A DNA stretch of 64,000 nucleotides from an uncultured Erysipelotrichaceae bacterium (GTDB taxonomy: Bacteria; Bacillota_I; Bacilli_A; RF39; UBA660). Shown piece after piece: positions 1 to 64,000 of this stretch (positions within the stretch are counted from its first letter, which is position 1; each line of letters starts with the position of its first letter). The translations under genes were made by a program, and so were the position numbers. The stretch covers positions 1-64,000 of the forward strand of contig CADAWN010000003.1 in assembly GCA_902791625.1 (NCBI GenBank), given 5' to 3'. The notes below the pieces were generated by a model, which saw only the letters and a program-made list of their open reading frames with translations, had not been told where the DNA came from and searched no databases.

Positions 1-1780
1 TTTCATTTAATTCTTCAGCATCCATTTCTCCTAAACCTTTCATACGAGCAATTTCAGCTTTTTGTCTTACATTTTCAGGTAATGAAGCAAGATATTTTTC
101 TTTTTCTTCTTCATTTAAGACATATTTTCTTGTTTTACCATGCATTATTCTAAATAATGGTGGTTGAGCTGCATAAACATGTCCTGCTTGTACGATTGGT
201 TTAAAGAATCTATAGAATAAAGTTAAAAGTAATACTCTAATATGTGAACCATCAACATCGGCATCGGTCATGATTATTATTTTGTCATATCTAAGCTTAT
301 CAATATTAAATTCTTCACCTATTCCTGTACCAAATGCTGTAATAATAGTTCTTATTTCTTCATTTCCTAAAGCTCTATCTAATCTATTCTTTTCAACATT
401 TAAAATCTTACCTCTAAGTGGAAGAATAGCTTGTGTTAATGAATCTCTACCCTTTTTAGCAGATCCACCAGCTGAATCTCCCTCGACTATAAATATTTCT
501 GATATTTTAGGATCTTTACTCTTACAATCTGAAAGTTTTCCAAAAAAATTAGTCATTGTTAAATCACTTTTTCTTGTTATTTCACGAGCTTTTTTAGCTG
601 CATTTCTAGCTCGACAAGCAAGTAAAGCCTTTTCTACTATTAATTTTGCTTCATCTGGATTTTCAAGTAAAAATTTTTCAAATCCTTGTGAGAATACGCT
701 ATCAGCAAGTTTTCTAACTTCTGAATTACCAAGTCTTCCTTTAGTTTGCCCTTCAAATTGTGGATTAGGATGTTTACATGAAATAATCATTGTTAATCCT
801 TCTTTAACATCATCACCTGTTAAAGATTCATCTTTTTCTTTTAATAAGTTAGTTTTTCTCGCATAACTATTAATAACTCTTGTAAGTGCACGTCTTACAC
901 CTTCTTCATGAGTTCCACCATCATGTGTATTGATATTATTAACAAAAGAATAAATATTTTCATTGTAACCTGTATTATATTGCATAGCTACTTCAAACAT
1001 TACATCTTCTTCTTTACCACTTAAGTGAATTATATCTTCATGAATTGGTGTTTTTCCTTGATTTATAAACTTAACATACTCTGATATACCACCTTCATAT
1101 AAGAAAGTTTCTCCAGTAGTATCTTGTCCATCTCTATCATCTCTTAAAGTAAGTCTTAGTCCTCTATTTAAGAAAGCAAGTTCTCTTACTCTAACCATTA
1201 ATGTATTATAGTCATATATATCAGTATCAAATATTTCAGGATCAGGTTTAAATGTAACTGTAGTTCCAGTTCTATTTTCACTACAAGTACCTATTACATG
1301 TAATGGTTCTACTGTATGTCCACCATTTTCAAAACGAATAAAGTTAACTTCTCCATTTTTATATACTTTAACTTCTACCCATTTAGAAAGTGCATTAACA
1401 ACACTAGCACCAACACCATGTAGACCTCCGGATACTTTATATCCTCCTCCACCAAATTTTCCACCTGCATGAAGTACTGTATAAACTGTTTCTACTGTAC
1501 TTTTCTTTGTTTTTGGATGGATATCTGTTGGAATACCTCTACCATCATCTTTTACTGTAATACTATTATCTTTATTAATTACTATTTCAATATTATTACA
1601 ATAACCTGCTAATGCTTCATCGATTGAGTTATCTACAATTTCCCATACTAAATGGTGAAGACCTTTAACATCAGTTGTACCAATATACATACCTGGTCTT
1701 TTTCTAACTGCTTCTAATCCTTCTAATACTTGTATTGCGGATGAATCATATTCAGTTTCTACTTTTTCTTCTAAATCCAT
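1..1780 (-). CDS. gyrB: DNA gyrase subunit B (partial, C-terminus beyond window)
   Basis: ATPase subunit of DNA gyrase, which with GyrA introduces negative supercoils. About 593 codons are visible. The N-terminus has the GHKL ATPase signature [15 protein letters not shown], then [10 protein letters not shown] and [15 protein letters not shown]. The last visible part is the TOPRIM end, [14 protein letters not shown], so only about 45-50 residues are missing. The start is ATG at 1780; an in-frame ATG at 1786 lies too close to the Shine-Dalgarno AGTAGG. It follows recF by 8 bases and probably shares its promoter. The position next to recF and dnaN favours GyrB over ParE. Confidence 0.97.
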
Positions 1781-1788
1781 ATACATAC

Positions 1789-2901
1789 CTACTTTCTTTC
1801 TATATTGCCATTTCTTACTTCAAATATATATGCATTTTCTAAAGATTTTTTATTTATATTTTTGATATCAGTAGTTGTTATTATTGTTTGTATATCTTTC
1901 TGCACATATTTTAATAGTCTATTTCTCTTTTTTATATCTAATTCACTAAATATATCATCAAATAGTAATACTGGTTTCTTATTTAATTTTTCATTAAATA
2001 TATAAATTTCAGCTAACTTAAATGATAATATTGATACTTTTTGCTGACCTTGAGATCCATAGAATTTTAAGTTATTATTATCTAAAATAAAGGAAAAATC
2101 ATCTCTATGTGGACCAAACAATGTCATACCATTATTTAATTCTTTTTTATAATTATTATTAAATATAGAAATCATTTTATCTCTAATATACTCATCATCA
2201 AAATGATCTATTTCTATATTTGGTTCATAATTAACATATAAATTTTGATTAGTTGAACATATTTCATTGTAAATATTACTTATATTTTTATTAACAAAAT
2301 CAATATATTCTTTTCTCATTTTATAAATAATAATAGCTTTTTCTATCAATTTATCTGTAATAATATCAAAATATTTCTTATCAGCTAGTGAATTTGTGAA
2401 TAAAATTTTCAAATATTCATTTCGAGTTTTCAAAATTTTATTATATTCATTTAAAGTATTTAAATATAAATTAGATAATTGACTTATTTGTATGTTAAGT
2501 ATATTTCTTCTAATACTAGGGGAATTTTTAATTATTTCAAGATCATTTGGATTAAATGATATTACTATTAAATTTGAAATATAATTAGAATTTTTCTTAA
2601 TAACTGTATCATTTATTGATAATACTTTATTATTCTTTTCTACTTCTATTTTTAAATTTTTAATAATATCATTATCAACAACTTTTCCTTTAATTATTGC
2701 TTTATTTTTATCAAATTTTATTAAATCATCTTCATTAATTACTCTATAAGACTTTGTAATTGCTAAATACATAATTGCTTCAATGATATTTGTCTTACCT
2801 TGAGCATTATCTCCTATAAAAATATTCATATTATCTGTTAATTGGAGATTTAATTTATCATAATTTCTAAAATTTAATAAATTTAATTTAGTGATTTTCA
2901 T
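1789..2901 (-). CDS. recF: DNA replication/repair protein RecF
   Basis: SMC-like ATPase that with RecO and RecR loads RecA at single-strand gaps. The 370 residues have the family's usual length. The N-terminus [17 protein letters not shown] is typical, the Walker A is [14 protein letters not shown] (about residues 30-43), the signature region is [19 protein letters not shown], and the Walker B is [19 protein letters not shown] Shine-Dalgarno precedes ATG 2901. It is co-transcribed with gyrB. Its upstream neighbour is comK, not the S4-domain gene yaaA usual in Bacilli. Confidence 0.97.
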
Positions 2902-2969
2902 TAAAACCTTAATTTTTTACCAATATAATCACCTATTCCCCTATGTAGTGTTCCTATACATACGATTAT

Positions 2970-2998
2970 ATTATACCATAAAAAATTTTATTCACAAA
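2970..2998 (-). promoter_or_regulatory. Promoter for recF-gyrB
   Basis: On the minus strand a perfect -10 TATAAT (2975-2970) is preceded by TGG, giving an extended -10. A weak -35 (TTGTGA or TTTGTG) lies 16-17 bases further upstream. About 70 bases of leader run to recF. The leader contains no convincing gene, so yaaA appears to be lost rather than hidden. Confidence 0.6.
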
Positions 2999-3053
2999 AA
3001 AAGAGAAAAAATTAAAATTTTTTAAAATTATTTGTCATTTTTTCTCTCTTTTA
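2999..3053 (-). terminator. Terminator of comK
   Basis: On the minus strand AGAGAAAAAA and TTTTTTCTCT form the arms of a long AT-rich hairpin followed by a T-run. The left arm overlaps the last comK codons (ERKNDK and stop). Confidence 0.55.
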
Positions 3054-3480
3054 GTAAATAACTAAGTCTAGTAGCCCTAAATATTTGATTTTGAATAGAT
3101 CTATATGATAAAGGTACAATAATTGATGTATTATTTAAAAATGTTATTTTTGTTGTATTAAATTCACATTCTTCATATTTCTTTATTTTATTAACTGCAA
3201 TCCACATACAATCCTCATCTTCTGCGGATAAAGTTGGAAAAAATACTATATTTCTTCCATCTTCTACAATTATAGGTAATTTATAGTTAGCTCCTATAAT
3301 ATTTTTTGATCCTTGTTTTCTACCTTCATAAGAACTACCAAAATATTTGCAACTATGGTCTATAATATTATAAGGTTTTTGATTAATTATATAATTCTTA
3401 TCATCTTCTAAAATCTTACTTTTTCCCCTATCTTCATACATAATTGCGAGTGTTCCCTCATTAATTTCATAATTATTCAT
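3028..3480 (-). CDS. comK: ComK-family competence transcription factor
   Basis: ComK is the master activator of DNA-uptake genes in Bacillus and binds paired AT-boxes as a tetramer. This 150-residue protein matches the family along its length: YEINEGTLAIMYED, then DHSCKYFGSSYEGRKQG (Bacillus has DRSCRFFGSSYAGRKAG), then FFPTLSAEDEDCMWI, then VPLSYRSIQNQIFRATRL. It is about 40 residues shorter at the C-terminus than B. subtilis ComK (192), the part involved there in multimerisation and MecA/ClpCP control. A GGGGG Shine-Dalgarno precedes ATG 3480. It lies between dnaN and recF, both on the same strand, with its own upstream region holding Spo0A-box-like repeats. Family assignment is from recognised motifs; the role here is inferred. 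Confidence 0.9.
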   Translation of the reverse strand: MNNYEINEGTLAIMYEDRGKSKILEDDKNYIINQKPYNIIDHSCKYFGSSYEGRKQGSKNIIGANYKLPIIVEDGRNIVFFPTLSAEDEDCMWIAVNKIKKYEECEFNTTKITFLNNTSIIVPLSYRSIQNQIFRATRLSYLLKERKNDK

Positions 3481-3494
3481 AAATTTCCCCCTGT

Positions 3495-3510
3495 GAAAGC
3501 TCTTGCTTTC
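3495..3510 (-). other. Hairpin in comK 5' leader
   Basis: GAAAGC / GCTTTC form a 6-bp stem (extendable by a base pair) with a 4-base loop, just upstream of the GGGGG Shine-Dalgarno. It could affect initiation or mRNA stability. It lacks a T-run, so it is not a terminator. Confidence 0.4.
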
Positions 3511-3534
3511 GAAAATAAATATAACATAAAGATT

Positions 3535-3561
3535 TGTCTAAATTTATCGAATTTTGTCGAA
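3535..3561 (-). promoter_or_regulatory. Three phased Spo0A-box-like heptamers upstream of comK
   Basis: Read on the plus strand: TGTCTAA (3535-3541), TATCGAA (3545-3551) and TGTCGAA (3555-3561), spaced exactly 10 bp. The last is a perfect 0A box (TGTCGAA); the others have one mismatch each. On the minus strand the 3535 copy doubles as a possible -35 TAGACA, with TATTTT 17 bp downstream (3517-3512). In B. subtilis Spo0A~P is known to bind the comK promoter directly, and this window also encodes Spo0A. Confidence 0.6.
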
Positions 3562-3577
3562 TAATATAAAAAAATAA

Positions 3578-3600
3578 ATATCCACAAAAATTGTGGATAT
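3578..3600 (-). terminator. Terminator of dnaN, palindrome of DnaA-box-like halves
   Basis: ATATCCACAA (3578-3587) and TTGTGGATAT (3591-3600) form a perfect 10-bp stem with a 3-base loop. On the minus strand it is followed by ATTTATTTTTTT, fitting termination downstream of dnaN. Each arm is one mismatch from the DnaA box TTATCCACA. Confidence 0.75.
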
Positions 3601-3607
3601 TTTTATT

Positions 3608-4732
3608 TTAATAAGTTCTTATAGGTAAAACTAATTGAGTAAGAGTTTCATCTTTTTCATTTTTTAATATAATAGGTTTTACTTCTCCTACATAATTAAT
3701 ATTTATTTCATCAGAATTAAATGATTTTAAAGCTTCCATCATATATTTAGCACTAAATGAAATTCTAATATCATCTTTATTACTCTTTTTAACTTTCATT
3801 TTTTCTTCTACTCTACCTATTTCTAATGAAGATGATTTAAGGATTAATGTATCCCCTTCTGTTTCTAAAGTAACAATATTTTTATCTTTATCACTTGTAA
3901 GAATACTTGCTCTATCAATAACACTATAAAATTCATCTAAATTAGCAGTTATAATTAAATTAGCTTCATTAGGCATTAAATTACTTGTATTTGGATAAGT
4001 ACCATTAATTAATCTACTTTGAAATAATAAATTATTATATTTAAATAATATTTTATTATTAAATATATGAATTTCAACAATTTCATCATCATCATATACT
4101 AATCTAGAAAATTCTACTATATTATGACTAGGTATTACTATATTATAGTTTTCATCTATACTTTTATCTAATTTTACAACTTTACGTGCTAATCTATAGC
4201 TATCAGTTGAATTACATTCAAGTACATCCCCTACTATATTAAAGTTAAGACCTGTAAGTACTGGTTTAGTTTCCTCATTAGAAGCAGCAAAAGCAGTTTG
4301 ATTAACTAATTCTTTAAATATATTAGCTTTTACATCTATTTTCTTCTTACTCTCTTCTAAATTAATTGATGGATATTCACTTTCAGCTATACCATTAAGA
4401 TTAAATTCACTATTTTGTGTATAAATAAGTATTTTTAATTCATCTATAACTTCTATATTAATAAATTCATCTGGTAATTTTCTTACTATATCTAATATAT
4501 ATTTACCTTGAATAATAATATTTCCCTCTTCTTCTACTTTAACATCATCATTATTACAATTAATAAATGTCTGAATAGTTATATCATTATCAGATGCAGT
4601 TAATGTCAATTTCTTTTTAGAAAGTTCAAATTTTATACCTGCTAAAACTGGTATTAAGTTCTTTGTAGAGATTGCTTTTGAAACTTTATTTAAAGCTTCT
4701 AGTAAAATATCTTTTTTAATAGTTAATTTCAT
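3608..4732 (-). CDS. dnaN: DNA polymerase III beta sliding clamp
   Basis: Ring-shaped processivity clamp of DNA polymerase III. The 374 residues are normal length. It begins MKLTIKKDILLEALNKVSKAIS, and the domain-2 pattern TDSYRLARKVVKL is the conserved TDSxRL stretch. It ends in QLVLPIRTY, the conserved (L)P(x)R C-terminus. The start ATG 4732 has a GAAGGA Shine-Dalgarno. It lies downstream of dnaA on the same strand, with a DnaA-box-containing gap of 138 bases between them. Confidence 0.97.
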   Translation of the reverse strand: MKLTIKKDILLEALNKVSKAISTKNLIPVLAGIKFELSKKKLTLTASDNDITIQTFINCNNDDVKVEEEGNIIIQGKYILDIVRKLPDEFINIEVIDELKILIYTQNSEFNLNGIAESEYPSINLEESKKKIDVKANIFKELVNQTAFAASNEETKPVLTGLNFNIVGDVLECNSTDSYRLARKVVKLDKSIDENYNIVIPSHNIVEFSRLVYDDDEIVEIHIFNNKILFKYNNLLFQSRLINGTYPNTSNLMPNEANLIITANLDEFYSVIDRASILTSDKDKNIVTLETEGDTLILKSSSLEIGRVEEKMKVKKSNKDDIRISFSAKYMMEALKSFNSDEININYVGEVKPIILKNEKDETLTQLVLPIRTY

Positions 4733-4770
4733 ATATATTCCTTCTTTCTTTTAATTATTATTGTTGTTAC

Positions 4771-4842
4771 TGTGGAAAAAGTTTAAAAGTCAACTTTTTC
4801 ATTATATTTCAATACATTTTTATCAACAATAATTGTTAATAA
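4771..4842. other. Secondary DnaA-box cluster between dnaA and dnaN
   Basis: The AT-rich gap has TGTGGAAAA (4771-4779, reverse of TTTTCCACA) and TTATCAACA (4820-4828), each one mismatch from TTATCCACA. A weaker TGTTAATAA lies at 4834-4842. With the cluster upstream of dnaA it gives the split origin layout seen in Bacillus, where sites flank dnaA. Confidence 0.5.
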
Positions 4843-4870
4843 AAAATGATTTATAAAAAATTATTAACAT

Positions 4871-6250
4871 CTACCCTTTTATCTTTTTTGTTAGCTTATC
4901 TATTATTTTAGCTAAATCAGGATTTTCTTTCATTTCTTTTTCTATTTTTTCTACTGAATGCATTACAGTTGAATGATCTTTTCCACCAAAATCAGTTCCT
5001 ATTTTAGGAAAAGACTCTGATGTTAACATTCTACACAAATACATAGCGATTTGTCTAGGAAAAGAAATATTAGCACTTCTTTTTTTACTTCTAATATCGT
5101 CGACAGTTATTTGAAATTCTTCAGCTACTATTTTTTGAATTCTATGAATATCATCTTTTTCACATTCTCCATTACTAATTAAATCTTTTAAAGCATCAAT
5201 TGTAACTTCTAAGTTAATTTCTGAAACTCCCCAAATAGCTACATATGCAACTAACCTTGTTATTGCTCCTTCTAGATTTCTAACATCATTTCCCATATTT
5301 GAAGCAATATAATCAATTATATCATCACTTATATTAATTTCAAGATTAGCAGCTGCTATTTTTTTCTTTAATATTTCTATCTTTAAATTATAATCAGGTG
5401 GTAAAATATCAACAGTTAATCCCCAATAAAACCTTGTTTTTAAACGATCAGCAAGTAAATTTAAATCATTTGGTGATCTATCTGATGAAATAATTATTTG
5501 CTTTGAATCACTATGTAAAGTATTAAATGTTTCAAAGAATTTCTGTTGTGTACCTGTTGCTCCACCTAAATATTGTATATCATCAATAATTAAAACATCT
5601 ATATTACTATATTTATTATCAAAAAATTCTTTACTCTCAAAATTATTTTCATTTTGACTTTTTCTTTGTATTTTAACAAAATCATTAATAAAATCACCAC
5701 TAGTAACATATAAAACTCTTCTATTACTATTATCAGATATATAATTACCAATAGCATGCATTAAATGGGTCTTTCCTAAACCACTATTTCCATATATAAA
5801 TAAAGGATTATACATTTTACCAGGATTTTCAGCTACAGATAAAGCAGCAGTTCTTGCAAATTTATTACTATTTCCTACTATAAAAGTATCAAATGTATAA
5901 TTAGGATTTAAATTACTCTGTTGTTTAGTAAATTTAGGTATACCAGAAGGTAGATCTTCAATATTATTACTACTACTCTCTTCTTTTTTATTTTCTTCTT
6001 TTATTTCATCTTCTAATAAATATTTTATATCAAAATTTGTACCAGTAATATCATTTAGTATATTTATAATCATATCCTCATAATTATCTTTAATATGTTT
6101 TTTATGTATTTCCATTGGAACAATTATAATAGCTATACCCTCATCTAATTTATATAACTTAGTATCACTAAACCAAGTTTCATAAGCGAGATTGGATAAT
6201 TCGTTTTTAATTTTTTCTAAAAAATTATGCCATAAAACATCAACATTCAA
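4871..6250 (-). CDS. dnaA: Chromosomal replication initiator DnaA
   Basis: AAA+ initiator that binds DnaA boxes and opens oriC. The protein shows domain I (LWHNFLEKIKNELSNLAYETWF), a short linker, the Walker A GNSGLGKTHLMHAIG, the Walker B DVLIIDDIQYLGG, and the domain IV helix-turn-helix ending FGGKDHSTVMHSVEKIE. The start is uncertain. The Shine-Dalgarno GGGGAG (6265-6260) abuts an ATG at 6259 with no spacing, but lies 9 bases before an in-frame TTG at 6250, which I prefer (459 residues). A further upstream TTG lacks a Shine-Dalgarno. Confidence 0.96.
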   Translation of the reverse strand: MNVDVLWHNFLEKIKNELSNLAYETWFSDTKLYKLDEGIAIIIVPMEIHKKHIKDNYEDMIINILNDITGTNFDIKYLLEDEIKEENKKEESSSNNIEDLPSGIPKFTKQQSNLNPNYTFDTFIVGNSNKFARTAALSVAENPGKMYNPLFIYGNSGLGKTHLMHAIGNYISDNSNRRVLYVTSGDFINDFVKIQRKSQNENNFESKEFFDNKYSNIDVLIIDDIQYLGGATGTQQKFFETFNTLHSDSKQIIISSDRSPNDLNLLADRLKTRFYWGLTVDILPPDYNLKIEILKKKIAAANLEINISDDIIDYIASNMGNDVRNLEGAITRLVAYVAIWGVSEINLEVTIDALKDLISNGECEKDDIHRIQKIVAEEFQITVDDIRSKKRSANISFPRQIAMYLCRMLTSESFPKIGTDFGGKDHSTVMHSVEKIEKEMKENPDLAKIIDKLTKKIKG

Positions 6251-6299
6251 ATCAACCATCTCCCCAAAAGTAAAAATTACACCATTATAATAATTCAAA

Positions 6300-6480
6300 A
6301 TGTTAAAAAAATAAACATAAAATTAAAAAAATTTTTAATTCACAGATTATTCACAGACTTATTAACAATTAATATCTATATATAATAACAAAAATTATAC
6401 TTTTCCACATAATCCACAAATTTTTAATAAACATATATGATAAAAGTTATCAACAAGTATGTGAATTTTGTGAATAAAAA
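6300..6480. other. oriC: AT-rich origin with near-consensus DnaA boxes
   Basis: Intergenic region between divergent dnaA and rpmH, where coding strand switches on both sides. Near-matches to TTATCCACA: TTATTCACA (6347-6355), TTTTCCACA (6401-6409), TAATCCACA (6410-6418), TTATCAACA (6447-6455) and, inverted, TGTGAATAA (6469-6477). Weaker sites lie at 6336-6344 and 6460-6468. No perfect box is present. Strong AT richness fits an unwinding element. Location next to dnaA and the strand switch make this the likely origin. Confidence 0.85.
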
Positions 6481-6487
6481 AAATAAT

Positions 6488-6527
6488 AGGTATTTTATTG
6501 ACAAGAATACCTTTTATTTATTATAAT
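6488..6527 (+). promoter_or_regulatory. Promoter of rpmH with flanking inverted repeat
   Basis: The -35 TTGACA (6498-6503) and -10 TATAAT (6522-6527) are separated by 18 bp. The -35 sits inside an inverted repeat AGGTATT (6488-6494) / AATACCT (6506-6512), a possible operator or transcript structure. It is directly next to the origin's last DnaA box. Confidence 0.7.
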
Positions 6528-6557
6528 AATGGAGATTTATGTCTGGAGGTGGAAAAA

Positions 6558-6680
6558 ATGAAAAGAACATATCAACCAAATAATCGTAATAAACAAAAGA
6601 AATTAGGTTTTTTTGCACGTAAAAAAACAAATATATTAAATCGTCGTCGTCGCAAAGGTCGTAAAACTCTTTGTAAATAA
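6558..6680 (+). CDS. rpmH: 50S ribosomal protein L34
   Basis: Small basic protein of the large ribosomal subunit. The 40 residues start MKRTYQPNNRNKQKKLGFFA and end RRRRKGRKTLCK; 44 is the usual length. The Bacillus-type GFRARM...GRKVL core is shortened to GFFARKKTNILN. Start ATG 6558 follows GGAGGTGG at proper spacing, which rules out the longer frame beginning at 6498. It opens the conserved rpmH-rnpA-yidC-khpB series. Confidence 0.95.
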   Translation: MKRTYQPNNRNKQKKLGFFARKKTNILNRRRRKGRKTLCK

Positions 6681-6707
6681 TCACTGTGTCAAAATAGTGG
6701 TTTTTTT
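6681..6707 (+). terminator. Weak hairpin plus T-run after rpmH
   Basis: TCACT and AGTGG can pair over a 10-base loop, followed by seven T. The stem is only about 5 bp, so at most partial termination or attenuation before rnpA seems likely. Confidence 0.3.
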
Positions 6708-6725
6708 AAATAATAAGGAGTTTAT

Positions 6726-7070
6726 ATGAAAAAAAGAAATATAGTAAAAACAAAAAGAGATTTTAATAATATTATTAATAATGGAATATGTATTAAAAAT
6801 AAACATTTTGTAATATATATATTAGATAATAATCAAAATCATGATAATTTTGGAATTTCTGTCGGAAAAAAAGTAGGTAATGCAGTAATTAGAAATAAAT
6901 ATAAAAGAAAAATAAGAAATATTATAGATATATATAGAAAAGACTTTGTAAATAACAAAGATTATATTATAATATTAAGAAGTAGTGCTTTATCAATTAG
7001 TTTTCAAGAAATGAAGGAAAGTTTGATTTTACTACTAAGAAAAGGAGCAAAAAATGAAGAAAATAAATAA
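6726..7070 (+). CDS. rnpA: Ribonuclease P protein component
   Basis: Protein subunit of RNase P, which with the catalytic RNA trims tRNA 5' leaders. The 114 residues carry the RNR-type signature GNAVIRNKYKRKIRNI (about residues 52-67) and an N-terminal KTKRDFNNIIN helix. An AAGGAG Shine-Dalgarno precedes ATG 6726. The end overlaps the start of yidC by 17 bases, suggesting translational coupling. Confidence 0.95.
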   Translation: MKKRNIVKTKRDFNNIINNGICIKNKHFVIYILDNNQNHDNFGISVGKKVGNAVIRNKYKRKIRNIIDIYRKDFVNNKDYIIILRSSALSISFQEMKESLILLLRKGAKNEENK

Positions 7071-7989
7071 AAATAAGAAATTAATATTACTAATTATATT
7101 AGTATTAACACTAGCAACAGGATGTGCTACAACATTGGTAGATAAGAAAAAACAACCAGTTAAAAATGATGTTACAGGTCAAACATTAACAAAAAATATA
7201 TTATGTCAACCAACTGATAAAGAATCAATAAAAAAATATGAAACAAATAAAGTTAATATAAAAAAATTACCAAAATGTGAAGATTTTAAAATTTCATCTG
7301 GTAAATATGAAGGTATTTGGACTACAGTATTTGTAAAACCTTTATCATACTTAATATTAAAATTTGGATTACTTACTAAGAATTATGCAATTGCAATTAT
7401 ATTAGTATTATTATTAATAAGATTAGTAACATTCCCATTCACACAAAAAGCAACAAAACAATCTAAGATGATGCAAGAATTACAACCAGAAATGCAAAGA
7501 ATACAAGCAAAATATGTTGGTAAAAAAGATGAACAATCAATGTCTAAACAAAGTCAAGAAATGATGATGTTATATAAAAAATATAATGTTAATCCAATAT
7601 CTGGATGTTTAGTAGCATTCTTACAACTTCCTATATTTATAGCATTTTATGAAGCAGTACAAAGAGTTCCAGCAATATTTGAAGATAGTTTCTTAGGTAT
7701 TCAATTAGGAACAACTCCTTTAGTAGGATTTTCAAAAAGTCATTTCTACTTATATATAATTCTATTACTATTAATTGCAGCATCAACATTCTATTCATTT
7801 ATTATAGGTATGGCCAATAGTAATAGTGATAAGAGTATGAAATCAATGCCAATATTTATGACTGTTCTTATCGTGGTAACTGGATTATTTATGCCATCAG
7901 CACTTTGTATTTATTGGGTATTTAATAACATATTTACTATCATCCAAACAAAACTTGTAAAAATAGATTCAAAGAAGGGACGTAAGTAA
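7054..7989 (+). CDS. yidC: Membrane protein insertase YidC/SpoIIIJ (lipoprotein type)
   Basis: Inserts and folds membrane proteins, alone or with SecYEG. The N-terminus is a lipoprotein signal with lipobox LATGC (Cys about residue 24), as in Gram-positive YidC. About five hydrophobic segments follow, including YAIAIILVLLLIRLVTFPFT and a QLPIFIAFYEAV stretch in the 60KD_IMP domain. The conserved groove arginine fits IRLVTFPF. Length 311. Overlaps rnpA by 17 bases; khpB starts one base after its stop. In sporulating Bacilli the SpoIIIJ paralogue also serves spore formation; only one copy is visible here. Confidence 0.95.
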   Translation: MKKINKNKKLILLIILVLTLATGCATTLVDKKKQPVKNDVTGQTLTKNILCQPTDKESIKKYETNKVNIKKLPKCEDFKISSGKYEGIWTTVFVKPLSYLILKFGLLTKNYAIAIILVLLLIRLVTFPFTQKATKQSKMMQELQPEMQRIQAKYVGKKDEQSMSKQSQEMMMLYKKYNVNPISGCLVAFLQLPIFIAFYEAVQRVPAIFEDSFLGIQLGTTPLVGFSKSHFYLYIILLLLIAASTFYSFIIGMANSNSDKSMKSMPIFMTVLIVVTGLFMPSALCIYWVFNNIFTIIQTKLVKIDSKKGRK

Positions 7990-7990
7990 T

Positions 7991-8602
7991 ATGGAAAAAT
8001 TAGTATTTTCAAATAAAACAAAAGAATTAGCAATTCAAGATGCTAAATTAAAATTAGAAGAACAAAATGAAGATAATTTAATTATTAATGAAATTAGTTC
8101 TAAAAAAAGTTTATTTTCTAAAAAAGTAGAAATAGAAGTAATTGAAAAAAGAGAATTAATCCAATTTATTAAGGAATATATACAAAATATATTAAAACAA
8201 ATGGGATTTAATGCTCAAATAGAAATATTTAATAAAGAAGATGTTCCAACTTATAGAATTTATTCAGATAATGATGCTTTATTAATAGGAAAAAATGGTA
8301 AAAATTTAAAAGCACTTCAAAATGTTGTTCAACAAGCAATAAAAAAAGAAATTAACAATAGTTTCAAATTTGTTTTAGATATTAGTAATTATCAAGAAAA
8401 GAAAGAAAAACATTTAGTATATCTAGCAAAGAATATTGCAAGAGAAGTAGCTTCTACAAAAGTTGAAGTAAAACTTGATTCAATGAATTCATATGAAAGA
8501 AGAATAATTCATAATGCATTAACTAATAACAAGAAAGTATATACAGAAAGTATTGGTGAAGAACCAAATAGGTGTGTTGTTATTAAACCAAGAGAAGATT
8601 AA
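7991..8602 (+). CDS. khpB: RNA-binding protein KhpB (Jag/EloR)
   Basis: RNA-binding protein linked to cell elongation and sporulation in other Firmicutes. The order is an N-terminal Jag_N domain (about 1-50), a KH domain with the GKNGKNLKALQ loop (residues about 97-107), and an R3H domain with SYERRIIHNAL and EPNRCVVIKPRED at the end. 203 residues, one base after yidC, the standard neighbour. Its last codons and stop are embedded in the terminator hairpin. Confidence 0.95.
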   Translation: MEKLVFSNKTKELAIQDAKLKLEEQNEDNLIINEISSKKSLFSKKVEIEVIEKRELIQFIKEYIQNILKQMGFNAQIEIFNKEDVPTYRIYSDNDALLIGKNGKNLKALQNVVQQAIKKEINNSFKFVLDISNYQEKKEKHLVYLAKNIAREVASTKVEVKLDSMNSYERRIIHNALTNNKKVYTESIGEEPNRCVVIKPRED

Positions 8603-8616
8603 TTCTTCTTTTTTTT
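8593..8616 (+). terminator. Terminator of the rpmH-khpB operon
   Basis: AGAAGA (8593-8598) and TTCTTCT form a short stem that includes the khpB stop codon, followed by a long T-run (8606-8617 mostly T). Confidence 0.65.
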
Positions 8617-8682
8617 ATTTAAAAAAATTAAAAAGTGTGCTATAATACTGAAAGCAAATATGACTGGAAAGAAGGAATAATT

Positions 8683-10038
8683 ATGGATGATACAATTGTT
8701 GCAATATCTACAGCTTTAGGAGTAGGTGCAATTTCAATAATAAGATTAAGTGGAAAAGATGCAATATCTATAACAAATAAGGTATTTAAAGGTAAAAATT
8801 TAAATGAAGTAGAATCACATACTATAAATTATGGTCATATCTATGATAAAGATGAATTAATAGATGAAGTACTTGTATCAGTCATGAAAAGTCCAAAAAC
8901 ATATACAAAAGAAGATGTAGTAGAAATAAACTGTCATGGTGGAATAAATACAACAGAAAAAGTTTTAGAACTCCTAATATTAAATGGAGCTCGTCTTGCA
9001 GAGCCAGGAGAATTTACTAAAAGAGCTTTCTTAAATGGAAGAATAGATTTAACTCAAAGTGAAGCAGTAATGGATTTAATTGAATCTAAGTCTAATTTAG
9101 AAAGAAAAGAAGCTTTAAAGAATGTTGAAGGAAGAATATCTAAGTTAATTGATGAATATCGTAATAAAATAATGGATTTAATCTCACATATAGAGGTAAA
9201 TATTGATTATCCAGAGTATTATGATATTGAAATAGTAGATGATGATAAGGTAAAAATTAGTTTAGAAGAATTAATAAAAGAATTAAAAAAATTAATAAAA
9301 GAGTCAGAAGATAAAGAAATAGTAACAACAGGTATTAAAACTATAATAGTAGGGCGTCCAAATGTTGGAAAGAGTAGTATTTTAAATAGTTTACTTGAAT
9401 ATGATAAAGCAATTGTTACAGATATAGAAGGAACAACAAGAGATATAGTTGAAGGAAATATTTATATAGATGGAATTCATCTAAATATAATAGATACTGC
9501 AGGTATTAGAAAAACAGATAATGTAGTTGAACAAATAGGAGTAGAGAAGAGTCTATCTTTAATAGATGAAGCTGATTTAGTACTTGTTGTTTTAAATGGT
9601 AATGAAAAACTAACTGATTTAGATAAAGAAGTACTTGAAAAAACAAAGAATAAAACAAATATAGTATTAATAAATAAGAATGATTTAGAGAAGAATATTG
9701 ATGATAAAGTATTAGAAGATAGAGTAGTAATAAGTACTAATACAACTAATATGCATGGTCTTGATTCATTAAAAGAAAAAATTAGAGAATTATTTAAATT
9801 AGATCAAATATCAACTAATGACTATACATATCTAACTAATACAAGACAAATATCTCTTGCTAAAAAAGCATTACAATCTCTAGAAAATGCTAAAGAAGGT
9901 ACAAAAAACAATGATCCAATCGATATGATTGAAATAGATATTAAGAATGCTTTTGATTTACTTGGAGAAATAGTAGGTAAGAATTATAGTGATGAGATAC
10001 TTGATAATCTATTTAGGAATTTCTGTGTAGGAAAGTAG
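8683..10038 (+). CDS. mnmE: tRNA-modification GTPase MnmE
   Basis: GTPase that with MnmG installs the carboxymethylaminomethyl group on wobble U34 of certain tRNAs. It has the N-terminal tetrahydrofolate domain (MDDTIVAISTALGVGAISII), G1 GRPNVGKSS, G2/G3 GTTRDIVEG and DTAGIR, G4 NKND, and the C-terminal FCVGK with its catalytic cysteine. 451 residues. The start is ATG 8683 after GAAGGA; the longer frame from 8635 begins upstream of the promoter -10 TATAAT (8641-8646). MnmG follows after 8 bases. Confidence 0.96.
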   Translation: MDDTIVAISTALGVGAISIIRLSGKDAISITNKVFKGKNLNEVESHTINYGHIYDKDELIDEVLVSVMKSPKTYTKEDVVEINCHGGINTTEKVLELLILNGARLAEPGEFTKRAFLNGRIDLTQSEAVMDLIESKSNLERKEALKNVEGRISKLIDEYRNKIMDLISHIEVNIDYPEYYDIEIVDDDKVKISLEELIKELKKLIKESEDKEIVTTGIKTIIVGRPNVGKSSILNSLLEYDKAIVTDIEGTTRDIVEGNIYIDGIHLNIIDTAGIRKTDNVVEQIGVEKSLSLIDEADLVLVVLNGNEKLTDLDKEVLEKTKNKTNIVLINKNDLEKNIDDKVLEDRVVISTNTTNMHGLDSLKEKIRELFKLDQISTNDYTYLTNTRQISLAKKALQSLENAKEGTKNNDPIDMIEIDIKNAFDLLGEIVGKNYSDEILDNLFRNFCVGK

Positions 10039-10046
10039 GTGAAGTT

Positions 10047-11927
10047 ATGGAATATGAAGTAATAGTAGTAGGTGGAGGTCATGCTGGATGTGAAGCAGCT
10101 CTTGCAACTGCTCGTTTAGGACACAAAACTCTATTAATAACTGGAAATATAAATAATATTGCTGATATGCCATGTAATCCTTCAATAGGTGGTCCTGCAA
10201 AAGGAATAATAGTAAGAGAAATAGATGCTTTAGGTGGAGAAATGGGAAGAAATGCAGATAAAGCAACTCTTCAAATAAAACTATTAAATACTAAAAAAGG
10301 TCCAGCAGTACAAGCTCTACGTGCTCAAGGTGATAAAGTAAAATATCCAAAAGAAATGTTGAAAACTATAAATAGTACTAAAAACTTAGAAGTTTTAGAA
10401 TCACTAGTGGAACACTTAATTGTAGAAGATAACAAAATAAAAGGTGTAGAACTAGAAGATGGAAGAAAAATAAGTACAAAGGCAGTAATACTTACAACAG
10501 GAACATATTTAAAAGGATCAATTTTAGTAGGAAGTAGTAAAACATCTGGTGGACCTCATGGAGAAAAACCAAGTAAATTTTTAAGTGATGACCTAAGAAA
10601 TTTAGGTTTTACAATACTTAGATTAAAAACAGGTACACCTCCAAGAATAGATAAAGATACAATAGATTATTCTAAAACTCAAATAGAAAGAGGAGATGAT
10701 AAACCACTTACTTTTTCATTTGATAATAAAGAGTATTATGACTATAAGAATCAAGAATTATGTTATTTAGTTTATACAAATGATAAAACTCATAAGATTA
10801 TTAAAGATAATCTAGATAAATCAAGTATGTATGGTGGATATGTAGAAGGTGTAGGGCCAAGATATTGTCCATCAATTGAAGATAAAGTTGTAAGATTTAG
10901 TGATAAAGAACGTCATCAATTATTTCTAGAACCAGAAAGTATAGATGAAACAAGCAAAGATTATGGAAATACTATGTATTTACAAGGGTTTTCAACAAGT
11001 ATGCCTCATGTTGTTCAAGAAGAAATGGTTCATTCACTAGAAGGGCTTGAAAATGCTAAAATACTTAAATATGCTTATGCAATAGAGTATGATGCAATAG
11101 ATCCTAGACAATTAAATCAAAGTCTAGAAACTAAATTAGTTGAAAATTTATTTACTGCTGGTCAAATAAATGGAACAAGTGGTTATGAAGAAGCAGCTGG
11201 ACAAGGTTTAATCGCAGGAATTAATGCAGCACTAAAAATAGAAAATAAGAAACCATTAATCCTAAAGAGAAATGAAGCATATATAGGAGTACTTATAGAT
11301 GATTTAGTTACAAAAGGTATAAAAGATCCTTATAGAATGCTTACATCTCGTGCTGAATATAGACTTTTACTTAGAAATGATAATGCAGATATAAGACTTA
11401 GAGAATATGGTCATGAAATAGGACTAATTAATGATGAAAAATATGAAGTATTTACAAAAAAATTAAATGATATTAATAATCTATATGAACTTTTAAAAAA
11501 TAATAAAATTACACCTAAAAAAGAAATAAATGAATATCTAGAAAGTATAAATACTTCACCATTAAAAGATGGAATAACTTTATATGAACTACTTAAAAGA
11601 CCAGAAATAAGTATTAATCATATTGAACATTTTATAGAAATACCATTTAGTGATGAAGTAAAAGAACAAGTAGAAATTAATATAAGATATAGTGGTTATA
11701 TAGAAAAAGCAACAAAAGAAGCAGAAAAGATGTTATCTTTAGAAGAAAAATTAATTCCAGAAGACATTGATTATAGTAAAATACCTAATATTGCAAGTGA
11801 AGCAAGAGAAAAACTAGAAAAAATAAGACCAACTTCTCTTGGTCAAGCATCAAGAATAAGTGGAGTAAATCCTGCAGATATTTCAATATTAATGGTATAC
11901 TTAAGAAAAGGTGAAAAGAATGTCTAA
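10047..11927 (+). CDS. mnmG: tRNA uridine-5-carboxymethylaminomethyl modification enzyme MnmG
   Basis: FAD/NADH-dependent partner of MnmE in U34 modification. The Rossmann FAD motif is GGGHAGCEAALATARLG (about residues 9-25). The family stretches CNPSIGGPAKG and the FLEPES / QGFSTSMP region follow, with the C-terminal GidA-associated helices ending SGVNPADISILMVYL. 626 residues, standard length. AGGTGAAGTT precedes ATG 10047. Its stop overlaps the start of rsmG by 8 bases. Confidence 0.97.
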   Translation: MEYEVIVVGGGHAGCEAALATARLGHKTLLITGNINNIADMPCNPSIGGPAKGIIVREIDALGGEMGRNADKATLQIKLLNTKKGPAVQALRAQGDKVKYPKEMLKTINSTKNLEVLESLVEHLIVEDNKIKGVELEDGRKISTKAVILTTGTYLKGSILVGSSKTSGGPHGEKPSKFLSDDLRNLGFTILRLKTGTPPRIDKDTIDYSKTQIERGDDKPLTFSFDNKEYYDYKNQELCYLVYTNDKTHKIIKDNLDKSSMYGGYVEGVGPRYCPSIEDKVVRFSDKERHQLFLEPESIDETSKDYGNTMYLQGFSTSMPHVVQEEMVHSLEGLENAKILKYAYAIEYDAIDPRQLNQSLETKLVENLFTAGQINGTSGYEEAAGQGLIAGINAALKIENKKPLILKRNEAYIGVLIDDLVTKGIKDPYRMLTSRAEYRLLLRNDNADIRLREYGHEIGLINDEKYEVFTKKLNDINNLYELLKNNKITPKKEINEYLESINTSPLKDGITLYELLKRPEISINHIEHFIEIPFSDEVKEQVEINIRYSGYIEKATKEAEKMLSLEEKLIPEDIDYSKIPNIASEAREKLEKIRPTSLGQASRISGVNPADISILMVYLRKGEKNV

Positions 11928-12564
11928 AGAAGAGTTTTTAAAAGAATTAGAAAAATTAAATATAATTCCAACAGATAAACAGTTAGAACAACTAGAAAAG
12001 TATTATGAATTATTAGTATATTGGAACGAAAGAGTTAATCTAACTAGAATTATAGATAAAGAAGATGTATATCTAAAACACTTCTATGATAGTCTTACAA
12101 TAGTTAAAGTAGTTGATTTAAAAGAAGAAAATACACTTCTAGACTTTGGAACAGGAGCAGGTTTTCCTGGAATGGTATTAAAAATAATGTTTCCAAAATT
12201 AAAAGTAACTCTTGTTGATTCACTACAAAAAAGAATTAATTTTCTTGATATAGTAATAAAAGAATTAGATTTAAAAGATATTACTACTATTCATGAAAGA
12301 GTAGAAAACTTAAAAGATAGTAATTATGATGTTATAACAACAAGAGCAGTAGCCAACTTAGAAAAATTAATAATATACACTCATAATTTAATCGATAATA
12401 ATACTAAGTTTATTCCATTAAAAGCTAATGTAGATGAAGAAATTATAAATGCTGAACAAACATTAAAAAAATATAATTTATTTATAGAAAACAAAGAAAC
12501 TTTCTATTTACCTAAAGAAAATAGTATAAGAAATATATTAGTAATAAAAATAAGAAATCAATAA
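11920..12564 (+). CDS. rsmG: 16S rRNA (guanine527-N7) methyltransferase RsmG
   Basis: SAM-dependent methylation of G527 in 16S rRNA. It shows VNLTRIIDKEDVYLKHFYDSL at the N-terminus, then the SAM-binding LLDFGTGAGFPGMVLKI (GxGxGxPG). I choose ATG 11920, preceded by AAGGTG at 6 bases, over GTG 11911; the protein is 214 residues. In Bacillus this gene is also followed by noc. Confidence 0.95.
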   Translation: MSKEEFLKELEKLNIIPTDKQLEQLEKYYELLVYWNERVNLTRIIDKEDVYLKHFYDSLTIVKVVDLKEENTLLDFGTGAGFPGMVLKIMFPKLKVTLVDSLQKRINFLDIVIKELDLKDITTIHERVENLKDSNYDVITTRAVANLEKLIIYTHNLIDNNTKFIPLKANVDEEIINAEQTLKKYNLFIENKETFYLPKENSIRNILVIKIRNQ

Positions 12565-12585
12565 TTTATTTGATTTCTTTTTTCT
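12552..12585 (+). terminator. Terminator of mnmE-mnmG-rsmG
   Basis: AAGAAATCAA (12552-12561) pairs with TTGATTTCTT (12570-12579), a perfect 10-bp stem with an 8-base loop, followed by T residues. The stem includes the last codons of rsmG. Confidence 0.75.
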
Positions 12586-12613
12586 TGTATTAAAGTACCT
12601 TTAGTGTTATAAT
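12585..12613 (+). promoter_or_regulatory. Promoter of noc
   Basis: TTGTAT (12585-12590), 17 bp, TATAAT (12608-12613), with TG at 12605-12606 making an extended -10. Confidence 0.7.
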
Positions 12614-12657
12614 GTATCATAGAAGAAAGTCTAAAAGAATAGAAAGAAGGGTTCATT

Positions 12658-14181
12658 ATGCAATCAGGACAAGAAGTAGTACAATTACATCTAGATGATA
12701 TAATTCCTAATAGATTTCAGCCTAGAGAAGTTTTTGATGAAAGAGCACTTAAAGAATTAGCTGCATCTATTAAAGAACATGGTGTAATACAACCTATAAT
12801 AGTAAGACAAGTTAATAACAAATATGAAATAATTGCTGGAGAGAGAAGATATAAAGCATCAGCACTTGCTGGTATGACTAAGATTCCTGCAATAGTAAAT
12901 AATTTAGATGATAAAGAAGCAGCAAAAGTTGCACTTCTAGAAAACTTACAAAGAAAGAATTTAAATGCAATAGAAGAAGCAAGAACTTATCAAAAAATAT
13001 TAGAACTTGATCAAATGACTCAAGATTCACTTGCTAAAACTATGGGTAAGAGTCAATCAGCAGTAGCTAATAAACTAAGATTATTATCACTACCAGATGA
13101 AATACAGGTAGCTTTATTAAAAGAAGAAATATCAGAGCGTCATGCGAGAGCTTTATTAAATGTAGATAATGTGGATAAACAAAAAGAATTATTAAATAAA
13201 ATAATTACAGAAAAAATGAGTGTTAGAAACTTAGAAGAAGAAATAAAAAGAATAAAAGAATCACAAGAACCAGAAGGGGGTGTTGAAATGAACAATAACG
13301 GAATAAATAATATAATGCCAGAACAACAACAAAATCCAGTAAATAATCTAATACCGACACCACAACAAGAAAATATCCCTGAAATGAGCAATAATACTTC
13401 TAATCTTCAAACTGAACAAAAACCAAATTTAATGGAAGCATTTAATAGTATTGATAATACTTCATCAATAAATAATGAAAATAATATAGTTAATTATGGA
13501 AATATAGATGAAGATGAAATTCAAAATGAAAATATCGATTTTAATAATAATTTAACAAGTACTGCTGGTCAAAATATAGATATAAATGAAATGAAATCTA
13601 ATATTGTTGATATAGATCAAGTTATTAATCAACAAAAAGAAGTAGAAAGTAATCCAGAAACTCAACAAGTAGGAAATTTAGATGCATTATTAAATATAAA
13701 ACCACAAGATAATAATAGTTTTAATCCAATGCAGGAATTAATAAAAGCACAAGATGATAATACAGAAGTAAATAAAGATGATTACTTCCAAGCTCCAGAT
13801 TTAATGTCTATTCAATTACCTAACACAAATACAAATAATCTTGATTCTATTATGAATATTCCGACACCACAACAACAAAATAATTCAACTAATATAAATA
13901 GAAATCAAAATAATATAAGCAATTTTTATAATAGAGATTTTTCAAATACTAATCAAGAACAACAACAAAGTATTAAAAAAACATTAGGACAAGCACTAAT
14001 GGAAGAAACATATAAAATACCACGCCAAGAGAATAACAACGGTATAAATATTAATCAAATGATAGAACAAATAAGAAAAACAATACAAATGTTAGAAAGA
14101 AGTGGAGCAAAAATAGATACTGATGAGATTGATTTTGAAAATCAATATCAAATAGTTATTAGAATAGATAAGAATAATTAA
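12658..14181 (+). CDS. noc: Noc-type nucleoid occlusion / ParB-like protein with a long Asn/Gln-rich insert
   Basis: ParB-family CTPase that in Bacillus binds NBS sites and blocks septum assembly over the nucleoid. It has the ParB core (IIPNRFQPREVF, CTP-binding GERRYKAS, ENLQRKNLNAIEEA), a helix-turn-helix with KSQSAVANKLRLL, and a Noc-like C-terminal dimerisation end (IRKTIQMLERSGAKIDTDE). Between about residues 205 and 455 lies a low-complexity Asn/Gln/Asp-rich stretch absent from Bacillus Noc (283 residues). There is no room for the membrane-targeting amphipathic helix: only about 8 residues precede the core, and an in-frame TAG lies six codons upstream of ATG 12658. Shine-Dalgarno AGAAGG. 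It precedes parA-parB as in Bacillus. Confidence 0.88.
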   Translation: MQSGQEVVQLHLDDIIPNRFQPREVFDERALKELAASIKEHGVIQPIIVRQVNNKYEIIAGERRYKASALAGMTKIPAIVNNLDDKEAAKVALLENLQRKNLNAIEEARTYQKILELDQMTQDSLAKTMGKSQSAVANKLRLLSLPDEIQVALLKEEISERHARALLNVDNVDKQKELLNKIITEKMSVRNLEEEIKRIKESQEPEGGVEMNNNGINNIMPEQQQNPVNNLIPTPQQENIPEMSNNTSNLQTEQKPNLMEAFNSIDNTSSINNENNIVNYGNIDEDEIQNENIDFNNNLTSTAGQNIDINEMKSNIVDIDQVINQQKEVESNPETQQVGNLDALLNIKPQDNNSFNPMQELIKAQDDNTEVNKDDYFQAPDLMSIQLPNTNTNNLDSIMNIPTPQQQNNSTNINRNQNNISNFYNRDFSNTNQEQQQSIKKTLGQALMEETYKIPRQENNNGININQMIEQIRKTIQMLERSGAKIDTDEIDFENQYQIVIRIDKNN

Positions 14182-14209
14182 AAAGGGTTGAAATAAATCA
14201 ACTTTTTTT
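14181..14209 (+). terminator. Terminator of noc
   Basis: AAAAGGGTTGA pairs with TCAACTTTTTT (with G-T pairs), followed by more T. Confidence 0.65.
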
Positions 14210-14238
14210 AATATATAGTTTTCAAAATTAATTATTTT

Positions 14239-14247
14239 TGGTAAAAT
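14239..14247 (+). promoter_or_regulatory. Extended -10 promoter of parA-parB
   Basis: TGG followed by TAAAAT (14242-14247), with a weak -35 TTTTCA 17 bp upstream. The transcript starts about 25 bases before the parA start. Confidence 0.45.
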
Positions 14248-14278
14248 ATTAAATGTAAAAAAAGAAAGGTGATTAGAG

Positions 14279-15064
14279 ATGGGAAAGATTATTTCATTAG
14301 TAAATCAAAAAGGTGGAGTAGGAAAAACTACAACAAGTATAAATCTTTCTGCATCATTAGCGGTATTAGGAAAAAAAGTATTATTAATAGATTTGGATCC
14401 TCAAGGAAATACAACTACTGGTGTTGGAATTAATAAAGCTGATATAGAAAATAGTGTTTATGATGTTTTAATTGATAAATGTGAAACACCAAAAGCAATA
14501 TTTAAAACAAAATATAAAAATTTATATGTCTTACCTGCAACAATTAACTTAGCTGGTCTAGATATGGAATTAATAGAAAAAAGTCAAAATAATCCATTGT
14601 TTCAAAAAGGTGCACAATTAAAAAATCATTTAGAAAGTATTAAAAATGAATTTGATTATATAATAATAGATTGTCCACCATCACTAGGATTAATTACAAC
14701 AAATGCTCTAACTGCATCAGATTCTGTAATAATACCAGTTCAATGTGAATTTTTTGCACTAGAAGGAATTATGCAATTACTAAATACAATAATGTTGGCA
14801 CAAAAGAAATTAAATCCAAACTTACAAATAGAAGGTGTACTATTAACAATGTTAGATGTACGTACTAATCTTGGAATAGAAGTAGTTGATGATATAAGAA
14901 AATTCTTTAAAGAAAAAGTTTATAATACAATAATACCTAGATTAATAAAATTATCTGAGGCACCATCACATGGTGAACCAATAATAATATATGAACCAAA
15001 AAGTAGAGGAGCAGAAGCTTATTTAAATTTAGCTAAGGAAGTGATTGAAAGAAATGGAAAATAA
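14279..15064 (+). CDS. parA: Chromosome-partitioning ATPase ParA (Soj)
   Basis: ATPase that with ParB/parS organises origin segregation and, in Bacillus, modulates DnaA. It has the deviant Walker A KGGVGKTTTSINL (residues 11-23), a DLDPQGNTTTG switch, and IIIDCPPSLGLIT as Walker B. 261 residues. ATG 14279 follows AAAGGTG. Overlaps parB by 11 bases. Confidence 0.95.
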   Translation: MGKIISLVNQKGGVGKTTTSINLSASLAVLGKKVLLIDLDPQGNTTTGVGINKADIENSVYDVLIDKCETPKAIFKTKYKNLYVLPATINLAGLDMELIEKSQNNPLFQKGAQLKNHLESIKNEFDYIIIDCPPSLGLITTNALTASDSVIIPVQCEFFALEGIMQLLNTIMLAQKKLNPNLQIEGVLLTMLDVRTNLGIEVVDDIRKFFKEKVYNTIIPRLIKLSEAPSHGEPIIIYEPKSRGAEAYLNLAKEVIERNGK

Positions 15065-15947
15065 TAATATACCTAGAAAAGCTTTAGGAAAAGGTTTAGA
15101 AGAATTATTTAATAATGAACCACTAGATTTTAATAAAGTAGAAGAAAAAATAATTGAAACAACACCAAAAGAAGAAATTATTTCAGTAAAACTTTCTGAA
15201 TTAAGAAGTAATCCATATCAACCTAGAAAAATTTTTGATCAAAATGCATTAGATGAACTTGCTCAATCAATTAAAGAACATGGAGTATTTCAACCAATTA
15301 TTATTAAACCAAGTATAAAAGGATATGAAATAGTAGCAGGTGAAAGAAGAGTAAAAGCATCATTGCAAGCTGGATTAGATGAAATACCAGCAATCGTAAG
15401 AGATTTTAATGATAATGAGATGATGGAAATTGCACTTCTAGAAAACCTACAAAGAGAAAACCTTACATGTATAGAAGAAGCAGAAGCATATCAAAAAATA
15501 ATAGAAGCATTAAATTTAACACAAGATGAATTATCAAAAAGAATAGGTAAGAGTAGATCATATATTACTAATTCTCTTGGTTTATTAAGATTACCAAAAC
15601 ATACTAAAGAATTAATAAATGAAAACAAAATATCTATGGGGCATGCAAGAGTATTAAGTAAGTTAGATGATGAAAATCAAATAGAAGAACTAACAAATAA
15701 AATAATAAAAGATGGTATAAGTGTAAGAGAGTTAGAAGAAATAACATCTTCACAAGAGACTTTTGTTAGAAAAAATTTGATAAAAAAACCAAAAACAGAA
15801 CAAAATGCAGCTTATAAATATGTTGAAGAGACTATAAGTGAAAAATTAGGAACTAAAGTAAAAATAAAAAGTAATAAGATTGAAATATCATTTACTAACT
15901 CAAATGATTTAAATCGTTTACTTGAAATAATGAATTTGGATAAGTAA
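15054..15947 (+). CDS. parB: Chromosome-partitioning protein ParB (Spo0J)
   Basis: CTP-dependent clamp loaded at parS. The N-terminus KALGKGLEELF is the Soj-interacting motif, followed by NPYQPRKIFD, CTP-motif GERRVKAS, ENLQRENLTCIEEAEAYQ and a helix-turn-helix (KSRSYITNSLGLLRL). 297 residues from ATG 15054; a TTG three codons upstream lacks a better Shine-Dalgarno. About 40 % of positions look shared with the Noc paralogue upstream, but without the low-complexity insert. No parS site was recognised in the window. Confidence 0.94.
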   Translation: MENNNIPRKALGKGLEELFNNEPLDFNKVEEKIIETTPKEEIISVKLSELRSNPYQPRKIFDQNALDELAQSIKEHGVFQPIIIKPSIKGYEIVAGERRVKASLQAGLDEIPAIVRDFNDNEMMEIALLENLQRENLTCIEEAEAYQKIIEALNLTQDELSKRIGKSRSYITNSLGLLRLPKHTKELINENKISMGHARVLSKLDDENQIEELTNKIIKDGISVRELEEITSSQETFVRKNLIKKPKTEQNAAYKYVEETISEKLGTKVKIKSNKIEISFTNSNDLNRLLEIMNLDK

Positions 15948-15948
15948 T

Positions 15949-16143
15949 ATGGATAATAAAGTATATAATATAGGTGACAAAATAGTATTAAGAAAAAAAC
16001 ATCCCTGTGGTGGATTTGAATGGGAAATTATTAAATTAGGTGCAGATATAAAAATTAAGTGCACTACATGTGGAAGAACTATTTTTGTTCCTAGAGTAGA
16101 ATTGAATAAAAAAATAAAAAAAATAGTAACAGGCGGTGAGTAA
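15949..16143 (+). CDS. DUF951 family small zinc-ribbon-like protein (YyzM)
   Basis: 64 residues with the family pattern: GDKIVLRKKHPCGGFEWEI, then GADIKIKCTTCGRTIFVPR. The single Cys (about 20) and the CTTCG pair (about 42-45) could coordinate metal. In Bacillus yyzM also lies by parB and ychF. Function is not established. It starts one base after parB stops, so it is probably co-transcribed with parAB. Confidence 0.85.
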   Translation: MDNKVYNIGDKIVLRKKHPCGGFEWEIIKLGADIKIKCTTCGRTIFVPRVELNKKIKKIVTGGE

Positions 16144-16144
16144 A

Positions 16145-17752
16145 GTGCCAGAAAGAAAAAATTTAAGACTTAAGAAATTTTATTTTCATCCTATAACAAT
16201 ATTTTTTATAGGAATAATAGTAATAATGCTTTTAAGTTTAATATTATCACTATTTCAAATGCAATCAACATATAATGTTGTAAATTCATCAGGAACAGAT
16301 ATGGTTTCTAAACTTGCAGTAGTAGAAAACTTATTTGCATTTGACAATTTAAAATATTTAATAAGTAATGCTGTAGGTAATTTTATGGGATTTACTCCAT
16401 TATGTATGCTATTAGTATCACTAATAGGAATAAGTATTGCAAATGCAACAGGATTTATAGATATTCTATCAACAAGGTTTATTAAGAAAATGTCTAAAAA
16501 TCAATTAACTTTTTTAGTATTATTTTTAGGTATTATATCATCAATAATTAATGAAGTTGGATATGCAATATTAATACCACTAACAGCAATTATATATGAA
16601 AAAGAAGGAAGAAATCCTCTTTTAGGAATTGTAACAGCCTTTTGTGGAGTAGCATTTGGTTATGGTGTAGCTATGTTTGTTGGATCACAAGAAATTAGTT
16701 TAATTCCTTATACAACATCAGCAGCACGACTAATTGATACCAATGCTCATATTAGTTTAACTTCAAATCTATATTTTATAATAGCTTGTTCAATATTAAT
16801 ACCACTTATCGGTACACCTATTATTGAAAAGATAGTTGGACCAAGACTTCCAAAATATAGAAGATATGATAAAATAACAGGTAAAACATTACAAACAAGC
16901 GAATTATTATTAAGTGATATTCAAGAAGCAGAACAACAAAAAATAGCTTATGAAAAGCATAGTAAAAAAGGTGTTAAATATGCATTTATAACAGGTATTG
17001 TTGTAATACTTGCATTCATCTATATGGTTATTCCAGGATTACCTGGTTCTGGTCTTCTTCTTGATATGAATGAAAAAATATATATCAATCAATTATTTGG
17101 CCCTAATTCATATTTCCAAGATGGATTCACTTATATGGTAACAGCACTTTTAGTTATTACAGGTATTGCTTATGGTATAGGTGCTAAAACAATAAAAAAT
17201 GATAAAGATTTAGTAGAAAAATTAGAAGATTCATTTAAAAATATTGGTATGATATTACTTTCAATATTTGTATTCTCACAATTCTTAGCTTTTTGGAGAG
17301 TATCAAATATAGGTACAGTATTAACTGGATGGACTGCTAATTTCTTAAGTGGTTTACAATTAGATGGTATAGTACTATTAATAGTAACATTATTATTAGT
17401 ATCCGTTGTAGGATTATTTAATGCTAATATGCAAGCCAAGTGGGTAATTTTATCACCAGTTATTGTACCAATGTTTATGCAAAATAATATATCAGCTCAA
17501 TATTCTCAAATAGTTATGAGAATAGGTCAAACAATGACATGTGGTGTAACACCATTTATGGCATTCTATATAATTTATTTATGTTATTTAAATTTATATA
17601 ATCAAAATAAAGATAAACCAATAGGATTAAGAAAATCTATGAATTTTGTATTACCATATTTCTTAATTATGTTAGCTGTATGGATTTTAATAATAGTTTT
17701 ATGGTATATAGCAAGATTTCCTATAGGACCAGGAGTAAAAGCAATAATTTAA
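16145..17752 (+). CDS. AbgT-family transporter
   Basis: Integral membrane protein of about 535 residues with roughly 12 hydrophobic segments, e.g. ITIFFIGIIVIMLLSLILSL and IGISIANATGFIDIL. The layout and the LLVSLIGISIANATG / GVAFGYGVAMFVGS pattern fit the AbgT (p-aminobenzoyl-glutamate) family, members of which are reported to transport folate breakdown products or export sulfonamides; substrate here is unknown. I choose GTG 16145, preceded by GGCGGTGAG, over GTG 16136. It directly follows the DUF951 stop. A related short-chain carboxylate carrier is the main alternative. Confidence 0.7.
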   Translation: MPERKNLRLKKFYFHPITIFFIGIIVIMLLSLILSLFQMQSTYNVVNSSGTDMVSKLAVVENLFAFDNLKYLISNAVGNFMGFTPLCMLLVSLIGISIANATGFIDILSTRFIKKMSKNQLTFLVLFLGIISSIINEVGYAILIPLTAIIYEKEGRNPLLGIVTAFCGVAFGYGVAMFVGSQEISLIPYTTSAARLIDTNAHISLTSNLYFIIACSILIPLIGTPIIEKIVGPRLPKYRRYDKITGKTLQTSELLLSDIQEAEQQKIAYEKHSKKGVKYAFITGIVVILAFIYMVIPGLPGSGLLLDMNEKIYINQLFGPNSYFQDGFTYMVTALLVITGIAYGIGAKTIKNDKDLVEKLEDSFKNIGMILLSIFVFSQFLAFWRVSNIGTVLTGWTANFLSGLQLDGIVLLIVTLLLVSVVGLFNANMQAKWVILSPVIVPMFMQNNISAQYSQIVMRIGQTMTCGVTPFMAFYIIYLCYLNLYNQNKDKPIGLRKSMNFVLPYFLIMLAVWILIIVLWYIARFPIGPGVKAII

Positions 17753-17776
17753 AACACCTTTTGGTGTTTTTTATTT
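17751..17776 (+). terminator. Terminator of the parAB operon/AbgT gene
   Basis: AAAACACC (17751-17758), loop TTTT, GGTGTTTT (17763-17770), then a T-run. Confidence 0.8.
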
Positions 17777-17783
17777 TATATTA

Positions 17784-17792
17784 TGATATAAT
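17784..17792 (+). promoter_or_regulatory. Extended -10 promoter of ychF
   Basis: TGATATAAT, with no convincing -35. The start codon follows 22 bases later. Confidence 0.5.
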
Positions 17793-17813
17793 ACAGAAGA
17801 AAGAGGTGTAAGT

Positions 17814-18911
17814 ATGAGTTTAACAGCAGGAATAGTAGGACTACCAAATGTAGGAAAATCAACATTATTTAATGCAATAACAAAAAAACACATTTTGGCA
17901 GAAAACTACCCATTTGCAACAATAGAACCAAATGTAGGAGTAGTAACTGTACCAGATGAAAGAATAGATAAATTAAATGAATTATATGAACCAGCAAGAC
18001 TAATACCAACAGCTTATGAATTTACAGATATAGCAGGATTAGTAAAAGGTGCATCACAAGGAGAAGGATTAGGTAATAAGTTTCTATCACATATTAGAGA
18101 AACAGATGCGATATGCGAAGTTGTTAGATGTTTTGACGGAGGAAAGATAATTCATGTTGAAGGAAATATTGATCCAATAAGAGATATTGAAACAATCAAT
18201 TTAGAACTTGCAATTGCAGATTTAGATATTATTAATAATAGATTAGAGAGAGTTGCAAAGAAAGCTAAGACAACTAAGAATAAAGAAGATTTAATGGAAG
18301 TAGAAATACTTGAAAGAGCAAAAGAATCATTAGAAAAGAATATTCCATTAAGATTAGTAGATTATACTGATGAAGAAAAGCAATTATTAAAAAGTTATAG
18401 TTTCCTAACTATTAAACCTATTATATATTTAGCTAATGTATCAGAAGAAGAATTAGGTGAAGATAATGAATATGTAAAACAAGTAAGAGAATATGCTAAA
18501 AAAGAAAATGCCCCAGTAGTAACATTATGTGCAAAAGTAGAAGAAGAATTAAGTGAATTAGATGACGCTGATAAACAAGAAATGCTTGAAGGACTTGGAA
18601 TTAATGAAAGTGGATTAGATAAACTAATTAAAGCAACATATGATTTATTGGGACTTGCAACATATTTTACTGTAGGAAAAGATGAAGTTCGTGCATGGAC
18701 ATTCAAAAAAGGAATGAATGCTAAAAAATGTGCTGGAATCATTCATACAGATTTTGAAAAAGGATTTATTAAAGCAGAAGTAATGAGTTATGATGATTTA
18801 ATAAAATATGGTAGTGAATTAAAGGTAAAAGAAGCAGGAAGAGCAAGACTTGAAGGAAAAGATTACCTAATGCAAGATGGAGATATTTGTCTATTTAGAT
18901 TTAATGTGTAG
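17814..18911 (+). CDS. ychF: Redox/ribosome-associated ATPase YchF (EngD)
   Basis: Obg-family P-loop protein that prefers ATP and associates with ribosomes. G1 GLPNVGKSTLFNAI, switch I YPFATIEPNVG, G3 DIAGLVKGASQGEGLGNKFL, the NKxD-like motif replaced by NVSEE as in the family, and a TGS-like C-terminus with FTVGKDEVRAWTF and LMQDGDICLFRFNV. 365 residues, typical. AGAGGTG Shine-Dalgarno. Confidence 0.96.
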   Translation: MSLTAGIVGLPNVGKSTLFNAITKKHILAENYPFATIEPNVGVVTVPDERIDKLNELYEPARLIPTAYEFTDIAGLVKGASQGEGLGNKFLSHIRETDAICEVVRCFDGGKIIHVEGNIDPIRDIETINLELAIADLDIINNRLERVAKKAKTTKNKEDLMEVEILERAKESLEKNIPLRLVDYTDEEKQLLKSYSFLTIKPIIYLANVSEEELGEDNEYVKQVREYAKKENAPVVTLCAKVEEELSELDDADKQEMLEGLGINESGLDKLIKATYDLLGLATYFTVGKDEVRAWTFKKGMNAKKCAGIIHTDFEKGFIKAEVMSYDDLIKYGSELKVKEAGRARLEGKDYLMQDGDICLFRFNV

Positions 18912-18939
18912 AAAAATAATAAAAAAAAGCAAATAAATA

Positions 18940-18968
18940 TTGACTATTTTTCATAGTAGTGGTATATT
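18940..18968 (+). promoter_or_regulatory. Promoter of the str operon (rpsL-rpsG-fusA)
   Basis: TTGACT (18940-18945), 17 bp, TATATT (18963-18968). It leaves a leader of about 95 bases before rpsL. Confidence 0.75.
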
Positions 18969-18986
18969 ATGTTTGCTGATTAAATT

Positions 18987-19046
18987 AGTTTTGCTTTTGG
19001 GCAAAACTTTATTTAAGGGTTAAAATGATACACCAGGGTATGTGTC
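18987..19046 (+). promoter_or_regulatory. Structured leader of the str operon
   Basis: Two potential hairpins. AGTTTTGC / GCAAAACT (18987-18994, 19001-19008) is followed by TTATTT, resembling a weak terminator or attenuator. GATACA / TGTGTC (19027-19032, 19041-19046, one G-T pair) is just before the AAAGGAGA Shine-Dalgarno. It may be an autoregulatory site for a ribosomal protein (S7 or S12), but no specific family was recognised. Confidence 0.4.
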
Positions 19047-19067
19047 AAGAAAGGAGATATATATAAT

Positions 19068-19440
19068 ATGCCTACAATCAACCAATTAATCAAAACTAAA
19101 CGTAAAAGTTAATACTATTAAGAAAAAAGCAACAGAAATTAATTCACCTCAAAAACGTGGAGTTTGTACTCGTGTTGGTACTAAGACACCTAAGAAACCA
19201 AACTCAGCTTTAAGAAAATATGCACGTGTACGTCTAAGTAATGGAAAAGAAGTTGATACTTATATTCCAGGAATTGGACACAATTTACAAGAACACAGCG
19301 TTGTATTAATCCGTGGTGGACGTGTTAAGGACCTTATCGGTGTACGTTATCATATCATTCGTGGTACATTAGATACTGCAGGTGTTAAAGACCGTATGCA
19401 AGGTCGTAGTAAATACGGTGCTAAAAAACCAAAGAAATAA
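19068..19440 (+). pseudogene. rpsL: 30S ribosomal protein S12, reading frame disrupted near the N-terminus
   Basis: S12 lies at the decoding centre. The frame opened by ATG 19068 (AAGGAGA Shine-Dalgarno) reads [14 protein letters not shown] and stops at TAA 19110. The rest continues intact in the +1 frame: [20 protein letters not shown], then the usual S12 body to [10 protein letters not shown] and TAA 19440. Compared with Bacillus S12, about 14 residues around SKSPALNKGYN are also missing between the two parts. Removing one A from the AAAA at 19104-19107 would join the frames. No start codon lies in the +1 frame after its stop at 19087, so the body could not be translated alone. Because S12 is essential, an assembly or sequencing error or a second copy elsewhere is likely. 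Confidence 0.85.
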
Positions 19441-19477
19441 AATAACTAATTAAAATATTTGAAGGGAGGAAATAATA

Positions 19478-19945
19478 ATGCGTAAGAGACGTGCAGTAAA
19501 GAGAGATGTTCTTGCTGATCCAATATATAATTCAAAAGTAGTTACAAAACTAATTAATACAATTATGTTAGATGGTAAAAAAGGAATCGCTCAAACTATT
19601 GTTTATGATGCATTTGAACAAGTTAAAACTAAAACTGGTAGTGATCCACTAGAAGTATTTACAAAAGCTATGGAAAACATTATACCAGAAGTTGAAGTTA
19701 AATCTCGCCGTGTAGGTGGATCTAACTATCAAGTACCAATCGAAGTAAGTCCAGCTAGAGGACAAGCATTAGGACTTCGTTGGTTAACATCAATCGCTCG
19801 TACTCGTGGTGGTAAAGGTATGGCTGATAACTTAGCTAATGAAATTATGGATGCCGCTAACGGAACAGGTGGAGCAGTTAAAAAACGTGAGGATACTCAC
19901 AGAATGGCTGAAGCTAATAAAGCTTTCGCACATTATAAATGGTAG
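19478..19945 (+). CDS. rpsG: 30S ribosomal protein S7
   Basis: Primary 16S rRNA-binding protein that organises the 30S head. 155 residues with [22 protein letters not shown], then [17 protein letters not shown] and LGLRWL. Strong GGGAGGAAATAAT Shine-Dalgarno. In E. coli S7 represses the str operon, so it is a candidate ligand for the leader. FusA starts 11 bases after its stop. Confidence 0.97.
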
Positions 19946-19956
19946 GAGGAAAAAAT

Positions 19957-22026
19957 ATGGCAAGAGATACTTCACTAGAACAAACTAGAAATCTTGGTAT
20001 AATGGCTCACATTGATGCTGGTAAAACAACAACAACAGAGCGTGTATTATATCATACTGGTAAGATTCATAAAATAGGTGAAACTCATGACGGTGAAAGT
20101 CAAATGGACTGGATGGTTCAAGAACAAGAAAGAGGTATTACAATTACATCAGCAGCAACAACTGCTTATTGGAAAGGATATCGTTTTAATATAATTGATA
20201 CTCCAGGACACGTAGACTTCACAATTGAAGTTAGTCGTAGTTTGCGTGTATTAGATGGTGCTGTAGCACTTATCGATGCACAAGCTGGTGTTGAACCACA
20301 AACTGAAACAGTTTGGAGACAAGCTTCTGAATTCAAAGTTCCTCGTATAATTTTTGCAAATAAAATGGATAAAATGGGTGCTAATTTTGAATTCAGTTTA
20401 CAAACAATTAGTAACAGATTAGGAGTTAATGCTGCTCCTATCGAATGGCCAATTGGTGCTGAAGATGATTTTAGAGGTGTAGTTGACCTAGTAACAATGA
20501 AAGCATATGAATATGATGGTAAACCTGAAGAAGAAGCTAAAGAAATTGAAATTCCTGAAGATTTAAAAGGTATTGCTGAAGAAAAGAGAAATGCATTAAT
20601 TGAAGCAGTTGCTGAATTTGATGATGACTTAATGGAAGCATATCTTGAAGGTGGAGAAATTAAAGTTGATCAACTTAAGAAAGCTATCCGTACAGGAGTT
20701 TTAAAAGCTGAGTTCTTCCCAGTAATGTGTGGAACTGCTTTAGGAAATAAAGGTATCAAATTATTACTTGATGCAGTTATCGATTATTTACCAAGTCCAC
20801 TTGATATTGCTTCAATTAAAGGTGTTGACTTAAATGGTAATGAAACTGAAAGACATCCAAGTGATAGTGAACCATTCAGTGCTTTAGCATTTAAAGTTAT
20901 GACAGATCCATTCGTTGGACGTTTAACATTCTTTAGAGTATACTCTGGACACTTAAATAGTGGTAGTTATGTACTTAACTCTACTAAAGATGAAAAAGAA
21001 AGAATTGGACGTATCTTATTGATGCACGCTAATACTCGTAAAGAAATTTCAGAAGTATATACAGGTGATATCGCTGCTGCAGTAGGATTAAAAGCTACTA
21101 CTACAGGAGATACATTATGTGATGAAAAGAAACCAGTTATTCTTGAAAGTTTAGTAGTTCCTGAACCAGTTATTGAATTAGCTGTTGAACCTAAATCTAA
21201 AGCTGATCAAGATAAAATGGCTTTAGCATTACAAAAATTAGCAGAAGAAGATCCAACATTTAAAGTTCACACAGATCATGAAACTGGTCAAACAGTTATC
21301 GCTGGTATGGGTGAGTTACACTTAGACGTACTTGTTGATCGTATGAAACGTGAATTTAACGTAGAAGCAAATGTTGGTCGTCCACAAGTTGCTTATCGTG
21401 AAACAATTAAGGCTGCTGGTGAATGTGAAGGTAAATACATTAAACAATCAGGTGGTCGTGGACAATACGGACATGTTTGGATTAAATTTGAGCCAAACAC
21501 AGATAAAGGTTATGAATTCGTTGATCAAATCGTTGGTGGTGTAGTTCCTCGTGAATATATCCCAGTTGTTGATAAAGGATTACAAGAAGCTATGCAAACT
21601 GGTATTCTAGCAGGATATCCAATGATAGATGTTAAAGCTACATTATATGATGGTTCTTACCATGATGTAGACTCTAACGAAATGGCATTCAAGATTGCTG
21701 CAAGCTTAGCTTTAAAAGAAGCTAAGAAAAACTGTCAACCAGTTTTACTTGAACCAATTATGAAAGTAGACGTTACTACACCAGAAGAATATTTTGGTAA
21801 CGTAATGGGTGATTTAACTGGAAGACGTGGTAAACCACTTGGTCAAGAAACTCAATTAGGAGCTGTTAAACTAAGTGCTATGGTACCACTTTCAGAGATG
21901 TTTGGTTATGCAACATCACTACGTAGTAATACTCAAGGTAGAGCTAACTTCGTTATGTTCTTTGATCATTATGAAGAAGTACCTAAGAATATTAGTGAAG
22001 AAATTATTAAGAAAAGTGGCAATTAA
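19957..22026 (+). CDS. fusA: Translation elongation factor G
   Basis: GTPase that drives ribosomal translocation. G1 [14 protein letters not shown]2 region [12 protein letters not shown]3 [10 protein letters not shown]4 NKMDKMG. Domain IV has the [14 protein letters not shown] stretch and C-terminal [25 protein letters not shown]. 689 residues from ATG 19957 after TAGGAGG; the frame extends six codons further upstream, inside rpsG, without support. Codons for Arg (CGT) are richer here than in neighbours, as expected for a highly expressed gene. Confidence 0.98.
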
Positions 22027-22047
22027 TTAAAAACTTTTCTAAAACAG

Positions 22048-22076
22048 TTGAAAAAAAATAAATATTAAGTTAAAAT
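22048..22076 (+). promoter_or_regulatory. Promoter of tuf
   Basis: TTGAAA (22048-22053), 17 bp, TAAAAT (22071-22076), in the 90-base gap between fusA and tuf. tuf may be transcribed both from here and by read-through. Confidence 0.6.
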
Positions 22077-22116
22077 ATGTGTTGTAATTAGAAATTTATA
22101 AGGGAGGAAATAAATT

Positions 22117-23301
22117 ATGGCAAAAGAAAAATTTGATCGTTCAAAACCACATGTTAACATTGGTACAATTGGACACGTAGATCATGGTAAAACTACTACT
22201 ACTGCTGCTATTACTAAAGTATTAGCTGGTAAGAATGGTAATCAAGCTGTTGCTTTCGAAAATATCGATAAAGCACCAGAAGAAAGAGAACGTGGTATTA
22301 CAATTAATACTGCACACGTTGAATACAGTACAGATAAGAGACATTATGCTCACGTAGACTGTCCAGGACATGCTGATTATGTTAAAAACATGATTACAGG
22401 TGCTGCTCAAATGGATGGAGCAATCTTAGTTATTGCTGCAACTGATGGACCTATGGCTCAAACTAGTGAACATATCTTACTTGCTCGTCAAGTTGGAGTA
22501 CCAAGAATGGTTGTATTCATGAACAAATGTGATATGGTTGATGATCCTGAACTACTTGATTTAGTAGAAATGGAAATTCGTGACTTATTAAACAAATATG
22601 GTTATGATGGAGATAATACTCCAATCATCCGTGGTTCTGCATTAAAAGCACTTGAAGGAGATCCTGAATATGTTGCTAAGATTGAAGAATTAATGAATGC
22701 TGTTGATGAATGGATTCCAACTCCTGAAAGAGATACTGCAAAACCATTCTTAATGAGTATTGAAGACGTATTCACAATCACTGGTCGTGGAACTGTTGTT
22801 ACAGGACGTGTTGAACGTGGTACATTAAAACTTAACGATGAAGTTGAAATCGTTGGTATTAGAGATACTCAAAAAACAGTTGCTACAGGAATCGAAATGT
22901 TCCGTAAGCAATTAGATTATGCAGAAGCTGGAGATAATGCTGGAGTACTATTACGTGGTATTTCTCGTGAACAAGTTGAACGTGGACAAGTTCTTGCTAA
23001 ACCAGGAACAGTTACACCTCATACTAAATTCAAAGCTGCAGTTTATGTATTAACTAAAGAAGAAGGTGGACGTCATACTCCATTCTTCACAAAATATCGT
23101 CCTCAATTCTATTTCAGAACTACAGACGTAACTGGTGAAATCGAATTACCAGAAGGAACAGAAATGGTTATGCCAGGTGATAATGTTAACATTACTGTTG
23201 AATTAATTCACCCTATTGCTATTGAACAAGGTACTAAGTTCTCTATCCGTGAAGGTGGACGTACTGTTGGTGCTGGTAACGTTAGCGAAATCATTAAATA
23301 A
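22117..23301 (+). CDS. tuf: Translation elongation factor Tu
   Basis: GTPase that delivers aminoacyl-tRNA. G1 [14 protein letters not shown], switch [17 protein letters not shown]3 [10 protein letters not shown]4 NKCDMV, domain 2 [16 protein letters not shown]-terminal [16 protein letters not shown]. 394 residues. Strong GGGAGG Shine-Dalgarno and codon bias for high expression. Confidence 0.98.
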
Positions 23302-23302
23302 T

Positions 23303-23328
23303 AAAAGAGAGTTAACTCTCTTTTTTTT
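23303..23328 (+). terminator. Terminator of tuf
   Basis: Perfect palindrome AAAAGAGAGTT / AACTCTCTTTT (23303-23324) followed by a T-run. Confidence 0.85.
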
Positions 23329-23335
23329 GTTCATA

Positions 23336-23361
23336 AAAAAACGATATTATTTAATATCGTT
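23336..23361 (-). terminator. Terminator of the FemAB-like gene
   Basis: ACGATATTA / TAATATCGT hairpin (23341-23360); on the minus strand it ends in seven T. The stem contains the last codons and stop of the convergent gene. Confidence 0.75.
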
Positions 23362-24624
23362 TTTAAATTTATAATTCTTTTCTTTACTGAAACTTTGATA
23401 TAACTTATAATTAAATCCATCTATTACAAGTTCAAATTCACCAATATATTCTGTTGGTATACATCCAAAACCTAGTTTATTATCATTTAAATTCCAATAA
23501 GGATTCTTTCTATTAAATTCGCCTACCATTGAATTCATGTTAAAGAATTTATAATTTCTATTTTTTGCTTCATTAATAATAAACCATCTTATTAAATAAT
23601 TTGCAGATAAATTATTTAATCTATGCATATAGAAGTCATCAACTAAATATATTGAATTATCAAACTCAATAGTAATTGCAGCACCTAATATAATACTACT
23701 TGGATGTTCTTCCAATAGTTTTGTAGCTAGAACTAATTGATTTTTATATAGGTCTAAAAGTCTATCTGATTCAATTTTAGAATTTAATAATTTTTGTTTT
23801 GCTGATTGATTTGAAGCGGTAAATGATTGTATTTTTTGAGATAATTCATCATTCTTTTCCATTTCTTTTTCATAAATATTTTTTGAAGTTGTAACAAACA
23901 CATTAGTATCAAGTACTGCATAATAAATACTAGATTTATTATCAAATGATTCTATTATATGCTTATGAAAATTTTTAAGTTTACTAATTTTATTAGTTTT
24001 ACAAAAATTATATAAGATATTTAAATTTTTATTTTCATCTTTTTTAATAACTATACCTGAATTAGCAGCTTTATTAACTTTGTGTCTAGCAGATTTAGAA
24101 AAACTTACATATATGTCCTTTATATCTCTATTTTGTAATAATAATATAGCTTCATATCTACTTAATTCATTTTCAAAAAATTTATTTTGACCCTTATATA
24201 TAAAACCTGCTTTTTTAATGTTTGCCATTATATTATTAATTTGGTTATTCATACTTGTAGCTTTACCATTACTATTTCTAATAGTCGCAACAATATATGG
24301 ATCCATCTTAAAATATATGCAGTTCTTTTTCTTTAAATAATTCTTTAATATAGATGTTAATTCAATTACTGAGTATTCAGTATCATAATTAAACAATATA
24401 CCACGTGGTGCATAAGCAATAGATTTACCCATAAAAATATTTTTATATATAATAAGTGAAGCTCCAATTAGTACATTAACATCATCAACTATTCCGATAT
24501 ATTCAACATTAAATCCACATTTTTGCATTACTTTTCCATAGGAAGAAGTTTGATAATAATTTTTATACACATGATTTTTTGCAAAATTATCAAATTGATT
24601 CTCATCAATATTAATTATTTTCAT
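23347..24624 (-). CDS. FemAB/MurM-family peptidoglycan peptidyltransferase
   Basis: Enzymes of this family add amino acids from aminoacyl-tRNA to the third residue of lipid II, making the interpeptide bridge. 425 residues with the two GNAT-like halves: ENQFDNFAKNHVYKNYYQTSSYG and KMQKCGF early, KMDPYI (typical FxKxDP), a FSKSARHKVNKAANSGI stretch and C-terminal NRNYKFFNMNSMVGEFN. Residues about 250-325 form a Lys/Glu-rich coiled-coil hairpin, as in FemA/FemX. The number of residues added and their identity cannot be read. Its position beside murD fits wall synthesis. Own extended -10 (TGTTATAAT) on the minus strand. Confidence 0.88.
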   Translation of the reverse strand: MKIINIDENQFDNFAKNHVYKNYYQTSSYGKVMQKCGFNVEYIGIVDDVNVLIGASLIIYKNIFMGKSIAYAPRGILFNYDTEYSVIELTSILKNYLKKKNCIYFKMDPYIVATIRNSNGKATSMNNQINNIMANIKKAGFIYKGQNKFFENELSRYEAILLLQNRDIKDIYVSFSKSARHKVNKAANSGIVIKKDENKNLNILYNFCKTNKISKLKNFHKHIIESFDNKSSIYYAVLDTNVFVTTSKNIYEKEMEKNDELSQKIQSFTASNQSAKQKLLNSKIESDRLLDLYKNQLVLATKLLEEHPSSIILGAAITIEFDNSIYLVDDFYMHRLNNLSANYLIRWFIINEAKNRNYKFFNMNSMVGEFNRKNPYWNLNDNKLGFGCIPTEYIGEFELVIDGFNYKLYQSFSKEKNYKFKNDIK

Positions 24625-24675
24625 TAGATTCTCCCTCCTTAGACATCTCTTTTTATTATAACATAAATGTTCTTG

Positions 24676-24704
24676 TTTTGAAAACTACCATTTTGTAGTA
24701 TAAT
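24676..24704 (+). promoter_or_regulatory. Promoter of murD
   Basis: TATAAT at 24699-24704 with TTTTGA 17 bp upstream. A small inverted repeat ACTAC / GTAGT lies in the spacer. Confidence 0.5.
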
Positions 24705-24720
24705 TATAGTGGTGATATAA

Positions 24721-26073
24721 ATGTTTCAAAATAATAAGATTTTAATATTAGGGTTTGCAAGAAGTGGATATGAATCAGCTAAAGTATTAATTGAAAGAGG
24801 AAATGAAGTTTATTTAAATGATAATAAACCAGAAGAAAAACAAGATCCAGAAAAAGTAAAAGAATTACGTGATTTAGGTGTTAATTTAATTTTTGGTAGT
24901 CATCCAGATGATTTACTTGATGATAGTTTTCAATATCTAGTAAAAAATCCAGGAGTACCAATTAACCATAAATATGTAGTTAAAGCAAGAGAATTAGGAA
25001 TAGAAGTAATTAATGAAGTAGAGATGTGTTATAGACTTCTTCCAGAAGGAGTTAAGTTAATAGCAATTACTGGTACTAATGGTAAGACAACAACAACAAC
25101 ACTTACTTATAACATTATGAAAAAAGCGTATGGAGATAAAGTATATTTAGCAGGTAACATAGGTTATCCATTTAGTAGTATCTTCAAAAAAGTAAAAGCA
25201 GGAGACATAATAGTTATGGAAGTATCTGCTCAACAAGGAGAAAACTTAGTTAAGTTTAGACCTAATGTTGGACTAGTTACTAATTTCTTTCCAGCTCATA
25301 TAGATTTCTTTAATACTTTTGAATATTATAAAAGTGTTAAGAGTAAGATGTTCTTTAATCAAACTGAAGATGATGTTGCAATACTTAATATAGAAAATAA
25401 AGATGTAATGAATGAACTTAAAGGAATAAAGAGTAAAGTTAAGTATTTCTCTAGTCAAAATGAAATAAATGGTATTTATTTAAAAGATGATTCTATTTAC
25501 TATTTTGGTGAAAAAGTAATGGACGTTAATGATATTAAGATTAAAGGTCGTCATAATATAGAAAACTGTATGGCATCTATTGCTATAGCTAAAGAGTTTG
25601 ATGTATCAAATGAAGTAATTAATGAAGTAATAGGAAGCTTTAGAGGTGTTGAACATAGATTAGAGTATGTTGCAACAGTTGATGGAAGAGATTTCTATAA
25701 TGATACAGAAGCTACTAATATTAAATGTACACAAATAGCTTTATCATCTTTTAATAATCCTATTCTAATAATTTTAGGAGGATTAGAAAGGAATCAAGTA
25801 TTAGAAGATTTAACTCCATACATGAAGAATGTTAAAGCAGTTCTTTCTATCGGACAATGTCGTGAAAGAGTAAGAGAGTATGTAGAGTCTCTTGGAATTA
25901 AATGTATAACTCATGAATTCTTAAAAGATGGTTTTAAAGAGTTATATGATTTATCAAATGAAGGAGATGTAATTCTACTTAGCCCTGCTACTGCTTCATG
26001 GGATCAATATAAAGAATGTGAAGAACGTGGAGCTGAATTTAAAGAATTAGTATCAAAACTAAAAGAAGATTAA
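24721..26073 (+). CDS. murD: UDP-N-acetylmuramoylalanine--D-glutamate ligase
   Basis: Adds D-glutamate to UDP-MurNAc-L-Ala with ATP. N-terminal nucleotide domain ILILGFARSGYESAKVL, ATP motif ITGTNGKTTTTTL (residues about 117-129), GNIGYPF, HRLEYV, and the C-terminal LSPATASWDQYKECEERG. 450 residues. Two spots differ from the common pattern: SAQQGENL where SSFQLE is usual, and NDTEATNIKCT where DSKATN is usual. The fold order and length still fit MurD best. Only this mur gene is in the window. Confidence 0.92.
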   Translation: MFQNNKILILGFARSGYESAKVLIERGNEVYLNDNKPEEKQDPEKVKELRDLGVNLIFGSHPDDLLDDSFQYLVKNPGVPINHKYVVKARELGIEVINEVEMCYRLLPEGVKLIAITGTNGKTTTTTLTYNIMKKAYGDKVYLAGNIGYPFSSIFKKVKAGDIIVMEVSAQQGENLVKFRPNVGLVTNFFPAHIDFFNTFEYYKSVKSKMFFNQTEDDVAILNIENKDVMNELKGIKSKVKYFSSQNEINGIYLKDDSIYYFGEKVMDVNDIKIKGRHNIENCMASIAIAKEFDVSNEVINEVIGSFRGVEHRLEYVATVDGRDFYNDTEATNIKCTQIALSSFNNPILIILGGLERNQVLEDLTPYMKNVKAVLSIGQCRERVREYVESLGIKCITHEFLKDGFKELYDLSNEGDVILLSPATASWDQYKECEERGAEFKELVSKLKED

Positions 26074-26087
26074 TTTCTTCTTTTTTT
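26061..26087 (+). terminator. Terminator of murD
   Basis: AAAAGAAGA / TTCTTCTTT stem enclosing the stop codon TAA, then a T-run. Confidence 0.7.
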
Positions 26088-26102
26088 GTCCTATTTTGTA
26101 AA

Positions 26103-26150
26103 CTATCCACAACTTTTGTGGATAAAATATTTAAATTGTTATATGATAAA
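26103..26150 (+). promoter_or_regulatory. gap promoter region with inverted DnaA-box-like pair
   Basis: CTATCCACA (26103-26111) and TGTGGATAA (26117-26125) face each other. The right one is a perfect reverse-complement DnaA box, the left has one mismatch. The right arm overlaps a possible -35 TTGTGG (26116-26121), with TATATG 18 bp downstream. Confidence 0.45.
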
Positions 26151-26166
26151 GTTGGGAGATGATTTA

Positions 26167-27168
26167 ATGGTAAGAGTTGCGATTAATGGATTTGGTCGAA
26201 TTGGAAGACTTGTTTTTAGATTAATGGAAGAAGATAGTGAATTTGAAGTTGTTGCAATCAATGATTTAACTGATGCTGAACAACTTGCTTATTTATTAAA
26301 ATATGATACTAATCATAGAAATTATAGAGTAGATGATATATCATTTAAAGATGACTCTATTATTGTTGGTGGTAGAAGTATAAAAGTATATGCAGAAAAA
26401 GATCCTAGTGTACTACCTTGGGGTGATTTAGATATTGATGTAGTATTTGAATGTACTGGACGTTTTACTGATAAAGAAAAAGCTATGGCTCATATTGAAG
26501 CTGGAGCTAAAAAAGTTATTATTTCAGCACCTGCTAAAGGAGATTTAAAAACTATAGTTTATAATGTTAATCATGATACATTAACAGGAGATGAACAAAT
26601 AATTTCAGCAGCTAGTTGTACAACTAACTGTCTTGCACCAGTTCTTGATGTAATTGAAAAGAACTTTGGTATTGAAAAAGGTTATATGACTACAGTACAT
26701 GCATATACAAATGATCAAGTAACACTAGATGTTGCTCATCCAAAAGGAATTAATTCAAGACGTGGTAGAGCTTGTGCTGCTAACATTGTTCCAGCATCTA
26801 CTGGAGCTGCTAGTGCAATTGGAAAAGTTATTCCATCACTAGAAGGAAAAATGCAAGGAACAGCTATGAGAGTACCTGTATCTACTGGATCAGTAGTAGA
26901 TTTAGTACTTGAACTTAAAAGAAATACTAGTGTAGAAGAGATTAACAAAGTCTTAAAAGAAAATTCTAATGAAACTTTAGGATATACAGAAGATCCAATT
27001 GTATCAAGTGATGTTATTGGAAGTTTATATGGAGGAGTTGTTGATTCGCTTCTTACAAGTATTAATGAAGTAGATGGAAAACAACTAGTAAAGATAGTTG
27101 CTTGGTATGATAATGAGATGAGTTACTCATCACAAATGGTAAGAACAGCCAAATATTTAATGAAATAA
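26167..27168 (+). CDS. gap: Glyceraldehyde-3-phosphate dehydrogenase
   Basis: Glycolytic NAD-dependent oxidation of glyceraldehyde 3-phosphate. NAD motif INGFGRIGR, catalytic Cys in SAASCTTNCLAPV, His in TTVHAYTNDQ, then WYDNEMSYSSQMVRTAKYL. 333 residues from ATG 26167 after GGGAGATGA. The frame is open 27 codons further upstream but that segment overlaps the promoter and terminator. Pgk and TpiA lie 1.2-3.5 kb downstream. Confidence 0.97.
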   Translation: MVRVAINGFGRIGRLVFRLMEEDSEFEVVAINDLTDAEQLAYLLKYDTNHRNYRVDDISFKDDSIIVGGRSIKVYAEKDPSVLPWGDLDIDVVFECTGRFTDKEKAMAHIEAGAKKVIISAPAKGDLKTIVYNVNHDTLTGDEQIISAASCTTNCLAPVLDVIEKNFGIEKGYMTTVHAYTNDQVTLDVAHPKGINSRRGRACAANIVPASTGAASAIGKVIPSLEGKMQGTAMRVPVSTGSVVDLVLELKRNTSVEEINKVLKENSNETLGYTEDPIVSSDVIGSLYGGVVDSLLTSINEVDGKQLVKIVAWYDNEMSYSSQMVRTAKYLMK

Positions 27169-27170
27169 AT

Positions 27171-27206
27171 AAAAAATGTAAGAAAAATTAATTTCTTACA
27201 TTTTTT
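27171..27206. terminator. Bidirectional terminator between gap and the kinase-fold gene
   Basis: AAAAAATGTAAGAAA (27171-27185) and TTTCTTACATTTTTT (27192-27206) form a perfect 15-bp stem. It serves gap (+) and the convergent minus gene. Confidence 0.85.
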
Positions 27207-28069
27207 AGTGTTAAATACTTATTTTGATGTGTTTCATCATATTTTTTTTCAAAAGAATCTAGTATTGCAACAAGCATTTCATTAAGATTATATTTAATAT
27301 GCTTTATTGTATCTATATCATCTATACTCACCATATAATCTAAATCTATAATAATAAGATCACCAGCTACTAATTCTTTATTATTATAATTTGGATTAGG
27401 ATAAAAGCCTAATTTACTTCTATCTTTATTTTTCAACTTATTTAAAGTATTTTCATTAACTCTAGTTACATTTTCTCGACTAGGATCTAACCATACTATT
27501 CCTTGATCTCTTAGCTCTTCATACATCATGTATAAATCATTAAATGTAACACCTTCATTATCTATTTCAATATAGTCAGTTACTTCAATATATTCACTAC
27601 CTATAAAACCTTTATAATCAGGAATTAGAAGAAGACGATTATCTATTATATTTTCAACTGCTCTACTTAAACCAATCTTAATTACTTTTTCACCTAATCT
27701 ATATATTTGAGAATATGCTCCATAATCAATTTTTCTTATATCTAATACACTTACATTCTCACTTCTAGCAATTTCTACAAGTAACTTTCTTACTTCTTCT
27801 ACAACTTCATCTCTATTTGTTATACAGTTACACATAGTATTTGAAATTGCATATTCTATTTTTAATAAATCATCCTCACTAATACAATTTATTTTTTGTT
27901 TAAGGTAAGTTAATAATTCATGATTTAAATTAGAAGATGGTTTCATAATTTTTGATATATTTTCAATAATATATTTTAATTCATCGTGTTTAATTAATTC
28001 ATTTAGTACGATATCACCACAATTATAAATGCTAAAAGTTTGATGAAAATCTTTTTTTCTTTTATACAT
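27188..28069 (-). CDS. Protein-kinase-fold protein of unknown function
   Basis: No specific family was recognised. After a helical N-terminal region, residues about 115-245 look like a kinase or pseudokinase core: glycine-rich YGAYSQIYRL (116-125), a VIK lysine (131), a catalytic-loop-like WLDPSRENV (193-201, Asp195 and Asn200), and IIDLDY (240-245) in place of DFG. 293 residues. ATG 28069 has no Shine-Dalgarno. The preceding small ORF (MSEYYDKL...) enters the same region in another frame, and one more A in the A7 run (28052-28058) would fuse the two into about 335 residues. So this may be the 3' part of a frameshifted gene. Confidence 0.6.
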   Translation of the reverse strand: MYKRKKDFHQTFSIYNCGDIVLNELIKHDELKYIIENISKIMKPSSNLNHELLTYLKQKINCISEDDLLKIEYAISNTMCNCITNRDEVVEEVRKLLVEIARSENVSVLDIRKIDYGAYSQIYRLGEKVIKIGLSRAVENIIDNRLLLIPDYKGFIGSEYIEVTDYIEIDNEGVTFNDLYMMYEELRDQGIVWLDPSRENVTRVNENTLNKLKNKDRSKLGFYPNPNYNNKELVAGDLIIIDLDYMVSIDDIDTIKHIKYNLNEMLVAILDSFEKKYDETHQNKYLTLKNVRN

Positions 28070-28200
28070 CTTATATAATCATAAAATCTGACTCTTTCAT
28101 TATAAGCTAAATCTTTACTCATAATATATAGTTCTTCTTCGCTACATGAACAAAACAAATCTTTTGCATTAGCGATTAATTTATCATAGTACTCACTCAT
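28003..28200 (-). pseudogene. Likely 5' part of the kinase-fold gene, frameshifted
   Basis: 65-residue frame from ATG 28200 with a GGAG Shine-Dalgarno at 6 bases. The first about 45 residues are polar and protein-like (SCSEEELYIMSKDLAYNERV); the end LLAFIIVVISY looks like out-of-frame reading of the next gene. It overlaps the 293-residue frame by 67 bases, and the frames would join at the A7 run. It could instead be a separate small gene coupled to the next. Confidence 0.5.
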
Positions 28201-28357
28201 ATAAAACTCCATATGTAAAAATATTAAATCTTATTATATGTGAAAAAATAAGCAATAGCAAGATATAAATGTAATATATAATTTTTTATTTTTGTAAAGT
28301 ATTATAAATATATATACACTTAAATTAGACATAAATCTTAAATAAAACTCTTAGATG

Positions 28358-28366
28358 TGATATAAT
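28358..28366 (+). promoter_or_regulatory. Extended -10 promoter of pgk-X-tpiA
   Basis: TGATATAAT (28358-28366) only 16 bases before the pgk start, so the leader is very short. No clear -35. Confidence 0.55.
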
Positions 28367-28381
28367 TAATATGGTGATAAG

Positions 28382-29563
28382 ATGATAAAGACAATTAAAG
28401 ATTTTGATATAAAAGATAAGAAAGTATTAATTAGATGTGATTTTAATGTACCTATTAAAGATGGTAAGATAGTTGATGATAATAGAATAGTATCAAGCTT
28501 ACCTACTATTGAATATGCCTTAAATGAGGGTGCTAAAGTAATACTTTTTTCTCATTTAGGAAGAGTTAAAGAAGAAAGTGATTTAGAGAAAAATAACTTA
28601 GAAATAGTTTCATATAGACTAAGTGAGTTATTAGGTAAGAAAGTTACTTTTGTTAATGAAACTCGTGGCCAAGAATTAGAAGATAAAGTTAATTCTATGA
28701 TGAGTGGAGATGTTATACTTGTTCAAAATACTAGATATGAAGATTTAGATGGTAAAAAAGAAAGTAGTAATGATACGGAACTTGGTAAATACTGGGCAAA
28801 TCTTGGAGATATATTTATAAATGATGCTTTTGGTACTATACATCGTGCTCATGCATCAAATGTAGGTATTGCGACATACTTACCAAGTGGAATAGGTTTT
28901 CTTGTAGAAAAGGAGTTAAATGCTCTTAAAATACTAGATAATCCAGATAGACCTTATATAGTTATTTTAGGAGGCGCTAAAGTATCAGATAAGATAGGTG
29001 TTATTGATAATTTAGTTACTAAAGCTGACTATATACTTATAGGTGGAGGAATGGCTTTTACATTCTTAAAAGCAGCTGGATATAATATAGGTAAATCATT
29101 ACTAGAAGAAGAAAAAATAGATTATTGTAAAGATTTACTAGATAAGTATAAAGATAAAATAATACTTCCAACATCTGTAGTACTATCTAAAGAAGCTTTA
29201 AAAGAAGTAGATGTAAGAGAAGCTACTATCAAAGATATAGGTGAAGATGAGATTGGTGTAGATGTAGGAGAAAATACAGTATATCAATTTGAAAAATACT
29301 TAAGTGATGCTAAAGTTGTCGTATGGAATGGACCACTAGGAGTATATGAAGTAGATAGATTTAGAAAAGGAACATTAGATATACTTAAATATTTAACTGA
29401 TAATAATATAAAAACAATAATAGGTGGAGGAGATACTGCTGCAATTGTTTCAAGTAATGAAGAGTTAAAAAGTAAGTTATATCACACATCAACTGGTGGA
29501 GGAGCAACATTAGAATATCTAGAAGGAAAAGAACTTCCAGGAATAAAAGCTTTAGATAAGTAG
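28382..29563 (+). CDS. pgk: Phosphoglycerate kinase
   Basis: Makes ATP from 1,3-bisphosphoglycerate. N-terminal LIRCDFNVPIKDGKI, substrate HLGR (SHLGRVKEE), VVWNGPLGVYE, and C-terminal GGGDTAA plus STGGGATLEYLEGKELPGI. 393 residues, standard. First gene of a glycolytic operon with tpiA; gap lies upstream in a separate unit. Confidence 0.97.
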   Translation: MIKTIKDFDIKDKKVLIRCDFNVPIKDGKIVDDNRIVSSLPTIEYALNEGAKVILFSHLGRVKEESDLEKNNLEIVSYRLSELLGKKVTFVNETRGQELEDKVNSMMSGDVILVQNTRYEDLDGKKESSNDTELGKYWANLGDIFINDAFGTIHRAHASNVGIATYLPSGIGFLVEKELNALKILDNPDRPYIVILGGAKVSDKIGVIDNLVTKADYILIGGGMAFTFLKAAGYNIGKSLLEEEKIDYCKDLLDKYKDKIILPTSVVLSKEALKEVDVREATIKDIGEDEIGVDVGENTVYQFEKYLSDAKVVVWNGPLGVYEVDRFRKGTLDILKYLTDNNIKTIIGGGDTAAIVSSNEELKSKLYHTSTGGGATLEYLEGKELPGIKALDK

Positions 29564-29571
29564 GTGAAGTT

Positions 29572-30057
29572 ATGAGTAAGCAAGAATTAGTAGAAATTAA
29601 TCCATTTAATGAAGAAATGGCAAAAAAAGTAAAACTATATGATCAAGAAAATGGTACAAGTTATTATAATTGTATAGAATATGTAAAAAACACAATCAAA
29701 GATTCTGCTCAATATGAGATATATAAAATGACTGTACCAGTTACTAATGATATTTTTGCTTACTATGATGGAAAAAACTTATCTAAACTTTGTTTAACTT
29801 CTCAACAAAAAGATTTAAAAATATTTACTATGTATTTAGATGATAAAAATTATAAAATGTATAACGATTTAGAAATGTATGCTACTAAAAATATAGGTAT
29901 GAGTGTAGTTGCAGCAATGGTTGATAAGAATAATAAAAAATTAATAAATAGTTTAATAGATGATAAATATACTCCTTATTTTGACGATAATAGTGAAGAA
30001 GAATTAGTACCATTAATTAAGGAGAAAGAACAAATAATAAAAGGAAATAAAAGATAG
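29572..30057 (+). CDS. Uncharacterised protein between pgk and tpiA
   Basis: 161 residues, not recognised. It is soluble and charged, with no signal or membrane segment. The middle part, IFAYYDGKNLSKLCLTSQQKD then KNIGMSVVAAMVDKNNKKLINSL, is faintly like an acetyltransferase (GNAT) core, where a VxAxVxxxNxxLI pattern is common, but this is weak. AGGTGAAGTT Shine-Dalgarno, 8 bases after pgk, 8 bases before tpiA, so certainly co-transcribed. Confidence 0.75.
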   Translation: MSKQELVEINPFNEEMAKKVKLYDQENGTSYYNCIEYVKNTIKDSAQYEIYKMTVPVTNDIFAYYDGKNLSKLCLTSQQKDLKIFTMYLDDKNYKMYNDLEMYATKNIGMSVVAAMVDKNNKKLINSLIDDKYTPYFDDNSEEELVPLIKEKEQIIKGNKR

Positions 30058-30065
30058 GAGATATT

Positions 30066-30743
30066 ATGTTAATAGTATTAAATAATAAAAGTAGTTTTAA
30101 TGTGGATAAATTTTCAGAGTATTTACTTGAACTTGATAAGATAAAGAAAAAAGAAAATATTATTTTATGTCCAAGTTCTTGTTATTTACCTTTTTGTATA
30201 GATAAAGATATAACAGTAGGTAGTCAAGATGTAAGTATGAAAGAGAGTTCGTTTGCAACTGGAGAAATAACTGCAAGACAATTAAAATCATTAGGAGTGG
30301 AATATACTCTAGTTGGACATGCGGATAGAGATGAATCAGTAGATATGGTTAAGACAAAAGTAAGAAACTTGCTTAATGTTGGAATTAATCCAATACTTTG
30401 TGTAGGAGAAGAAAAAGAAAATAGTCGTATTGATAATATAAAACAAGACTTACTTGCTAGACTTAACTATATAATGAGTGATTTAAAATTAGAAGAAAGA
30501 GAAAAAATAATAATAGCTTATGAACCTAAATGGGCTATTAATGTAGATATAGATTTAAATGTTAAAGATATTAGTACAATAGTAGAATTCATTCATCATA
30601 TATTTATAAACAATAAAATACTATATGGTGGTGGAGTAACTATTGAAAACTATAAACATCTTGAAAAAGTAGAGTATTTAGATGGTGTTTTAGTAGGAAG
30701 ATTTGGAAATAATATAGATAATTTAAAACAAGTATTAAAATAA
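30066..30743 (+). CDS. tpiA: Triosephosphate isomerase, divergent
   Basis: Interconverts dihydroxyacetone phosphate and glyceraldehyde 3-phosphate. The catalytic trio is kept: Lys8 (LNNKSS), His85 (LVGHADRDE; usual is GHSERR) and Glu153 (AYEPKWAIN; usual is AYEPVWAIGTG). The phosphate-binding YGGGVT is present. It is short (225 residues, usual about 250), the first strand GNWKMN is reduced to VLNNKSS, and the GTG hinge of loop 6 is replaced. It is the only candidate in the glycolytic cluster, so probably active. Confidence 0.88.
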   Translation: MLIVLNNKSSFNVDKFSEYLLELDKIKKKENIILCPSSCYLPFCIDKDITVGSQDVSMKESSFATGEITARQLKSLGVEYTLVGHADRDESVDMVKTKVRNLLNVGINPILCVGEEKENSRIDNIKQDLLARLNYIMSDLKLEEREKIIIAYEPKWAINVDIDLNVKDISTIVEFIHHIFINNKILYGGGVTIENYKHLEKVEYLDGVLVGRFGNNIDNLKQVLK

Positions 30744-30744
30744 T

Positions 30745-30785
30745 TTGACAAGATTTTACTTTTCGACAAAACTTGTCATTTTTTA
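30745..30785 (+). terminator. Terminator of pgk-X-tpiA, with a 0A box in its loop
   Basis: TGACAAG (30746-30752) pairs with CTTGTCA (30772-30778), followed by a T-run. The 19-base loop holds TTCGACA (30762-30768). Confidence 0.55.
30762..30768 (-). promoter_or_regulatory. Perfect Spo0A box upstream of spo0A
   Basis: TTCGACA, the reverse complement of the 0A box TGTCGAA, about 45 bp upstream of a -10 TATAAT (30812-30817; weak -35 TACAAA 30789-30794). TTTGACA (30744-30750) is a one-mismatch copy upstream. Placement fits autoregulation of spo0A, known in B. subtilis. Confidence 0.5.
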
Positions 30786-30850
30786 TTCTACAAAAAAATA
30801 CAAAAGTATTATATAATGAAAAAGCGTAGTAGTATATGAAAGGAGATATA

Positions 30851-31627
30851 ATGGGAAAAACTCGCGTACTAATGGTAGATGATAACATCGAATTAGTGAA
30901 TATGGTAAAGGAGTATTTTAGTAGTAATAAAGAAATAACAATTAACTTAGAAGCACATAATGGAGAAGAAGGTCTTAATATAATTGAACATAGAAAAGAC
31001 GAATATGATCTTGTATTACTAGATCTTGTTATGCCTAAAAAAGATGGTAAATCAGTATTAGAAGAAATGAGAAGTAAGAATATTGATAAAAAAGTAATAG
31101 TGTTAACATCTTATAATACACCTGATATGATTAGAAAAGTATCAGAGTTAGGTATTAGTTATTTTATTTTAAAACCTTTTGAACTAAAAGAACTAGAAAA
31201 GACTATTAAAGAAGTAGTTGAACCAGAAAAGTTTGGTAATAAATCAATAGATTTATTTCATAATAACTTAGAAAAATCTATTACTAAAGTATTACATGAA
31301 TTAGGTGTTCCTTCACATATTAAAGGATATCAATATATAAGAGATGGTATATCAATGATATATAATAAACCAGGTATGATTGGTGGAATAACAAAAGAGT
31401 TGTATCCAGATATAGCAAAGAAATATGATACTACAGTATCACGTGTAGAACGTGCAATAAGACATGCGATAGAAGTAAGTTGGAACAGAGGTAACTGGGA
31501 CTTAATGGAAGAAATATTTGGTCACAGTGTTGATATAGATAAAGCAAAACCAACAAACTCAGAGTTTATAGTAACTGTTGCTGATAAACTAAGATTAGAG
31601 TTTCATGAAACAGCTGTAATTTTATAA
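30851..31627 (+). CDS. spo0A: Stage 0 sporulation response regulator Spo0A
   Basis: Master regulator of entry into sporulation. Receiver domain with acidic pair Asp10-Asp11 (VLMVDDN), phosphoacceptor Asp58 (LVLLDLVMP), the VLTSYN switch and KPFE lysine. The output domain carries the highly conserved DNA-recognition region [21 protein letters not shown] and ends [16 protein letters not shown]. 258 residues from ATG 30851 after AGGAGA at 6 bases; the ATG at 30836 has no Shine-Dalgarno. B. subtilis Spo0A is 267 residues. No phosphorelay gene (Spo0F, Spo0B, KinA) is in the window. Confidence 0.96.
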
Positions 31628-31657
31628 GAATAAAGATGTAAAACTTTATTCTTTTTT
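31626..31657 (+). terminator. Terminator of spo0A
   Basis: AAGAATAAAG (31626-31635) pairs with CTTTATTCTT (31644-31653), followed by a T-run. The stem overlaps the stop codon. Confidence 0.8.
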
Positions 31658-31679
31658 AGTGTATAAAACCTTGTTTAAA

Positions 31680-31708
31680 TTGACAAAATAATAAAAATAT
31701 GATATAAT
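31680..31708 (+). promoter_or_regulatory. Consensus sigma-A promoter of the secreted-protein gene
   Basis: TTGACA (31680-31685), 17 bp, TATAAT (31703-31708), with TG at 31700-31701. All three elements are perfect, the strongest-looking promoter in the window. Confidence 0.85.
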
Positions 31709-31733
31709 ATGTCCAATTTAAGGGGGTTATATT

Positions 31734-32237
31734 ATGAAGGGGAGAAGGTTTATACTTTTGATTGTTTTAGCTGTCTTAATGAGTACAACTACAGTTTATG
31801 CATATAAAAAAGATTTAATTAAAATAAACGATGGTAAAGCATCTGTATTTGATATTACTTATAATAATGTAAGAAAACTAGATGGTAATGGTACAGTAGA
31901 AGTAAAAGATAATACAGATATTAATTTAAATACAGAACTAAATAATCCAGGAGATTATACCGAATATATTATTGATATTAAAAACAACAGTAATAAAACT
32001 GCTGTTATAGATACAGTAGATAAAGAAGAGTTATCTGAACAAGCTAAAAAATATATAGACTATTATATAGAGTATTTAGATGGAGAAAAAGTAAAAGTAG
32101 GAGATATATTTAAAGCTGGTGAAACAAAAACAGCTAAGATTAAAGTTGAATATTTAAAAGATGTAACTTTAGAAGATTTACCTAAAGAAGATGAAAATAT
32201 TAAATTCTCATTTAATATAACAATGGTTGAAAAATAA
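31734..32237 (+). CDS. Secreted protein with TasA/camelysin-like features
   Basis: 167 residues with a signal peptide (RRFILLIVLAVLMSTTTVYA, cleavage after VYA). The mature part has ASVFDITYNNVRKLDG, then ELNNPGDYTEYIIDIKNNSN and TAVID. The PGDYxEYxIxIxN stretch recalls TasA/CalY-type proteins, where a phrase like L.PGD..E..V.V.N.G is common. No catalytic motif is visible. An AGGGGG Shine-Dalgarno and a perfect promoter suggest high expression. The family assignment is tentative; no SipW-type peptidase lies nearby. Confidence 0.55.
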   Translation: MKGRRFILLIVLAVLMSTTTVYAYKKDLIKINDGKASVFDITYNNVRKLDGNGTVEVKDNTDINLNTELNNPGDYTEYIIDIKNNSNKTAVIDTVDKEELSEQAKKYIDYYIEYLDGEKVKVGDIFKAGETKTAKIKVEYLKDVTLEDLPKEDENIKFSFNITMVEK

Positions 32238-32238
32238 T

Positions 32239-32270
32239 AAAAAGAACTTTTTAAGTTCTTTTTATTTTTG
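32239..32270 (+). terminator. Terminator of the secreted-protein gene
   Basis: AAAAAGAACTT (32239-32249) pairs with AAGTTCTTTTT (32253-32263), then ATTTTT. Confidence 0.8.
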
Positions 32271-32274
32271 TTTA

Positions 32275-32283
32275 TGGTATAAT
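32275..32283 (+). promoter_or_regulatory. Extended -10 promoter of the NatAB-type operon
   Basis: TGGTATAAT, 18 bases before the start codon region; no clear -35. Confidence 0.5.
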
Positions 32284-32300
32284 ATACGAAGGAGGTAACT

Positions 32301-33197
32301 ATGAGTTTATTATTGAAAAATGTATCTAAAAAATACGGAAATAAAACAGTTGTAAATAATATCTCATTTGGATTAGAAAAACCTGGTGTATTTGGTTTAC
32401 TTGGTACAAATGGTGCTGGTAAAACAACAACTATCAGAATGCTTCTTGGAATACTTAAAACTAATTCTGGTGAGATTACTTGGAAAGGAAAAGCAGTAAA
32501 TAGAAAAGAAGTTAACTTTGGATATTTACCAGAAGAAAGAGGAGTATATCCAAAAATAAAAATTGTTGATCAATTAGTATACTTCGCTGAATTAAAAGGT
32601 ATGAGCAAAGAAGATGCTTTAAAAAGCATTGATAAGTGGGCAAAAGTATTAAAAATAGAAGAATACTTAAATATGCCTGCAGAAAAATTATCTAAAGGTA
32701 ATCAACAAAAAATACAGTTCTTAACAGCTATTATTCATGATCCCGAATTAGTAGTGTTAGATGAACCATTCAGTGGATTAGATCCAGTTAATACAGAAAT
32801 AATTAAGAATGTAATTATTGATCTAGTAAAAGCAGGTAAATATGTAATTATGTCTGCTCATCAAATGGTAACTATAGAAGAATTCTGTAGTGATATTTTA
32901 ATACTAAATAGAGGCAAAACAGTCTTACAAGGTAACTTACAAGATATAAAGGATACTTATCCTGCTAATAGAGTATTAGTTAATTGTAATACAGATATTA
33001 AAGATTTAGTTAAAAAACAAAAATTAACTATAGAAAATGAAGTTAATAATAATTATATTATTCACATTGATAAAGAGGAACAAGCAGATAAGTTATTAAC
33101 AGAACTTGTTAAAAATAAAGTAAAGATAGAGAAGTTTGAAATTATGAAACCTACTCTAAATGATATCTTTATAGAAAAGGTTGGTGGAGATAAATGA
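32301..33197 (+). CDS. ABC transporter ATP-binding protein, NatA type
   Basis: Walker A GTNGAGKTTT (residues about 36-45), signature LSKGNQQKIQ, Walker B LVVLDEPFSGLDP, H-loop SAHQM. 298 residues with a C-terminal extension after the ATPase core, as in NatA/YhaQ. AAGGAGG Shine-Dalgarno. Its stop is TGA, overlapping the next start as ATGA; one of two TGA stops in the window. Partner is the permease that follows. Confidence 0.88.
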   Translation: MSLLLKNVSKKYGNKTVVNNISFGLEKPGVFGLLGTNGAGKTTTIRMLLGILKTNSGEITWKGKAVNRKEVNFGYLPEERGVYPKIKIVDQLVYFAELKGMSKEDALKSIDKWAKVLKIEEYLNMPAEKLSKGNQQKIQFLTAIIHDPELVVLDEPFSGLDPVNTEIIKNVIIDLVKAGKYVIMSAHQMVTIEEFCSDILILNRGKTVLQGNLQDIKDTYPANRVLVNCNTDIKDLVKKQKLTIENEVNNNYIIHIDKEEQADKLLTELVKNKVKIEKFEIMKPTLNDIFIEKVGGDK

Positions 33198-34411
33198 GAG
33201 ATATATTAATCGTAGCTAAATTTTCTATGAAAGATATATTAAGAAAGAAATCTTTCATAGTATCTACAATAATAATATTATTATTAATAGTTGCTGGTTT
33301 TCAAATACCTAGAATAATAAAAAATTCTAAGTCATCAAATCCAAAAGTATTAATAGTAGATAATGAAAACTTATTTGATAATCAATTAGGAGAATTAAAT
33401 AATTTAAAATTAGATTATGAATTTGTAATTGAAAATAAAGATATAAAAGAAATTAAAAAAGAAATTAATAAAGACAAGATAAAGAGTTCAATTATTGTTA
33501 ATAAAAGTGAAGATGGAATTAAATTAAATTATGTAGTTAAAAATAAAATGTATGTAGAAAGAATACCTGATGATTTATTTACATCACTTACATCACTATA
33601 TAAAAATGTTCAAATTGGTAAACTTAATTTAAGTGATGAACAAATAAAAGCAATCTCACCATCATTTGAATTTGAAATAATTCAATCAGAAAAAGAAACA
33701 AATGAAGGTAATGTTGTTCTAGCAATGGCAATAAGTATGTTACTATACTTTGGAGTTTATTTCTTCGCATATCAAATATCTACATCTATAACAACAGAAA
33801 AAACATCAAAGATTATGGAAACACTTGTTACTTCAACTTCACCTAGATCAATAGTTTTAGGAAAAACATTAGGTCTTGGAATAGTAGGAATAATTCAAGT
33901 TATTCTTATAGGAGGAGTGGCTTATATAACAGCTATTAATTCATTTGATGCAAGTACAATTAATAGTTTACTTGATATGAGTAAGATTACACCATTCCTT
34001 GGATTTATTATATTAATATACTTTATATTTGGATATTTAGTATATTCACTATTATATGCCTTAACAGGTTCTACTGTATCAAAACCAGAAGATGTACAAT
34101 CAGCTAATACTCCACTTGCAATAATAAGTTTAGCAGGATTCTATTTATCATATTTTTCAATGATGAATCCAACAAGTGCATTAAATAAATATGCAGCAAT
34201 CATTCCAATTTCATCACCATTCTGTATGCCTTGTAGAGTAATGATGGGATTATCTAGTACAAAAGAAATAATACTTTCATTAAGCGTATTACTTCTTACT
34301 ATATTATTAGTAGCTAAAGTAGCTATAAAAGTTTATTCAAGTGCTATATTAAATTATGGTACTAAATTATCATTTAAAGATATCTTCAAAATGTTTAAAT
34401 CTAAAGATTAG
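33194..34411 (+). CDS. ABC transporter permease, NatB type
   Basis: 405 residues. N-terminal membrane segment (SFIVSTIIILLLIVAGF), then a large extracellular domain (about 45-170), then about five more membrane segments, e.g. VVLAMAISMLLYFGVYFFAYQ. The TEKTSKIMETLVTSTSP loop is diagnostic for the ABC2 NatB/YhaP family. These exporters remove Na+ or antimicrobial compounds in other bacteria; the substrate here is unknown. Confidence 0.85.
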   Translation: MRDILIVAKFSMKDILRKKSFIVSTIIILLLIVAGFQIPRIIKNSKSSNPKVLIVDNENLFDNQLGELNNLKLDYEFVIENKDIKEIKKEINKDKIKSSIIVNKSEDGIKLNYVVKNKMYVERIPDDLFTSLTSLYKNVQIGKLNLSDEQIKAISPSFEFEIIQSEKETNEGNVVLAMAISMLLYFGVYFFAYQISTSITTEKTSKIMETLVTSTSPRSIVLGKTLGLGIVGIIQVILIGGVAYITAINSFDASTINSLLDMSKITPFLGFIILIYFIFGYLVYSLLYALTGSTVSKPEDVQSANTPLAIISLAGFYLSYFSMMNPTSALNKYAAIIPISSPFCMPCRVMMGLSSTKEIILSLSVLLLTILLVAKVAIKVYSSAILNYGTKLSFKDIFKMFKSKD

Positions 34412-34422
34412 GAGGAATCCAT

Positions 34423-35964
34423 ATGTATATTAATAATAAAATATTAATCGGTAAAAACGATGAACAAGAACTATTCATATTACCTAATATGGCTAATAGG
34501 CATGGTATTATAACTGGAGCATCTGGTTCTGGTAAAACTATAACTTTAAAAGTCATGGCAGAAGGGTTTTCTGATTGTGGTGTACCAGTATTCTTAGCTG
34601 ATGTTAAAGGTGATTTAGCTGGATGCGCAGTTGAAGGTGTACCTAATGAAAATGTAGAGTCAAGACTACAAAAACTAGGAATTGAAGGATTTGATTATAA
34701 GAAATTCCCTGTAAGATTTTGGGATTTATATGGTATGAGAGGTCATAATGTAATGGCTAAAGTATCAGATATTGGTCCTGAAATATTATCTATTATGTTA
34801 GGACTTTCAGAAGCACAAGAAGGAACATTAGCAATCGCATTTAGAGTAGCTGAAGACGAAAATATGCCTCTAGTAGATTTAAAAGACTTACGTGCACTTC
34901 TACAATATATTGGAGATAAAAGAAATGATTATACATTAAAGTATGGTAATGTCGCATCTCAAAGTGTAGGTGTTATTCAAAGAAGCTTATTAACACTTGA
35001 AAATCAAGGAATAGCTAATTTCTTTGGAGAACCAGCACTTGATATTAATGATTTCTTAATAAAATCAGAAGATGGAAGAGGAACAATTAATATTTTAGAT
35101 GCAGTTGAACTATTTAAAAGTCCAGATTTATATGCATCATTCCTATTATGGATGTTATTAAAACTTTATAATACATTACCAGAAGTAGGAGATGTAGATA
35201 AACCAAAAATTGTATTCTTCTTTGATGAAGCACACCTATTATTTAAAGATATGCCATCATATAGATTAAAGAAGATTACTCAAATAGTTAAACTAATTAG
35301 ATCTAAGGGTATTGGACTATACTTTATTTCTCAAGCTCCTAACGATATACCAGATGAAATTAGTGCTCAGCTTGGTAACCGTGTTCAACATACCCTAAGA
35401 GCTTATACTCCAATTGAAATTAAAAATGTTGATGCAGCTGCTAACTCATTTAGAGAAAATCCTAAATTTGATACAAAAAAAGCAATATTAGAATTAGGAA
35501 TAGGTGAAGCTCTTATTAGTTTCCAAAATGAAAAAGGTGAACCTAATATAGTAGAAAAAGCTACTATCTTACCACCTCAAAGTATGATGGGAACAATAGA
35601 TGATATGACTAGAAATAAAGTCATTAATAATAGTTCCTTAATTGGGAAATATGATGAAAAAATAGATAATGAATCAGCTTATGAAAAAATAGAAAAATAT
35701 ACACAAGAAAAACAAGCAGAAATTGAAGCTGCAAAACAACAAAAATTAGAAGAACAACAAGCTAAAGAAGAAGAAAAATTAAGAAAAGAACAAGAAAAAG
35801 AAGAATTAAGACAAAAGAGAGAAGAAGAAAGAGAACAAAAAAGATTAGAAAAAGAAAAAAATAATTCTTATGAAAATAAACTAAAGAGAAAAGTTATTAA
35901 CAAAGCAGAAAATAAAATTATAGACAAAGGATTAACTAGTTTATTTAGAAGACTATTTAAATAG
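34423..35964 (+). CDS. HerA-like ATPase, DUF853 family
   Basis: 513 residues, similar to E. coli YjgR. Walker A ITGASGSGKTITLKVMAE (about 30-47), LADVKGDLAG, Walker B KIVFFFDEAHLLF (about 263-275), then YFISQAPNDIPDEI and QLGNRVQHTLRA. The last 80 residues are a highly charged Glu/Lys/Gln coiled coil. HerA-type motors move DNA; the role of DUF853 proteins is not settled. AGGAGG Shine-Dalgarno 11 bases after natB. It is distinct from the FtsK-type EssC downstream. Confidence 0.85.
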   Translation: MYINNKILIGKNDEQELFILPNMANRHGIITGASGSGKTITLKVMAEGFSDCGVPVFLADVKGDLAGCAVEGVPNENVESRLQKLGIEGFDYKKFPVRFWDLYGMRGHNVMAKVSDIGPEILSIMLGLSEAQEGTLAIAFRVAEDENMPLVDLKDLRALLQYIGDKRNDYTLKYGNVASQSVGVIQRSLLTLENQGIANFFGEPALDINDFLIKSEDGRGTINILDAVELFKSPDLYASFLLWMLLKLYNTLPEVGDVDKPKIVFFFDEAHLLFKDMPSYRLKKITQIVKLIRSKGIGLYFISQAPNDIPDEISAQLGNRVQHTLRAYTPIEIKNVDAAANSFRENPKFDTKKAILELGIGEALISFQNEKGEPNIVEKATILPPQSMMGTIDDMTRNKVINNSSLIGKYDEKIDNESAYEKIEKYTQEKQAEIEAAKQQKLEEQQAKEEEKLRKEQEKEELRQKREEEREQKRLEKEKNNSYENKLKRKVINKAENKIIDKGLTSLFRRLFK

Positions 35965-35973
35965 GAGAAGTAT

Positions 35974-36588
35974 ATGAGTGAAGATTTAAAAAGCATGGTT
36001 GGAGAAGAAGAAAAGATAATGTGGGAAGGAAGACCTTCAAAAAAATGTTTTATACTAGAAAGCATATTTAATCCATTATTACCTTTCGCACTTCTTTGGG
36101 CAATTATAGACTTTGGTTTTATTGGTGGTTTCTCTAAGTTTGGTACTGGTGGAATGGGCTTCTTTTTAGTACCTTTCTTTCTAATTCATTTAATGCCTGT
36201 ATGGTTATATCTATTTGGAGTAATTTTCTCATTTAGAAGATATAAAAATACATATTATATAGTTACTGATAGAGGAATGTATTTATCTGAAGGAATGTTT
36301 TCTAAAAAATATGATATGAAACCATTCGCAGAACTTTCTCATGTTAACCTAAAGAGAGGTATATTTGATCAAATGTTAAATTGTGGTGATGTTGAAGCTA
36401 CAACTAGTCAAATGAATCAAAATGGTATACCAGTATCAATTACATTTAAAAGTATCAGTAATTATGATGAAGTATATAAGATTGTTAAGAAATTACAAAT
36501 TGATATATACACTGATGTTATGTATCCAAATGATAAAAGACCAAAAGAAAATCATGGATATAAAACTGAATATAAAGGAGAAGAGTAA
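35974..36588 (+). CDS. Membrane protein with bacterial PH domain
   Basis: 204 residues. The N-terminal EEEKIMWEGRPS is typical of YdbS/bPH2 proteins. Two or three hydrophobic segments follow (about 28-85), then the PH domain YYIVTDRGMYLSEG...KPFAELSHVNLKRGIFDQML. Function unknown, probably membrane associated. It follows the DUF853 gene by 9 bases, and ends inside its terminator. Confidence 0.75.
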   Translation: MSEDLKSMVGEEEKIMWEGRPSKKCFILESIFNPLLPFALLWAIIDFGFIGGFSKFGTGGMGFFLVPFFLIHLMPVWLYLFGVIFSFRRYKNTYYIVTDRGMYLSEGMFSKKYDMKPFAELSHVNLKRGIFDQMLNCGDVEATTSQMNQNGIPVSITFKSISNYDEVYKIVKKLQIDIYTDVMYPNDKRPKENHGYKTEYKGEE

Positions 36589-36605
36589 TCTTCTCTTTTA
36601 TTATT
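36576..36605 (+). terminator. Terminator of the natAB-DUF853-PH operon
   Basis: GAGAAGA (36578-36584) and TCTTCTC (36589-36595) form the stem, which includes the stop codon, then TTTTATTATTTT. Confidence 0.7.
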
Positions 36606-36653
36606 TTAAAAAATAGTATATAATACTACTAGTTCATGAAGGAGGTGTTTATT

Positions 36654-38600
36654 ATGTTTAAATTAGTATCTAAATACTTGCCATCTGGAGATCAACCAGA
36701 AGCAATTAAAAATTTAGTAGAAGGTATTAAAGAAGGAAAAAGAGATCAAGTTCTATTAGGTGCAACAGGTACAGGTAAAACATTTACTATTGCTAATGTT
36801 ATAAAAGAAGTTAATAAACCTACTTTAGTACTGGCACATAATAAAACACTTGCTGGACAACTTTACTCAGAGTTAAAGGAATTATTCCCGGAAAACAGAG
36901 TAGAATACTTTGTCTCATATTATGACTATTATCAACCAGAAGCATATGTTCCTTCAACTGATACTTATATAGAAAAAGATTCATCTATTAATGATGAAAT
37001 AGATGAGTTAAGACATGCTGCAACAAGTGCTCTTTTATCAACAAGAGATGTAATAGTAGTATCAAGTGTTTCTTGTATATATGGTATTGGAGAAGTAGAA
37101 GAGTATAAAAATAAAATGTTAAGCCTATCAGTAGGAGAAGAAATAAGTCGTGATAAAGTATTAATAAAGTTAGTAGATATGCTTTATGAAAGAAATGACT
37201 TAGATTTTAAAAGAGGAACATTTAGAGTAAGAGGAGATATACTTGAAATAATTCCCGCATCTCAAGATAAAACAGGTTATAGAATAGAATTCTTTGGAGA
37301 TGAAATAGATAGAATTAGTGAAATAGATGTTTTAACTGGAAGTATTATTTCAAATAAAAAGAACTTAAGTATCTTTCCAGCTAGTCACTTTGTAATAGGT
37401 GATGAAAAATTAAAAGAAGCAATTAAAAGAATAAAAGAAGAAGAAATAGAAAGAGTTAAATATTTTAAAGAACATAATAAACCACTTGAAGCAGAGCGCA
37501 TTGAACAAAGAACTAATTATGATATTGAGATGTTAGAAGAAACTGGTTTTTGTACAGGAATAGAAAACTATTCTAGACATATGGCAGGACGTAAAGAAGG
37601 AGAAACTCCTACTACTTTAATGGATTTCTTTGGTGATGATTATCTACTTGTTATAGATGAATCACATGTTACTCTTCCTCAAGTTAGAGGTATGTACAAT
37701 GGAGATAGAGCTAGAAAGCAAAACTTAGTAGATTTTGGATTTAGACTTCCAAGTGCTCTTGATAATAGACCACTCAAGTTTGATGAATTTGAAAAAAAGA
37801 TAAATCAAGTTATTTATGTTTCAGCAACTCCTGGGGATTATGAATTGGAAAAAACTAATAATCATTTTATTGAACAAATAATTAGACCTACTGGACTTCT
37901 TGATCCAACGATAGAAGTAAGAAAAACAAAAGGACAAATAGATGACTTAATTGGAGAGGTCAAAGAACGCATAAAATGTAATGAGAGAACACTTATTACA
38001 ACTTTAACCATTAGAATGGCTGAAGAATTAACTAATTATTTAAAAGAATTAGATATTAAAGTAGCTTATCTTCATTCAGAAGTTAAGACACTAGAAAGAA
38101 TGCAGATTATTCATGATTTAAGAACAGGTAAATATGATGTATTAGTTGGAATTAACTTACTAAGAGAAGGTTTAGATATTCCGGAAGTGTCATTAATCGC
38201 AATACTTGATGCAGATAAAGAAGGTTTCTTACGCAGTACTAGAAGTTTAATTCAAACAATAGGTAGATGTGCAAGAAATAGTAAGGGACACGTTATTATG
38301 TATGGAGACAAAATGACTGATAGCATGGACGAAGCTATAAAAGAGACAGCCAGACGTAGACAAATACAAGAAAAGTATAATCTAGAACATGGTATAACCC
38401 CTAAAACAATACAAAAAGAAATAAGAGATGTAATTAGTAATGTTGATACAACTAAGGATAAAAAACAAAAAATAAGTAAGAAAGAACTTCTAAAAACTAT
38501 TAATGATATAGAGGAAGAAATGAGAGAAGCAGCTCGTAATTTAGACTTTGAAAGAGCAATGGAACTAAGGGATATATTATTTGAATTAAAGTCGGAATAA
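36654..38600 (+). CDS. uvrB: Excinuclease ABC subunit UvrB
   Basis: Damage-verifying helicase of nucleotide excision repair. Walker [16 protein letters not shown] (about 40-54), the beta-hairpin [61 protein letters not shown], and a C-terminal UVR motif ([23 protein letters not shown]). 648 residues from ATG 36654 after GGAGGTG. TATAAT at 36619-36624. Normally followed by uvrA, which here lies 9.8 kb downstream past the type VII island. Confidence 0.97.
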
Positions 38601-38627
38601 AAACAATCAAATTGATTGTTTTTTTAT
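38599..38627 (+). terminator. Terminator of uvrB
   Basis: AAACAATCA (38601-38609) pairs with TGATTGTTT (38613-38621), then a T-run. It separates uvrB from the secretion island. Confidence 0.8.
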
Positions 38628-38644
38628 TGTAGATACGATATAAT
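38616..38644 (+). promoter_or_regulatory. Promoter of essC
   Basis: TTGTTT (38616-38621), overlapping the uvrB terminator, 17 bp, TATAAT (38639-38644). It gives the island its own expression. Confidence 0.6.
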
Positions 38645-38671
38645 ACAATTAGAATAAAGTAGGTGTAGGAT

Positions 38672-41600
38672 ATGAATATATATATATTGGATAGTGAAAA
38701 ACTAGTTAAGTATCAATTACCGACAAAGGTAGAAGAAGATTATTCTATTAGTTATAAACCTTATGGTTATACTAATACTTTTTTAATTACTTTAGAAGCA
38801 AGAAATGGTAACTGGATAATTAAAAGTAATGGTAGTGTTAATGTAATGAATAATGAAATGATTATGGACGAATCATTTTTACAAAATTACTATATATATC
38901 CACTTAAAATGGTTGGGGTAAATAGACTTATTTATGTCTATGCGATGCCTGCAGAAAATGATTGTATATTCAGACTTTCTTTAGATAAGATTAATCAAAT
39001 AACAGTTGGTAATGCTGCTAACAATAATATTAGTTATAATAATCCTGCACTAGGAGACTTTCAACTAGTAATAAATAAAAAAGAAAACTTTTGGGAAATA
39101 GATTTAGTAAATGTTAAGTTTGCAGTATATATCAATAATAATCTATTAAAGACAAAAACAAGACTATTAAAATATGGTGACGTAATATTTATATATGGAC
39201 TTAAAATAATAGTCATGAAGGACTTTATTGAAATAAATAATCCAAATAATCAAGTAGGAGTAAATGCAATGTTTGCTTACAATGATAGTGATGATAATAC
39301 TAACTATCAAGAAGTAAGTGAAGAAGATAAAAATGTAGATTTATATTCAGAAGATGATTACTTCTTTCATACACCAACTATAAAAGAGGTACTAGAAGAG
39401 CAAGAAATAAATATAGATACTCCACCTGGAAATCAAAATGATAGAAATGGATCTATGCTAATGACTGTAGGTATGTCTATTACAATGGTTTCTAGTACTT
39501 TCATGATGGGTTATTCTGTATTTAATCAGTTAATTAGTGGAAAAGCTTCAATGAAGGAAAGTATACCACAAATAGTAATGCTAGTAGCTATGATAATAGG
39601 AACATTGTTAATACCAACAATTGTTAGACGAATTGAAAATAGAAAAAAGAAAAAGATGGAAAAGAAAAGACAAGTTTTATTTTCAAAGTATTTAGATGAG
39701 AAAGAAAAAGAAATAACTGCTACTATTAGTAATCAAAAGAACATAATTAATACTAATTCACCAACATCTGAGCAATGCAAGGAAATAATATCGAAGAAAG
39801 GCAGATTGTTCTGGAGTAGAGAATTAAGTGATAATGATTTTTTGGATATTAGGCTTGGAATAGGAACTATAAAATCAAAAGTGAAAATACTAGCACCTGA
39901 ACAACATTTTGAATTAGAGACAGATAATTTAATGCAAAAAGTATATGATTTATGTGAAAAATATAAGATGACATCTGATTTCCCAATATGCATAAATTTA
40001 ACAAAAAAGAAAGTAAGTGCTATAGTATGTGGTGGAGAAGAAAAACAAAAATATGCAGATTCAGTAATAATGCAATTAATTACATTACATAGTCCGATTG
40101 ATTTAAAATTATGCTTTATCACTAATGAGGATAATTATAGTAAATGGGAATATGTAACTATGTTACCACATTGTTGGAATGCTACAAAAGACACAAGATT
40201 ATTTGCTACCAATATAGATGAGGCTAAGGAACTATCTGAAAAGCTAGAAGAAGTATATAAATTAAGACGAGATGGTGACAAGAATAAATCTGAAGAGCAA
40301 ACAGAAGAGAAAAAAGTAGAAGAAGGTAAAGAATATAGTAAATATGAAGATTATTATTTATTAATAGTAGATGATTTCAAAATAGCTAAGAATCTACAAA
40401 TAATTAATGACATTCAAAATTCTCAAAATAATTATGGATTCTCAATATTATATTTAGGTAATAATTTAAAACAATTGCCAGCTGCTTGTACAAGCTTTGT
40501 TGAAGTTGGATCATTAGATGGAGCATATTTAGAAAAAAGTATGTCATCCGATAATCAATTATCATTTAAAATTGAACCATTTAATAATGAAAACATGATG
40601 GGTTATAGTGTTACAACTGCTAATATACCTACAATAACTAAGAATGGTGCTATGGAATTACCACAATCACTTAGCTTTTTAGAAATGTATGGTGTATCTA
40701 AAATTGAACAATTAAATATTAGCAATAGATGGAAAAATGATAGTCCGGTAAGTACTTTAGCCACATCAATTGGTGTTCAAGAAGATGGTGAATTATTTAA
40801 GTTAAATTTACATGAAAAATATCATGGACCACATGGGTTAATTGCTGGATCTACTGGATCAGGTAAATCTGAATTTATTATTACGTATATTTTATCAATG
40901 GCAGTAAACTATCATCCATATGAAGTACAATTTGTTTTGATTGATTATAAGGGTGGTGGACTTGCAGGAGCATTCGAAAATAAAGAAACTGGTGTTAGCT
41001 TACCACATTTAACTGGTACAATTACAAACTTAGACGTTGCAGAGATGAATCGTACTTTAGTATCTATAAAAAGTGAATTACAAAGAAGACAAAGAGTATT
41101 TAATGAAACAAAAGATAAGCTAGGAAAAAGTACTATTGATATTTATAAATATCAAAAATATTATCGTGATGGATTAATAGAAGATCCTATGTCACATTTA
41201 TTCATTATTTCAGATGAGTTTGCGGAACTAAAACAACAACAACCTGAATTTATGGATGAATTAATAAGTATAGCTCGTATAGGACGTAGTTTAGGAGTTC
41301 ATTTAATACTTGCAACACAAAAGCCAAGTGGTGTAGTAAATGATCAAATTTGGTCTAACTCTAAGTTTAAGGTATGTCTTAAAGTACAAAGTAGATCAGA
41401 CAGTATGGAAATGATAAAAAGACCAGAAGCTGCAAGTATAAAAGAAGCAGGAAGATTTTATTTACAAGTAGGTTATGATGATTTATTTCAATTAGGACAA
41501 TCAGCTTGGGCTGGTGCTAAATATATTCCTTCAGACAAAATATTGAAGAAAGTAGATGATTCAATCAATTTCATTTCACATACAGGAGATAAATACAAAA

Positions 41601-43306
41601 ATATAGAAGACTTAGTGACTGTAGATACTACTCAAGATTATGGTGATCAATTAACTAATATTGTTAAATATATTTGTGATTTAGGTAAAAAAGAAGAAAT
41701 TAAAACATCTAAATTGTGGTTGGATGCTATACCAGAAAAAATCTTTGTTCAGAATTTAAAAACAAAATATAATTATCAACCAGAACCATATAATATTACA
41801 CCTGTAATTGGTGAGTATGATGATCCAGCTAATCAGAAACAAGGTATTTCTTTGCTAAAAATAAGTGGAGGAAATACATTGATATTTGGTATAGGTGGAA
41901 GTGGTAAAGAGAATCTACTAAATACAATAATATATTCATGCATTACTGAACATAGACCAGAAGAGATTAATTTCTATATTGTTGATTGTGGAGCAGAAAC
42001 ATTAAAAGTATTTAACAAAATACCACATGTAGGAGCGGTAGCAACTACAGGAGAAGAAGAGAAAATATATGGAATATTTGATTATATAGTTGAAGAAATA
42101 GATAGAAGAAGAAATCTATTTGCTGATTTCGGAGGTAGTTACAAGGAATATATTGCAAATTCAAATGAAAAACTTCCTCTTATAACAGTAATAATTAACT
42201 ACTATGATACATTTGAAGAAAATTATGGAAAATTAGCTGATAGTTTAACTACTTTATATAGAGATGGTAGTAAATATGGTGTTATGTTTATTATTACAGC
42301 CAATTCTTCAAACTCTATAACTTCTAGAAATAGACAACATTTTAATAATTTCATCACTTTAAAACTATCTGATGATACAAAATACATGGATGCGATAGAT
42401 GCACCAAAAGGATTAATACCTAGTAACTTCTTTGGTAGAGGTTTAATAAAAGTTGATAAGTCTATTTTTGAGTTTCAGACGGCTTTATTTGCAGAAAGAA
42501 ACCAAATGGTTGCTGGAATTAGACAATTAACTGAGCAAATGTCAAAAACATATTCATATAGTGCTAAGCAAATTAATGTTTTACCATCAGAAGTAAATAT
42601 AAGTATGTTTGATAATACAGAAAAATCTTTAGATAAATTACCAATCGGTTATTCAGAAAATAGTAAAGAACCATACTTCTATAATTTCACTATTAATAAG
42701 ATTAATTCAATAGTGGCTAATGAAATGGATGATGACAAAATTTACTTCATTTTTGCACTTATTAACTTATTGTCACACCTGGAAAAAACAAATATAACTT
42801 TGGTTGATTTTGCAAAAGTATATGATAGAAATTATGATAATGTAAAAGTTATAAATGAGGATTATAATAAAGGTATAATTGAATTAAACAATGATTTCAT
42901 CAAAAACAAAGAAGTCGATAGTAAAAATATTTGTATTATCTTAGGAATAGGTCAAATAAATGAACAACTTGATTCTGGTTCAAAAGAAGTATTGCAACAT
43001 TTTATTGAGAATATAAATACAATGGATAATGCTTCTATAATATTAATAGATACATATTATTCATATAAAAATATTCAACTTGAAAGTTGGTATATGACTA
43101 ATGTAGATAAATCATATGGAATATGGTTAGGTACAGATGTAGGAAGTCAAGTGGCAATTAATATAACTAATCTATCTACAGATGATAGAGAAAATGATTT
43201 CCCACAAATTGGATTTGCTGTTTCAAAAGGTACCAAAGAAACTATAAAATTTGTTATTGACAAGGGGGATGAAGAAAATGAAGAACAAAGTACTAGTACA
43301 AATTAG
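38672..43306 (+). CDS. essC: Type VII secretion ATPase EssC
   Basis: FtsK/SpoIIIE-type motor of the type VIIb secretion system. 1544 residues. The N-terminal about 200 residues are FHA-like. Two membrane segments lie at about 262-315 (SMLMTVGMSITMVSSTFMMG and IVMLVAMIIGTLLIPTIV), followed by a basic stretch. The first ATPase domain has Walker A GSTGSGKSEF (about 725-734) and Walker B HLFIISDEFAEL (about 842-853). The second has a less standard Walker A GIGGSGKEN (about 1073-1081). The third is degenerate. AGTAGGTGTAGG Shine-Dalgarno. The esaB start lies inside its 3' end. Confidence 0.93.
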   Translation: MNIYILDSEKLVKYQLPTKVEEDYSISYKPYGYTNTFLITLEARNGNWIIKSNGSVNVMNNEMIMDESFLQNYYIYPLKMVGVNRLIYVYAMPAENDCIFRLSLDKINQITVGNAANNNISYNNPALGDFQLVINKKENFWEIDLVNVKFAVYINNNLLKTKTRLLKYGDVIFIYGLKIIVMKDFIEINNPNNQVGVNAMFAYNDSDDNTNYQEVSEEDKNVDLYSEDDYFFHTPTIKEVLEEQEINIDTPPGNQNDRNGSMLMTVGMSITMVSSTFMMGYSVFNQLISGKASMKESIPQIVMLVAMIIGTLLIPTIVRRIENRKKKKMEKKRQVLFSKYLDEKEKEITATISNQKNIINTNSPTSEQCKEIISKKGRLFWSRELSDNDFLDIRLGIGTIKSKVKILAPEQHFELETDNLMQKVYDLCEKYKMTSDFPICINLTKKKVSAIVCGGEEKQKYADSVIMQLITLHSPIDLKLCFITNEDNYSKWEYVTMLPHCWNATKDTRLFATNIDEAKELSEKLEEVYKLRRDGDKNKSEEQTEEKKVEEGKEYSKYEDYYLLIVDDFKIAKNLQIINDIQNSQNNYGFSILYLGNNLKQLPAACTSFVEVGSLDGAYLEKSMSSDNQLSFKIEPFNNENMMGYSVTTANIPTITKNGAMELPQSLSFLEMYGVSKIEQLNISNRWKNDSPVSTLATSIGVQEDGELFKLNLHEKYHGPHGLIAGSTGSGKSEFIITYILSMAVNYHPYEVQFVLIDYKGGGLAGAFENKETGVSLPHLTGTITNLDVAEMNRTLVSIKSELQRRQRVFNETKDKLGKSTIDIYKYQKYYRDGLIEDPMSHLFIISDEFAELKQQQPEFMDELISIARIGRSLGVHLILATQKPSGVVNDQIWSNSKFKVCLKVQSRSDSMEMIKRPEAASIKEAGRFYLQVGYDDLFQLGQSAWAGAKYIPSDKILKKVDDSINFISHTGDKYKNIEDLVTVDTTQDYGDQLTNIVKYICDLGKKEEIKTSKLWLDAIPEKIFVQNLKTKYNYQPEPYNITPVIGEYDDPANQKQGISLLKISGGNTLIFGIGGSGKENLLNTIIYSCITEHRPEEINFYIVDCGAETLKVFNKIPHVGAVATTGEEEKIYGIFDYIVEEIDRRRNLFADFGGSYKEYIANSNEKLPLITVIINYYDTFEENYGKLADSLTTLYRDGSKYGVMFIITANSSNSITSRNRQHFNNFITLKLSDDTKYMDAIDAPKGLIPSNFFGRGLIKVDKSIFEFQTALFAERNQMVAGIRQLTEQMSKTYSYSAKQINVLPSEVNISMFDNTEKSLDKLPIGYSENSKEPYFYNFTINKINSIVANEMDDDKIYFIFALINLLSHLEKTNITLVDFAKVYDRNYDNVKVINEDYNKGIIELNNDFIKNKEVDSKNICIILGIGQINEQLDSGSKEVLQHFIENINTMDNASIILIDTYYSYKNIQLESWYMTNVDKSYGIWLGTDVGSQVAINITNLSTDDRENDFPQIGFAVSKGTKETIKFVIDKGDEENEEQSTSTN

Positions 43307-43532
43307 TGTACCTGAAATTAATGAAGAATATGATATATATCTTCCTGTTAATAGAACAATAGGAAATGTTATTAATCTTATATGCCATTCTATATATGAA
43401 TTATCAAATGGTACTTTTAATGGTACCAACAAAACCTTTTTATATAATTCATTAACAGGTGAAAAATATTCATCTGAAGTATTAATTAGAAAGACAAATA
43501 TTAGAAATGGCACAAGATTAATACTTATTTAG
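43278..43532 (+). CDS. esaB: EsaB/YukD ubiquitin-like protein
   Basis: 84 residues, KVLVQISVPEINEEYDIYLP then TIGNVINLI and C-terminal NIRNGTRLILI, matching the small beta-grasp YukD/EsaB component of type VIIb systems. I choose ATG 43278 because GGGGG is 9 bases upstream; ATG 43269 is too close. It overlaps essC by 29 bases, so translation is probably coupled. Confidence 0.82.
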   Translation: MKNKVLVQISVPEINEEYDIYLPVNRTIGNVINLICHSIYELSNGTFNGTNKTFLYNSLTGEKYSSEVLIRKTNIRNGTRLILI

Positions 43533-43543
43533 GGGGAACTAAA

Positions 43544-45190
43544 ATGAAAATAAGTAATTTAAAAATTTATATAACAGAGATAGGTCTTATTGCCAGTGCA
43601 TTATGCACTGGCTGTACTTTAAGTACTAGCAGTACCAATAGTAATCAAATAGAAACAATAAAAGATGTTTCTACTACAGAAACAACATCAACTTTTTCAG
43701 AATCTAGTAGTGATTATAGTTCAATTACTAATAGTGAAATTGATAATACAGAAGATAGTATAAATGTAGATGAATTAAGTGAAAATGAAAAGTCATATCT
43801 CCAGAAAAAAAGCACAATAAATATAAGCTTTTCAAAAACTTTAGATATAATAAATAATACTGATATTAATTGTAAATACAATAATTTATTTGAAATAGAT
43901 AAGGCATTACATATGTATAATTCATCTAAAATAGAAAATATTAATAATGTTGGTATTATAATTAATAATAAGAAGGTTAATAAAGAAAAATTAAAAGAAT
44001 CAATAATAAGAAATAGTAATAGTAATATTGATGGTGAAATATTAAATAAATGTGTTGATATTTTAAAAAATAATATAGACTATTTTTTGCAAGATAATAA
44101 TATAAATATTAATAGATTAGAAAAAAAATTAGAACTTTTAAAAATAGAGGATAATACAGACTTTGCTTACGCTTATTATTCTCCGTCAAAAAACACATTA
44201 GCTATAAATCCAAGAAGTTTAAAAACTATTTCAAATCAAGAAAACTTATCTCTCGATGAGACTTATGAAAGAATAGTAGGACATGAAACAAATCATCTAT
44301 TGCAAGCGATAACAGAAAAAGAAATTAAAGATAATAATTATACTGAATGGTTCGGACCATGCATTAAAAGTCCTAATTTAAAAGTTAATTCATTATATTG
44401 GGAATGGTATATTGAATCATCTGCTGAACAAATGATAGTAGAAAAAGGTAAATATGATTCTCCACTTTTATATCAATTTGAAATAAATGCACTTGATGGT
44501 CTTAAAATTGCAACTTTATTTAATGATAAAAAAACAACAGATTTAGAAAGAATAAGTTTATCAAGCGATATAAATGAATTATATAAGTATTTTAATTGTA
44601 ATACTGAATATGAAAAAAAAGAATTATTAGAACTATTTTATAAACTAAATTTGATATGTCAAGATTCTTTCACTAGCTCATCAGCAGATTTCTACAATTA
44701 TTATGAAGCTAAAAATGGTTATAGATTATTAGGTGAAGAAAAAGAAAAATTTTTATATAATGTTTGTACTTCTGTAGCTATGGATGAGGCTAAGTTATTC
44801 TATAAGAATTTGATTAATAATATATCAAATAAAGAATGTAAATTAGAAGATATACTTCACTTAATATCAATAGAAGAAGATGAATTAGCAATAATTTTAA
44901 AAACAAATGTCAAAGAATATGAAGATGATTATACAAAATTTTTAGAAGCTTATATGAATATTCAAAAATCGTTCTTTGAAGAATTAAGTATATATTATGG
45001 AAAAACAAGTGAAGAAATTCAAGAAATATATGATAAATATCATATTTCAAGCCATCAAGATATAGAGTTATTAAAAGAAGAAAACAGTAATTATTATAAA
45101 AAAATGGAAGAGAATAGAAGCACACAAAAGTATTATAGTATAAACGTATTACAAAAATATAATATACAAAAGAGTGTAAAGTTAAAGTAA
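43544..45190 (+). CDS. Lipoprotein with zinc-metallopeptidase-like HETNH motif
   Basis: 548 residues. The signal ends in the lipobox LCTGC (cysteine at about residue 24), so it should be a lipoprotein on the outer face. A Ser/Thr-rich linker (about 25-85) follows. RIVGHETNHLLQ (HETNH at 247-251) matches HExxH, and YIESSAEQM (Glu291, Glu295) 40 residues later could supply the third zinc ligand of a gluzincin. No named family was recognised. It sits between esaB and the WXG100 genes, so it may process substrates or the cell wall, or be an accessory component. AGGGGGAACT Shine-Dalgarno. Confidence 0.65.
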   Translation: MKISNLKIYITEIGLIASALCTGCTLSTSSTNSNQIETIKDVSTTETTSTFSESSSDYSSITNSEIDNTEDSINVDELSENEKSYLQKKSTINISFSKTLDIINNTDINCKYNNLFEIDKALHMYNSSKIENINNVGIIINNKKVNKEKLKESIIRNSNSNIDGEILNKCVDILKNNIDYFLQDNNININRLEKKLELLKIEDNTDFAYAYYSPSKNTLAINPRSLKTISNQENLSLDETYERIVGHETNHLLQAITEKEIKDNNYTEWFGPCIKSPNLKVNSLYWEWYIESSAEQMIVEKGKYDSPLLYQFEINALDGLKIATLFNDKKTTDLERISLSSDINELYKYFNCNTEYEKKELLELFYKLNLICQDSFTSSSADFYNYYEAKNGYRLLGEEKEKFLYNVCTSVAMDEAKLFYKNLINNISNKECKLEDILHLISIEEDELAIILKTNVKEYEDDYTKFLEAYMNIQKSFFEELSIYYGKTSEEIQEIYDKYHISSHQDIELLKEENSNYYKKMEENRSTQKYYSINVLQKYNIQKSVKLK

Positions 45191-45205
45191 AAAATATTTA
45201 AAATG

Positions 45206-45245
45206 TTGAAATAGTAAATAAAAGGTGCTACTATAGTGATAGTAG
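45206..45245 (+). promoter_or_regulatory. Promoter of the WXG100 pair with inverted repeat over -10
   Basis: TTGAAA (45206-45211), 17 bp, TACTAT (45229-45234), with TGC making an extended -10. CTACTAT (45228-45234) and ATAGTAG (45239-45245) form a perfect inverted repeat covering -10 and the start site, a candidate operator. Confidence 0.55.
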
Positions 45246-45286
45246 AAGGGATTCTATTAATAGGAAAAATATGAGGAGGAAATGGT

Positions 45287-45631
45287 ATGCCAAATTTTAA
45301 ACTTGATAATCAAAATATGACAATTCAAGATGCAACTTATGGTATTAGTAAAACTGGAATGGAGCAATATATCAATTCATTAAATGCTTCATTAATTGGT
45401 GATACAAAAAAGATACTAGAACAAGTAGAAGGTATTCAATCAGCAGTAGATGCAGGATGGAATGGTTCTGCAAAGGCCAGTTTCTTAAAATCATTGCAAG
45501 AATCAATAATAAAAGTAGAACAAGATCTTGATAAAGAAGAAGTAAGTTTGAGAAGAAGATTAGATGAATTACAAGCTTCATATATTTATCAAGAAACACA
45601 TATTGCAAAGGCTATTGATGAACAAAGATAA
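45287..45631 (+). CDS. WXG100 protein (EsxA-like)
   Basis: 114 residues in two helices joined by the AGWNGSAKASF turn (Trp-x-Gly at about 64-66). The C-terminal half has YIYQE, which fits the YxxxD/E secretion signal. Strong AGGAGGAAAT Shine-Dalgarno. Expected to be exported by EssC as a dimer, alone or with the next protein. It is somewhat longer than the usual about 100 residues. Confidence 0.85.
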   Translation: MPNFKLDNQNMTIQDATYGISKTGMEQYINSLNASLIGDTKKILEQVEGIQSAVDAGWNGSAKASFLKSLQESIIKVEQDLDKEEVSLRRRLDELQASYIYQETHIAKAIDEQR

Positions 45632-45649
45632 TAAAGGAGGAAGTTTTAA

Positions 45650-46144
45650 ATGAAGACATGGTTTGAAGGTGCTGCTGCTGCACATGGAGATTTTAATGCA
45701 AATAAATTTGTAAATGATACAATTGAAAAAAGATCAGATACAAGAACAAAAGAAACTGAACAGTTTAATTGGACAGGAGGTATTACTGTAGTAGGAATTA
45801 ATGCTCAAAAGATACCTGCTATGATTGAAGCAATTAATACTTATGTAAATAAAGTTAAAAATCATTTAGATGGAATTAAACCAACAGCAGATGCAAATGG
45901 TGCATATAAGGGTGAAGAAGTACAAAAAGCAGTAGAAAACTACGTTAATAAAGTAAAAGAATATTGTTTTAATTTAACAAGTCAATTAAGAGCATTTAAC
46001 GATAAATTATCTGATATTGCAAGTGCATATGATAAGAATAAGAGAAAACTTGCTGAAAATATCAATACTGATACAGGAAGTTATGCTGCTGGTACTGAAT
46101 ATAAAACTGGTACTAATGCTAATGGAGGAACAGTAGGACGTTAG
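45650..46144 (+). CDS. WXG100-like protein with YxG turn and C-terminal tail
   Basis: 164 residues. Two helical stretches flank ANGAYKGEEVQKAVENY, where the Trp-x-Gly turn is replaced by Tyr-x-Gly. The tail (NTDTGSYAAGTEYKTGTNA) is flexible and Gly/Thr rich. It is co-transcribed with the WXG100 gene and likely its partner or a substrate. Strong AGGAGG Shine-Dalgarno. Named family not certain. Confidence 0.65.
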   Translation: MKTWFEGAAAAHGDFNANKFVNDTIEKRSDTRTKETEQFNWTGGITVVGINAQKIPAMIEAINTYVNKVKNHLDGIKPTADANGAYKGEEVQKAVENYVNKVKEYCFNLTSQLRAFNDKLSDIASAYDKNKRKLAENINTDTGSYAAGTEYKTGTNANGGTVGR

Positions 46145-46145
46145 T

Positions 46146-46172
46146 AAAAAACACTTTTAGGTGTTTTTTTTT
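46146..46172 (+). terminator. Terminator of the WXG100 pair
   Basis: AAAAACAC (46147-46154) and GTGTTTTT (46161-46168) stem, long T-run. Confidence 0.7.
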
Positions 46173-46192
46173 TGCATTTTTTTTTATAATTA

Positions 46193-46221
46193 TTGAAAGA
46201 ATAGAATAAATGTAGTATTAT
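46193..46221 (+). promoter_or_regulatory. Promoter of the second T7SS gene group
   Basis: TTGAAA (46193-46198), 17 bp, TATTAT (46216-46221). Drives the five genes to 48377. Confidence 0.55.
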
Positions 46222-46245
46222 ATAATAAGATAGCGGGGTGTGCAT

Positions 46246-46590
46246 GTGGGAAGTGTTAATTATTCATTTAGTTTAAATGAAATTGCTATTAATAATATTA
46301 TATTAGATATTGATAACTATCAAAGGAATATTAAACAAATTTTAAATAGTATGGCAGATATATACAAAGATCTATCAAACAATACTAACTACAATGGTAA
46401 ACAAACATATTTAGCTAAAGCTAATACAGTTGCAGAAAATAATAAAATAATATGTATTAATTTAGATAATTACAAAGCTGATTTAAATAAAATAAAAACA
46501 TTATATAAAAAAGCAAGTATTGATGCAGCAGATAAACTAAATAAAGATGCAAGAAATATGTATGTTGGTACTGAATATAGAAATAAGTAG
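46246..46590 (+). CDS. Small helical T7SS-associated protein with YNG turn
   Basis: 114 residues of two long helices; the centre NTNYNGKQ is a Tyr-Asn-Gly in place of Trp-x-Gly. No signal or membrane part. The start is GTG 46246 after GGGGTG; GTG 46240 is too close to it. First gene of a five-gene unit. Likely EsxA-like in fold, but not a strict WXG100 member. Confidence 0.6.
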   Translation: MGSVNYSFSLNEIAINNIILDIDNYQRNIKQILNSMADIYKDLSNNTNYNGKQTYLAKANTVAENNKIICINLDNYKADLNKIKTLYKKASIDAADKLNKDARNMYVGTEYRNK

Positions 46591-46595
46591 GTGTA

Positions 46596-46868
46596 ATGAT
46601 GGAAGAAAACTTAACTCAAGTTATAGAAAAATATGAATACATAAAAACAAGAATGAATTATTATAAAAACTATACACAGTACGCTTTAAATGATTTAAAT
46701 AAAATTATACCTATATTAGAAAAAAATAGAGATTCTGTGTGCATAGGAAGTTATTTAAAAGAGTTAAAGGCAATAAGAGATAATATAAGTATAAATAGAA
46801 ATAGAATTATTTATACGTTATTACCAGCTTTAGATATTAAATTAACACAACTAAGAAATCAGTTGTAG
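46596..46868 (+). CDS. Small helical protein in T7SS island
   Basis: 90 residues, almost all helix, Tyr/Asn/Lys rich, ending LPALDIKLTQLRNQL. No WxG motif. Not recognised. Starts ATG 46596 or 46599 after AGGTG; 5 bases after the preceding stop. Probably a chaperone or partner of the neighbours, by position only. Confidence 0.6.
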   Translation: MMEENLTQVIEKYEYIKTRMNYYKNYTQYALNDLNKIIPILEKNRDSVCIGSYLKELKAIRDNISINRNRIIYTLLPALDIKLTQLRNQL

Positions 46869-46880
46869 GAGGTTGATAAA

Positions 46881-47162
46881 GTGAGTCAAATCATAATGAA
46901 TACTGATAAAGTAAAGAGTGATGGACAATCTTTGATGAATTTATCAAAAAATCTAAATGAACAGCTTAATGGTCTTTTTAGAGTTTTAGAAAACTTAGAT
47001 AAGATAGGAGCTTGGAAAGGTCAAGCTTCACTATTATATTCAAGCAAAGTAAAAATGGATAAATCACAATACTATGCATTTAAAAATAGTGTATATAAAG
47101 ATGGTAAAAATGCATTTGACGTTGCTTCTTACATGGAAACAGAAATGAGGAAGTTGATATGA
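46881..47162 (+). CDS. WXG100 protein (second)
   Basis: 93 residues. KIGAWKGQASLLY has the Trp-Lys-Gly turn (about 50-52) between two helices, the size and layout of EsxA. GTG 46881 follows AGGAGGTTG. Its stop is TGA, sharing ATGA with the next start, one of only two TGA stops in the window. Confidence 0.8.
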   Translation: MSQIIMNTDKVKSDGQSLMNLSKNLNEQLNGLFRVLENLDKIGAWKGQASLLYSSKVKMDKSQYYAFKNSVYKDGKNAFDVASYMETEMRKLI

Positions 47163-47464
47163 TAGTAAAATATGATAATAGTGCATTAATTAATAAAGTA
47201 TTACCGGGAATAAATACTGCAAAAAGTAAAATCTCAACAAGTGAAATGTATAATATAAAAAGCAAGTGTCCAGATGATTTTAATTGTAGAAATTTATTAA
47301 ATCAAGTACTAAATGAATTACAAGCAGATGTTACAAGATTAACAACACTTTCAAATAATATTAATACCAAAAATACTAGAATAACAGTTATAGATAGAAA
47401 TATTAAAAATAGACTTTATTCAGATAAAGTTGAGACAATGAAAATACAGAAACCGAAGATATAG
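47159..47464 (+). CDS. Small helical protein in T7SS island
   Basis: 101 residues, overlaps the WXG100 stop by 4 bases. It has helical segments and two cysteines (KCPDDFNC). No known family. The size and position are like the small unknowns of type VIIb loci that partner with WXG100 proteins. Confidence 0.6.
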   Translation: MIVKYDNSALINKVLPGINTAKSKISTSEMYNIKSKCPDDFNCRNLLNQVLNELQADVTRLTTLSNNINTKNTRITVIDRNIKNRLYSDKVETMKIQKPKI

Positions 47465-47474
47465 GAGGAAAAGA

Positions 47475-48377
47475 ATGAAAAGGGAAATATTACCAATAGG
47501 TACAATTTGTGAATTAGATAATAGTAAAATAATAATGATTATAGGATATAAAAATATTTCAATAGATAATAAAAATATATCTATAAAAGATTATGTAGGA
47601 GTAAAATATCCAGAAGGAACTTTATCTACTGAAGAATATAAATTTGATAATGAGAATATAAAATCAATATTATATATGGGTTATGTAGATGAAAAATTTG
47701 AGAATATAAAAGCTTTATTAAATGATGAAGTAGATTATGAAGAGAAAAAAATGGAATCTACATATACATTTGATGAAAATGGAGTTATTACTTCTGAAAC
47801 TAAAACACCAGTAAAGAATCCCTTCTCTGTGGAAGAACCAAAAGTAGAAAAATTAGATGAAGATCCTGGTGATTGGCCAATATTTAAGAATATAGAATTT
47901 GATGAAAATGGTGTTGTTGTATCAGCAGAGGAGTATACGCCTTCCAATATACCAGATCAATCAGATGTTTTAGGACCAAAATATCAATTTGATGAAAATG
48001 GAGTTATTATAGGTGTCGAAGATGAAGAAACACAAAATGAAAAAATAACATTAGTTAATGAGTCTGAACCAGTTTATGAGTTTGATGCAAATGGTGTTGT
48101 AGTAGGAGTAAAAGAAGAAGATTCTACTCAAGAAGAACAAACAGAAGCAAGTGAACCAGAATATGAATTTGATGAAAATGGCATTGTTGTAGGAGTAAAA
48201 GAAAAAGAATCTGCTAAAGAAGAACAAACAGAAGCAAGTGAACCAGAATATGAATTTGATGAAAACGGCGTTGTTGTAGGAGTAAAAGAAAAAGAACCTA
48301 CTAAAGAAGAACAAAAAGATACAAGTGAACCAAAATATGAGTTTGATGAAAATGGAATGGTTATAGGTGTAGAATAG
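47475..48377 (+). CDS. DUF4176-type protein with acidic 29-residue repeats
   Basis: 300 residues. The N-terminal about 85 residues match DUF4176, common in T7SS loci (REILPIGTICELDN, MIIGYK, DYVGVKYPEGTLSTEEY). The rest repeats the phrase Y-x-FDENGVVVGV seven times in acidic linkers. The last three intervals are each exactly 29 residues (87 bp, tyrosine codons at 48075, 48162, 48249 and 48336) and near identical, a recent tandem expansion. Cytoplasmic by appearance. Ends the second T7SS group. The repeated region could bind something in series, but no function is known. Confidence 0.75.
   Translation: MKREILPIGTICELDNSKIIMIIGYKNISIDNKNISIKDYVGVKYPEGTLSTEEYKFDNENIKSILYMGYVDEKFENIKALLNDEVDYEEKKMESTYTFDENGVITSETKTPVKNPFSVEEPKVEKLDEDPGDWPIFKNIEFDENGVVVSAEEYTPSNIPDQSDVLGPKYQFDENGVIIGVEDEETQNEKITLVNESEPVYEFDANGVVVGVKEEDSTQEEQTEASEPEYEFDENGIVVGVKEKESAKEEQTEASEPEYEFDENGVVVGVKEKEPTKEEQKDTSEPKYEFDENGMVIGVE
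47755..48377 (+). repeat. Tandem coding repeats, 87-bp unit at the 3' end
   Basis: Seven copies of the FDENG phrase. The last three and a half have exact 87-bp spacing and high identity; earlier copies are spaced 87-135 bp and more diverged. Copy number could vary between strains. Confidence 0.8.
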
Positions 48378-48404
48378 AAAACATTTAATTGTTTTCTTTT
48401 TTTT
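48376..48404 (+). terminator. Terminator at the end of the T7SS island
   Basis: AGAAAACA (48376-48383) pairs with TGTTTTCT (48390-48397), then a T-run. Confidence 0.8.
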
Positions 48405-48408
48405 ATCA

Positions 48409-48417
48409 TGATATAAT
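48409..48417 (+). promoter_or_regulatory. Extended -10 promoter of uvrA
   Basis: TGATATAAT. It gives uvrA its own promoter downstream of the island. Confidence 0.55.
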
Positions 48418-48435
48418 ATGCTACAGGTGATGTAT

Positions 48436-51255
48436 ATGGATAAAATTATTATTAAAGGTGCTAGAGAGAATAATTTAAAAAATATTAATCTTGAACTTCC
48501 AAAGAACAAATTAATTGTTATGACTGGAGTATCTGGTTCTGGTAAAAGTAGTTTAGCTTTTGATACTATTTATGCTGAAGGTGAAAGAAGATATATGGAA
48601 AGCCTTTCTGCTTATGCAAGACAATTCTTAGGTAATAGTGAAAAGCCTGATGTAGATTCTATTGAAGGATTATCTCCAGCTATATCGATTGATCAAAAAA
48701 CTACTAATAACAATCCTCGTTCTACAGTAGGAACAGTAACTGAAATATATGACTATTTAAGACTTGTTTTTGCACGCGTTGGAGTGCCATTCTGTCCTAA
48801 TCATAATATACCTATAACTAGTCAAAGTGTAGAAGAAATGACTAATAAAATAATGGAATATCCTATGGGAACCAAACTAATTATTATGTCACCAGTAGTA
48901 CACGGAGAAAAAGGAACTCATAAAGATTTATTAGATGACCTTAGAAGAGATGGATATATTAGAGTTAGAGTTAATGGTGAAATGATTGATTTAAGCGAGA
49001 ATATATCATTAGAAAAAAATAAAAAAGATAAAATTGATGTAGTTATTGATAGAATAGCATTAAAAGAAGATTCAAGATCTCGCCTTTTTGAAGCAATAGA
49101 ACAGGCTACAAAACTTTCTAATGGAAAAGTAGTAGTACAAATCTTAGGATATGAGAAAAAAGAATTAGTTTTTTCTGAACAATATGCCTGTCCATATTGT
49201 GAGTTTTCTCTTCCAGAATTAGAACCTAGAATGTTTAGTTTTAACGCACCATACGGAGCTTGTCCTGATTGTAATGGATTAGGAGTAAAACTCCAAATAG
49301 ATGAAGATATTCTTATACCGGATACTAATAAATCAATTCAAGAAGGTTGTATTAAAACATTAACTGATGATCCAGAAGGAATGGATTATTTAAAATTAGA
49401 ATGTTTATGTAAACATTATAAGATAAAGATGGATATACCATGGAAAAAACTAAAAAGACGCGAACAAGAGTATATTTTATATGGAAGTGACGAAATAATT
49501 CATTTTGAATATTCATCTAGAGGCGGAACAAAATATAATAAAAAAGAGTTCTATGAAGGAATTATCAATAATTTAGAAAGAAGACATATGGAAACTAGCT
49601 CAACATGGGTTAGAGAATGGTTAGATAATTATATGATAGAACATACTTGTGATACATGTCATGGAGCAAGATTGAATGATTCAGTCTTACAAGTAAAATT
49701 AGGTGGAAAAAATATATATGAAGTAACAGAAATGTCTATTAGTGAATTAATTCCATTTTTTGAAAATTTAAAACTATCAAAGGAAAAGATTGAAATAGCT
49801 AAACTTGTTATTAAAGAAATATTAGATAGACTACACTTTTTGTCTAATGTAGGATTAGATTATCTAACGTTATCTAGGAGCGCTGGTACTTTATCAGGAG
49901 GAGAAGCTCAACGTATAAGACTTGCTACCCAAATAGGTTCACATCTTACTGGCGTTTTATATGTTTTAGATGAACCTAGTATTGGACTTCATCAAAGAGA
50001 TAATGATAGATTAATTAAATCATTACTTGAAATGAGAGATCTAGGTAATACATTAGTAGTAGTTGAACACGATACTGATACTATGCTTGCAGCTGATTAT
50101 TTAGTAGATATAGGACCTGGAGCTGGAGATAAAGGTGGATATGTAGTAGCAGCTGGAACTCCAGAAGAAGTAATGAAAAATGAAAAGAGCCTTACGGGTA
50201 TGTATTTAACAGGTAAAAAATGTATTGATACACCAAAAATAAGAAGAAAAGGTAATAAAAAATTCTTAAAAATTAGAGGCGCAAAAGAAAATAATTTGAA
50301 AAATATAGATATAGATATACCACTAGGAACATTTACTTGTGTAACAGGTGTTTCAGGTAGTGGAAAGTCATCTCTTATAAATGAAGTACTAGTAAAAGCA
50401 TTATCACAAAAGATATATGGAAGTAAAGAAAAACCTGGTAAGTATGATAAAATACTAGGAATTGATAATATAGATAAAATAGTAGCAATATCTCAAAATC
50501 CAATAGGAAGAACACCTAGAAGTAATCCAGCAACCTATACAGGTGTATTTGATGATATAAGAGAATTATTTACAACTACAAAAGAATCTAAAATGTATGG
50601 ATTTGAAAAAAATAGATTTTCATTTAATGTAAAAGGGGGAAGATGTGAAGCTTGTCGAGGTGATGGAGTTAAGAAAATAGAGATGCATTTCTTACCTGAT
50701 GTATATGTACCTTGTGAAGTATGCCATGGTACTCGTTATAATACAGAGACATTAAACATAAAATATAAGGGTAAAAACATTGCAGAAGTACTTGATATGA
50801 GAGTATCTGAAGCATTAGAATTCTTTGAAAATATTCCTAAGATAAAAAGAAAACTTCAAGTAATTGAGGATGTAGGACTTGGATATATTAAATTAGGACA
50901 AAGTGCTCCTACTTTATCAGGTGGAGAAGCAGAACGTGTAAAACTTGCTAAAGAACTACAAAAAGTATCTACTGGAAAGACTTTATATGTACTTGATGAA
51001 CCAACAACAGGACTTCATACTGATGATATAAAACGCTTACTTGCTATTTTACAAAAAATAGTAGATAATAAAGATACAGTAATAGTAATTGAACACAACT
51101 TAGATGTCATTAAGACAGCTGACTATATAATAGATTTAGGACCTGAAGGTGGTAACCTTGGTGGAGAAGTTATCGCATGTGGTACACCAGAAGAAATAAT
51201 TAAGAATCCTAAATCATATACAGGAGAATATTTAAAGAGAATAATGAAAAAATAG
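48436..51255 (+). CDS. uvrA: Excinuclease ABC subunit UvrA
   Basis: Damage-recognition ATPase of nucleotide excision repair. Two ABC modules: Walker A GVSGSGKSSLAFDT and GVSGSGKSSLINEV, signatures LSGGEAQRI and LSGGEAERV. Zinc-binding CPYC...CPDC, CDTCHGARL, and CEACRGDG...CEVCHGTRY. 939 residues. I choose ATG 48436, 6 bases after AGGTG; ATG 48418 and 48430 are upstream in frame. Confidence 0.97.
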   Translation: MDKIIIKGARENNLKNINLELPKNKLIVMTGVSGSGKSSLAFDTIYAEGERRYMESLSAYARQFLGNSEKPDVDSIEGLSPAISIDQKTTNNNPRSTVGTVTEIYDYLRLVFARVGVPFCPNHNIPITSQSVEEMTNKIMEYPMGTKLIIMSPVVHGEKGTHKDLLDDLRRDGYIRVRVNGEMIDLSENISLEKNKKDKIDVVIDRIALKEDSRSRLFEAIEQATKLSNGKVVVQILGYEKKELVFSEQYACPYCEFSLPELEPRMFSFNAPYGACPDCNGLGVKLQIDEDILIPDTNKSIQEGCIKTLTDDPEGMDYLKLECLCKHYKIKMDIPWKKLKRREQEYILYGSDEIIHFEYSSRGGTKYNKKEFYEGIINNLERRHMETSSTWVREWLDNYMIEHTCDTCHGARLNDSVLQVKLGGKNIYEVTEMSISELIPFFENLKLSKEKIEIAKLVIKEILDRLHFLSNVGLDYLTLSRSAGTLSGGEAQRIRLATQIGSHLTGVLYVLDEPSIGLHQRDNDRLIKSLLEMRDLGNTLVVVEHDTDTMLAADYLVDIGPGAGDKGGYVVAAGTPEEVMKNEKSLTGMYLTGKKCIDTPKIRRKGNKKFLKIRGAKENNLKNIDIDIPLGTFTCVTGVSGSGKSSLINEVLVKALSQKIYGSKEKPGKYDKILGIDNIDKIVAISQNPIGRTPRSNPATYTGVFDDIRELFTTTKESKMYGFEKNRFSFNVKGGRCEACRGDGVKKIEMHFLPDVYVPCEVCHGTRYNTETLNIKYKGKNIAEVLDMRVSEALEFFENIPKIKRKLQVIEDVGLGYIKLGQSAPTLSGGEAERVKLAKELQKVSTGKTLYVLDEPTTGLHTDDIKRLLAILQKIVDNKDTVIVIEHNLDVIKTADYIIDLGPEGGNLGGEVIACGTPEEIIKNPKSYTGEYLKRIMKK

Positions 51256-51264
51256 GGTGATAAA

Positions 51265-52095
51265 ATGGATAGAGTTGCAATAGACTTAGGATTTATACAA
51301 ATATATTGGTATTCAATATTTATTTTACTTGGAATACTTGTTGCGGCAATCTTAATATATAAGGAATGTAAAAAACAAGGTCTAAAAAGCGAAGAATTTA
51401 CAGACCTATTATTTAATACTGTAGTATTTGGAATAATAGGTGCTAGAATTTATTATGTATTATTTAACTTCTCTTATTATTGGAATAATAAAATAGAAAT
51501 ACTTGAGATATGGCATGGAGGACTTGCTATACATGGAGGACTTTTATTTGGAGCTTTATATGTATTACATTTTTGTAAAAAACATAAACTTAATAAATTA
51601 AAATTAATGGATATGATAGTAGTTGGAGTAATTATTGGTCAAGCTATAGGAAGATGGGGTAATTTCTTTAATGGAGAAGCTTATGGACCACTTACTACAT
51701 ATGCTGCTCTTAAACAAAATTTAATACCAGAATTTATAATCAAAGGTATGAAAATACTTGGACAGTATTATGAACCAACATTCTATTATGAATCGCTATG
51801 GAATATTAATGGATTTATAATATTATTACTTGCTAGATCAAGAAAGAAAATTAAGATTGGTCAAATAACAGGAATATATTTCTTATGGTATTCGATTGGT
51901 CGAATGTATATAGAATCTTTAAGAGCAGATAGTCTTATGCTTAAAAACTTTAAAGTTGCTCAAATAGTATCTGGAATATTAATAATAGTAGGTTTAATAC
52001 TAATAATTAAACCAATAATTAAGAAAGAAGATAAATTATATAATAATAAATCTACAACCAGAACTAGTGATTATGAAGAAGATATGATATCTTAA
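51265..52095 (+). CDS. lgt: Phosphatidylglycerol--prolipoprotein diacylglyceryl transferase
   Basis: Membrane enzyme that lipidates the lipobox cysteine. 276 residues, about seven membrane segments. Conserved EIWHGGLAIHGGLLFG with the essential histidine region, then GRWGNFFNGEAYG (the Lgt signature), then YFLWYSIGRMYIESLR. Needed for YidC and the T7SS lipoprotein here. Co-transcribed with uvrA (9 bases) and yvcK. In Bacillus hprK usually precedes lgt; it is absent here. Confidence 0.95.
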   Translation: MDRVAIDLGFIQIYWYSIFILLGILVAAILIYKECKKQGLKSEEFTDLLFNTVVFGIIGARIYYVLFNFSYYWNNKIEILEIWHGGLAIHGGLLFGALYVLHFCKKHKLNKLKLMDMIVVGVIIGQAIGRWGNFFNGEAYGPLTTYAALKQNLIPEFIIKGMKILGQYYEPTFYYESLWNINGFIILLLARSRKKIKIGQITGIYFLWYSIGRMYIESLRADSLMLKNFKVAQIVSGILIIVGLILIIKPIIKKEDKLYNNKSTTRTSDYEEDMIS

Positions 52096-52107
52096 AGAGG
52101 TGAGATA

Positions 52108-53061
52108 ATGAAGAAAAAAGTAGTAATATTTGGAGGAGGAACCGGACTTTCTACTCTATTAAAAGGATTAAAAGATTTCCCACTTGAAATAACTGCTATT
52201 ATTACAGTTTCAGATAATGGAAGATCTACCGGAAGACTTAGACAAGAGTTTAATATGCCTGCTGTTGGAGATATTAGACAAGTTATTTCTAATTTATCAG
52301 ATACTAATGATAGTATAAAAGAAATGCTTGAATATAGATTTGAAACTTCTAGTGATTTAAATGGTCATACTGTTGGTAATTTAATATTAACTTCTATGTT
52401 TAATATTACTGGTAGCTTAAAGAAATCTATTTCTAATCTTTCTAAACTACTTGATGTTCATCACAAAGTATTACCTTTATCAGAAGATAGAAAAATAACA
52501 TTAATGGCTACAACAAAAAGTGGAAATATAGTAGAAGGAGAAAGTGAAATAACAGAATGTAATGAAAAAATTGATCACATCTTCTATAAAAAAGAACCAC
52601 ATGTATTACCAGAAGTTATTGATGCGATAGGTAATGCTGACTTAATAATATTTAGTATGGGGAGTCTTTATACAAGCTTACTTCCAAATATTATATGTAA
52701 TTCAGTACTTGATGCACTTGATAATACAAAAGCACCTATTATGTATATATGTAATGCCATGACTCAACCAGGAGAAACAGATCATTTTACTGTAGGTGAT
52801 CATATAGAAATGATAAATAGTTATTTAAATAAAAGAAAAATAGATGTTGTTATCGCAAGTAATTCTAAAATAGATAAAGTAATTACTAAAAAATATGAAA
52901 CACAAGAACAAAAAGATCCTGTAAAAATAGATAAAAGTAAAATTAATAAGTTAAATGTTGAATTAATAGAGTCTGATATCTTTAAAATAGAAGGTGGATA
53001 TTTAAGACATGATAGTATAAAACTTGCAACGCTTATAATGTATTATTTAATGAGGGATTAA
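52108..53061 (+). CDS. yvcK: YvcK family gluconeogenesis factor / UDP-sugar-binding protein
   Basis: 317 residues, CofD-like fold. GGGTGLSTLLKGL near the N-terminus, VSDNGRSTGRLRQEF, PAVGDIRQV and ICNAMTQPGETDHF. In Bacillus YvcK binds UDP-GlcNAc and affects cell wall and gluconeogenic growth. It is followed by whiA as in Bacillus, but rapZ (yvcJ), normally just before yvcK, is missing. Confidence 0.93.
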   Translation: MKKKVVIFGGGTGLSTLLKGLKDFPLEITAIITVSDNGRSTGRLRQEFNMPAVGDIRQVISNLSDTNDSIKEMLEYRFETSSDLNGHTVGNLILTSMFNITGSLKKSISNLSKLLDVHHKVLPLSEDRKITLMATTKSGNIVEGESEITECNEKIDHIFYKKEPHVLPEVIDAIGNADLIIFSMGSLYTSLLPNIICNSVLDALDNTKAPIMYICNAMTQPGETDHFTVGDHIEMINSYLNKRKIDVVIASNSKIDKVITKKYETQEQKDPVKIDKSKINKLNVELIESDIFKIEGGYLRHDSIKLATLIMYYLMRD

Positions 53062-53062
53062 T

Positions 53063-53986
53063 ATGTCATATACAACAAAGATTAAAAATGAAATAGCTAA
53101 AATAGAAAATACTAAATCAGAGTCAATAGCTGAATTATCTGCTTTTATTAGAAATAATGGTTATATAGATAATAACACTTTATATTTAACTACTGAAAAT
53201 GAAAATATACTTAATAGATTAACTAAGTTTTTAACTAGTTTATATGATATTAAAGTAGAATTAGAGAAGAAAGATAACCTTAATTTCTCTAAGAAAAAGT
53301 TAAATGTTATTAAAGTAAGTGATAAAGTTAATTATATTTTACAAGATATAGGTTATTACTCTAGTAATAATACTTATTTAGAATCTCCACCTAATTATAT
53401 AGTAGGAGCTAATGAAGAGATAAGAGCTTACCTTAGAGGAGTATTTTTATGCCAAGGAAGTATAAATGATCCAGAATCTTCTTATCATATGGAACTTCTT
53501 GTTGATAAACCAGATGAAGCAGTATTTATACAAAAGCTTCTTAATATATTTGATTTAAATGCAAAGATATTAACTCGTAATAATGGTTATATGATATATA
53601 TTAAAGAAGCTGATAAGATAGGTGACTATTTGAGAATATTAAAAGCTAATCAGGCTGTACTTTATTTTGAAAATATAAGAATATATCATCAAGAAAAAAA
53701 TATTGCGAATCGTCTTAATAATTGTGAACAAGCAAATATTGATAAAATCATTCAAACAGCAAGTGAACAGCTAAAATATATTAGTATTATTGAAGAAAAT
53801 ATGGGTGTTGAACTTTTAGATGATAAAACTAAAGAAGCACTTCTTTATCGTAAAAAGTATCCAGAATCTTCACTAAAAGAATTAAGTGAAATAATATCAC
53901 TTGAAACAGGTAAAAAAATAACTAAATCAGGACTTAATCATAGATTTAGAAAAATAAAAGAACTAGCTACACGTTTAAGTAATTAG
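53063..53986 (+). CDS. whiA: WhiA DNA-binding protein
   Basis: 307 residues. N-terminal half resembles LAGLIDADG homing endonucleases ([24 protein letters not shown], catalytic residues absent as usual). C-terminal helix-turn-helix with [36 protein letters not shown]. Affects division and chromosome segregation in Bacillus. Starts 1 base after yvcK. Its 3' end overlaps clpP by 12 bases in the convergent direction. Confidence 0.95.
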
Positions 53987-53998
53987 TTCTTTTTTTTC
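53957..53998 (+). terminator. Terminator of whiA overlapping clpP 3' end
   Basis: AAAGAACTA (53957-53965) pairs with TAGTTCTTT (53984-53992), then a T-run. It includes the end of both convergent genes. Confidence 0.7.
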
Positions 53999-54565
53999 TA
54001 TTATTTTATCTATTAAACCATATTCTAAAGCTTCACAACTACTCATATAAAAATCTCTATCAGTATCCTTTTCAATAGTAGATAAATCTTTATCAGTATT
54101 CTTAGATAATATCTTATTTAACTTATCTTTTAATTTTAAAATATGTTCCGCAACTATTTTTATTTCTGTTGCTTGACCTTTCGCTCCTCCAAGTGGTTGA
54201 TGAATCATAATCTCACTATTAGGAAGAGAATATCTTTTACCTTTTTCTCCACTACTAAGTAAGAATGCACCCATTGATGCAGCCATACCTACACAAATAG
54301 TAGAGACATCACTTTTTATAAAATTCATAGTGTCATATATAGCCATTCCTGCAGATACACTACCTCCTGGAGAGTTAATATATAGTGATATATCTTCATT
54401 ATTAATTGAATCTAAATAAAGAAGTTGACTTACAATACTACTAGAAGTATTCTCATCAATTTCTCCAGTTAAAATAATTATTCTATTCTTAAGTAATCTT
54501 GAATATATATCATAACTTCTCTCACCATTATAATCTTTTTCTACCACAACAGGAACTAAATTCAT
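53975..54565 (-). CDS. clpP: ATP-dependent Clp protease proteolytic subunit
   Basis: Serine peptidase barrel that works with ClpX or ClpC. 196 residues with the triad: Ser in [11 protein letters not shown], His in [11 protein letters not shown], Asp in [17 protein letters not shown]-like [19 protein letters not shown] is the oxyanion region. The AGGTGATTTT Shine-Dalgarno precedes ATG 54565. Position near whiA matches Bacillus (yvcL...clpP). No clear CtsR site was seen upstream. Confidence 0.95.
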
Positions 54566-54631
54566 AAAATCACCTATAAATATTTTAATGTAAAAACATA
54601 AAAAATATACATTTTAAAATCCGTCAAAATA

Positions 54632-54640
54632 TGATACAAT
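54632..54640 (+). promoter_or_regulatory. Extended -10 promoter of the TGS-kinase gene
   Basis: TGATACAAT (54632-54640), 29 bases before the start codon. Confidence 0.5.
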
Positions 54641-54668
54641 ATGAATAAGATATAAGAGGGTGAAAAAA

Positions 54669-56324
54669 ATGAGTCTAGATACAGTTAAAATAACAGTAGA
54701 TGGAAAAGATTTTTATACTAAAAAAGGAACTACTTTGGAAGCAATAGCTAAAGAATTTGAAAAAGATTTTAAACATCCAATATTAGTTGCTAAAGCAAAT
54801 AATTCTTTAAAAGAATTAAATTATAAAGTAGAAAAACCTAAAAACATAACTTTTTTAGATTTAACTAGTAAAGAAGGAAATAAAATACATATTAATACAC
54901 TTGTATTCATTCTTTCAGTTGCAGTAAAAGAATTATATGGAATTAAATATGATATTTGTTCTAGACATTCTATAGATAAAGGACTATACATTGGAACTAA
55001 TTTTGTTCTAACTGAAAGTAGACTAGAAGATATTAAGAAAAAGATGGAAGAAATAATAAACGAAGAAAGACCAATTGCTAAGCTAAATGTTGATAGATTA
55101 GAAGCTAGAGATTACTTTAGTAAAATAGGAGATAAGTCTAAAGTTAATATTTTAAAGTATACTACTAATTCATATATAACTTTATATAAATTGGGTAACT
55201 ATTATGATTATTTTTATACTAGAATGCCAATAAATACTAAATATGTTAAAGAATTTGACTTAACATATATTTCAAAAGATGGCTTAGTACTAAGATTCCC
55301 AACTATATATAATAGTGATACTATAAAAGAATATCAAGATCATCCAGGTATGTTTAAAGCATTTAAAGATTGTTCAGATTGGGCTAAAAATATGAATGTA
55401 ACAGATGCATCTTTACTAAATGATGTTGTATCTACTGGAAAGATAGATGAGTTTATTCGTATAAATGAAGCTAAACAAAATAATGAGTTATTAGAACTAG
55501 CTAAAAGAATTAAAAATAATGGTGAACTAAAAGCAGTATTACTTGCTGGACCATCTTCATCTGGTAAAACAACTACATCTAAAAAATTATGTATGTTTTT
55601 AAAATCATTTGGAGTAAAACCCTTAGTTATTTCTATGGATGACTATTTTGTAGAAAGAGAAGAAACTCCAGTTGATGAAAATGGAAAACCTGATTATGAA
55701 TGTTTAGAAGCAGTAGATTTAAAACTATTGGATAAACAATTACAAGAATTAGTAAGTGGTGAAGAAGTAACACTTCCTACATATAATTTCTTAACAGGAA
55801 AAAAAGAATTTAAAGAAAAAGCTAAACTAGACCCTAATGGAATTATAGTTATGGAAGGTATTCATGCACTTGATGATAAAATATTAAAGAATAGTAATGG
55901 TAAAAATGTATTTAGAATATATATATCTGCTCTTACAGAATTAAATATAGATAATCATAATTGTATTTCAACAACAAGTAATAGATTACTAAGAAGAATA
56001 GTAAGAGATAATAAAACTCGCGGACATAGTGTTCAAAAAACATTATCTTCATGGGGTGAAGTAAGAACAGGAGAAGAAAAATATATTTTCCCTTATCAAG
56101 ATAACGCAGATTATGTATTTAACTCTGGATTACTATATGAAATAGGAATACTAAAAACATATGTTGAACCACTACTTTATTCAGTAGATCCAAGAGATAG
56201 TTGTTATGAAGAAGCTAAAAGATTAATTAACTTCTTAGGTTTCTTCTTACCAATACCAGCTGATGCAATACCACAAGATTCAGTATTAAGAGAATTTATT
56301 GGAGGAAGTTGTTTTTACGAATAA
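54669..56324 (+). CDS. Uridine kinase-like protein with N-terminal TGS/ThrRS-editing-like domain
   Basis: 551 residues. N-terminal TGS domain (VKITVDGKDFYTKKGTTLEAIAKEF), then a domain like the second additional domain of threonyl-tRNA synthetase (ICSRHSIDKGLYIGTNF), then a P-loop kinase of the uridine kinase/phosphoribulokinase type: GPSSSGKTTTSKKL (about 296-309), DDYFVEREETP, MEGIHALDD. Known in several Firmicutes as a nucleoside-kinase-like protein; the exact substrate is uncertain. ATG 54669 follows GAGGGTG. Confidence 0.85.
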   Translation: MSLDTVKITVDGKDFYTKKGTTLEAIAKEFEKDFKHPILVAKANNSLKELNYKVEKPKNITFLDLTSKEGNKIHINTLVFILSVAVKELYGIKYDICSRHSIDKGLYIGTNFVLTESRLEDIKKKMEEIINEERPIAKLNVDRLEARDYFSKIGDKSKVNILKYTTNSYITLYKLGNYYDYFYTRMPINTKYVKEFDLTYISKDGLVLRFPTIYNSDTIKEYQDHPGMFKAFKDCSDWAKNMNVTDASLLNDVVSTGKIDEFIRINEAKQNNELLELAKRIKNNGELKAVLLAGPSSSGKTTTSKKLCMFLKSFGVKPLVISMDDYFVEREETPVDENGKPDYECLEAVDLKLLDKQLQELVSGEEVTLPTYNFLTGKKEFKEKAKLDPNGIIVMEGIHALDDKILKNSNGKNVFRIYISALTELNIDNHNCISTTSNRLLRRIVRDNKTRGHSVQKTLSSWGEVRTGEEKYIFPYQDNADYVFNSGLLYEIGILKTYVEPLLYSVDPRDSCYEEAKRLINFLGFFLPIPADAIPQDSVLREFIGGSCFYE

Positions 56325-56356
56325 CTTTCTTTTAATATAAAGAAAGGAGTACTAAT

Positions 56357-57661
56357 ATGCTAATAGATAATCCACTTAATAAAAGATATGATATAGATGA
56401 AATAGAAAAATTAATGTTTGATGATTTTAATTCTAAATCAGAAGAATTGTACAGGATGTCATGTGAAGAAATAGTAATAGATTCTAATGCATCAGAAAAA
56501 GAAATAGAAGATTTGAAGAATATTAATCATAAATTAAGAAAGTGCGAAATTTTAGTAAAAGATAATGAAAAGAATAGTATTGAAAAAGTAAAAAAAATTG
56601 TAGATATATTAGTAGATAATAATCAATACGTAATTTTAAAAATATTTAAAGAAAAAGATTTTCCTTTTAGTGAATTTAAAAATACTAAATATATAAACAA
56701 AGTAAAAATAGGAGATTTTCAATATGGTGTTGAAATTTCACAAGCTATAAGAACAGATGAGTTATTAAATATTTTTGTTAAAGATATAAAAGAATCAAAT
56801 TTAAGTCCATTTGAAAAATATATTAGTGTTTATAATATCGTAAAAAAGTATAAACAGTATAATGAAACACCAGGAGAAGTAACTGATGAAAAGATGAAAT
56901 CAAGAAATATTTATAATATACTTTTTAATGATTATATGGTGTGTGTTGGGTATTCAGAAATGTTGAAAGCTCTATGTAATAAAATAGATATACCATGTAC
57001 ATCTATAGATTGTTATATGAATGAATCAGTGTTAGAAGGAAAAGAATTTGATGATAAAGCATATGTTGGTCATGAAAGAAATATGGTATATTTAAAAGAT
57101 CCTAAGTATAATCTAGATGGTTATTATTATGCAGATGCTTGTTGGGATAATTTCTTGGATAAAGATAGCTACACTTATCTTGCTTTAACACCTAGAGAAA
57201 TAACTAATATATCAGTTAAACCTTTAAAAATGCAAACGGAAGATTTATTAGATGTTGATAATATAGATGAATTTCTAAGAAAACTTAATTATTTACCTTC
57301 TTATAGTTTTAATGATTTAATTGAACTTATTAAAAATATAGATTCAGAGTATTATGAAGAAATTAGAGAAAAATATGATTTGAGTGGACTATTTATAAAA
57401 AAAGATCCAAAACTAATAGCTGATTTATATACTCATATTCAGTCTAAAACTAAGAATAAAGAAATAGATGGTAAAACAATTGAAAGAGCAGTAAGAACTG
57501 TTCATAAAAGAATATATCCTGATCTTTCTCAGGAAAAAAGAATTGATGATTTAGTAGATATGTTAGTATATAATGATATACGTGCAGAACAAGAAAAAAT
57601 AGAAAAAACTAATGATGAGGGAACCGAAGTAATTGGTATAGGAGATAAATTTAAATTTTAA
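56357..57661 (+). CDS. Transglutaminase-like protein
   Basis: 434 residues, cytoplasmic by sequence (no signal). Cys196 in YMVCVGYSEMLKALC, His239 in VGHERNMVYL and Asp260 in YYADACWDN are spaced like the Cys-His-Asp triad of the transglutaminase-like superfamily (core CxGYS; H; D). The N-terminal 180 and C-terminal 130 residues were not recognised. AAAGGAG Shine-Dalgarno, 32 bases after the kinase gene, likely the same operon. Whether it is a protease, transglutaminase or inactive cannot be told. Confidence 0.7.
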   Translation: MLIDNPLNKRYDIDEIEKLMFDDFNSKSEELYRMSCEEIVIDSNASEKEIEDLKNINHKLRKCEILVKDNEKNSIEKVKKIVDILVDNNQYVILKIFKEKDFPFSEFKNTKYINKVKIGDFQYGVEISQAIRTDELLNIFVKDIKESNLSPFEKYISVYNIVKKYKQYNETPGEVTDEKMKSRNIYNILFNDYMVCVGYSEMLKALCNKIDIPCTSIDCYMNESVLEGKEFDDKAYVGHERNMVYLKDPKYNLDGYYYADACWDNFLDKDSYTYLALTPREITNISVKPLKMQTEDLLDVDNIDEFLRKLNYLPSYSFNDLIELIKNIDSEYYEEIREKYDLSGLFIKKDPKLIADLYTHIQSKTKNKEIDGKTIERAVRTVHKRIYPDLSQEKRIDDLVDMLVYNDIRAEQEKIEKTNDEGTEVIGIGDKFKF

Positions 57662-57690
57662 TTGCCAAAACCTTTATTTTATGGTAATAT
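57662..57690 (+). promoter_or_regulatory. Promoter of secG
   Basis: TTGCCA (57662-57667), 17 bp, TAATAT (57685-57690), with TGG before the -10. Confidence 0.6.
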
Positions 57691-57717
57691 ATTACTAGTC
57701 GAGAAACGGAGGCATAT

Positions 57718-57930
57718 ATGAAAGTATTTTTATTAGTAATATCAATCCTATTAATTATAATAGTTTTACTTCAAAGTGGTAAATCAGGAGATGCTGCTAA
57801 GATATTATCTGGTGGTAATAGTGATTTATTCTCTAAGAGAAAAGAAAGAGGAACAGAACTAGCTTTAACTAGAATTACATTTGTATTAGGTATTACATTT
57901 TTTATAATTTGTTTAGTATCTTCTTTTTAG
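57718..57930 (+). CDS. secG: Protein-export membrane protein SecG
   Basis: Auxiliary SecYEG subunit. 70 residues, two hydrophobic segments (VFLLVISILLIIIVLLQ and FVLGITFFIICLVSS) with the family loop SGKSGDAAKILSGGNSDLF between. CGGAGG Shine-Dalgarno. First of the Bacillus-like order secG-rnr-smpB-ssrA. Confidence 0.94.
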   Translation: MKVFLLVISILLIIIVLLQSGKSGDAAKILSGGNSDLFSKRKERGTELALTRITFVLGITFFIICLVSSF

Positions 57931-57950
57931 ACCGTAAGGTCTTTTTTTTC
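57929..57950 (+). terminator. Terminator of secG
   Basis: AGACC GTAA GGTCT, a tetraloop hairpin that includes the stop codon, then T-run. Confidence 0.75.
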
Positions 57951-57970
57951 TTGGTATTTTAAGTACAATT

Positions 57971-57979
57971 TGTTATAAT
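57971..57979 (+). promoter_or_regulatory. Extended -10 promoter of rnr
   Basis: TGTTATAAT, 20 bases before the start codon. Confidence 0.55.
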
Positions 57980-57998
57980 ATAGTTGAAGGTGAAGAGT

Positions 57999-60101
57999 AT
58001 GAAGGACAAGGTTGTTGAAGTATTAAAAGAAAGTGATAAAGCACTTACTATTTATGATATACAAGATAAATTAGGAATAAAAGAAATAGATGATATAAAA
58101 GAGTTACAAAGTATTTTAAATAACTTAGAAAAAGAAGCTATTATCTATCATTCTAATAAAGATAGATATATGATGTTAGAAGATAGTCACCTACATAGAG
58201 GAATAATGAGAGCTAATAAGAAAGGTTTTGGATTTGTTGATATAGACAATTCAGAAACTGATGTATATGTTAGTGAAGATAATATGAATGGTGCTCTTCA
58301 TGATGATATAGTATTAGTAGAAATAACTAGTAAAAAAGGAATAGATAGACCAGAAGGAAGAGTATTAAGAATAGTAGAAAGAAAAAATGATACTTATGTT
58401 GGAGAAATTAACTTTAAAAAAGATAAAGGAATAGTATCTCTAGATGATAATAAGTTAAGAATTAAAGTACAAGTACCAAAAGATAAAACTATGAATGCTG
58501 TAGATGGACATAAAGTAGTAGTTAAACTTGGTAAAAGAATAGACAATCATACTTTTCAAGGTGAAGTAATAGAAATAATTGGACATAAGAATGATCCAGG
58601 AATAGATATTTTATCAATAGTTAAAAAATATAATATAGAAACTGATTTACCAGATGATGTTAAAGTTGAATTAAAAGATTTTCCTAATGAAGTAACAGAA
58701 GAAGAAATTAAAGGTAGACGTGATTTACGTAACGAAGTTATATTTACTATTGATGGTGATGATACTAAAGATATAGATGATGCAATATCAATTAAGAGAA
58801 AGAATAATGGTAATTATATATTAGGAGTACATATCGCAGATGTAAGTTATTATGTTAAAGAAGGAAGCCCACTAGATAATGATGCAATGGAAAGAGGTAC
58901 TTCTGTATACTTAGTAGATAGAGTTATACCAATGCTTCCACATGAACTATCTAACGGAATATGTTCACTTAATCCAAATGTTGATAGACTTGCAATATCA
59001 TGTGTAATGGAATTTAACGCACAAGGAAGACAAGTAAATTATGAAATATTTGAAAGTGTAATTAGATCAAATATTCAAATGACTTATAAAAAAGTGAATC
59101 AAGTATTAGAAGAAAATAAGGTTCCAGAAGGATATGAAAAGTTTGTTAAAGACTTAAAATTAATGCATGAACTTGCTGATATTTTAAGACATGAAAAAGA
59201 AAATAGAGGATATATTGATTTTAAAGTAGATGAAGCTAAGATTTTAGTAGATGAAGATTGTGTTCCATATGAAGTAACACTTAGAAATAGAGGAACAGGA
59301 GAAAGACTAATAGAAGATTTTATGATTGCAGCTAATGAATGTGTTGCAACTCATATTTACTTTATGAATCTACCATTTATATACCGTGTACATGAAATGC
59401 CAAAAGAAGAAAGAATAAGAGAATTCTTAAGCTTTATAGGTACACTTGGATACAATACTACAGGTAATTTAAAAGAAAATACTCCTAAAAATATTCAAAA
59501 ACTAATTAAGTTATTAGAGGATAAAAAAGAGTTTAAAATACTATCAAGCTTACTACTTAGAAGTATGCAGAAAGCTGAGTATAAACCAATTAACTTAGGT
59601 CACTTTGGACTAGCAAGTAAATGTTATACACACTTTACCTCACCAATAAGACGTTATCCAGATACTACTGTTCATAGACTTTTAAGAACTTATCTCTTTA
59701 ATAATAAGTTAGATGATGGTACAATAAGACATTGGGAAGATAAATTAGTATATATAGCTGATCACTCTTCAGCTAAAGAAAGAGCAAGTATTAACTGTGA
59801 AAGAGAAGTTGAAGATATGAAGATGGCTGAATATATGGAAAAACATATTGGTGAAGAATTTGAAGGAATGATATCATCAGTTATGAGTTTTGGTATGTTT
59901 GTTGAGTTAGATAATTTAATTGAAGGATTAGTATCTGTTAAAGATATGAAAGGATTCTTTAATTATAATGAAGAAAGAATGTCTTTAACTAATGAAAAAA
60001 GTGGAGAAAAGTACATAATTGGAGATAGGGTAATAGTTAAAGTAATAAGAGCTTCAAAAGACGAGAAAACAATAGATTTTGAAATAGTAAAGAAGGTGTA
60101 G
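57999..60101 (+). CDS. rnr: Ribonuclease R
   Basis: 3'-5' exoribonuclease that degrades structured RNA and works with tmRNA/SmpB in non-stop mRNA decay. N-terminal winged helix, cold-shock domains (MRANKKGFGFVDI), RNB catalytic core with FTIDGDDTKDIDDAISI and HFTSPIRRYPDT, then S1 domain (GEEFEGMISSVMSFGMFVEL). 700 residues from ATG 57999 after AAGGTG; TTG 57984 is less suitable. Confidence 0.96.
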   Translation: MKDKVVEVLKESDKALTIYDIQDKLGIKEIDDIKELQSILNNLEKEAIIYHSNKDRYMMLEDSHLHRGIMRANKKGFGFVDIDNSETDVYVSEDNMNGALHDDIVLVEITSKKGIDRPEGRVLRIVERKNDTYVGEINFKKDKGIVSLDDNKLRIKVQVPKDKTMNAVDGHKVVVKLGKRIDNHTFQGEVIEIIGHKNDPGIDILSIVKKYNIETDLPDDVKVELKDFPNEVTEEEIKGRRDLRNEVIFTIDGDDTKDIDDAISIKRKNNGNYILGVHIADVSYYVKEGSPLDNDAMERGTSVYLVDRVIPMLPHELSNGICSLNPNVDRLAISCVMEFNAQGRQVNYEIFESVIRSNIQMTYKKVNQVLEENKVPEGYEKFVKDLKLMHELADILRHEKENRGYIDFKVDEAKILVDEDCVPYEVTLRNRGTGERLIEDFMIAANECVATHIYFMNLPFIYRVHEMPKEERIREFLSFIGTLGYNTTGNLKENTPKNIQKLIKLLEDKKEFKILSSLLLRSMQKAEYKPINLGHFGLASKCYTHFTSPIRRYPDTTVHRLLRTYLFNNKLDDGTIRHWEDKLVYIADHSSAKERASINCEREVEDMKMAEYMEKHIGEEFEGMISSVMSFGMFVELDNLIEGLVSVKDMKGFFNYNEERMSLTNEKSGEKYIIGDRVIVKVIRASKDEKTIDFEIVKKV

Positions 60102-60102
60102 T

Positions 60103-61305
60103 ATGACAAAAGTAAAGAAAAGAAAAATGAAGAAATCAGCTAAAATAATTATTTTCTTTTCTATAATCTTAATAGGAGTAGGCGTAGGACTAGAATATAG
60201 AAATTATAAAAATAAAGATAATAAACCAACACCTAAGAAGGAAGTAAAAAAAGAAGTAAAGAAAGAAAAAGATTATAAAGCATCAATTGTAATGGTTGGA
60301 GATGCCCTAATACACTGGGGTGTTTATAATGATGCTAAACAAAGTGATGGATCATATGATTTTAAGCCACAATTATCAGAAATAAAGCCAATTTCATCAA
60401 AATATGATCTAGCATATTATAATCAAGAAACAGTTCTAGGGGGTACTGCTTTAGGTGTTGCAAGCTATCCTAGATTTAATTCACCTCAAGAAGTAGGAGA
60501 TGCATTCTTAGATGCAGGATTTAATATGGTAAGTTTAGCTACTAATCATACAATGGATAAGGGTGAAGCTGGAGTATTAAAATCAGTTGAATACTGGAAG
60601 AAAAAGGAAAATGTCGCAGTATCAGGACAATGGAGTAGTTTTGAAGAAAGAAATGCTTCAGTTGCCAAAATATATGAAAAAAATAATATTAAATATGCAT
60701 TTATCTCATATACTATATGGACTAATGGTTTAAATACACCAGCTGGTAAAGAATATTTAAATAATGTTTATAGTGATGAAAAAGCAAAAGCTGATATTGA
60801 ATCTGTAAGAGATAAAGTAGACTTTGTAATAGTAGCTATGCACTGGGGTACTGAATACTCATTTAAAGTAGATCAAAAACAAACAGAAATAGCTAATTAT
60901 TTATCTAGTTTAGGAGTAGATTTAATAATAGGAGCTCATCCACATGTTATTCAAACAGTTGAATATATAAATGATGGAAAGACTTTTGTAGTATACTCTT
61001 TAGGTAACTTTATAAGTGATCAAAATGATGTAGATAACTTTACTGGTTTAATGTTTGAAGTAACACTACATAAACATGTAGATTTAAAAGATCAAGTAAC
61101 AAATAAAGTAATTGATCCAAAAGCAGAACTTATTTATACTACAACTTCTAGAACTAGAGGATATAATACTAACTTTAAAGTAGTACCATATCCTAAACTA
61201 AATAATTCACAACTTAATAATTATCAAACATATTATGAAAAGTATAAAGCAATTGTTAATGAGAGATATCCAAACTTAACATGGGGATTAACACACGAGG
61301 TATAA
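60103..61305 (+). CDS. CapA/PgsA-family membrane-anchored metallophosphoesterase-like protein
   Basis: 400 residues. N-terminal basic stretch and one membrane anchor (IIIFFSIILIGVGVGLEY), then a Lys-rich linker. The extracellular domain has the PGA_cap pattern: SIVMVGDALIHWGVY, AYYNQETVLGG, SLATNHTMDKGEAG, IVAMHWGTEY, IIGAHPHVIQ, YSLGNFISD. Such proteins act in poly-gamma-glutamate capsule synthesis, but pgsB and pgsC are absent from the window, so the role is open. It is inserted between rnr and smpB. Confidence 0.85.
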   Translation: MTKVKKRKMKKSAKIIIFFSIILIGVGVGLEYRNYKNKDNKPTPKKEVKKEVKKEKDYKASIVMVGDALIHWGVYNDAKQSDGSYDFKPQLSEIKPISSKYDLAYYNQETVLGGTALGVASYPRFNSPQEVGDAFLDAGFNMVSLATNHTMDKGEAGVLKSVEYWKKKENVAVSGQWSSFEERNASVAKIYEKNNIKYAFISYTIWTNGLNTPAGKEYLNNVYSDEKAKADIESVRDKVDFVIVAMHWGTEYSFKVDQKQTEIANYLSSLGVDLIIGAHPHVIQTVEYINDGKTFVVYSLGNFISDQNDVDNFTGLMFEVTLHKHVDLKDQVTNKVIDPKAELIYTTTSRTRGYNTNFKVVPYPKLNNSQLNNYQTYYEKYKAIVNERYPNLTWGLTHEV

Positions 61306-61306
61306 T

Positions 61307-61747
61307 ATGGAAATTGAAAACAGACAAGCAAGGCACAATTATTTTATAGAAGATACATATGAATGTGGTATAGTTCTAAAAGGTACTGAAATAAAATCTG
61401 TACGTGCTGGTAAATGTAATTTAAGAGATAGCTATGGAATAGTTAAGAATAATGAAGTATATCTTTTAAATATGTTTATTTCTTCTTATAAAGAAGCAAG
61501 TATATATAATGTATCAGAAACTAGAACTAGAAAATTATTACTTCATAAGAAAGAAATAAAAAAGATAAAAGAAGATATTGAACAAAAAGGTTTAACTCTT
61601 ATACCTTTAAAACTATATTTTAAAGGTTCTAATGTTAAGATAGAACTTGGAGTATGTAAAGGTAAAAAGAATTATGATAAGAGAGAAACTATAAAACAAA
61701 GAGATGAAAAAAGAGAAGTTGCTAAATTATTAAAGAATAGATATTAA
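61307..61747 (+). CDS. smpB: SsrA-binding protein SmpB
   Basis: 146 residues. Partner of tmRNA in trans-translation. RQARHNYFIEDTYECGIVL, GTEIKSVRAGKCNLRDSY, ELGVCKGKKNYDKRETIKQRD near the C-terminus. It starts one base after the capA-like stop (GAGGTATA Shine-Dalgarno), and ssrA follows 112 bases after its stop, the usual pairing. Confidence 0.97.
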   Translation: MEIENRQARHNYFIEDTYECGIVLKGTEIKSVRAGKCNLRDSYGIVKNNEVYLLNMFISSYKEASIYNVSETRTRKLLLHKKEIKKIKEDIEQKGLTLIPLKLYFKGSNVKIELGVCKGKKNYDKRETIKQRDEKREVAKLLKNRY

Positions 61748-61795
61748 AGTATAAAAAATGTATATATCTTTCATAAATAATAATATAAAGTAGAT

Positions 61796-61823
61796 AAAGG
61801 TTCTATTTCAGGACCTTTTTTCT
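61796..61823 (+). terminator. Terminator of rnr-capA-smpB
   Basis: AAAGGTTCT (61796-61804) pairs with AGGACCTTT (61810-61818), then T-run. Confidence 0.8.
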
Positions 61824-61851
61824 TTACTTTTTACTTATTTTTTTGTATAAT
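61823..61851 (+). promoter_or_regulatory. Promoter of ssrA
   Basis: TTTACT (61823-61828), 17 bp, TATAAT (61846-61851). The mature tmRNA 5' end is 9 bases further on. Confidence 0.65.
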
Positions 61852-61859
61852 CTCCTCAT

Positions 61860-62240
61860 GGGGATGCAATGGTTTCGACGGTATTATTATCGCATAGATG
61901 GCAAGTCGAGTGCTTACGTAAAAAGCAAAAAGCAATAAATGCAAACAAAGTAAAAAATGCTTTAGCTAATTTATTTGGTTCTAAGAACCAAGAATTAGCT
62001 TTCGCCTAATTAATTAAAAGGCAAGCGTCTCTACTATTTTTACCTAGCAAATAGATAGGGATTCATTTTATAGGTTATAGCTATCTTTTGCCTAGAAGAT
62101 AGAAAGAATAATCAGGCTGGTACATTTATTTTGTCGTTAACTACTTGATAAGTGTATAAGATTATTTAGTTAACTAAACTTGTAGAGGTTTATGTAGAGG
62201 TAATATCGGACAGGAGTTCAATTCTCCTCATCTCCACCAT
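61860..62240 (+). ncRNA. ssrA: Transfer-messenger RNA (tmRNA)
   Basis: Rescues stalled ribosomes and tags the peptides. 5' end GGGGATGCAATGGTTTCGACG pairs with CATCTCC at 62230-62236, followed by discriminator A and encoded CCA (ends 62240); the T-arm GGACAGGAGTTCAATTCTCC is present. The tag frame is 61941-62009: 22 codons starting GCA, AAC, AAA, ending in Leu-Ala-Phe-Ala and TAA. The AFA ending is like Mollicutes tags, not the LAA of Bacillus. The gap from smpB to 62371 otherwise has only the two terminators. Confidence 0.95.
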
Positions 62241-62253
62241 CATCTCCACCATT
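62230..62253 (+). repeat. Duplicated tmRNA 3' end
   Basis: CATCTCCACCAT occurs twice in a row (62230-62241, 62242-62253). The second copy lies just outside the mature RNA. Confidence 0.75.
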
Positions 62254-62261
62254 ATTGAATT

Positions 62262-62290
62262 ATTCGAACTTTTCTAGTTCGTTTTTTTTA
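62262..62290 (+). terminator. Terminator of ssrA
   Basis: CGAAC / GTTCG short stem, then a T-run. Confidence 0.65.
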
Positions 62291-62371
62291 TTTTTGGTAT
62301 ACTTTACACAATAATCAAAAAAATAATTAAAATCTCTAAATAAGTGATACAATTATAATAGAGGTGAACTT

Positions 62372-62950
62372 ATGAACGATAACAATGATAAAAAAAGATA
62401 TTGTCCTAATTGTGGAGCTCCTTTAACATCAGAAATATGTCCATATTGTAATGGTGTAACTGGTGTAGAAACACAAGATTTGGTTATGGAATATCCAGTA
62501 ATTCAATGTAAGGAAGCTAATTTAACCTTTATTACTTCTACATTTTTTATAATTTTTGGAGCCTTTTTTATACTTATAGGAGTAGGAGTACCATTAGCAC
62601 TTATGTTTTCTATGAATGAAATTGATATCATGCTTCCAATGGTTATAGTTATATTTGGTGGTATAGGATTAGGAACAATAATATTTGGACTTAATAGAGT
62701 AATAAGAAATAAAAAAGTTAAAACATATGGAAAAGAAATAGATGCAACTGTATATGGATATATGAATGATCAATATCAGGGTGATGCAGAAGTAGTAAAA
62801 TTACTTGTAGATACAAATGAAGGTAAAAAATTCATTTTATATCAAACAGGAAAAAATACAAAACCATATAAAATTAACAGTACAATAAAGCTATTAGTAT
62901 ATAAAGATATGTTCTTAATAAAAGAAGATAATAAATACTATTTTCAATAA
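62372..62950 (+). CDS. Zinc-ribbon membrane protein of unknown function
   Basis: 192 residues. N-terminal zinc ribbon CPNCGAPLTSEICPYC (about 11-26), then two hydrophobic segments (about 52-75 and 85-105), then a soluble part of predicted beta strands (YGKEIDATVYGYM, KLLVDTNEGKKFILYQTG). Function unknown; resembles DUF3592-type membrane proteins only loosely. AGAGGTG Shine-Dalgarno. Confidence 0.7.
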   Translation: MNDNNDKKRYCPNCGAPLTSEICPYCNGVTGVETQDLVMEYPVIQCKEANLTFITSTFFIIFGAFFILIGVGVPLALMFSMNEIDIMLPMVIVIFGGIGLGTIIFGLNRVIRNKKVKTYGKEIDATVYGYMNDQYQGDAEVVKLLVDTNEGKKFILYQTGKNTKPYKINSTIKLLVYKDMFLIKEDNKYYFQ

Positions 62951-62988
62951 TAAAATTTATGGTATAATGATGATAAGGAGATAAGGTT

Positions 62989-63246
62989 ATGAATTTAGAA
63001 CAGGAAGTACTTAAAATTCAAGAAAGAAATAAAAGAGTAGAATTAGATAAATCATGGGAGACTAGTTGGTTAAGAAGAATTTGTATAATGATCTTAACTT
63101 ATATTGTAGTTATTGTTTATTCTTATCTAATTAGAAAGTATGATAATATCTTTCTAACTTCTTTAGTTCCTGTAATAGGTTTTACTTTATCTACACTATC
63201 ATTAAAAGCAGTTAGAAAAATATGGGAGAAACTATCTAAAAAATAG
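62989..63246 (+). CDS. Small two-helix membrane protein
   Basis: 85 residues; charged N-terminus, then two hydrophobic segments (ICIMILTYIVVIVYSYLI and IFLTSLVPVIGFTLSTLSL). Not recognised. AAGGAG Shine-Dalgarno; a possible own promoter (TGGTATAAT about 62960). Ends at a terminator. Confidence 0.65.
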   Translation: MNLEQEVLKIQERNKRVELDKSWETSWLRRICIMILTYIVVIVYSYLIRKYDNIFLTSLVPVIGFTLSTLSLKAVRKIWEKLSKK

Positions 63247-63248
63247 TA

Positions 63249-63280
63249 TTAATCAATCTTTTTGGATTGATTTTTATTTT
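63249..63280 (+). terminator. Terminator after the small membrane protein gene
   Basis: AATCAATC (63251-63258) and GATTGATT (63265-63272) stem, then T-run. Confidence 0.75.
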
Positions 63281-63305
63281 TGTTAATAATAGGAGGAGTA
63301 AATTT

Positions 63306-64000
63306 ATGTTAAAAGAAGTAAAAAAAGAAACTAAGAAAATTGATATTAAAGCAGGAATGGCTTTATGTGATATACAAGATGATTTTGATAGTTTTAATCA
63401 AGAAATTAAGAAAATTATGACTAGTAGTAATAGTACTATTGATATATATAGATTATATAGAATTTCTATGGGTGAAAAAATAAAAGGTGTCAAGGAAAAT
63501 GAGAATCTAATAAAATTTTATCTTCAAAATGAAGAAGTAATAACAAAAATAAAGAAAAATTGCTCAATCAATGATTTTATATCTAACAACTATACTCAAG
63601 AAGGTAATATTTCTGATACTTCTTGTATAAAAGAATTACATGAATACTTAAACAAACATAAGAATAATAAAGAACAAATATTAAAATTACTTAATAAACT
63701 TAATAATTTAGGATTTTCTAGTATTATTTTTGATGAAGAATTAGATTTCACAAATGATAAATATAGTATTAATGATATATTTAATCGTAATGAAGAAGTA
63801 GTATATTTAGATAATATAGATGTAGTACCAAATTATGATTTTGGAGTAGTTGATTATAGAACTAAAAATTCTAATTATAAAATGATTTTAAAAACATTAT
63901 GTTTTGATTTTTCAAGAAGTAATAGAACTATAGCATTAAATAGTTTGTTATTTAATATTGATGAACTACCAAAAAAAATAGATAAAGAAACAATATTTGA
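63306..64000 (+). CDS. Unknown protein, partial (runs off window end)
   Basis: Starts ATG 63306 after GGAGGAG and stays open for over 230 codons to the edge. Asn/Lys/Ile-rich, no signal or membrane segment in the visible part (MLKEVKKETKKIDIKAGMAL at the start). Not recognised. No known motif seen. Confidence 0.7.
   Translation, partial: MLKEVKKETKKIDIKAGMALCDIQDDFDSFNQEIKKIMTSSNSTIDIYRLYRISMGEKIKGVKENENLIKFYLQNEEVITKIKKNCSINDFISNNYTQEGNISDTSCIKELHEYLNKHKNNKEQILKLLNKLNNLGFSSIIFDEELDFTNDKYSINDIFNRNEEVVYLDNIDVVPNYDFGVVDYRTKNSNYKMILKTLCFDFSRSNRTIALNSLLFNIDELPKKIDKETIF

Follow-up and report, generated by a model that had tools for sequence, protein, structure and literature searches.

Phased 0A-box-like repeats upstream of comK suggest a direct Spo0A-comK link in an uncultured bacterium of the order RF39

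Described promoters and the comK locus of the window

In Bacillus subtilis the promoters of spoIIG, spoIIA and spoIIE are activated by Spo0A, and their 0A boxes lie near the site of RNA polymerase. Pho-box promoters, which are bound by PhoB or PhoP, carry head-to-tail repeats one helical turn apart in place of the -35 element. A direct link from Spo0A to comK is already known from B. subtilis, where the comK promoter (PcomK) possesses the boxes A1-A3, acting largely against Rok, and the boxes R1/R2, which repress the sigma-A promoter, R1 lying over the -35 (PMC3297582, in excerpt). The 0A core is TGTCGAA, and its specifically contacted bases are G2, C4 and G5 (PMC3485338, in excerpt). Uncultured orders related to Erysipelotrichales, among them RF39, are predicted to sporulate (PMC10868615, in excerpt). 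Among open-licence papers, none on comK or competence in the host group was found.

The window analysed here is the whole 64,000-nucleotide stretch of DNA from an uncultured Erysipelotrichaceae bacterium, belonging to a family (hereafter the host family) of which further genomes were compared. The proposed Spo0A-comK link is as in B. subtilis, in that Spo0A boxes in the comK promoter would tie the sporulation regulator directly to competence, whereas the promoter architecture differs. In the family the array is contiguous and head-to-tail, takes up the position of the -35 and leaves 11 bp to the -10, and comK sits between dnaN and recF; separate activating and repressing boxes around a -35, the B. 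subtilis type, were not found at the family comK. Unlike spoIIG, spoIIA and spoIIE, the family reuses one rigid module of two to three boxes and an N11 spacer at comK, at a histidine kinase gene and at other genes. The pho-box promoters differ from it in the regulator family, the box sequence and the genes concerned.

The comK gene (3028..3480, minus strand) encodes a competence transcription factor of 150 aa, which matches Pfam ComK (PF06338) over residues 2-147 with an E-value of 7.9e-45 and 152.8 bits (cut-off 22.3). This bears out the initial annotation, which had placed a ComK homologue between recF and dnaN. The conserved upstream neighbour is dnaN (3608..4732, minus strand; Pfam and synteny), the conserved downstream neighbour recF (1789..2901, minus strand; Pfam SMC_N, RecF/RecN/SMC, 2.1e-18, and synteny), the name RecF being based on size and place. 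On the minus strand the region upstream of comK contains, in this order, the array, 11 nt, a TATATT preceded by TGT, a hairpin leader, AGGGGG and the ATG. The putative extended -10 TGTTATATT occupies 3518..3526 (minus strand), with the hexamer TATATT starting 11 nt after the proximal box, and the Shine-Dalgarno-like AGGGGG occupies 3487..3492 (minus strand). Folding places the leader hairpin, with a GAAAGC/GCTTTC stem, just before the Shine-Dalgarno (3495..3510, minus strand). Of 34 folded family comK leaders, 16 exceed 95% of shuffles in stability (p<=0.05), and in six rows picked by eye every pair of the stem is kept, two of them with compensatory changes on both sides.

A terminator-like hairpin with a 12-pair stem (3576..3602, both strands) is located between dnaN and the comK promoter; the scan for such hairpins found two, against a mean of 0.0 (sd 0.1) in shuffles. 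Since this hairpin separates dnaN from the comK promoter, comK probably needs a promoter of its own. The arms of the hairpin are an inverted ATATCCACA, one mismatch from the DnaA box, and the same-genus locus L002 possesses a similar hairpin. Further away, five one-mismatch DnaA-box-like sites and a GC-skew switch are found at 6347-6477 of the window, upstream of dnaA, a region that is likely oriC.

The array itself consists of three plus-strand heptamers, TGTCTAA (3535-3541), TATCGAA (3545-3551) and TGTCGAA (3555-3561), in exact 10-bp steps and one orientation; the initial annotation had reported these repeats with coordinates, orientation and 10-bp spacing all exact. Read in the sense of comK, on the minus strand, the array is TTCGACA-aaa-TTCGATA-aat-TTAGACA. 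The distal box TTCGACA (3555..3561) is perfect and would lie at about -50 to -44, the middle box TTCGATA (3545..3551) has one mismatch and would lie at about -40 to -34, and the proximal box TTAGACA (3535..3541), likewise with one mismatch, at about -30 to -24. With 0, 1 and 1 mismatches all three pass the yardstick for a 0A box (TGTCGAA with at most two mismatches), which is that of the putative boxes of PcomK (PMC3297582, in excerpt). Contacted bases are missing in two of the three boxes of the window, namely G2 in the middle box and G5 in the proximal box, which counts against activation by Spo0A.

A phased triple with at most two mismatches of 21 occurs once in the window and in none of 200 dinucleotide-preserving shuffles; with at most three mismatches there is still one in the window and none in another 200 shuffles. 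Single 0A boxes, by comparison, show no enrichment in the 64 kb, neither as perfect TGTCGAA (3 vs 1.7 expected), in line with the earlier caveat that single sites of this kind arise by chance, nor with up to one mismatch (102 vs 104 expected). The two other perfect sites listed in the initial annotation fared differently: the one at 30762 falls into the spo0A promoter region, while the one at 48014 is probably due to chance, since it sits inside a repeat-protein reading frame (47475-48377). Judged from the sequence, the repeats upstream of comK are probably 0A boxes that bind Spo0A and through which Spo0A~P would directly activate comK.

The array and its presumed regulator across the host family

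Among the 35 comK loci of the family, that of the window included, 20 have the triple with 10-bp spacing in their upstream region at a shuffle p<=0.01, and 24 have it at p<=0.05. Conservation of the boxes at comK orthologues had been set beforehand as the point on which the initial reading could fail. It turned out wide but incomplete, as 11 of the 35 loci have no significant triple, among them the same-genus G003 and the locus L026, which is cut by a contig end. In other families, none of eight comK-like loci has the triple (p 0.145 or more).

The composite pattern TTCGACA-N3-TTCGACA-N11-TATAAT is matched with at most 5 mismatches of 20 in 19/35 comK loci, against 8/1426 background windows taken from the same loci. 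Fourteen of these 19 loci carry TG before the -10 and 12 a third box (<=1 mismatch), compared with 2/26 and 3/26 loci of the kinase gene described below. In an alignment of 19 comK promoters, a partly different set of cases selected for a gap of 11, conservation is seen in the CGACA cores, the TG and the TATAAT. Distances from box to box (<=1 mismatch) in the 61 stretches upstream of comK and the kinase gene are 10 bp in 24 instances and 20 bp in 15, and any other distance occurs once at most. Ties in the choice of the -10 were broken in favour of a gap of 11; in this AT-rich DNA the comK composite is matched with at most 4 mismatches 12 times at gap 11, 10 times at gap 21 and 8 times at gap 16. 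A -35 is absent: the best TTGACA match 16-18 bp away from the -10 shows at least 4 mismatches in 18/19 comK and 25/26 kinase promoters, against about 43% of shuffled positions, though the lack of a -35 is partly explained by the boxes occupying that place.

Both dnaN and recF flank comK in 27/35 family loci. Six loci show one flanking gene only, dnaN in L037-L041 because the stretch was short and recF in L026 because its contig ends, and neither gene was found in the stretches of L016 and L019. In L003, L008, L011 and L020 dnaN is 248-1146 nt off. The boxes remain with comK where dnaN is removed by this distance (L003, L008, L011) as well as where no dnaN or recF was found (L016).

The window also contains spo0A (30851..31627, plus strand), with receiver and Spo0A_C domains (TIGR02875, 281.7 bits, cut-off 200). 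In an alignment of the DNA-binding domain its recognition helix is unchanged relative to Bacillus Spo0A (1lq1), and the helix is nearly invariant among the aligned family rows. It clearly differs in G008 (SSIERAISR) and in G025, whose frame is partial and divergent; small changes occur in the second copy of G004, in G010, in G027 and in the first copy of G031. Three 0A-box-like sites precede spo0A in the window, TTTGACA at 30744, TTCGACA at 30762 and TTCTACA at 30786 (30744..30792, plus strand). They do not follow the N3/N11 layout, and spo0A may regulate itself through them. Across the family a two-box match is found upstream of spo0A at p<=0.01 in 19/34 loci. For this count no start was obtained at one of 35 loci, some script-chosen starts are doubtful, and in some pairs one box is good and the other poor.

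Spo0A_C is detected at E<=0.001 in 34/37 family genomes (own included), the matches of G036 and G025 being partial, and comK in 35/37 (own included). SpoIVA and SpoIIGA are found in 35/37 each and ComEC in 34/37; together with the Spo0A count these numbers indicate that the family likely forms spores and possesses a DNA-uptake channel. Its gene content resembles that described for RF39 (PMC10868615, in excerpt). Good comK boxes are accompanied by no Spo0A_C match in G017 and G035, and strong ones by only a partial, divergent Spo0A frame in G025, which counts against the Spo0A reading; at an assembly completeness of about 90% (G017), 88% (G035) and 90% (G025), loss of Spo0A is indistinguishable from an assembly gap in these three genomes. 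In G008, a single case, the triple at comK is weak, with 7 of 21 positions mismatched (p 0.02), spo0A is not preceded by a pair (p 0.8), and matches to SpoIVA, SpoIIGA and the kinase are all absent.

A histidine kinase and other genes with the same layout

A histidine kinase gene is located behind a tandem 0A-box promoter on contig 11 of G000, the genome of the window (19827-21062; L089, L183). Its product contains HisKA (3.4e-12) and HATPase_c (1.9e-24) domains, which were found in the two members scanned, and membrane segments identified by eye. A search over 60 genomes yielded 26 loci of the family that were treated as orthologues, with G023 and G024 (C-terminal domain only) and a second copy in G006 left out. 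The two-box pair precedes the kinase gene at p<=0.03 in 26/26 loci, and so does the composite with at most 5 mismatches of 20, against 3/1486 background windows. A Spo0A-like receiver lies near the kinase gene in 1/26 loci (flanks of up to 1.5 kb, some shorter, so that distant receivers could be missed), which suggests that the kinase may serve Spo0A. The shared promoter makes this membrane histidine kinase a good candidate for the phosphate donor of Spo0A. In a 2024 survey, the sporulation sensor kinase is among the genes absent from Erysipelotrichales (PMC10868615, in excerpt). Several relatives possess a small gene just upstream of the kinase gene, and the one scanned is PTS_EIIB-like.

Kinase and comK boxes tend to occur together. 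Boxes at p<=0.05 are present in 20/25 cases with the kinase vs 4/10 without (Fisher p 0.04), boxes at p<=0.01 in 17/25 vs 3/10 (Fisher p 0.06), the test being weakened by shared ancestry. In the Spo0A tree (34 rows, five long branches; G025 and genomes without a Spo0A row left out), the six genomes that lack both the kinase and significant comK boxes share a single weakly supported branch (82/71) with the box-bearing G015. Taken together, the labels require 9 changes on this tree vs 13.2 in shuffles, a value as low being reached in 0/200.

In the own genome, the best two matches to the two-box pattern (1 mismatch) are comK and the histidine kinase site. The same pattern with three mismatches and without a -10 stays below its control (36 matches vs 91 with the reversed pattern). 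A pair with two mismatches (L093) precedes a small SPOR-like protein (no Pfam match) upstream of radC. The matches L092 and L095 lie inside open frames, and L091 and L094 were also inspected.

In 117 genomes of the family, each from a different genus, the composite with at most three mismatches gives 201 matches in 82 genomes, and the reversed pattern 13 matches in 12. Ninety match loci were read, 30 taken automatically (9 from earlier-used genomes) and 60 chosen among the matches listed, all 60 from genomes not used earlier. Twenty-six of the 90 are situated before the kinase gene (4 from earlier-used genomes), 10 before comK and 6 before spo0A (1 from an earlier-used genome); the other 48 are unlabelled and include SirA (PF10747, 2 loci), AgrB (PF04647, 3 loci) and SpoIIGA (2 loci), all at three mismatches. 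In B. subtilis, production of SirA is under the control of Spo0A~P (PMC4285326, in excerpt). That the module turns up again at spo0A and at known Spo0A targets is the strongest argument for taking the repeats as Spo0A boxes. Three loci stand before SPOR-like proteins (L352 and L362, with SPOR below the Pfam cut-off, and L359, by eye). In 27/90 of the loci read there is no open frame of at least 60 aa starting within 220 nt downstream, and 5 of these 27 overlie open frames.

At the AgrB sites (L370, L376, L387) both boxes of the pair are perfect and the gene follows after 78-177 nt, with no good -10 at N11. A fourth AgrB gene (L179), 240 nt downstream of an array, came from a covariance search of 23 family and 14 other genomes, with a model built from 19 selected comK promoters and E-values that are rough owing to a shortened calibration. 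The location of AgrB-type peptide-processing genes 78-240 nt after 0A-box arrays suggests Spo0A control of an agr-like signal. Upstream of spoIIGA, which was tried as a positive control, a tandem pair with at most three mismatches is present in only 2/30 loci read. Upstream of spoIIAA (29 of 30 loci, L251 left out; 8/29 from other families), TTTTGTCGAA-like (TGTCGAA-type) sites in the opposite orientation were seen by eye in several loci.

Throughout the class, the module with at most two mismatches occurs in 36/247 genomes, while the reversed pattern gives a single match across the 247. It is present in 18/31 family genomes vs 18/216 other genomes of the class, and is thus commoner in the host family without being exclusive to it. 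On reading, none of the 18 non-family loci (L393-L410) matched the references for comK, the kinase or Spo0A, and four of them overlie open frames; use of the module at comK was seen in the host family only. In L395 and L397, from another family (f8), the module lies about 110 nt before SpoVS-like genes (by eye). G118 contains 12 module matches. A perfect copy (L384, G077 contig 15) precedes an MvaI/BcnI-type restriction endonuclease gene. G123 carries many near-identical copies of TTCGACATTTTTCGACATGGACTTATGTTATAGT on several contigs (L389, L390, L392), the copy of L392 being located before a PD-(D/E)XK-family transposase-like gene (PF12784). The near-identical copies of G123 suggest that repeated genes may have carried the module along as they spread.

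Alternative readings and a proposed circuit

The boxes with their spacing and conservation, the recurrence at other Spo0A-type targets and the conserved DNA-reading helix of Spo0A can be read directly from the genomes, and they have to be weighed against several other explanations. Because the boxes cover the -35 region, Spo0A might repress comK, the array blocking RNA polymerase there and closing competence once sporulation starts. R1 of PcomK represses in this way from over the -35 (PMC3297582, in excerpt), and the spo0A boxes of B. subtilis were modelled as mainly repressive (PMC12090719, in excerpt). At the family comK, however, no -35 is present to block, the fixed helical phase to the -10, common with the kinase gene, fits activation better, and the module is also found at sirA and spoIIGA (3 mismatches), genes which sporulation should need on. 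Low and then high Spo0A~P could, moreover, both activate and repress comK. On balance we consider repression unlikely. It is very unlikely that the repeats are the sites of another regulator, such as ComK itself or an unrelated response regulator. The K-box (AAAA-N5-TTTT), the element of ComK autoactivation in B. subtilis, is somewhat enriched upstream of comK, with 14 matches in the 35 loci vs 6.1 in shuffles (sd 3.0, maximum 16), and G017, G035 and G025 have boxes while no intact canonical Spo0A was found in them; but the heptamer has the sequence of the 0A core and stands before spo0A, sirA and spoIIGA as well, and G008 pairs an altered Spo0A helix with a weak comK triple (one case).

The proximity of comK to dnaN and the DnaA-box-like inverted repeat at 3578-3600 bring to mind a service of the boxes to the replication origin, in which Spo0A limits initiation near oriC and comK is a bystander, as Spo0A~P of B. 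subtilis binds oriC boxes overlapping DnaA boxes (PMC4285326, in excerpt). We regard this as highly improbable, since the cluster of DnaA-box-like sites and the GC-skew switch are upstream of dnaA, around 6347-6477, and the boxes are placed by their distance to the comK -10, move with comK and form the same module at other genes. Scarcely credible, finally, are chance repeats or a plain sigma-A promoter with the proximal box as its -35 (TAGACA-N17-TATTTT). The latter is a 9-of-12 match to sigma-70 in the window, and the stretch contains 9 such sites vs 7.8 expected; no triple arises in the shuffles (0/200), which argues against chance. With a gap of 17 (<=5 mismatches) 19 kinase and 5 comK loci are matched vs 26/26 and 19/35 at gap 11, and a plain -35 is disfavoured because the family keeps 11, not 17, bp to the -10.

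Activation by Spo0A~P is the reading we prefer. Spo0A~P would occupy the comK boxes in head-to-tail fashion with one box to each helical turn, spanning about -50 to -24 in the place of the -35, assuming a +1 about 7 nt past the -10. It would most likely recruit RNA polymerase to a promoter with only an (extended) -10, so that comK would be turned on directly by Spo0A~P. The comK promoter would depend on its extended -10 plus one more box. A positive loop may result, in which the kinase gives rise to Spo0A~P, and Spo0A~P in turn to more kinase and to ComK. Binding by Spo0A, activation rather than repression and the partnership of kinase and Spo0A are what we infer. The Spo0A-to-ComK gate proposed in the initial annotation gains from the boxes in 24/35 loci, from the unchanged Spo0A helix and from the sites at other sporulation genes, whereas its B. 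subtilis architecture was not recovered. For the other suggestion of the initial annotation, that nearness to oriC could tie comK dosage to replication, the support is confined to the genes that neighbour comK.

A broader scheme is possible and is put forward tentatively, as it is somewhat more open to doubt than not. One rigid Spo0A module (two or three 0A boxes, N11, a -10 and no -35) may run sporulation, competence and peptide signalling in the family. A new membrane kinase would phosphorylate Spo0A, and a self-amplifying circuit would fire comK together with sirA and agr. Competence would then be an early output of the sporulation decision and not an alternative fate, and with the loss of the kinase the comK boxes would mostly be lost.

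For the biology of the family, the kinase is a concrete candidate for a sporulation sensor kinase, and since the spacing of the motif is fixed, part of the Spo0A regulon of such genomes can be predicted from sequence. The presence of another architecture in uncultured Bacilli with small genomes suggests that sporulation and competence became coupled either long ago or repeatedly.

Follow-up and report, generated by a model that had tools for sequence, protein, structure and literature searches.

A candidate membrane-anchored zinc peptidase encoded with EssC in a T7SSb subtype of uncultured gut Bacilli

MycP is a surface protease component of the mycobacterial T7SSa (PMC5082899). For canonical T7SSb, a review lists six core parts that are always encoded and mentions neither a lipoprotein nor a metallo-component (PMC10765036), and our search of the open-access literature found no metalloprotease or HExxH protein of T7SSb. 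Here we analyse a 64,000-nucleotide stretch of DNA (the window) from an uncultured Erysipelotrichaceae bacterium, in which an earlier sequence-only reading had noticed a possible lipoprotein with a HETNH motif between esaB and the WXG100 genes. That reading knew of no canonical T7SS protein like it, and the protein, referred to here as the lipoprotein, is likewise undescribed in the libraries and open-access literature that we searched. We propose, with a probability of roughly 0.55, that a reduced T7SSb of uncultured gut Bacilli has in it a dedicated zinc peptidase on the extracytoplasmic side, an analogue of mycosin. Its anchor type, a conserved site, a zincin-like fold, a fixed linkage and co-evolution with one EssC clade were computed here.

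The features of the locus are collected in Table 1. The gene order essC, esaB, lipoprotein and WXG genes is as first read, with essC and esaB overlapping. Direct reading places a good ribosome-binding site (AGGGGGA) before the lipoprotein ORF, which starts 11 nt 3' of esaB, and from gene spacing the lipoprotein is likely to share the essC transcript. Matches of the EsaB family to Pfam YukD are sub-threshold (4 of 12 members, best E 0.011). The translated DUF4176 protein carries an acidic C-terminal repeat array (YEFDENGVVVGVKE...); DUF4176 proteins are associated with T7SSb substrates (PMC10765036).

Table 1. Features of the T7SS locus and of the lipoprotein gene in the window
Feature	Position	Strand	Evidence
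EssC, FtsK/SpoIIIE-type motor, 1544 aa	38672..43306	+	TIGR03928 944 bits, cut-off 778; PF01580
EsaB/YukD-like, 84 aa, overlaps essC end	43278..43532	+	Direct reading; post-essC place constant, 16 loci
Putative membrane-anchored gluzincin (the lipoprotein), 548 aa	43544..45190	+	ORF reading, relatives' alignment, AlphaFold2, Foldseek
N-terminal signal/anchor, weak lipobox LCTGC24 at its end, Cys24 codon 43613-43615	43544..43615	+	Direct reading
Ser/Thr-rich linker, residues 25-70, predicted disordered	43616..43753	+	pLDDT < 50
HETNH, residues 247-251, putative zinc-binding/catalytic motif	44282..44296	+	H, E, H invariant in 22-member alignment
E291-S-S-A-E295, E291 putative third zinc ligand	44414..44428	+	E291, A294 invariant; E295 nearly
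W1, small WXG100-like	45287..45631	+	PF06013 E 0.0012, below cut-off; conserved in loci
W2, small helical, locus marker	45650..46144	+	Profile in same 17/385 genomes as lipoprotein (partly by construction)
W3, small, related to W1/W2	46240..46590	+	One cluster with W1 and W2
W4, small	46596..46868	+	Conserved in 17 loci
W5, small WXG100-like	46881..47162	+	PF06013 E 0.019, below cut-off; 18 loci
W6, small	47159..47464	+	18 loci
DUF4176 protein, C-terminal repeats	47475..48377	+	PF13780 E 5.8e-16
Lgt gene	51265-52095		PF01790 E=8e-74; ~6 kb 3' of lipoprotein gene

We found the lipoprotein gene together with essC, esaB and the small W genes, within contig reach, in 20 loci that represent about 10 genera, so that the search for neighbours of EssC suggested by the sequence-only reading returned the same protein in the same surroundings. 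On the stretches examined, essC is present in 17 of the 20 loci while the remaining three show W genes, and the DUF4176 gene occurs in 10. By ORF clustering, the widely conserved neighbours comprise only the lipoprotein, EssC, EsaB, the W families and DUF4176, and within this set membrane segments are restricted to EssC and the lipoprotein. The lipoprotein gene may follow esaB, W2 or W6, and this varying place indicates that its linkage to the T7SS is not mere inertia. In two loci (L038 12835-17478 and L042 10176-14762) a tandem second essC-esaB pair lies immediately 3' of the lipoprotein-bearing T7SS locus.

Searching 145 genomes of the family with the window protein alone as the query gave four relatives, while a profile search of 385 genomes of the order returned 17 strong carriers, counting the genome of the window, and about 10 distant ones. 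A search of named contigs with a tighter alignment gave 9 loci and added MAGs of uncultured Bacilli, many from a series named 'Lapin' (probably rabbit), as well as an Oscillospiraceae MAG. Among 344 genomes across the phylum, outside the family, there was no further full-length carrier, and the weak partial matches fell nearly all within the signal/linker region. The lipoprotein is not a universal part of T7SSb, since 17 of the 192 genomes with EssC over the cut-off carry one. Strong relatives L050 and L089 lie outside any T7SS locus, the latter in the Oscillospiraceae MAG, which has no full EssC; genome G033 was ruled out as a lipoprotein genome lacking a T7SS, as a split EssC of another type is present. 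Distant HExxH relatives away from T7SS loci were found in L052 (7896-9356), L053 (5675-7081), L054 (3264-4670), L055 (7886-9328) and L057 (8328-9767). A second HExxH is present in three of these proteins, and profile comparison of the distant relatives with the lipoprotein gave a probability of 99.8. Together with L050 and L089, these distant proteins indicate a larger, undescribed secreted zincin family, of which the T7SS-linked proteins form a single branch.

We found that the lipoprotein and the W2 profile (E < 1e-24) pick out the identical 17 genomes of 385, an agreement that is partly by construction since the W2 profile was aligned from lipoprotein loci. The W set is absent from the sampled EssC loci that lack a lipoprotein, among them L062 (G000:C28:4305-8915), a second, different EssC locus in the genome of the window with neither lipoprotein nor W set. 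The EssC types of G101 and G327 also come without the lipoprotein. The EssC proteins linked to the lipoprotein form one clade (support 98-100), which also takes in a truncated contig and a tandem copy. EssC and lipoprotein distances are correlated (Mantel r 0.85, 0 of 5000 permutations), with shared species history contributing to the correlation. In a sister EssC clade (L092-L095), a different HExxH protein is encoded close to essC; about 470-510 aa long, it has a single transmembrane (TM) segment, an N-terminal 'YKGKxYxMYLD' segment and an extracytoplasmic HExxH...EAL region (L092 14968-16416, L093 8504-9997, L094 6356-7762, L095 1713-3248). The catalytic domains of this protein and the lipoprotein match at a probability of 90 and E 2e-6 in profile comparison, so this TM-anchored protein is probably a remote relative. 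No HExxH ectodomain was seen at L096 (truncated) or L097, the EssC loci between both clades. Sortase-like and collagen-adhesin-like surface genes lie beside the lipoprotein-less EssC locus at L097 (9680-12856). Two other EssC loci that lack the lipoprotein have adjoining ORFs with HEAGHNP (L066 2799-3860, L068 3994-4950), which are perhaps substrates.

Profile searches for the other membrane parts of T7SSb were run on 19 carrier genomes. EssB (YukC) was found in none of the 19, with the B. subtilis control positive. EsaA was not found in the genome of the window and gave sub-cut-off matches in 5 of the 19, all of one genus and on other contigs. EssA was likewise not found in the genome of the window, and the weak matches elsewhere in the 19 genomes were mostly to ORFs of 426-597 aa, which is the wrong length. 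It is possible that EsaA, EssA and EssB have diverged past the reach of the profiles in these genomes. EssC and the lipoprotein are thus the sole conserved products of the locus predicted to be membrane-attached, with EssB, EsaA and EssA not recognisable.

The product of the ORF at 43544-45190 is predicted to be a Sec-type protein anchored in the membrane. The lipobox claimed by the sequence-only reading is a weak one: Cys24 closes a hydrophobic N-terminus, but LCTGC24 is non-canonical, with Cys at -3 in place of Leu/Val/Ile. Relatives show clearer lipoboxes or a TM anchor. Lipobox-like sites (FLTSC, TLSGC, ALGGC and others) occur in 12 of the 21 other relatives, and the other 9 have a hydrophobic N-terminal anchor and lack the lipobox cysteine. 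Given that Lgt is encoded in the window and LspA in the same genome, lipid anchoring is possible. The flexible Ser/Thr linker that had been proposed agrees with the AlphaFold2 model, in which residues 1-70 have pLDDT < 50. A stable 9-bp hairpin (43592-43612, GCCAGTGCATTATGCACTGGC) with a T-containing tail lies within the part of the gene that codes for the signal peptide and might attenuate expression downstream.

Direct reading places HETNH and the downstream Glu291 and Glu295 at the residues first claimed for them. Shuffling the window protein produced HExxH in 0.54% of cases, and HExxH with ExxAE 35-45 residues apart in 0 of 20,000. Its relatives are 20-29% identical to it, and the 22-member alignment (the window protein and 21 others) has a mean pairwise identity of about 25%. 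The sole invariant columns are N157, H247, E248, H251, Q254, E291, A294, Y310, F383, Y420, E445 and Y499, with E295 nearly so. A chance origin of the motif was rejected on the shuffle test together with its conservation in the 22 relatives, and conservation of the predicted metal site at about 25% identity is strong evidence that it is a working one. HExxH is present in 21 of the 22 members; the single close relative with a changed motif, L046 (127-1929), has HESGGH, where catalysis was possibly lost or the assembly is in error.

The AlphaFold2 model of the window protein, built from ten sequences, has a pLDDT of 80 and a pTM of 0.82. HExxH lies on helix 237-254 behind strands 210-213 and 218-221, E291 lies on helix 287-302 behind strands 268-270 and 273-275, and large helical domains are found at the N- and C-terminal sides. 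The whole model had no significant match in the PDB (Foldseek), and the minigluzincin core was visible only after trimming to the catalytic domain (residues 185-345, pLDDT 73). The top 10 PDB matches of the trimmed domain are all minimal gluzincins (selecase, jannalysin and abylysin), with probabilities up to 1.00 at modest E-values of 0.02-0.5, followed by YbeY, SPRTN, ArdC and a Zn-dependent peptidase. The model had no match in a viral structure library. By sequence, the window protein had no match in the PDB and none above the curated cut-offs of Pfam and NCBIfam; the 22 relatives searched singly gave scattered weak family matches, none of them convincing, and Peptidase_S8, a test for a subtilisin-type Asp/His/Ser site, was not matched in the window protein or its relatives. 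The structure prediction that the sequence-only reading had suggested as a check therefore places the two histidines together on a helix and E291 on the helix that follows, with gluzincin-type metallopeptidases as the closest domain structures; the histidines are neither far apart nor part of another known family. The model suggests a gluzincin-type zinc site (HExxH and Glu291) set in a mainly helical fold that is otherwise new, and the protein looks like a zinc protease outside all described families.

We hypothesize that the lipoprotein is exported by Sec and stays attached to the outside of the membrane, by a lipid anchor here and by a TM anchor in some relatives. It would be an accessory or core part dedicated to one T7SSb subtype, placed at the extracytoplasmic exit of EssC or close to it, where it may cleave exported substrates of the W1-W6 type or a neighbouring protein of the apparatus. 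Such cleavage would lead to maturation, release or regulation of the substrate or neighbour, and the lipoprotein would correspond, as a metalloenzyme, to mycosin, the serine protease of T7SSa. Zinc binding, catalysis, a protein substrate and physical contact with EssC are what we infer in this proposal. The label of component, already raised by the sequence-only reading, follows from linkage and co-evolution with EssC, and the lipoprotein is probably a dedicated, unnamed part of the machine of one T7SSb subtype. Because the protease activity of mycosin is dispensable for secretion, linkage to the T7SS is no proof that catalysis serves export.

A broader form of this proposal, which we hold only tentatively, is that EsaA, EssA and EssB are gone from a reduced T7SSb and that the anchored zinc metallopeptidase is the sole other membrane partner of EssC, with both a structural and a substrate-proteolytic role. 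The anchor would then be lipid in one EssC clade, with a TM-anchored remote relative in the sister clade.

Among the roles first offered for the lipoprotein, substrate processing and wall opening remain, while a toxin is disfavoured by the Sec-type anchor and by a single conserved family that is not polymorphic. In wall opening, the metal site would cut peptidoglycan stem peptides or cross-links and let the apparatus or its substrates through, as EssH does in S. aureus. Surface anchoring and T7SS linkage fit this account, as does the dedicated wall hydrolase known for one T7SSb (PMC13059805), but we consider it rather unlikely: the lipoprotein has no peptidoglycan-binding or known hydrolase domain, and its nearest structures belong to minimal metallopeptidases and further HExxH enzymes rather than to wall hydrolases of the M15/M23 type. 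We also doubt that the protein is mainly structural, with an ectodomain that stabilises EssC and replaces EsaA, EssB and EssA and an old zincin site that now aids folding or metal-dependent stability and not proteolysis. In favour of this are the lack of any other conserved, membrane-attached partner for EssC in the locus, the failure to find EssB in 19 genomes, the large helical terminal domains of the model, the L046 member with HESGGH, and the structural nature of the essential role of mycosin (PMC5082899). Yet in this fast-evolving protein nothing is conserved more strongly than the site, catalytic Glu248 included, and a purely structural role would not call for that residue.

It is very unlikely that the lipoprotein serves as an effector or toxin at the surface, with protease activity against host or rival proteins, and is encoded in the T7SS locus by happenstance. 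Surface metallopeptidases are common and orphan relatives occur away from T7SS, but the N-terminus is of the Sec/lipoprotein type, no conserved immunity-like gene adjoins the lipoprotein gene, and, in contrast to polymorphic effectors, the family stays constant within its clade and evolves in step with EssC. A toxin exported by the T7SS itself was rejected, as the LXG/WXG export domain is absent and the family is constant. Remoter still is an ordinary lipoprotein that plays no part in secretion and hitch-hikes in the operon, which would suit its presence in a minority of the family's EssC loci but not a linkage held over about 10 genera through gene-order rearrangement, in loci that retain no other non-T7 gene.

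Compared with known proteins, the catalytic region has its top structural matches (residues 185-345) among the minigluzincins, selecase/jannalysin of Methanocaldococcus and abylysin of Pyrococcus, which share the HExxH core; these are archaeal proteins of about 105-110 aa that align over 67-91 columns and have no significant sequence match to the lipoprotein. The Pfam families Peptidase M48 and SprT-like also share HExxH, and a few relatives have sub-threshold matches to them (best E 0.0021, 1 of 22 members), but no member is assigned to either. EssH of the Staphylococcus aureus T7SSb is a dedicated extracytoplasmic hydrolase (PMC13059805), as proposed for the lipoprotein, but it is a CHAP amidase/endopeptidase that cuts peptidoglycan and has no domain in common with it. 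With canonical T7SSb (EsxA, EsaA, EsaB, EssA, EssB, EssC) the locus shares EssC, an EsaB-like protein and WXG100-like proteins; it differs in that EssB was not found, and EsaA and EssA not convincingly, in 19 genomes, and in that the HExxH protein is extra. If our proposal is true, a lineage with EssC, EsaB-like and WXG-like proteins and a surface metallopeptidase, in which EssB is not recognisable, would show the extent to which T7SSb can be pared down. Mycosin (MycP) is a subtilisin-type serine protease with no homology to the putative HExxH zincin of this T7SSb, but MycP is, and the lipoprotein would be, a membrane-anchored extracytoplasmic protease encoded in a T7SS locus (PMC5082899). T7SSb would thereby gain a mycosin counterpart that is open to functional tests as a purified ectodomain.
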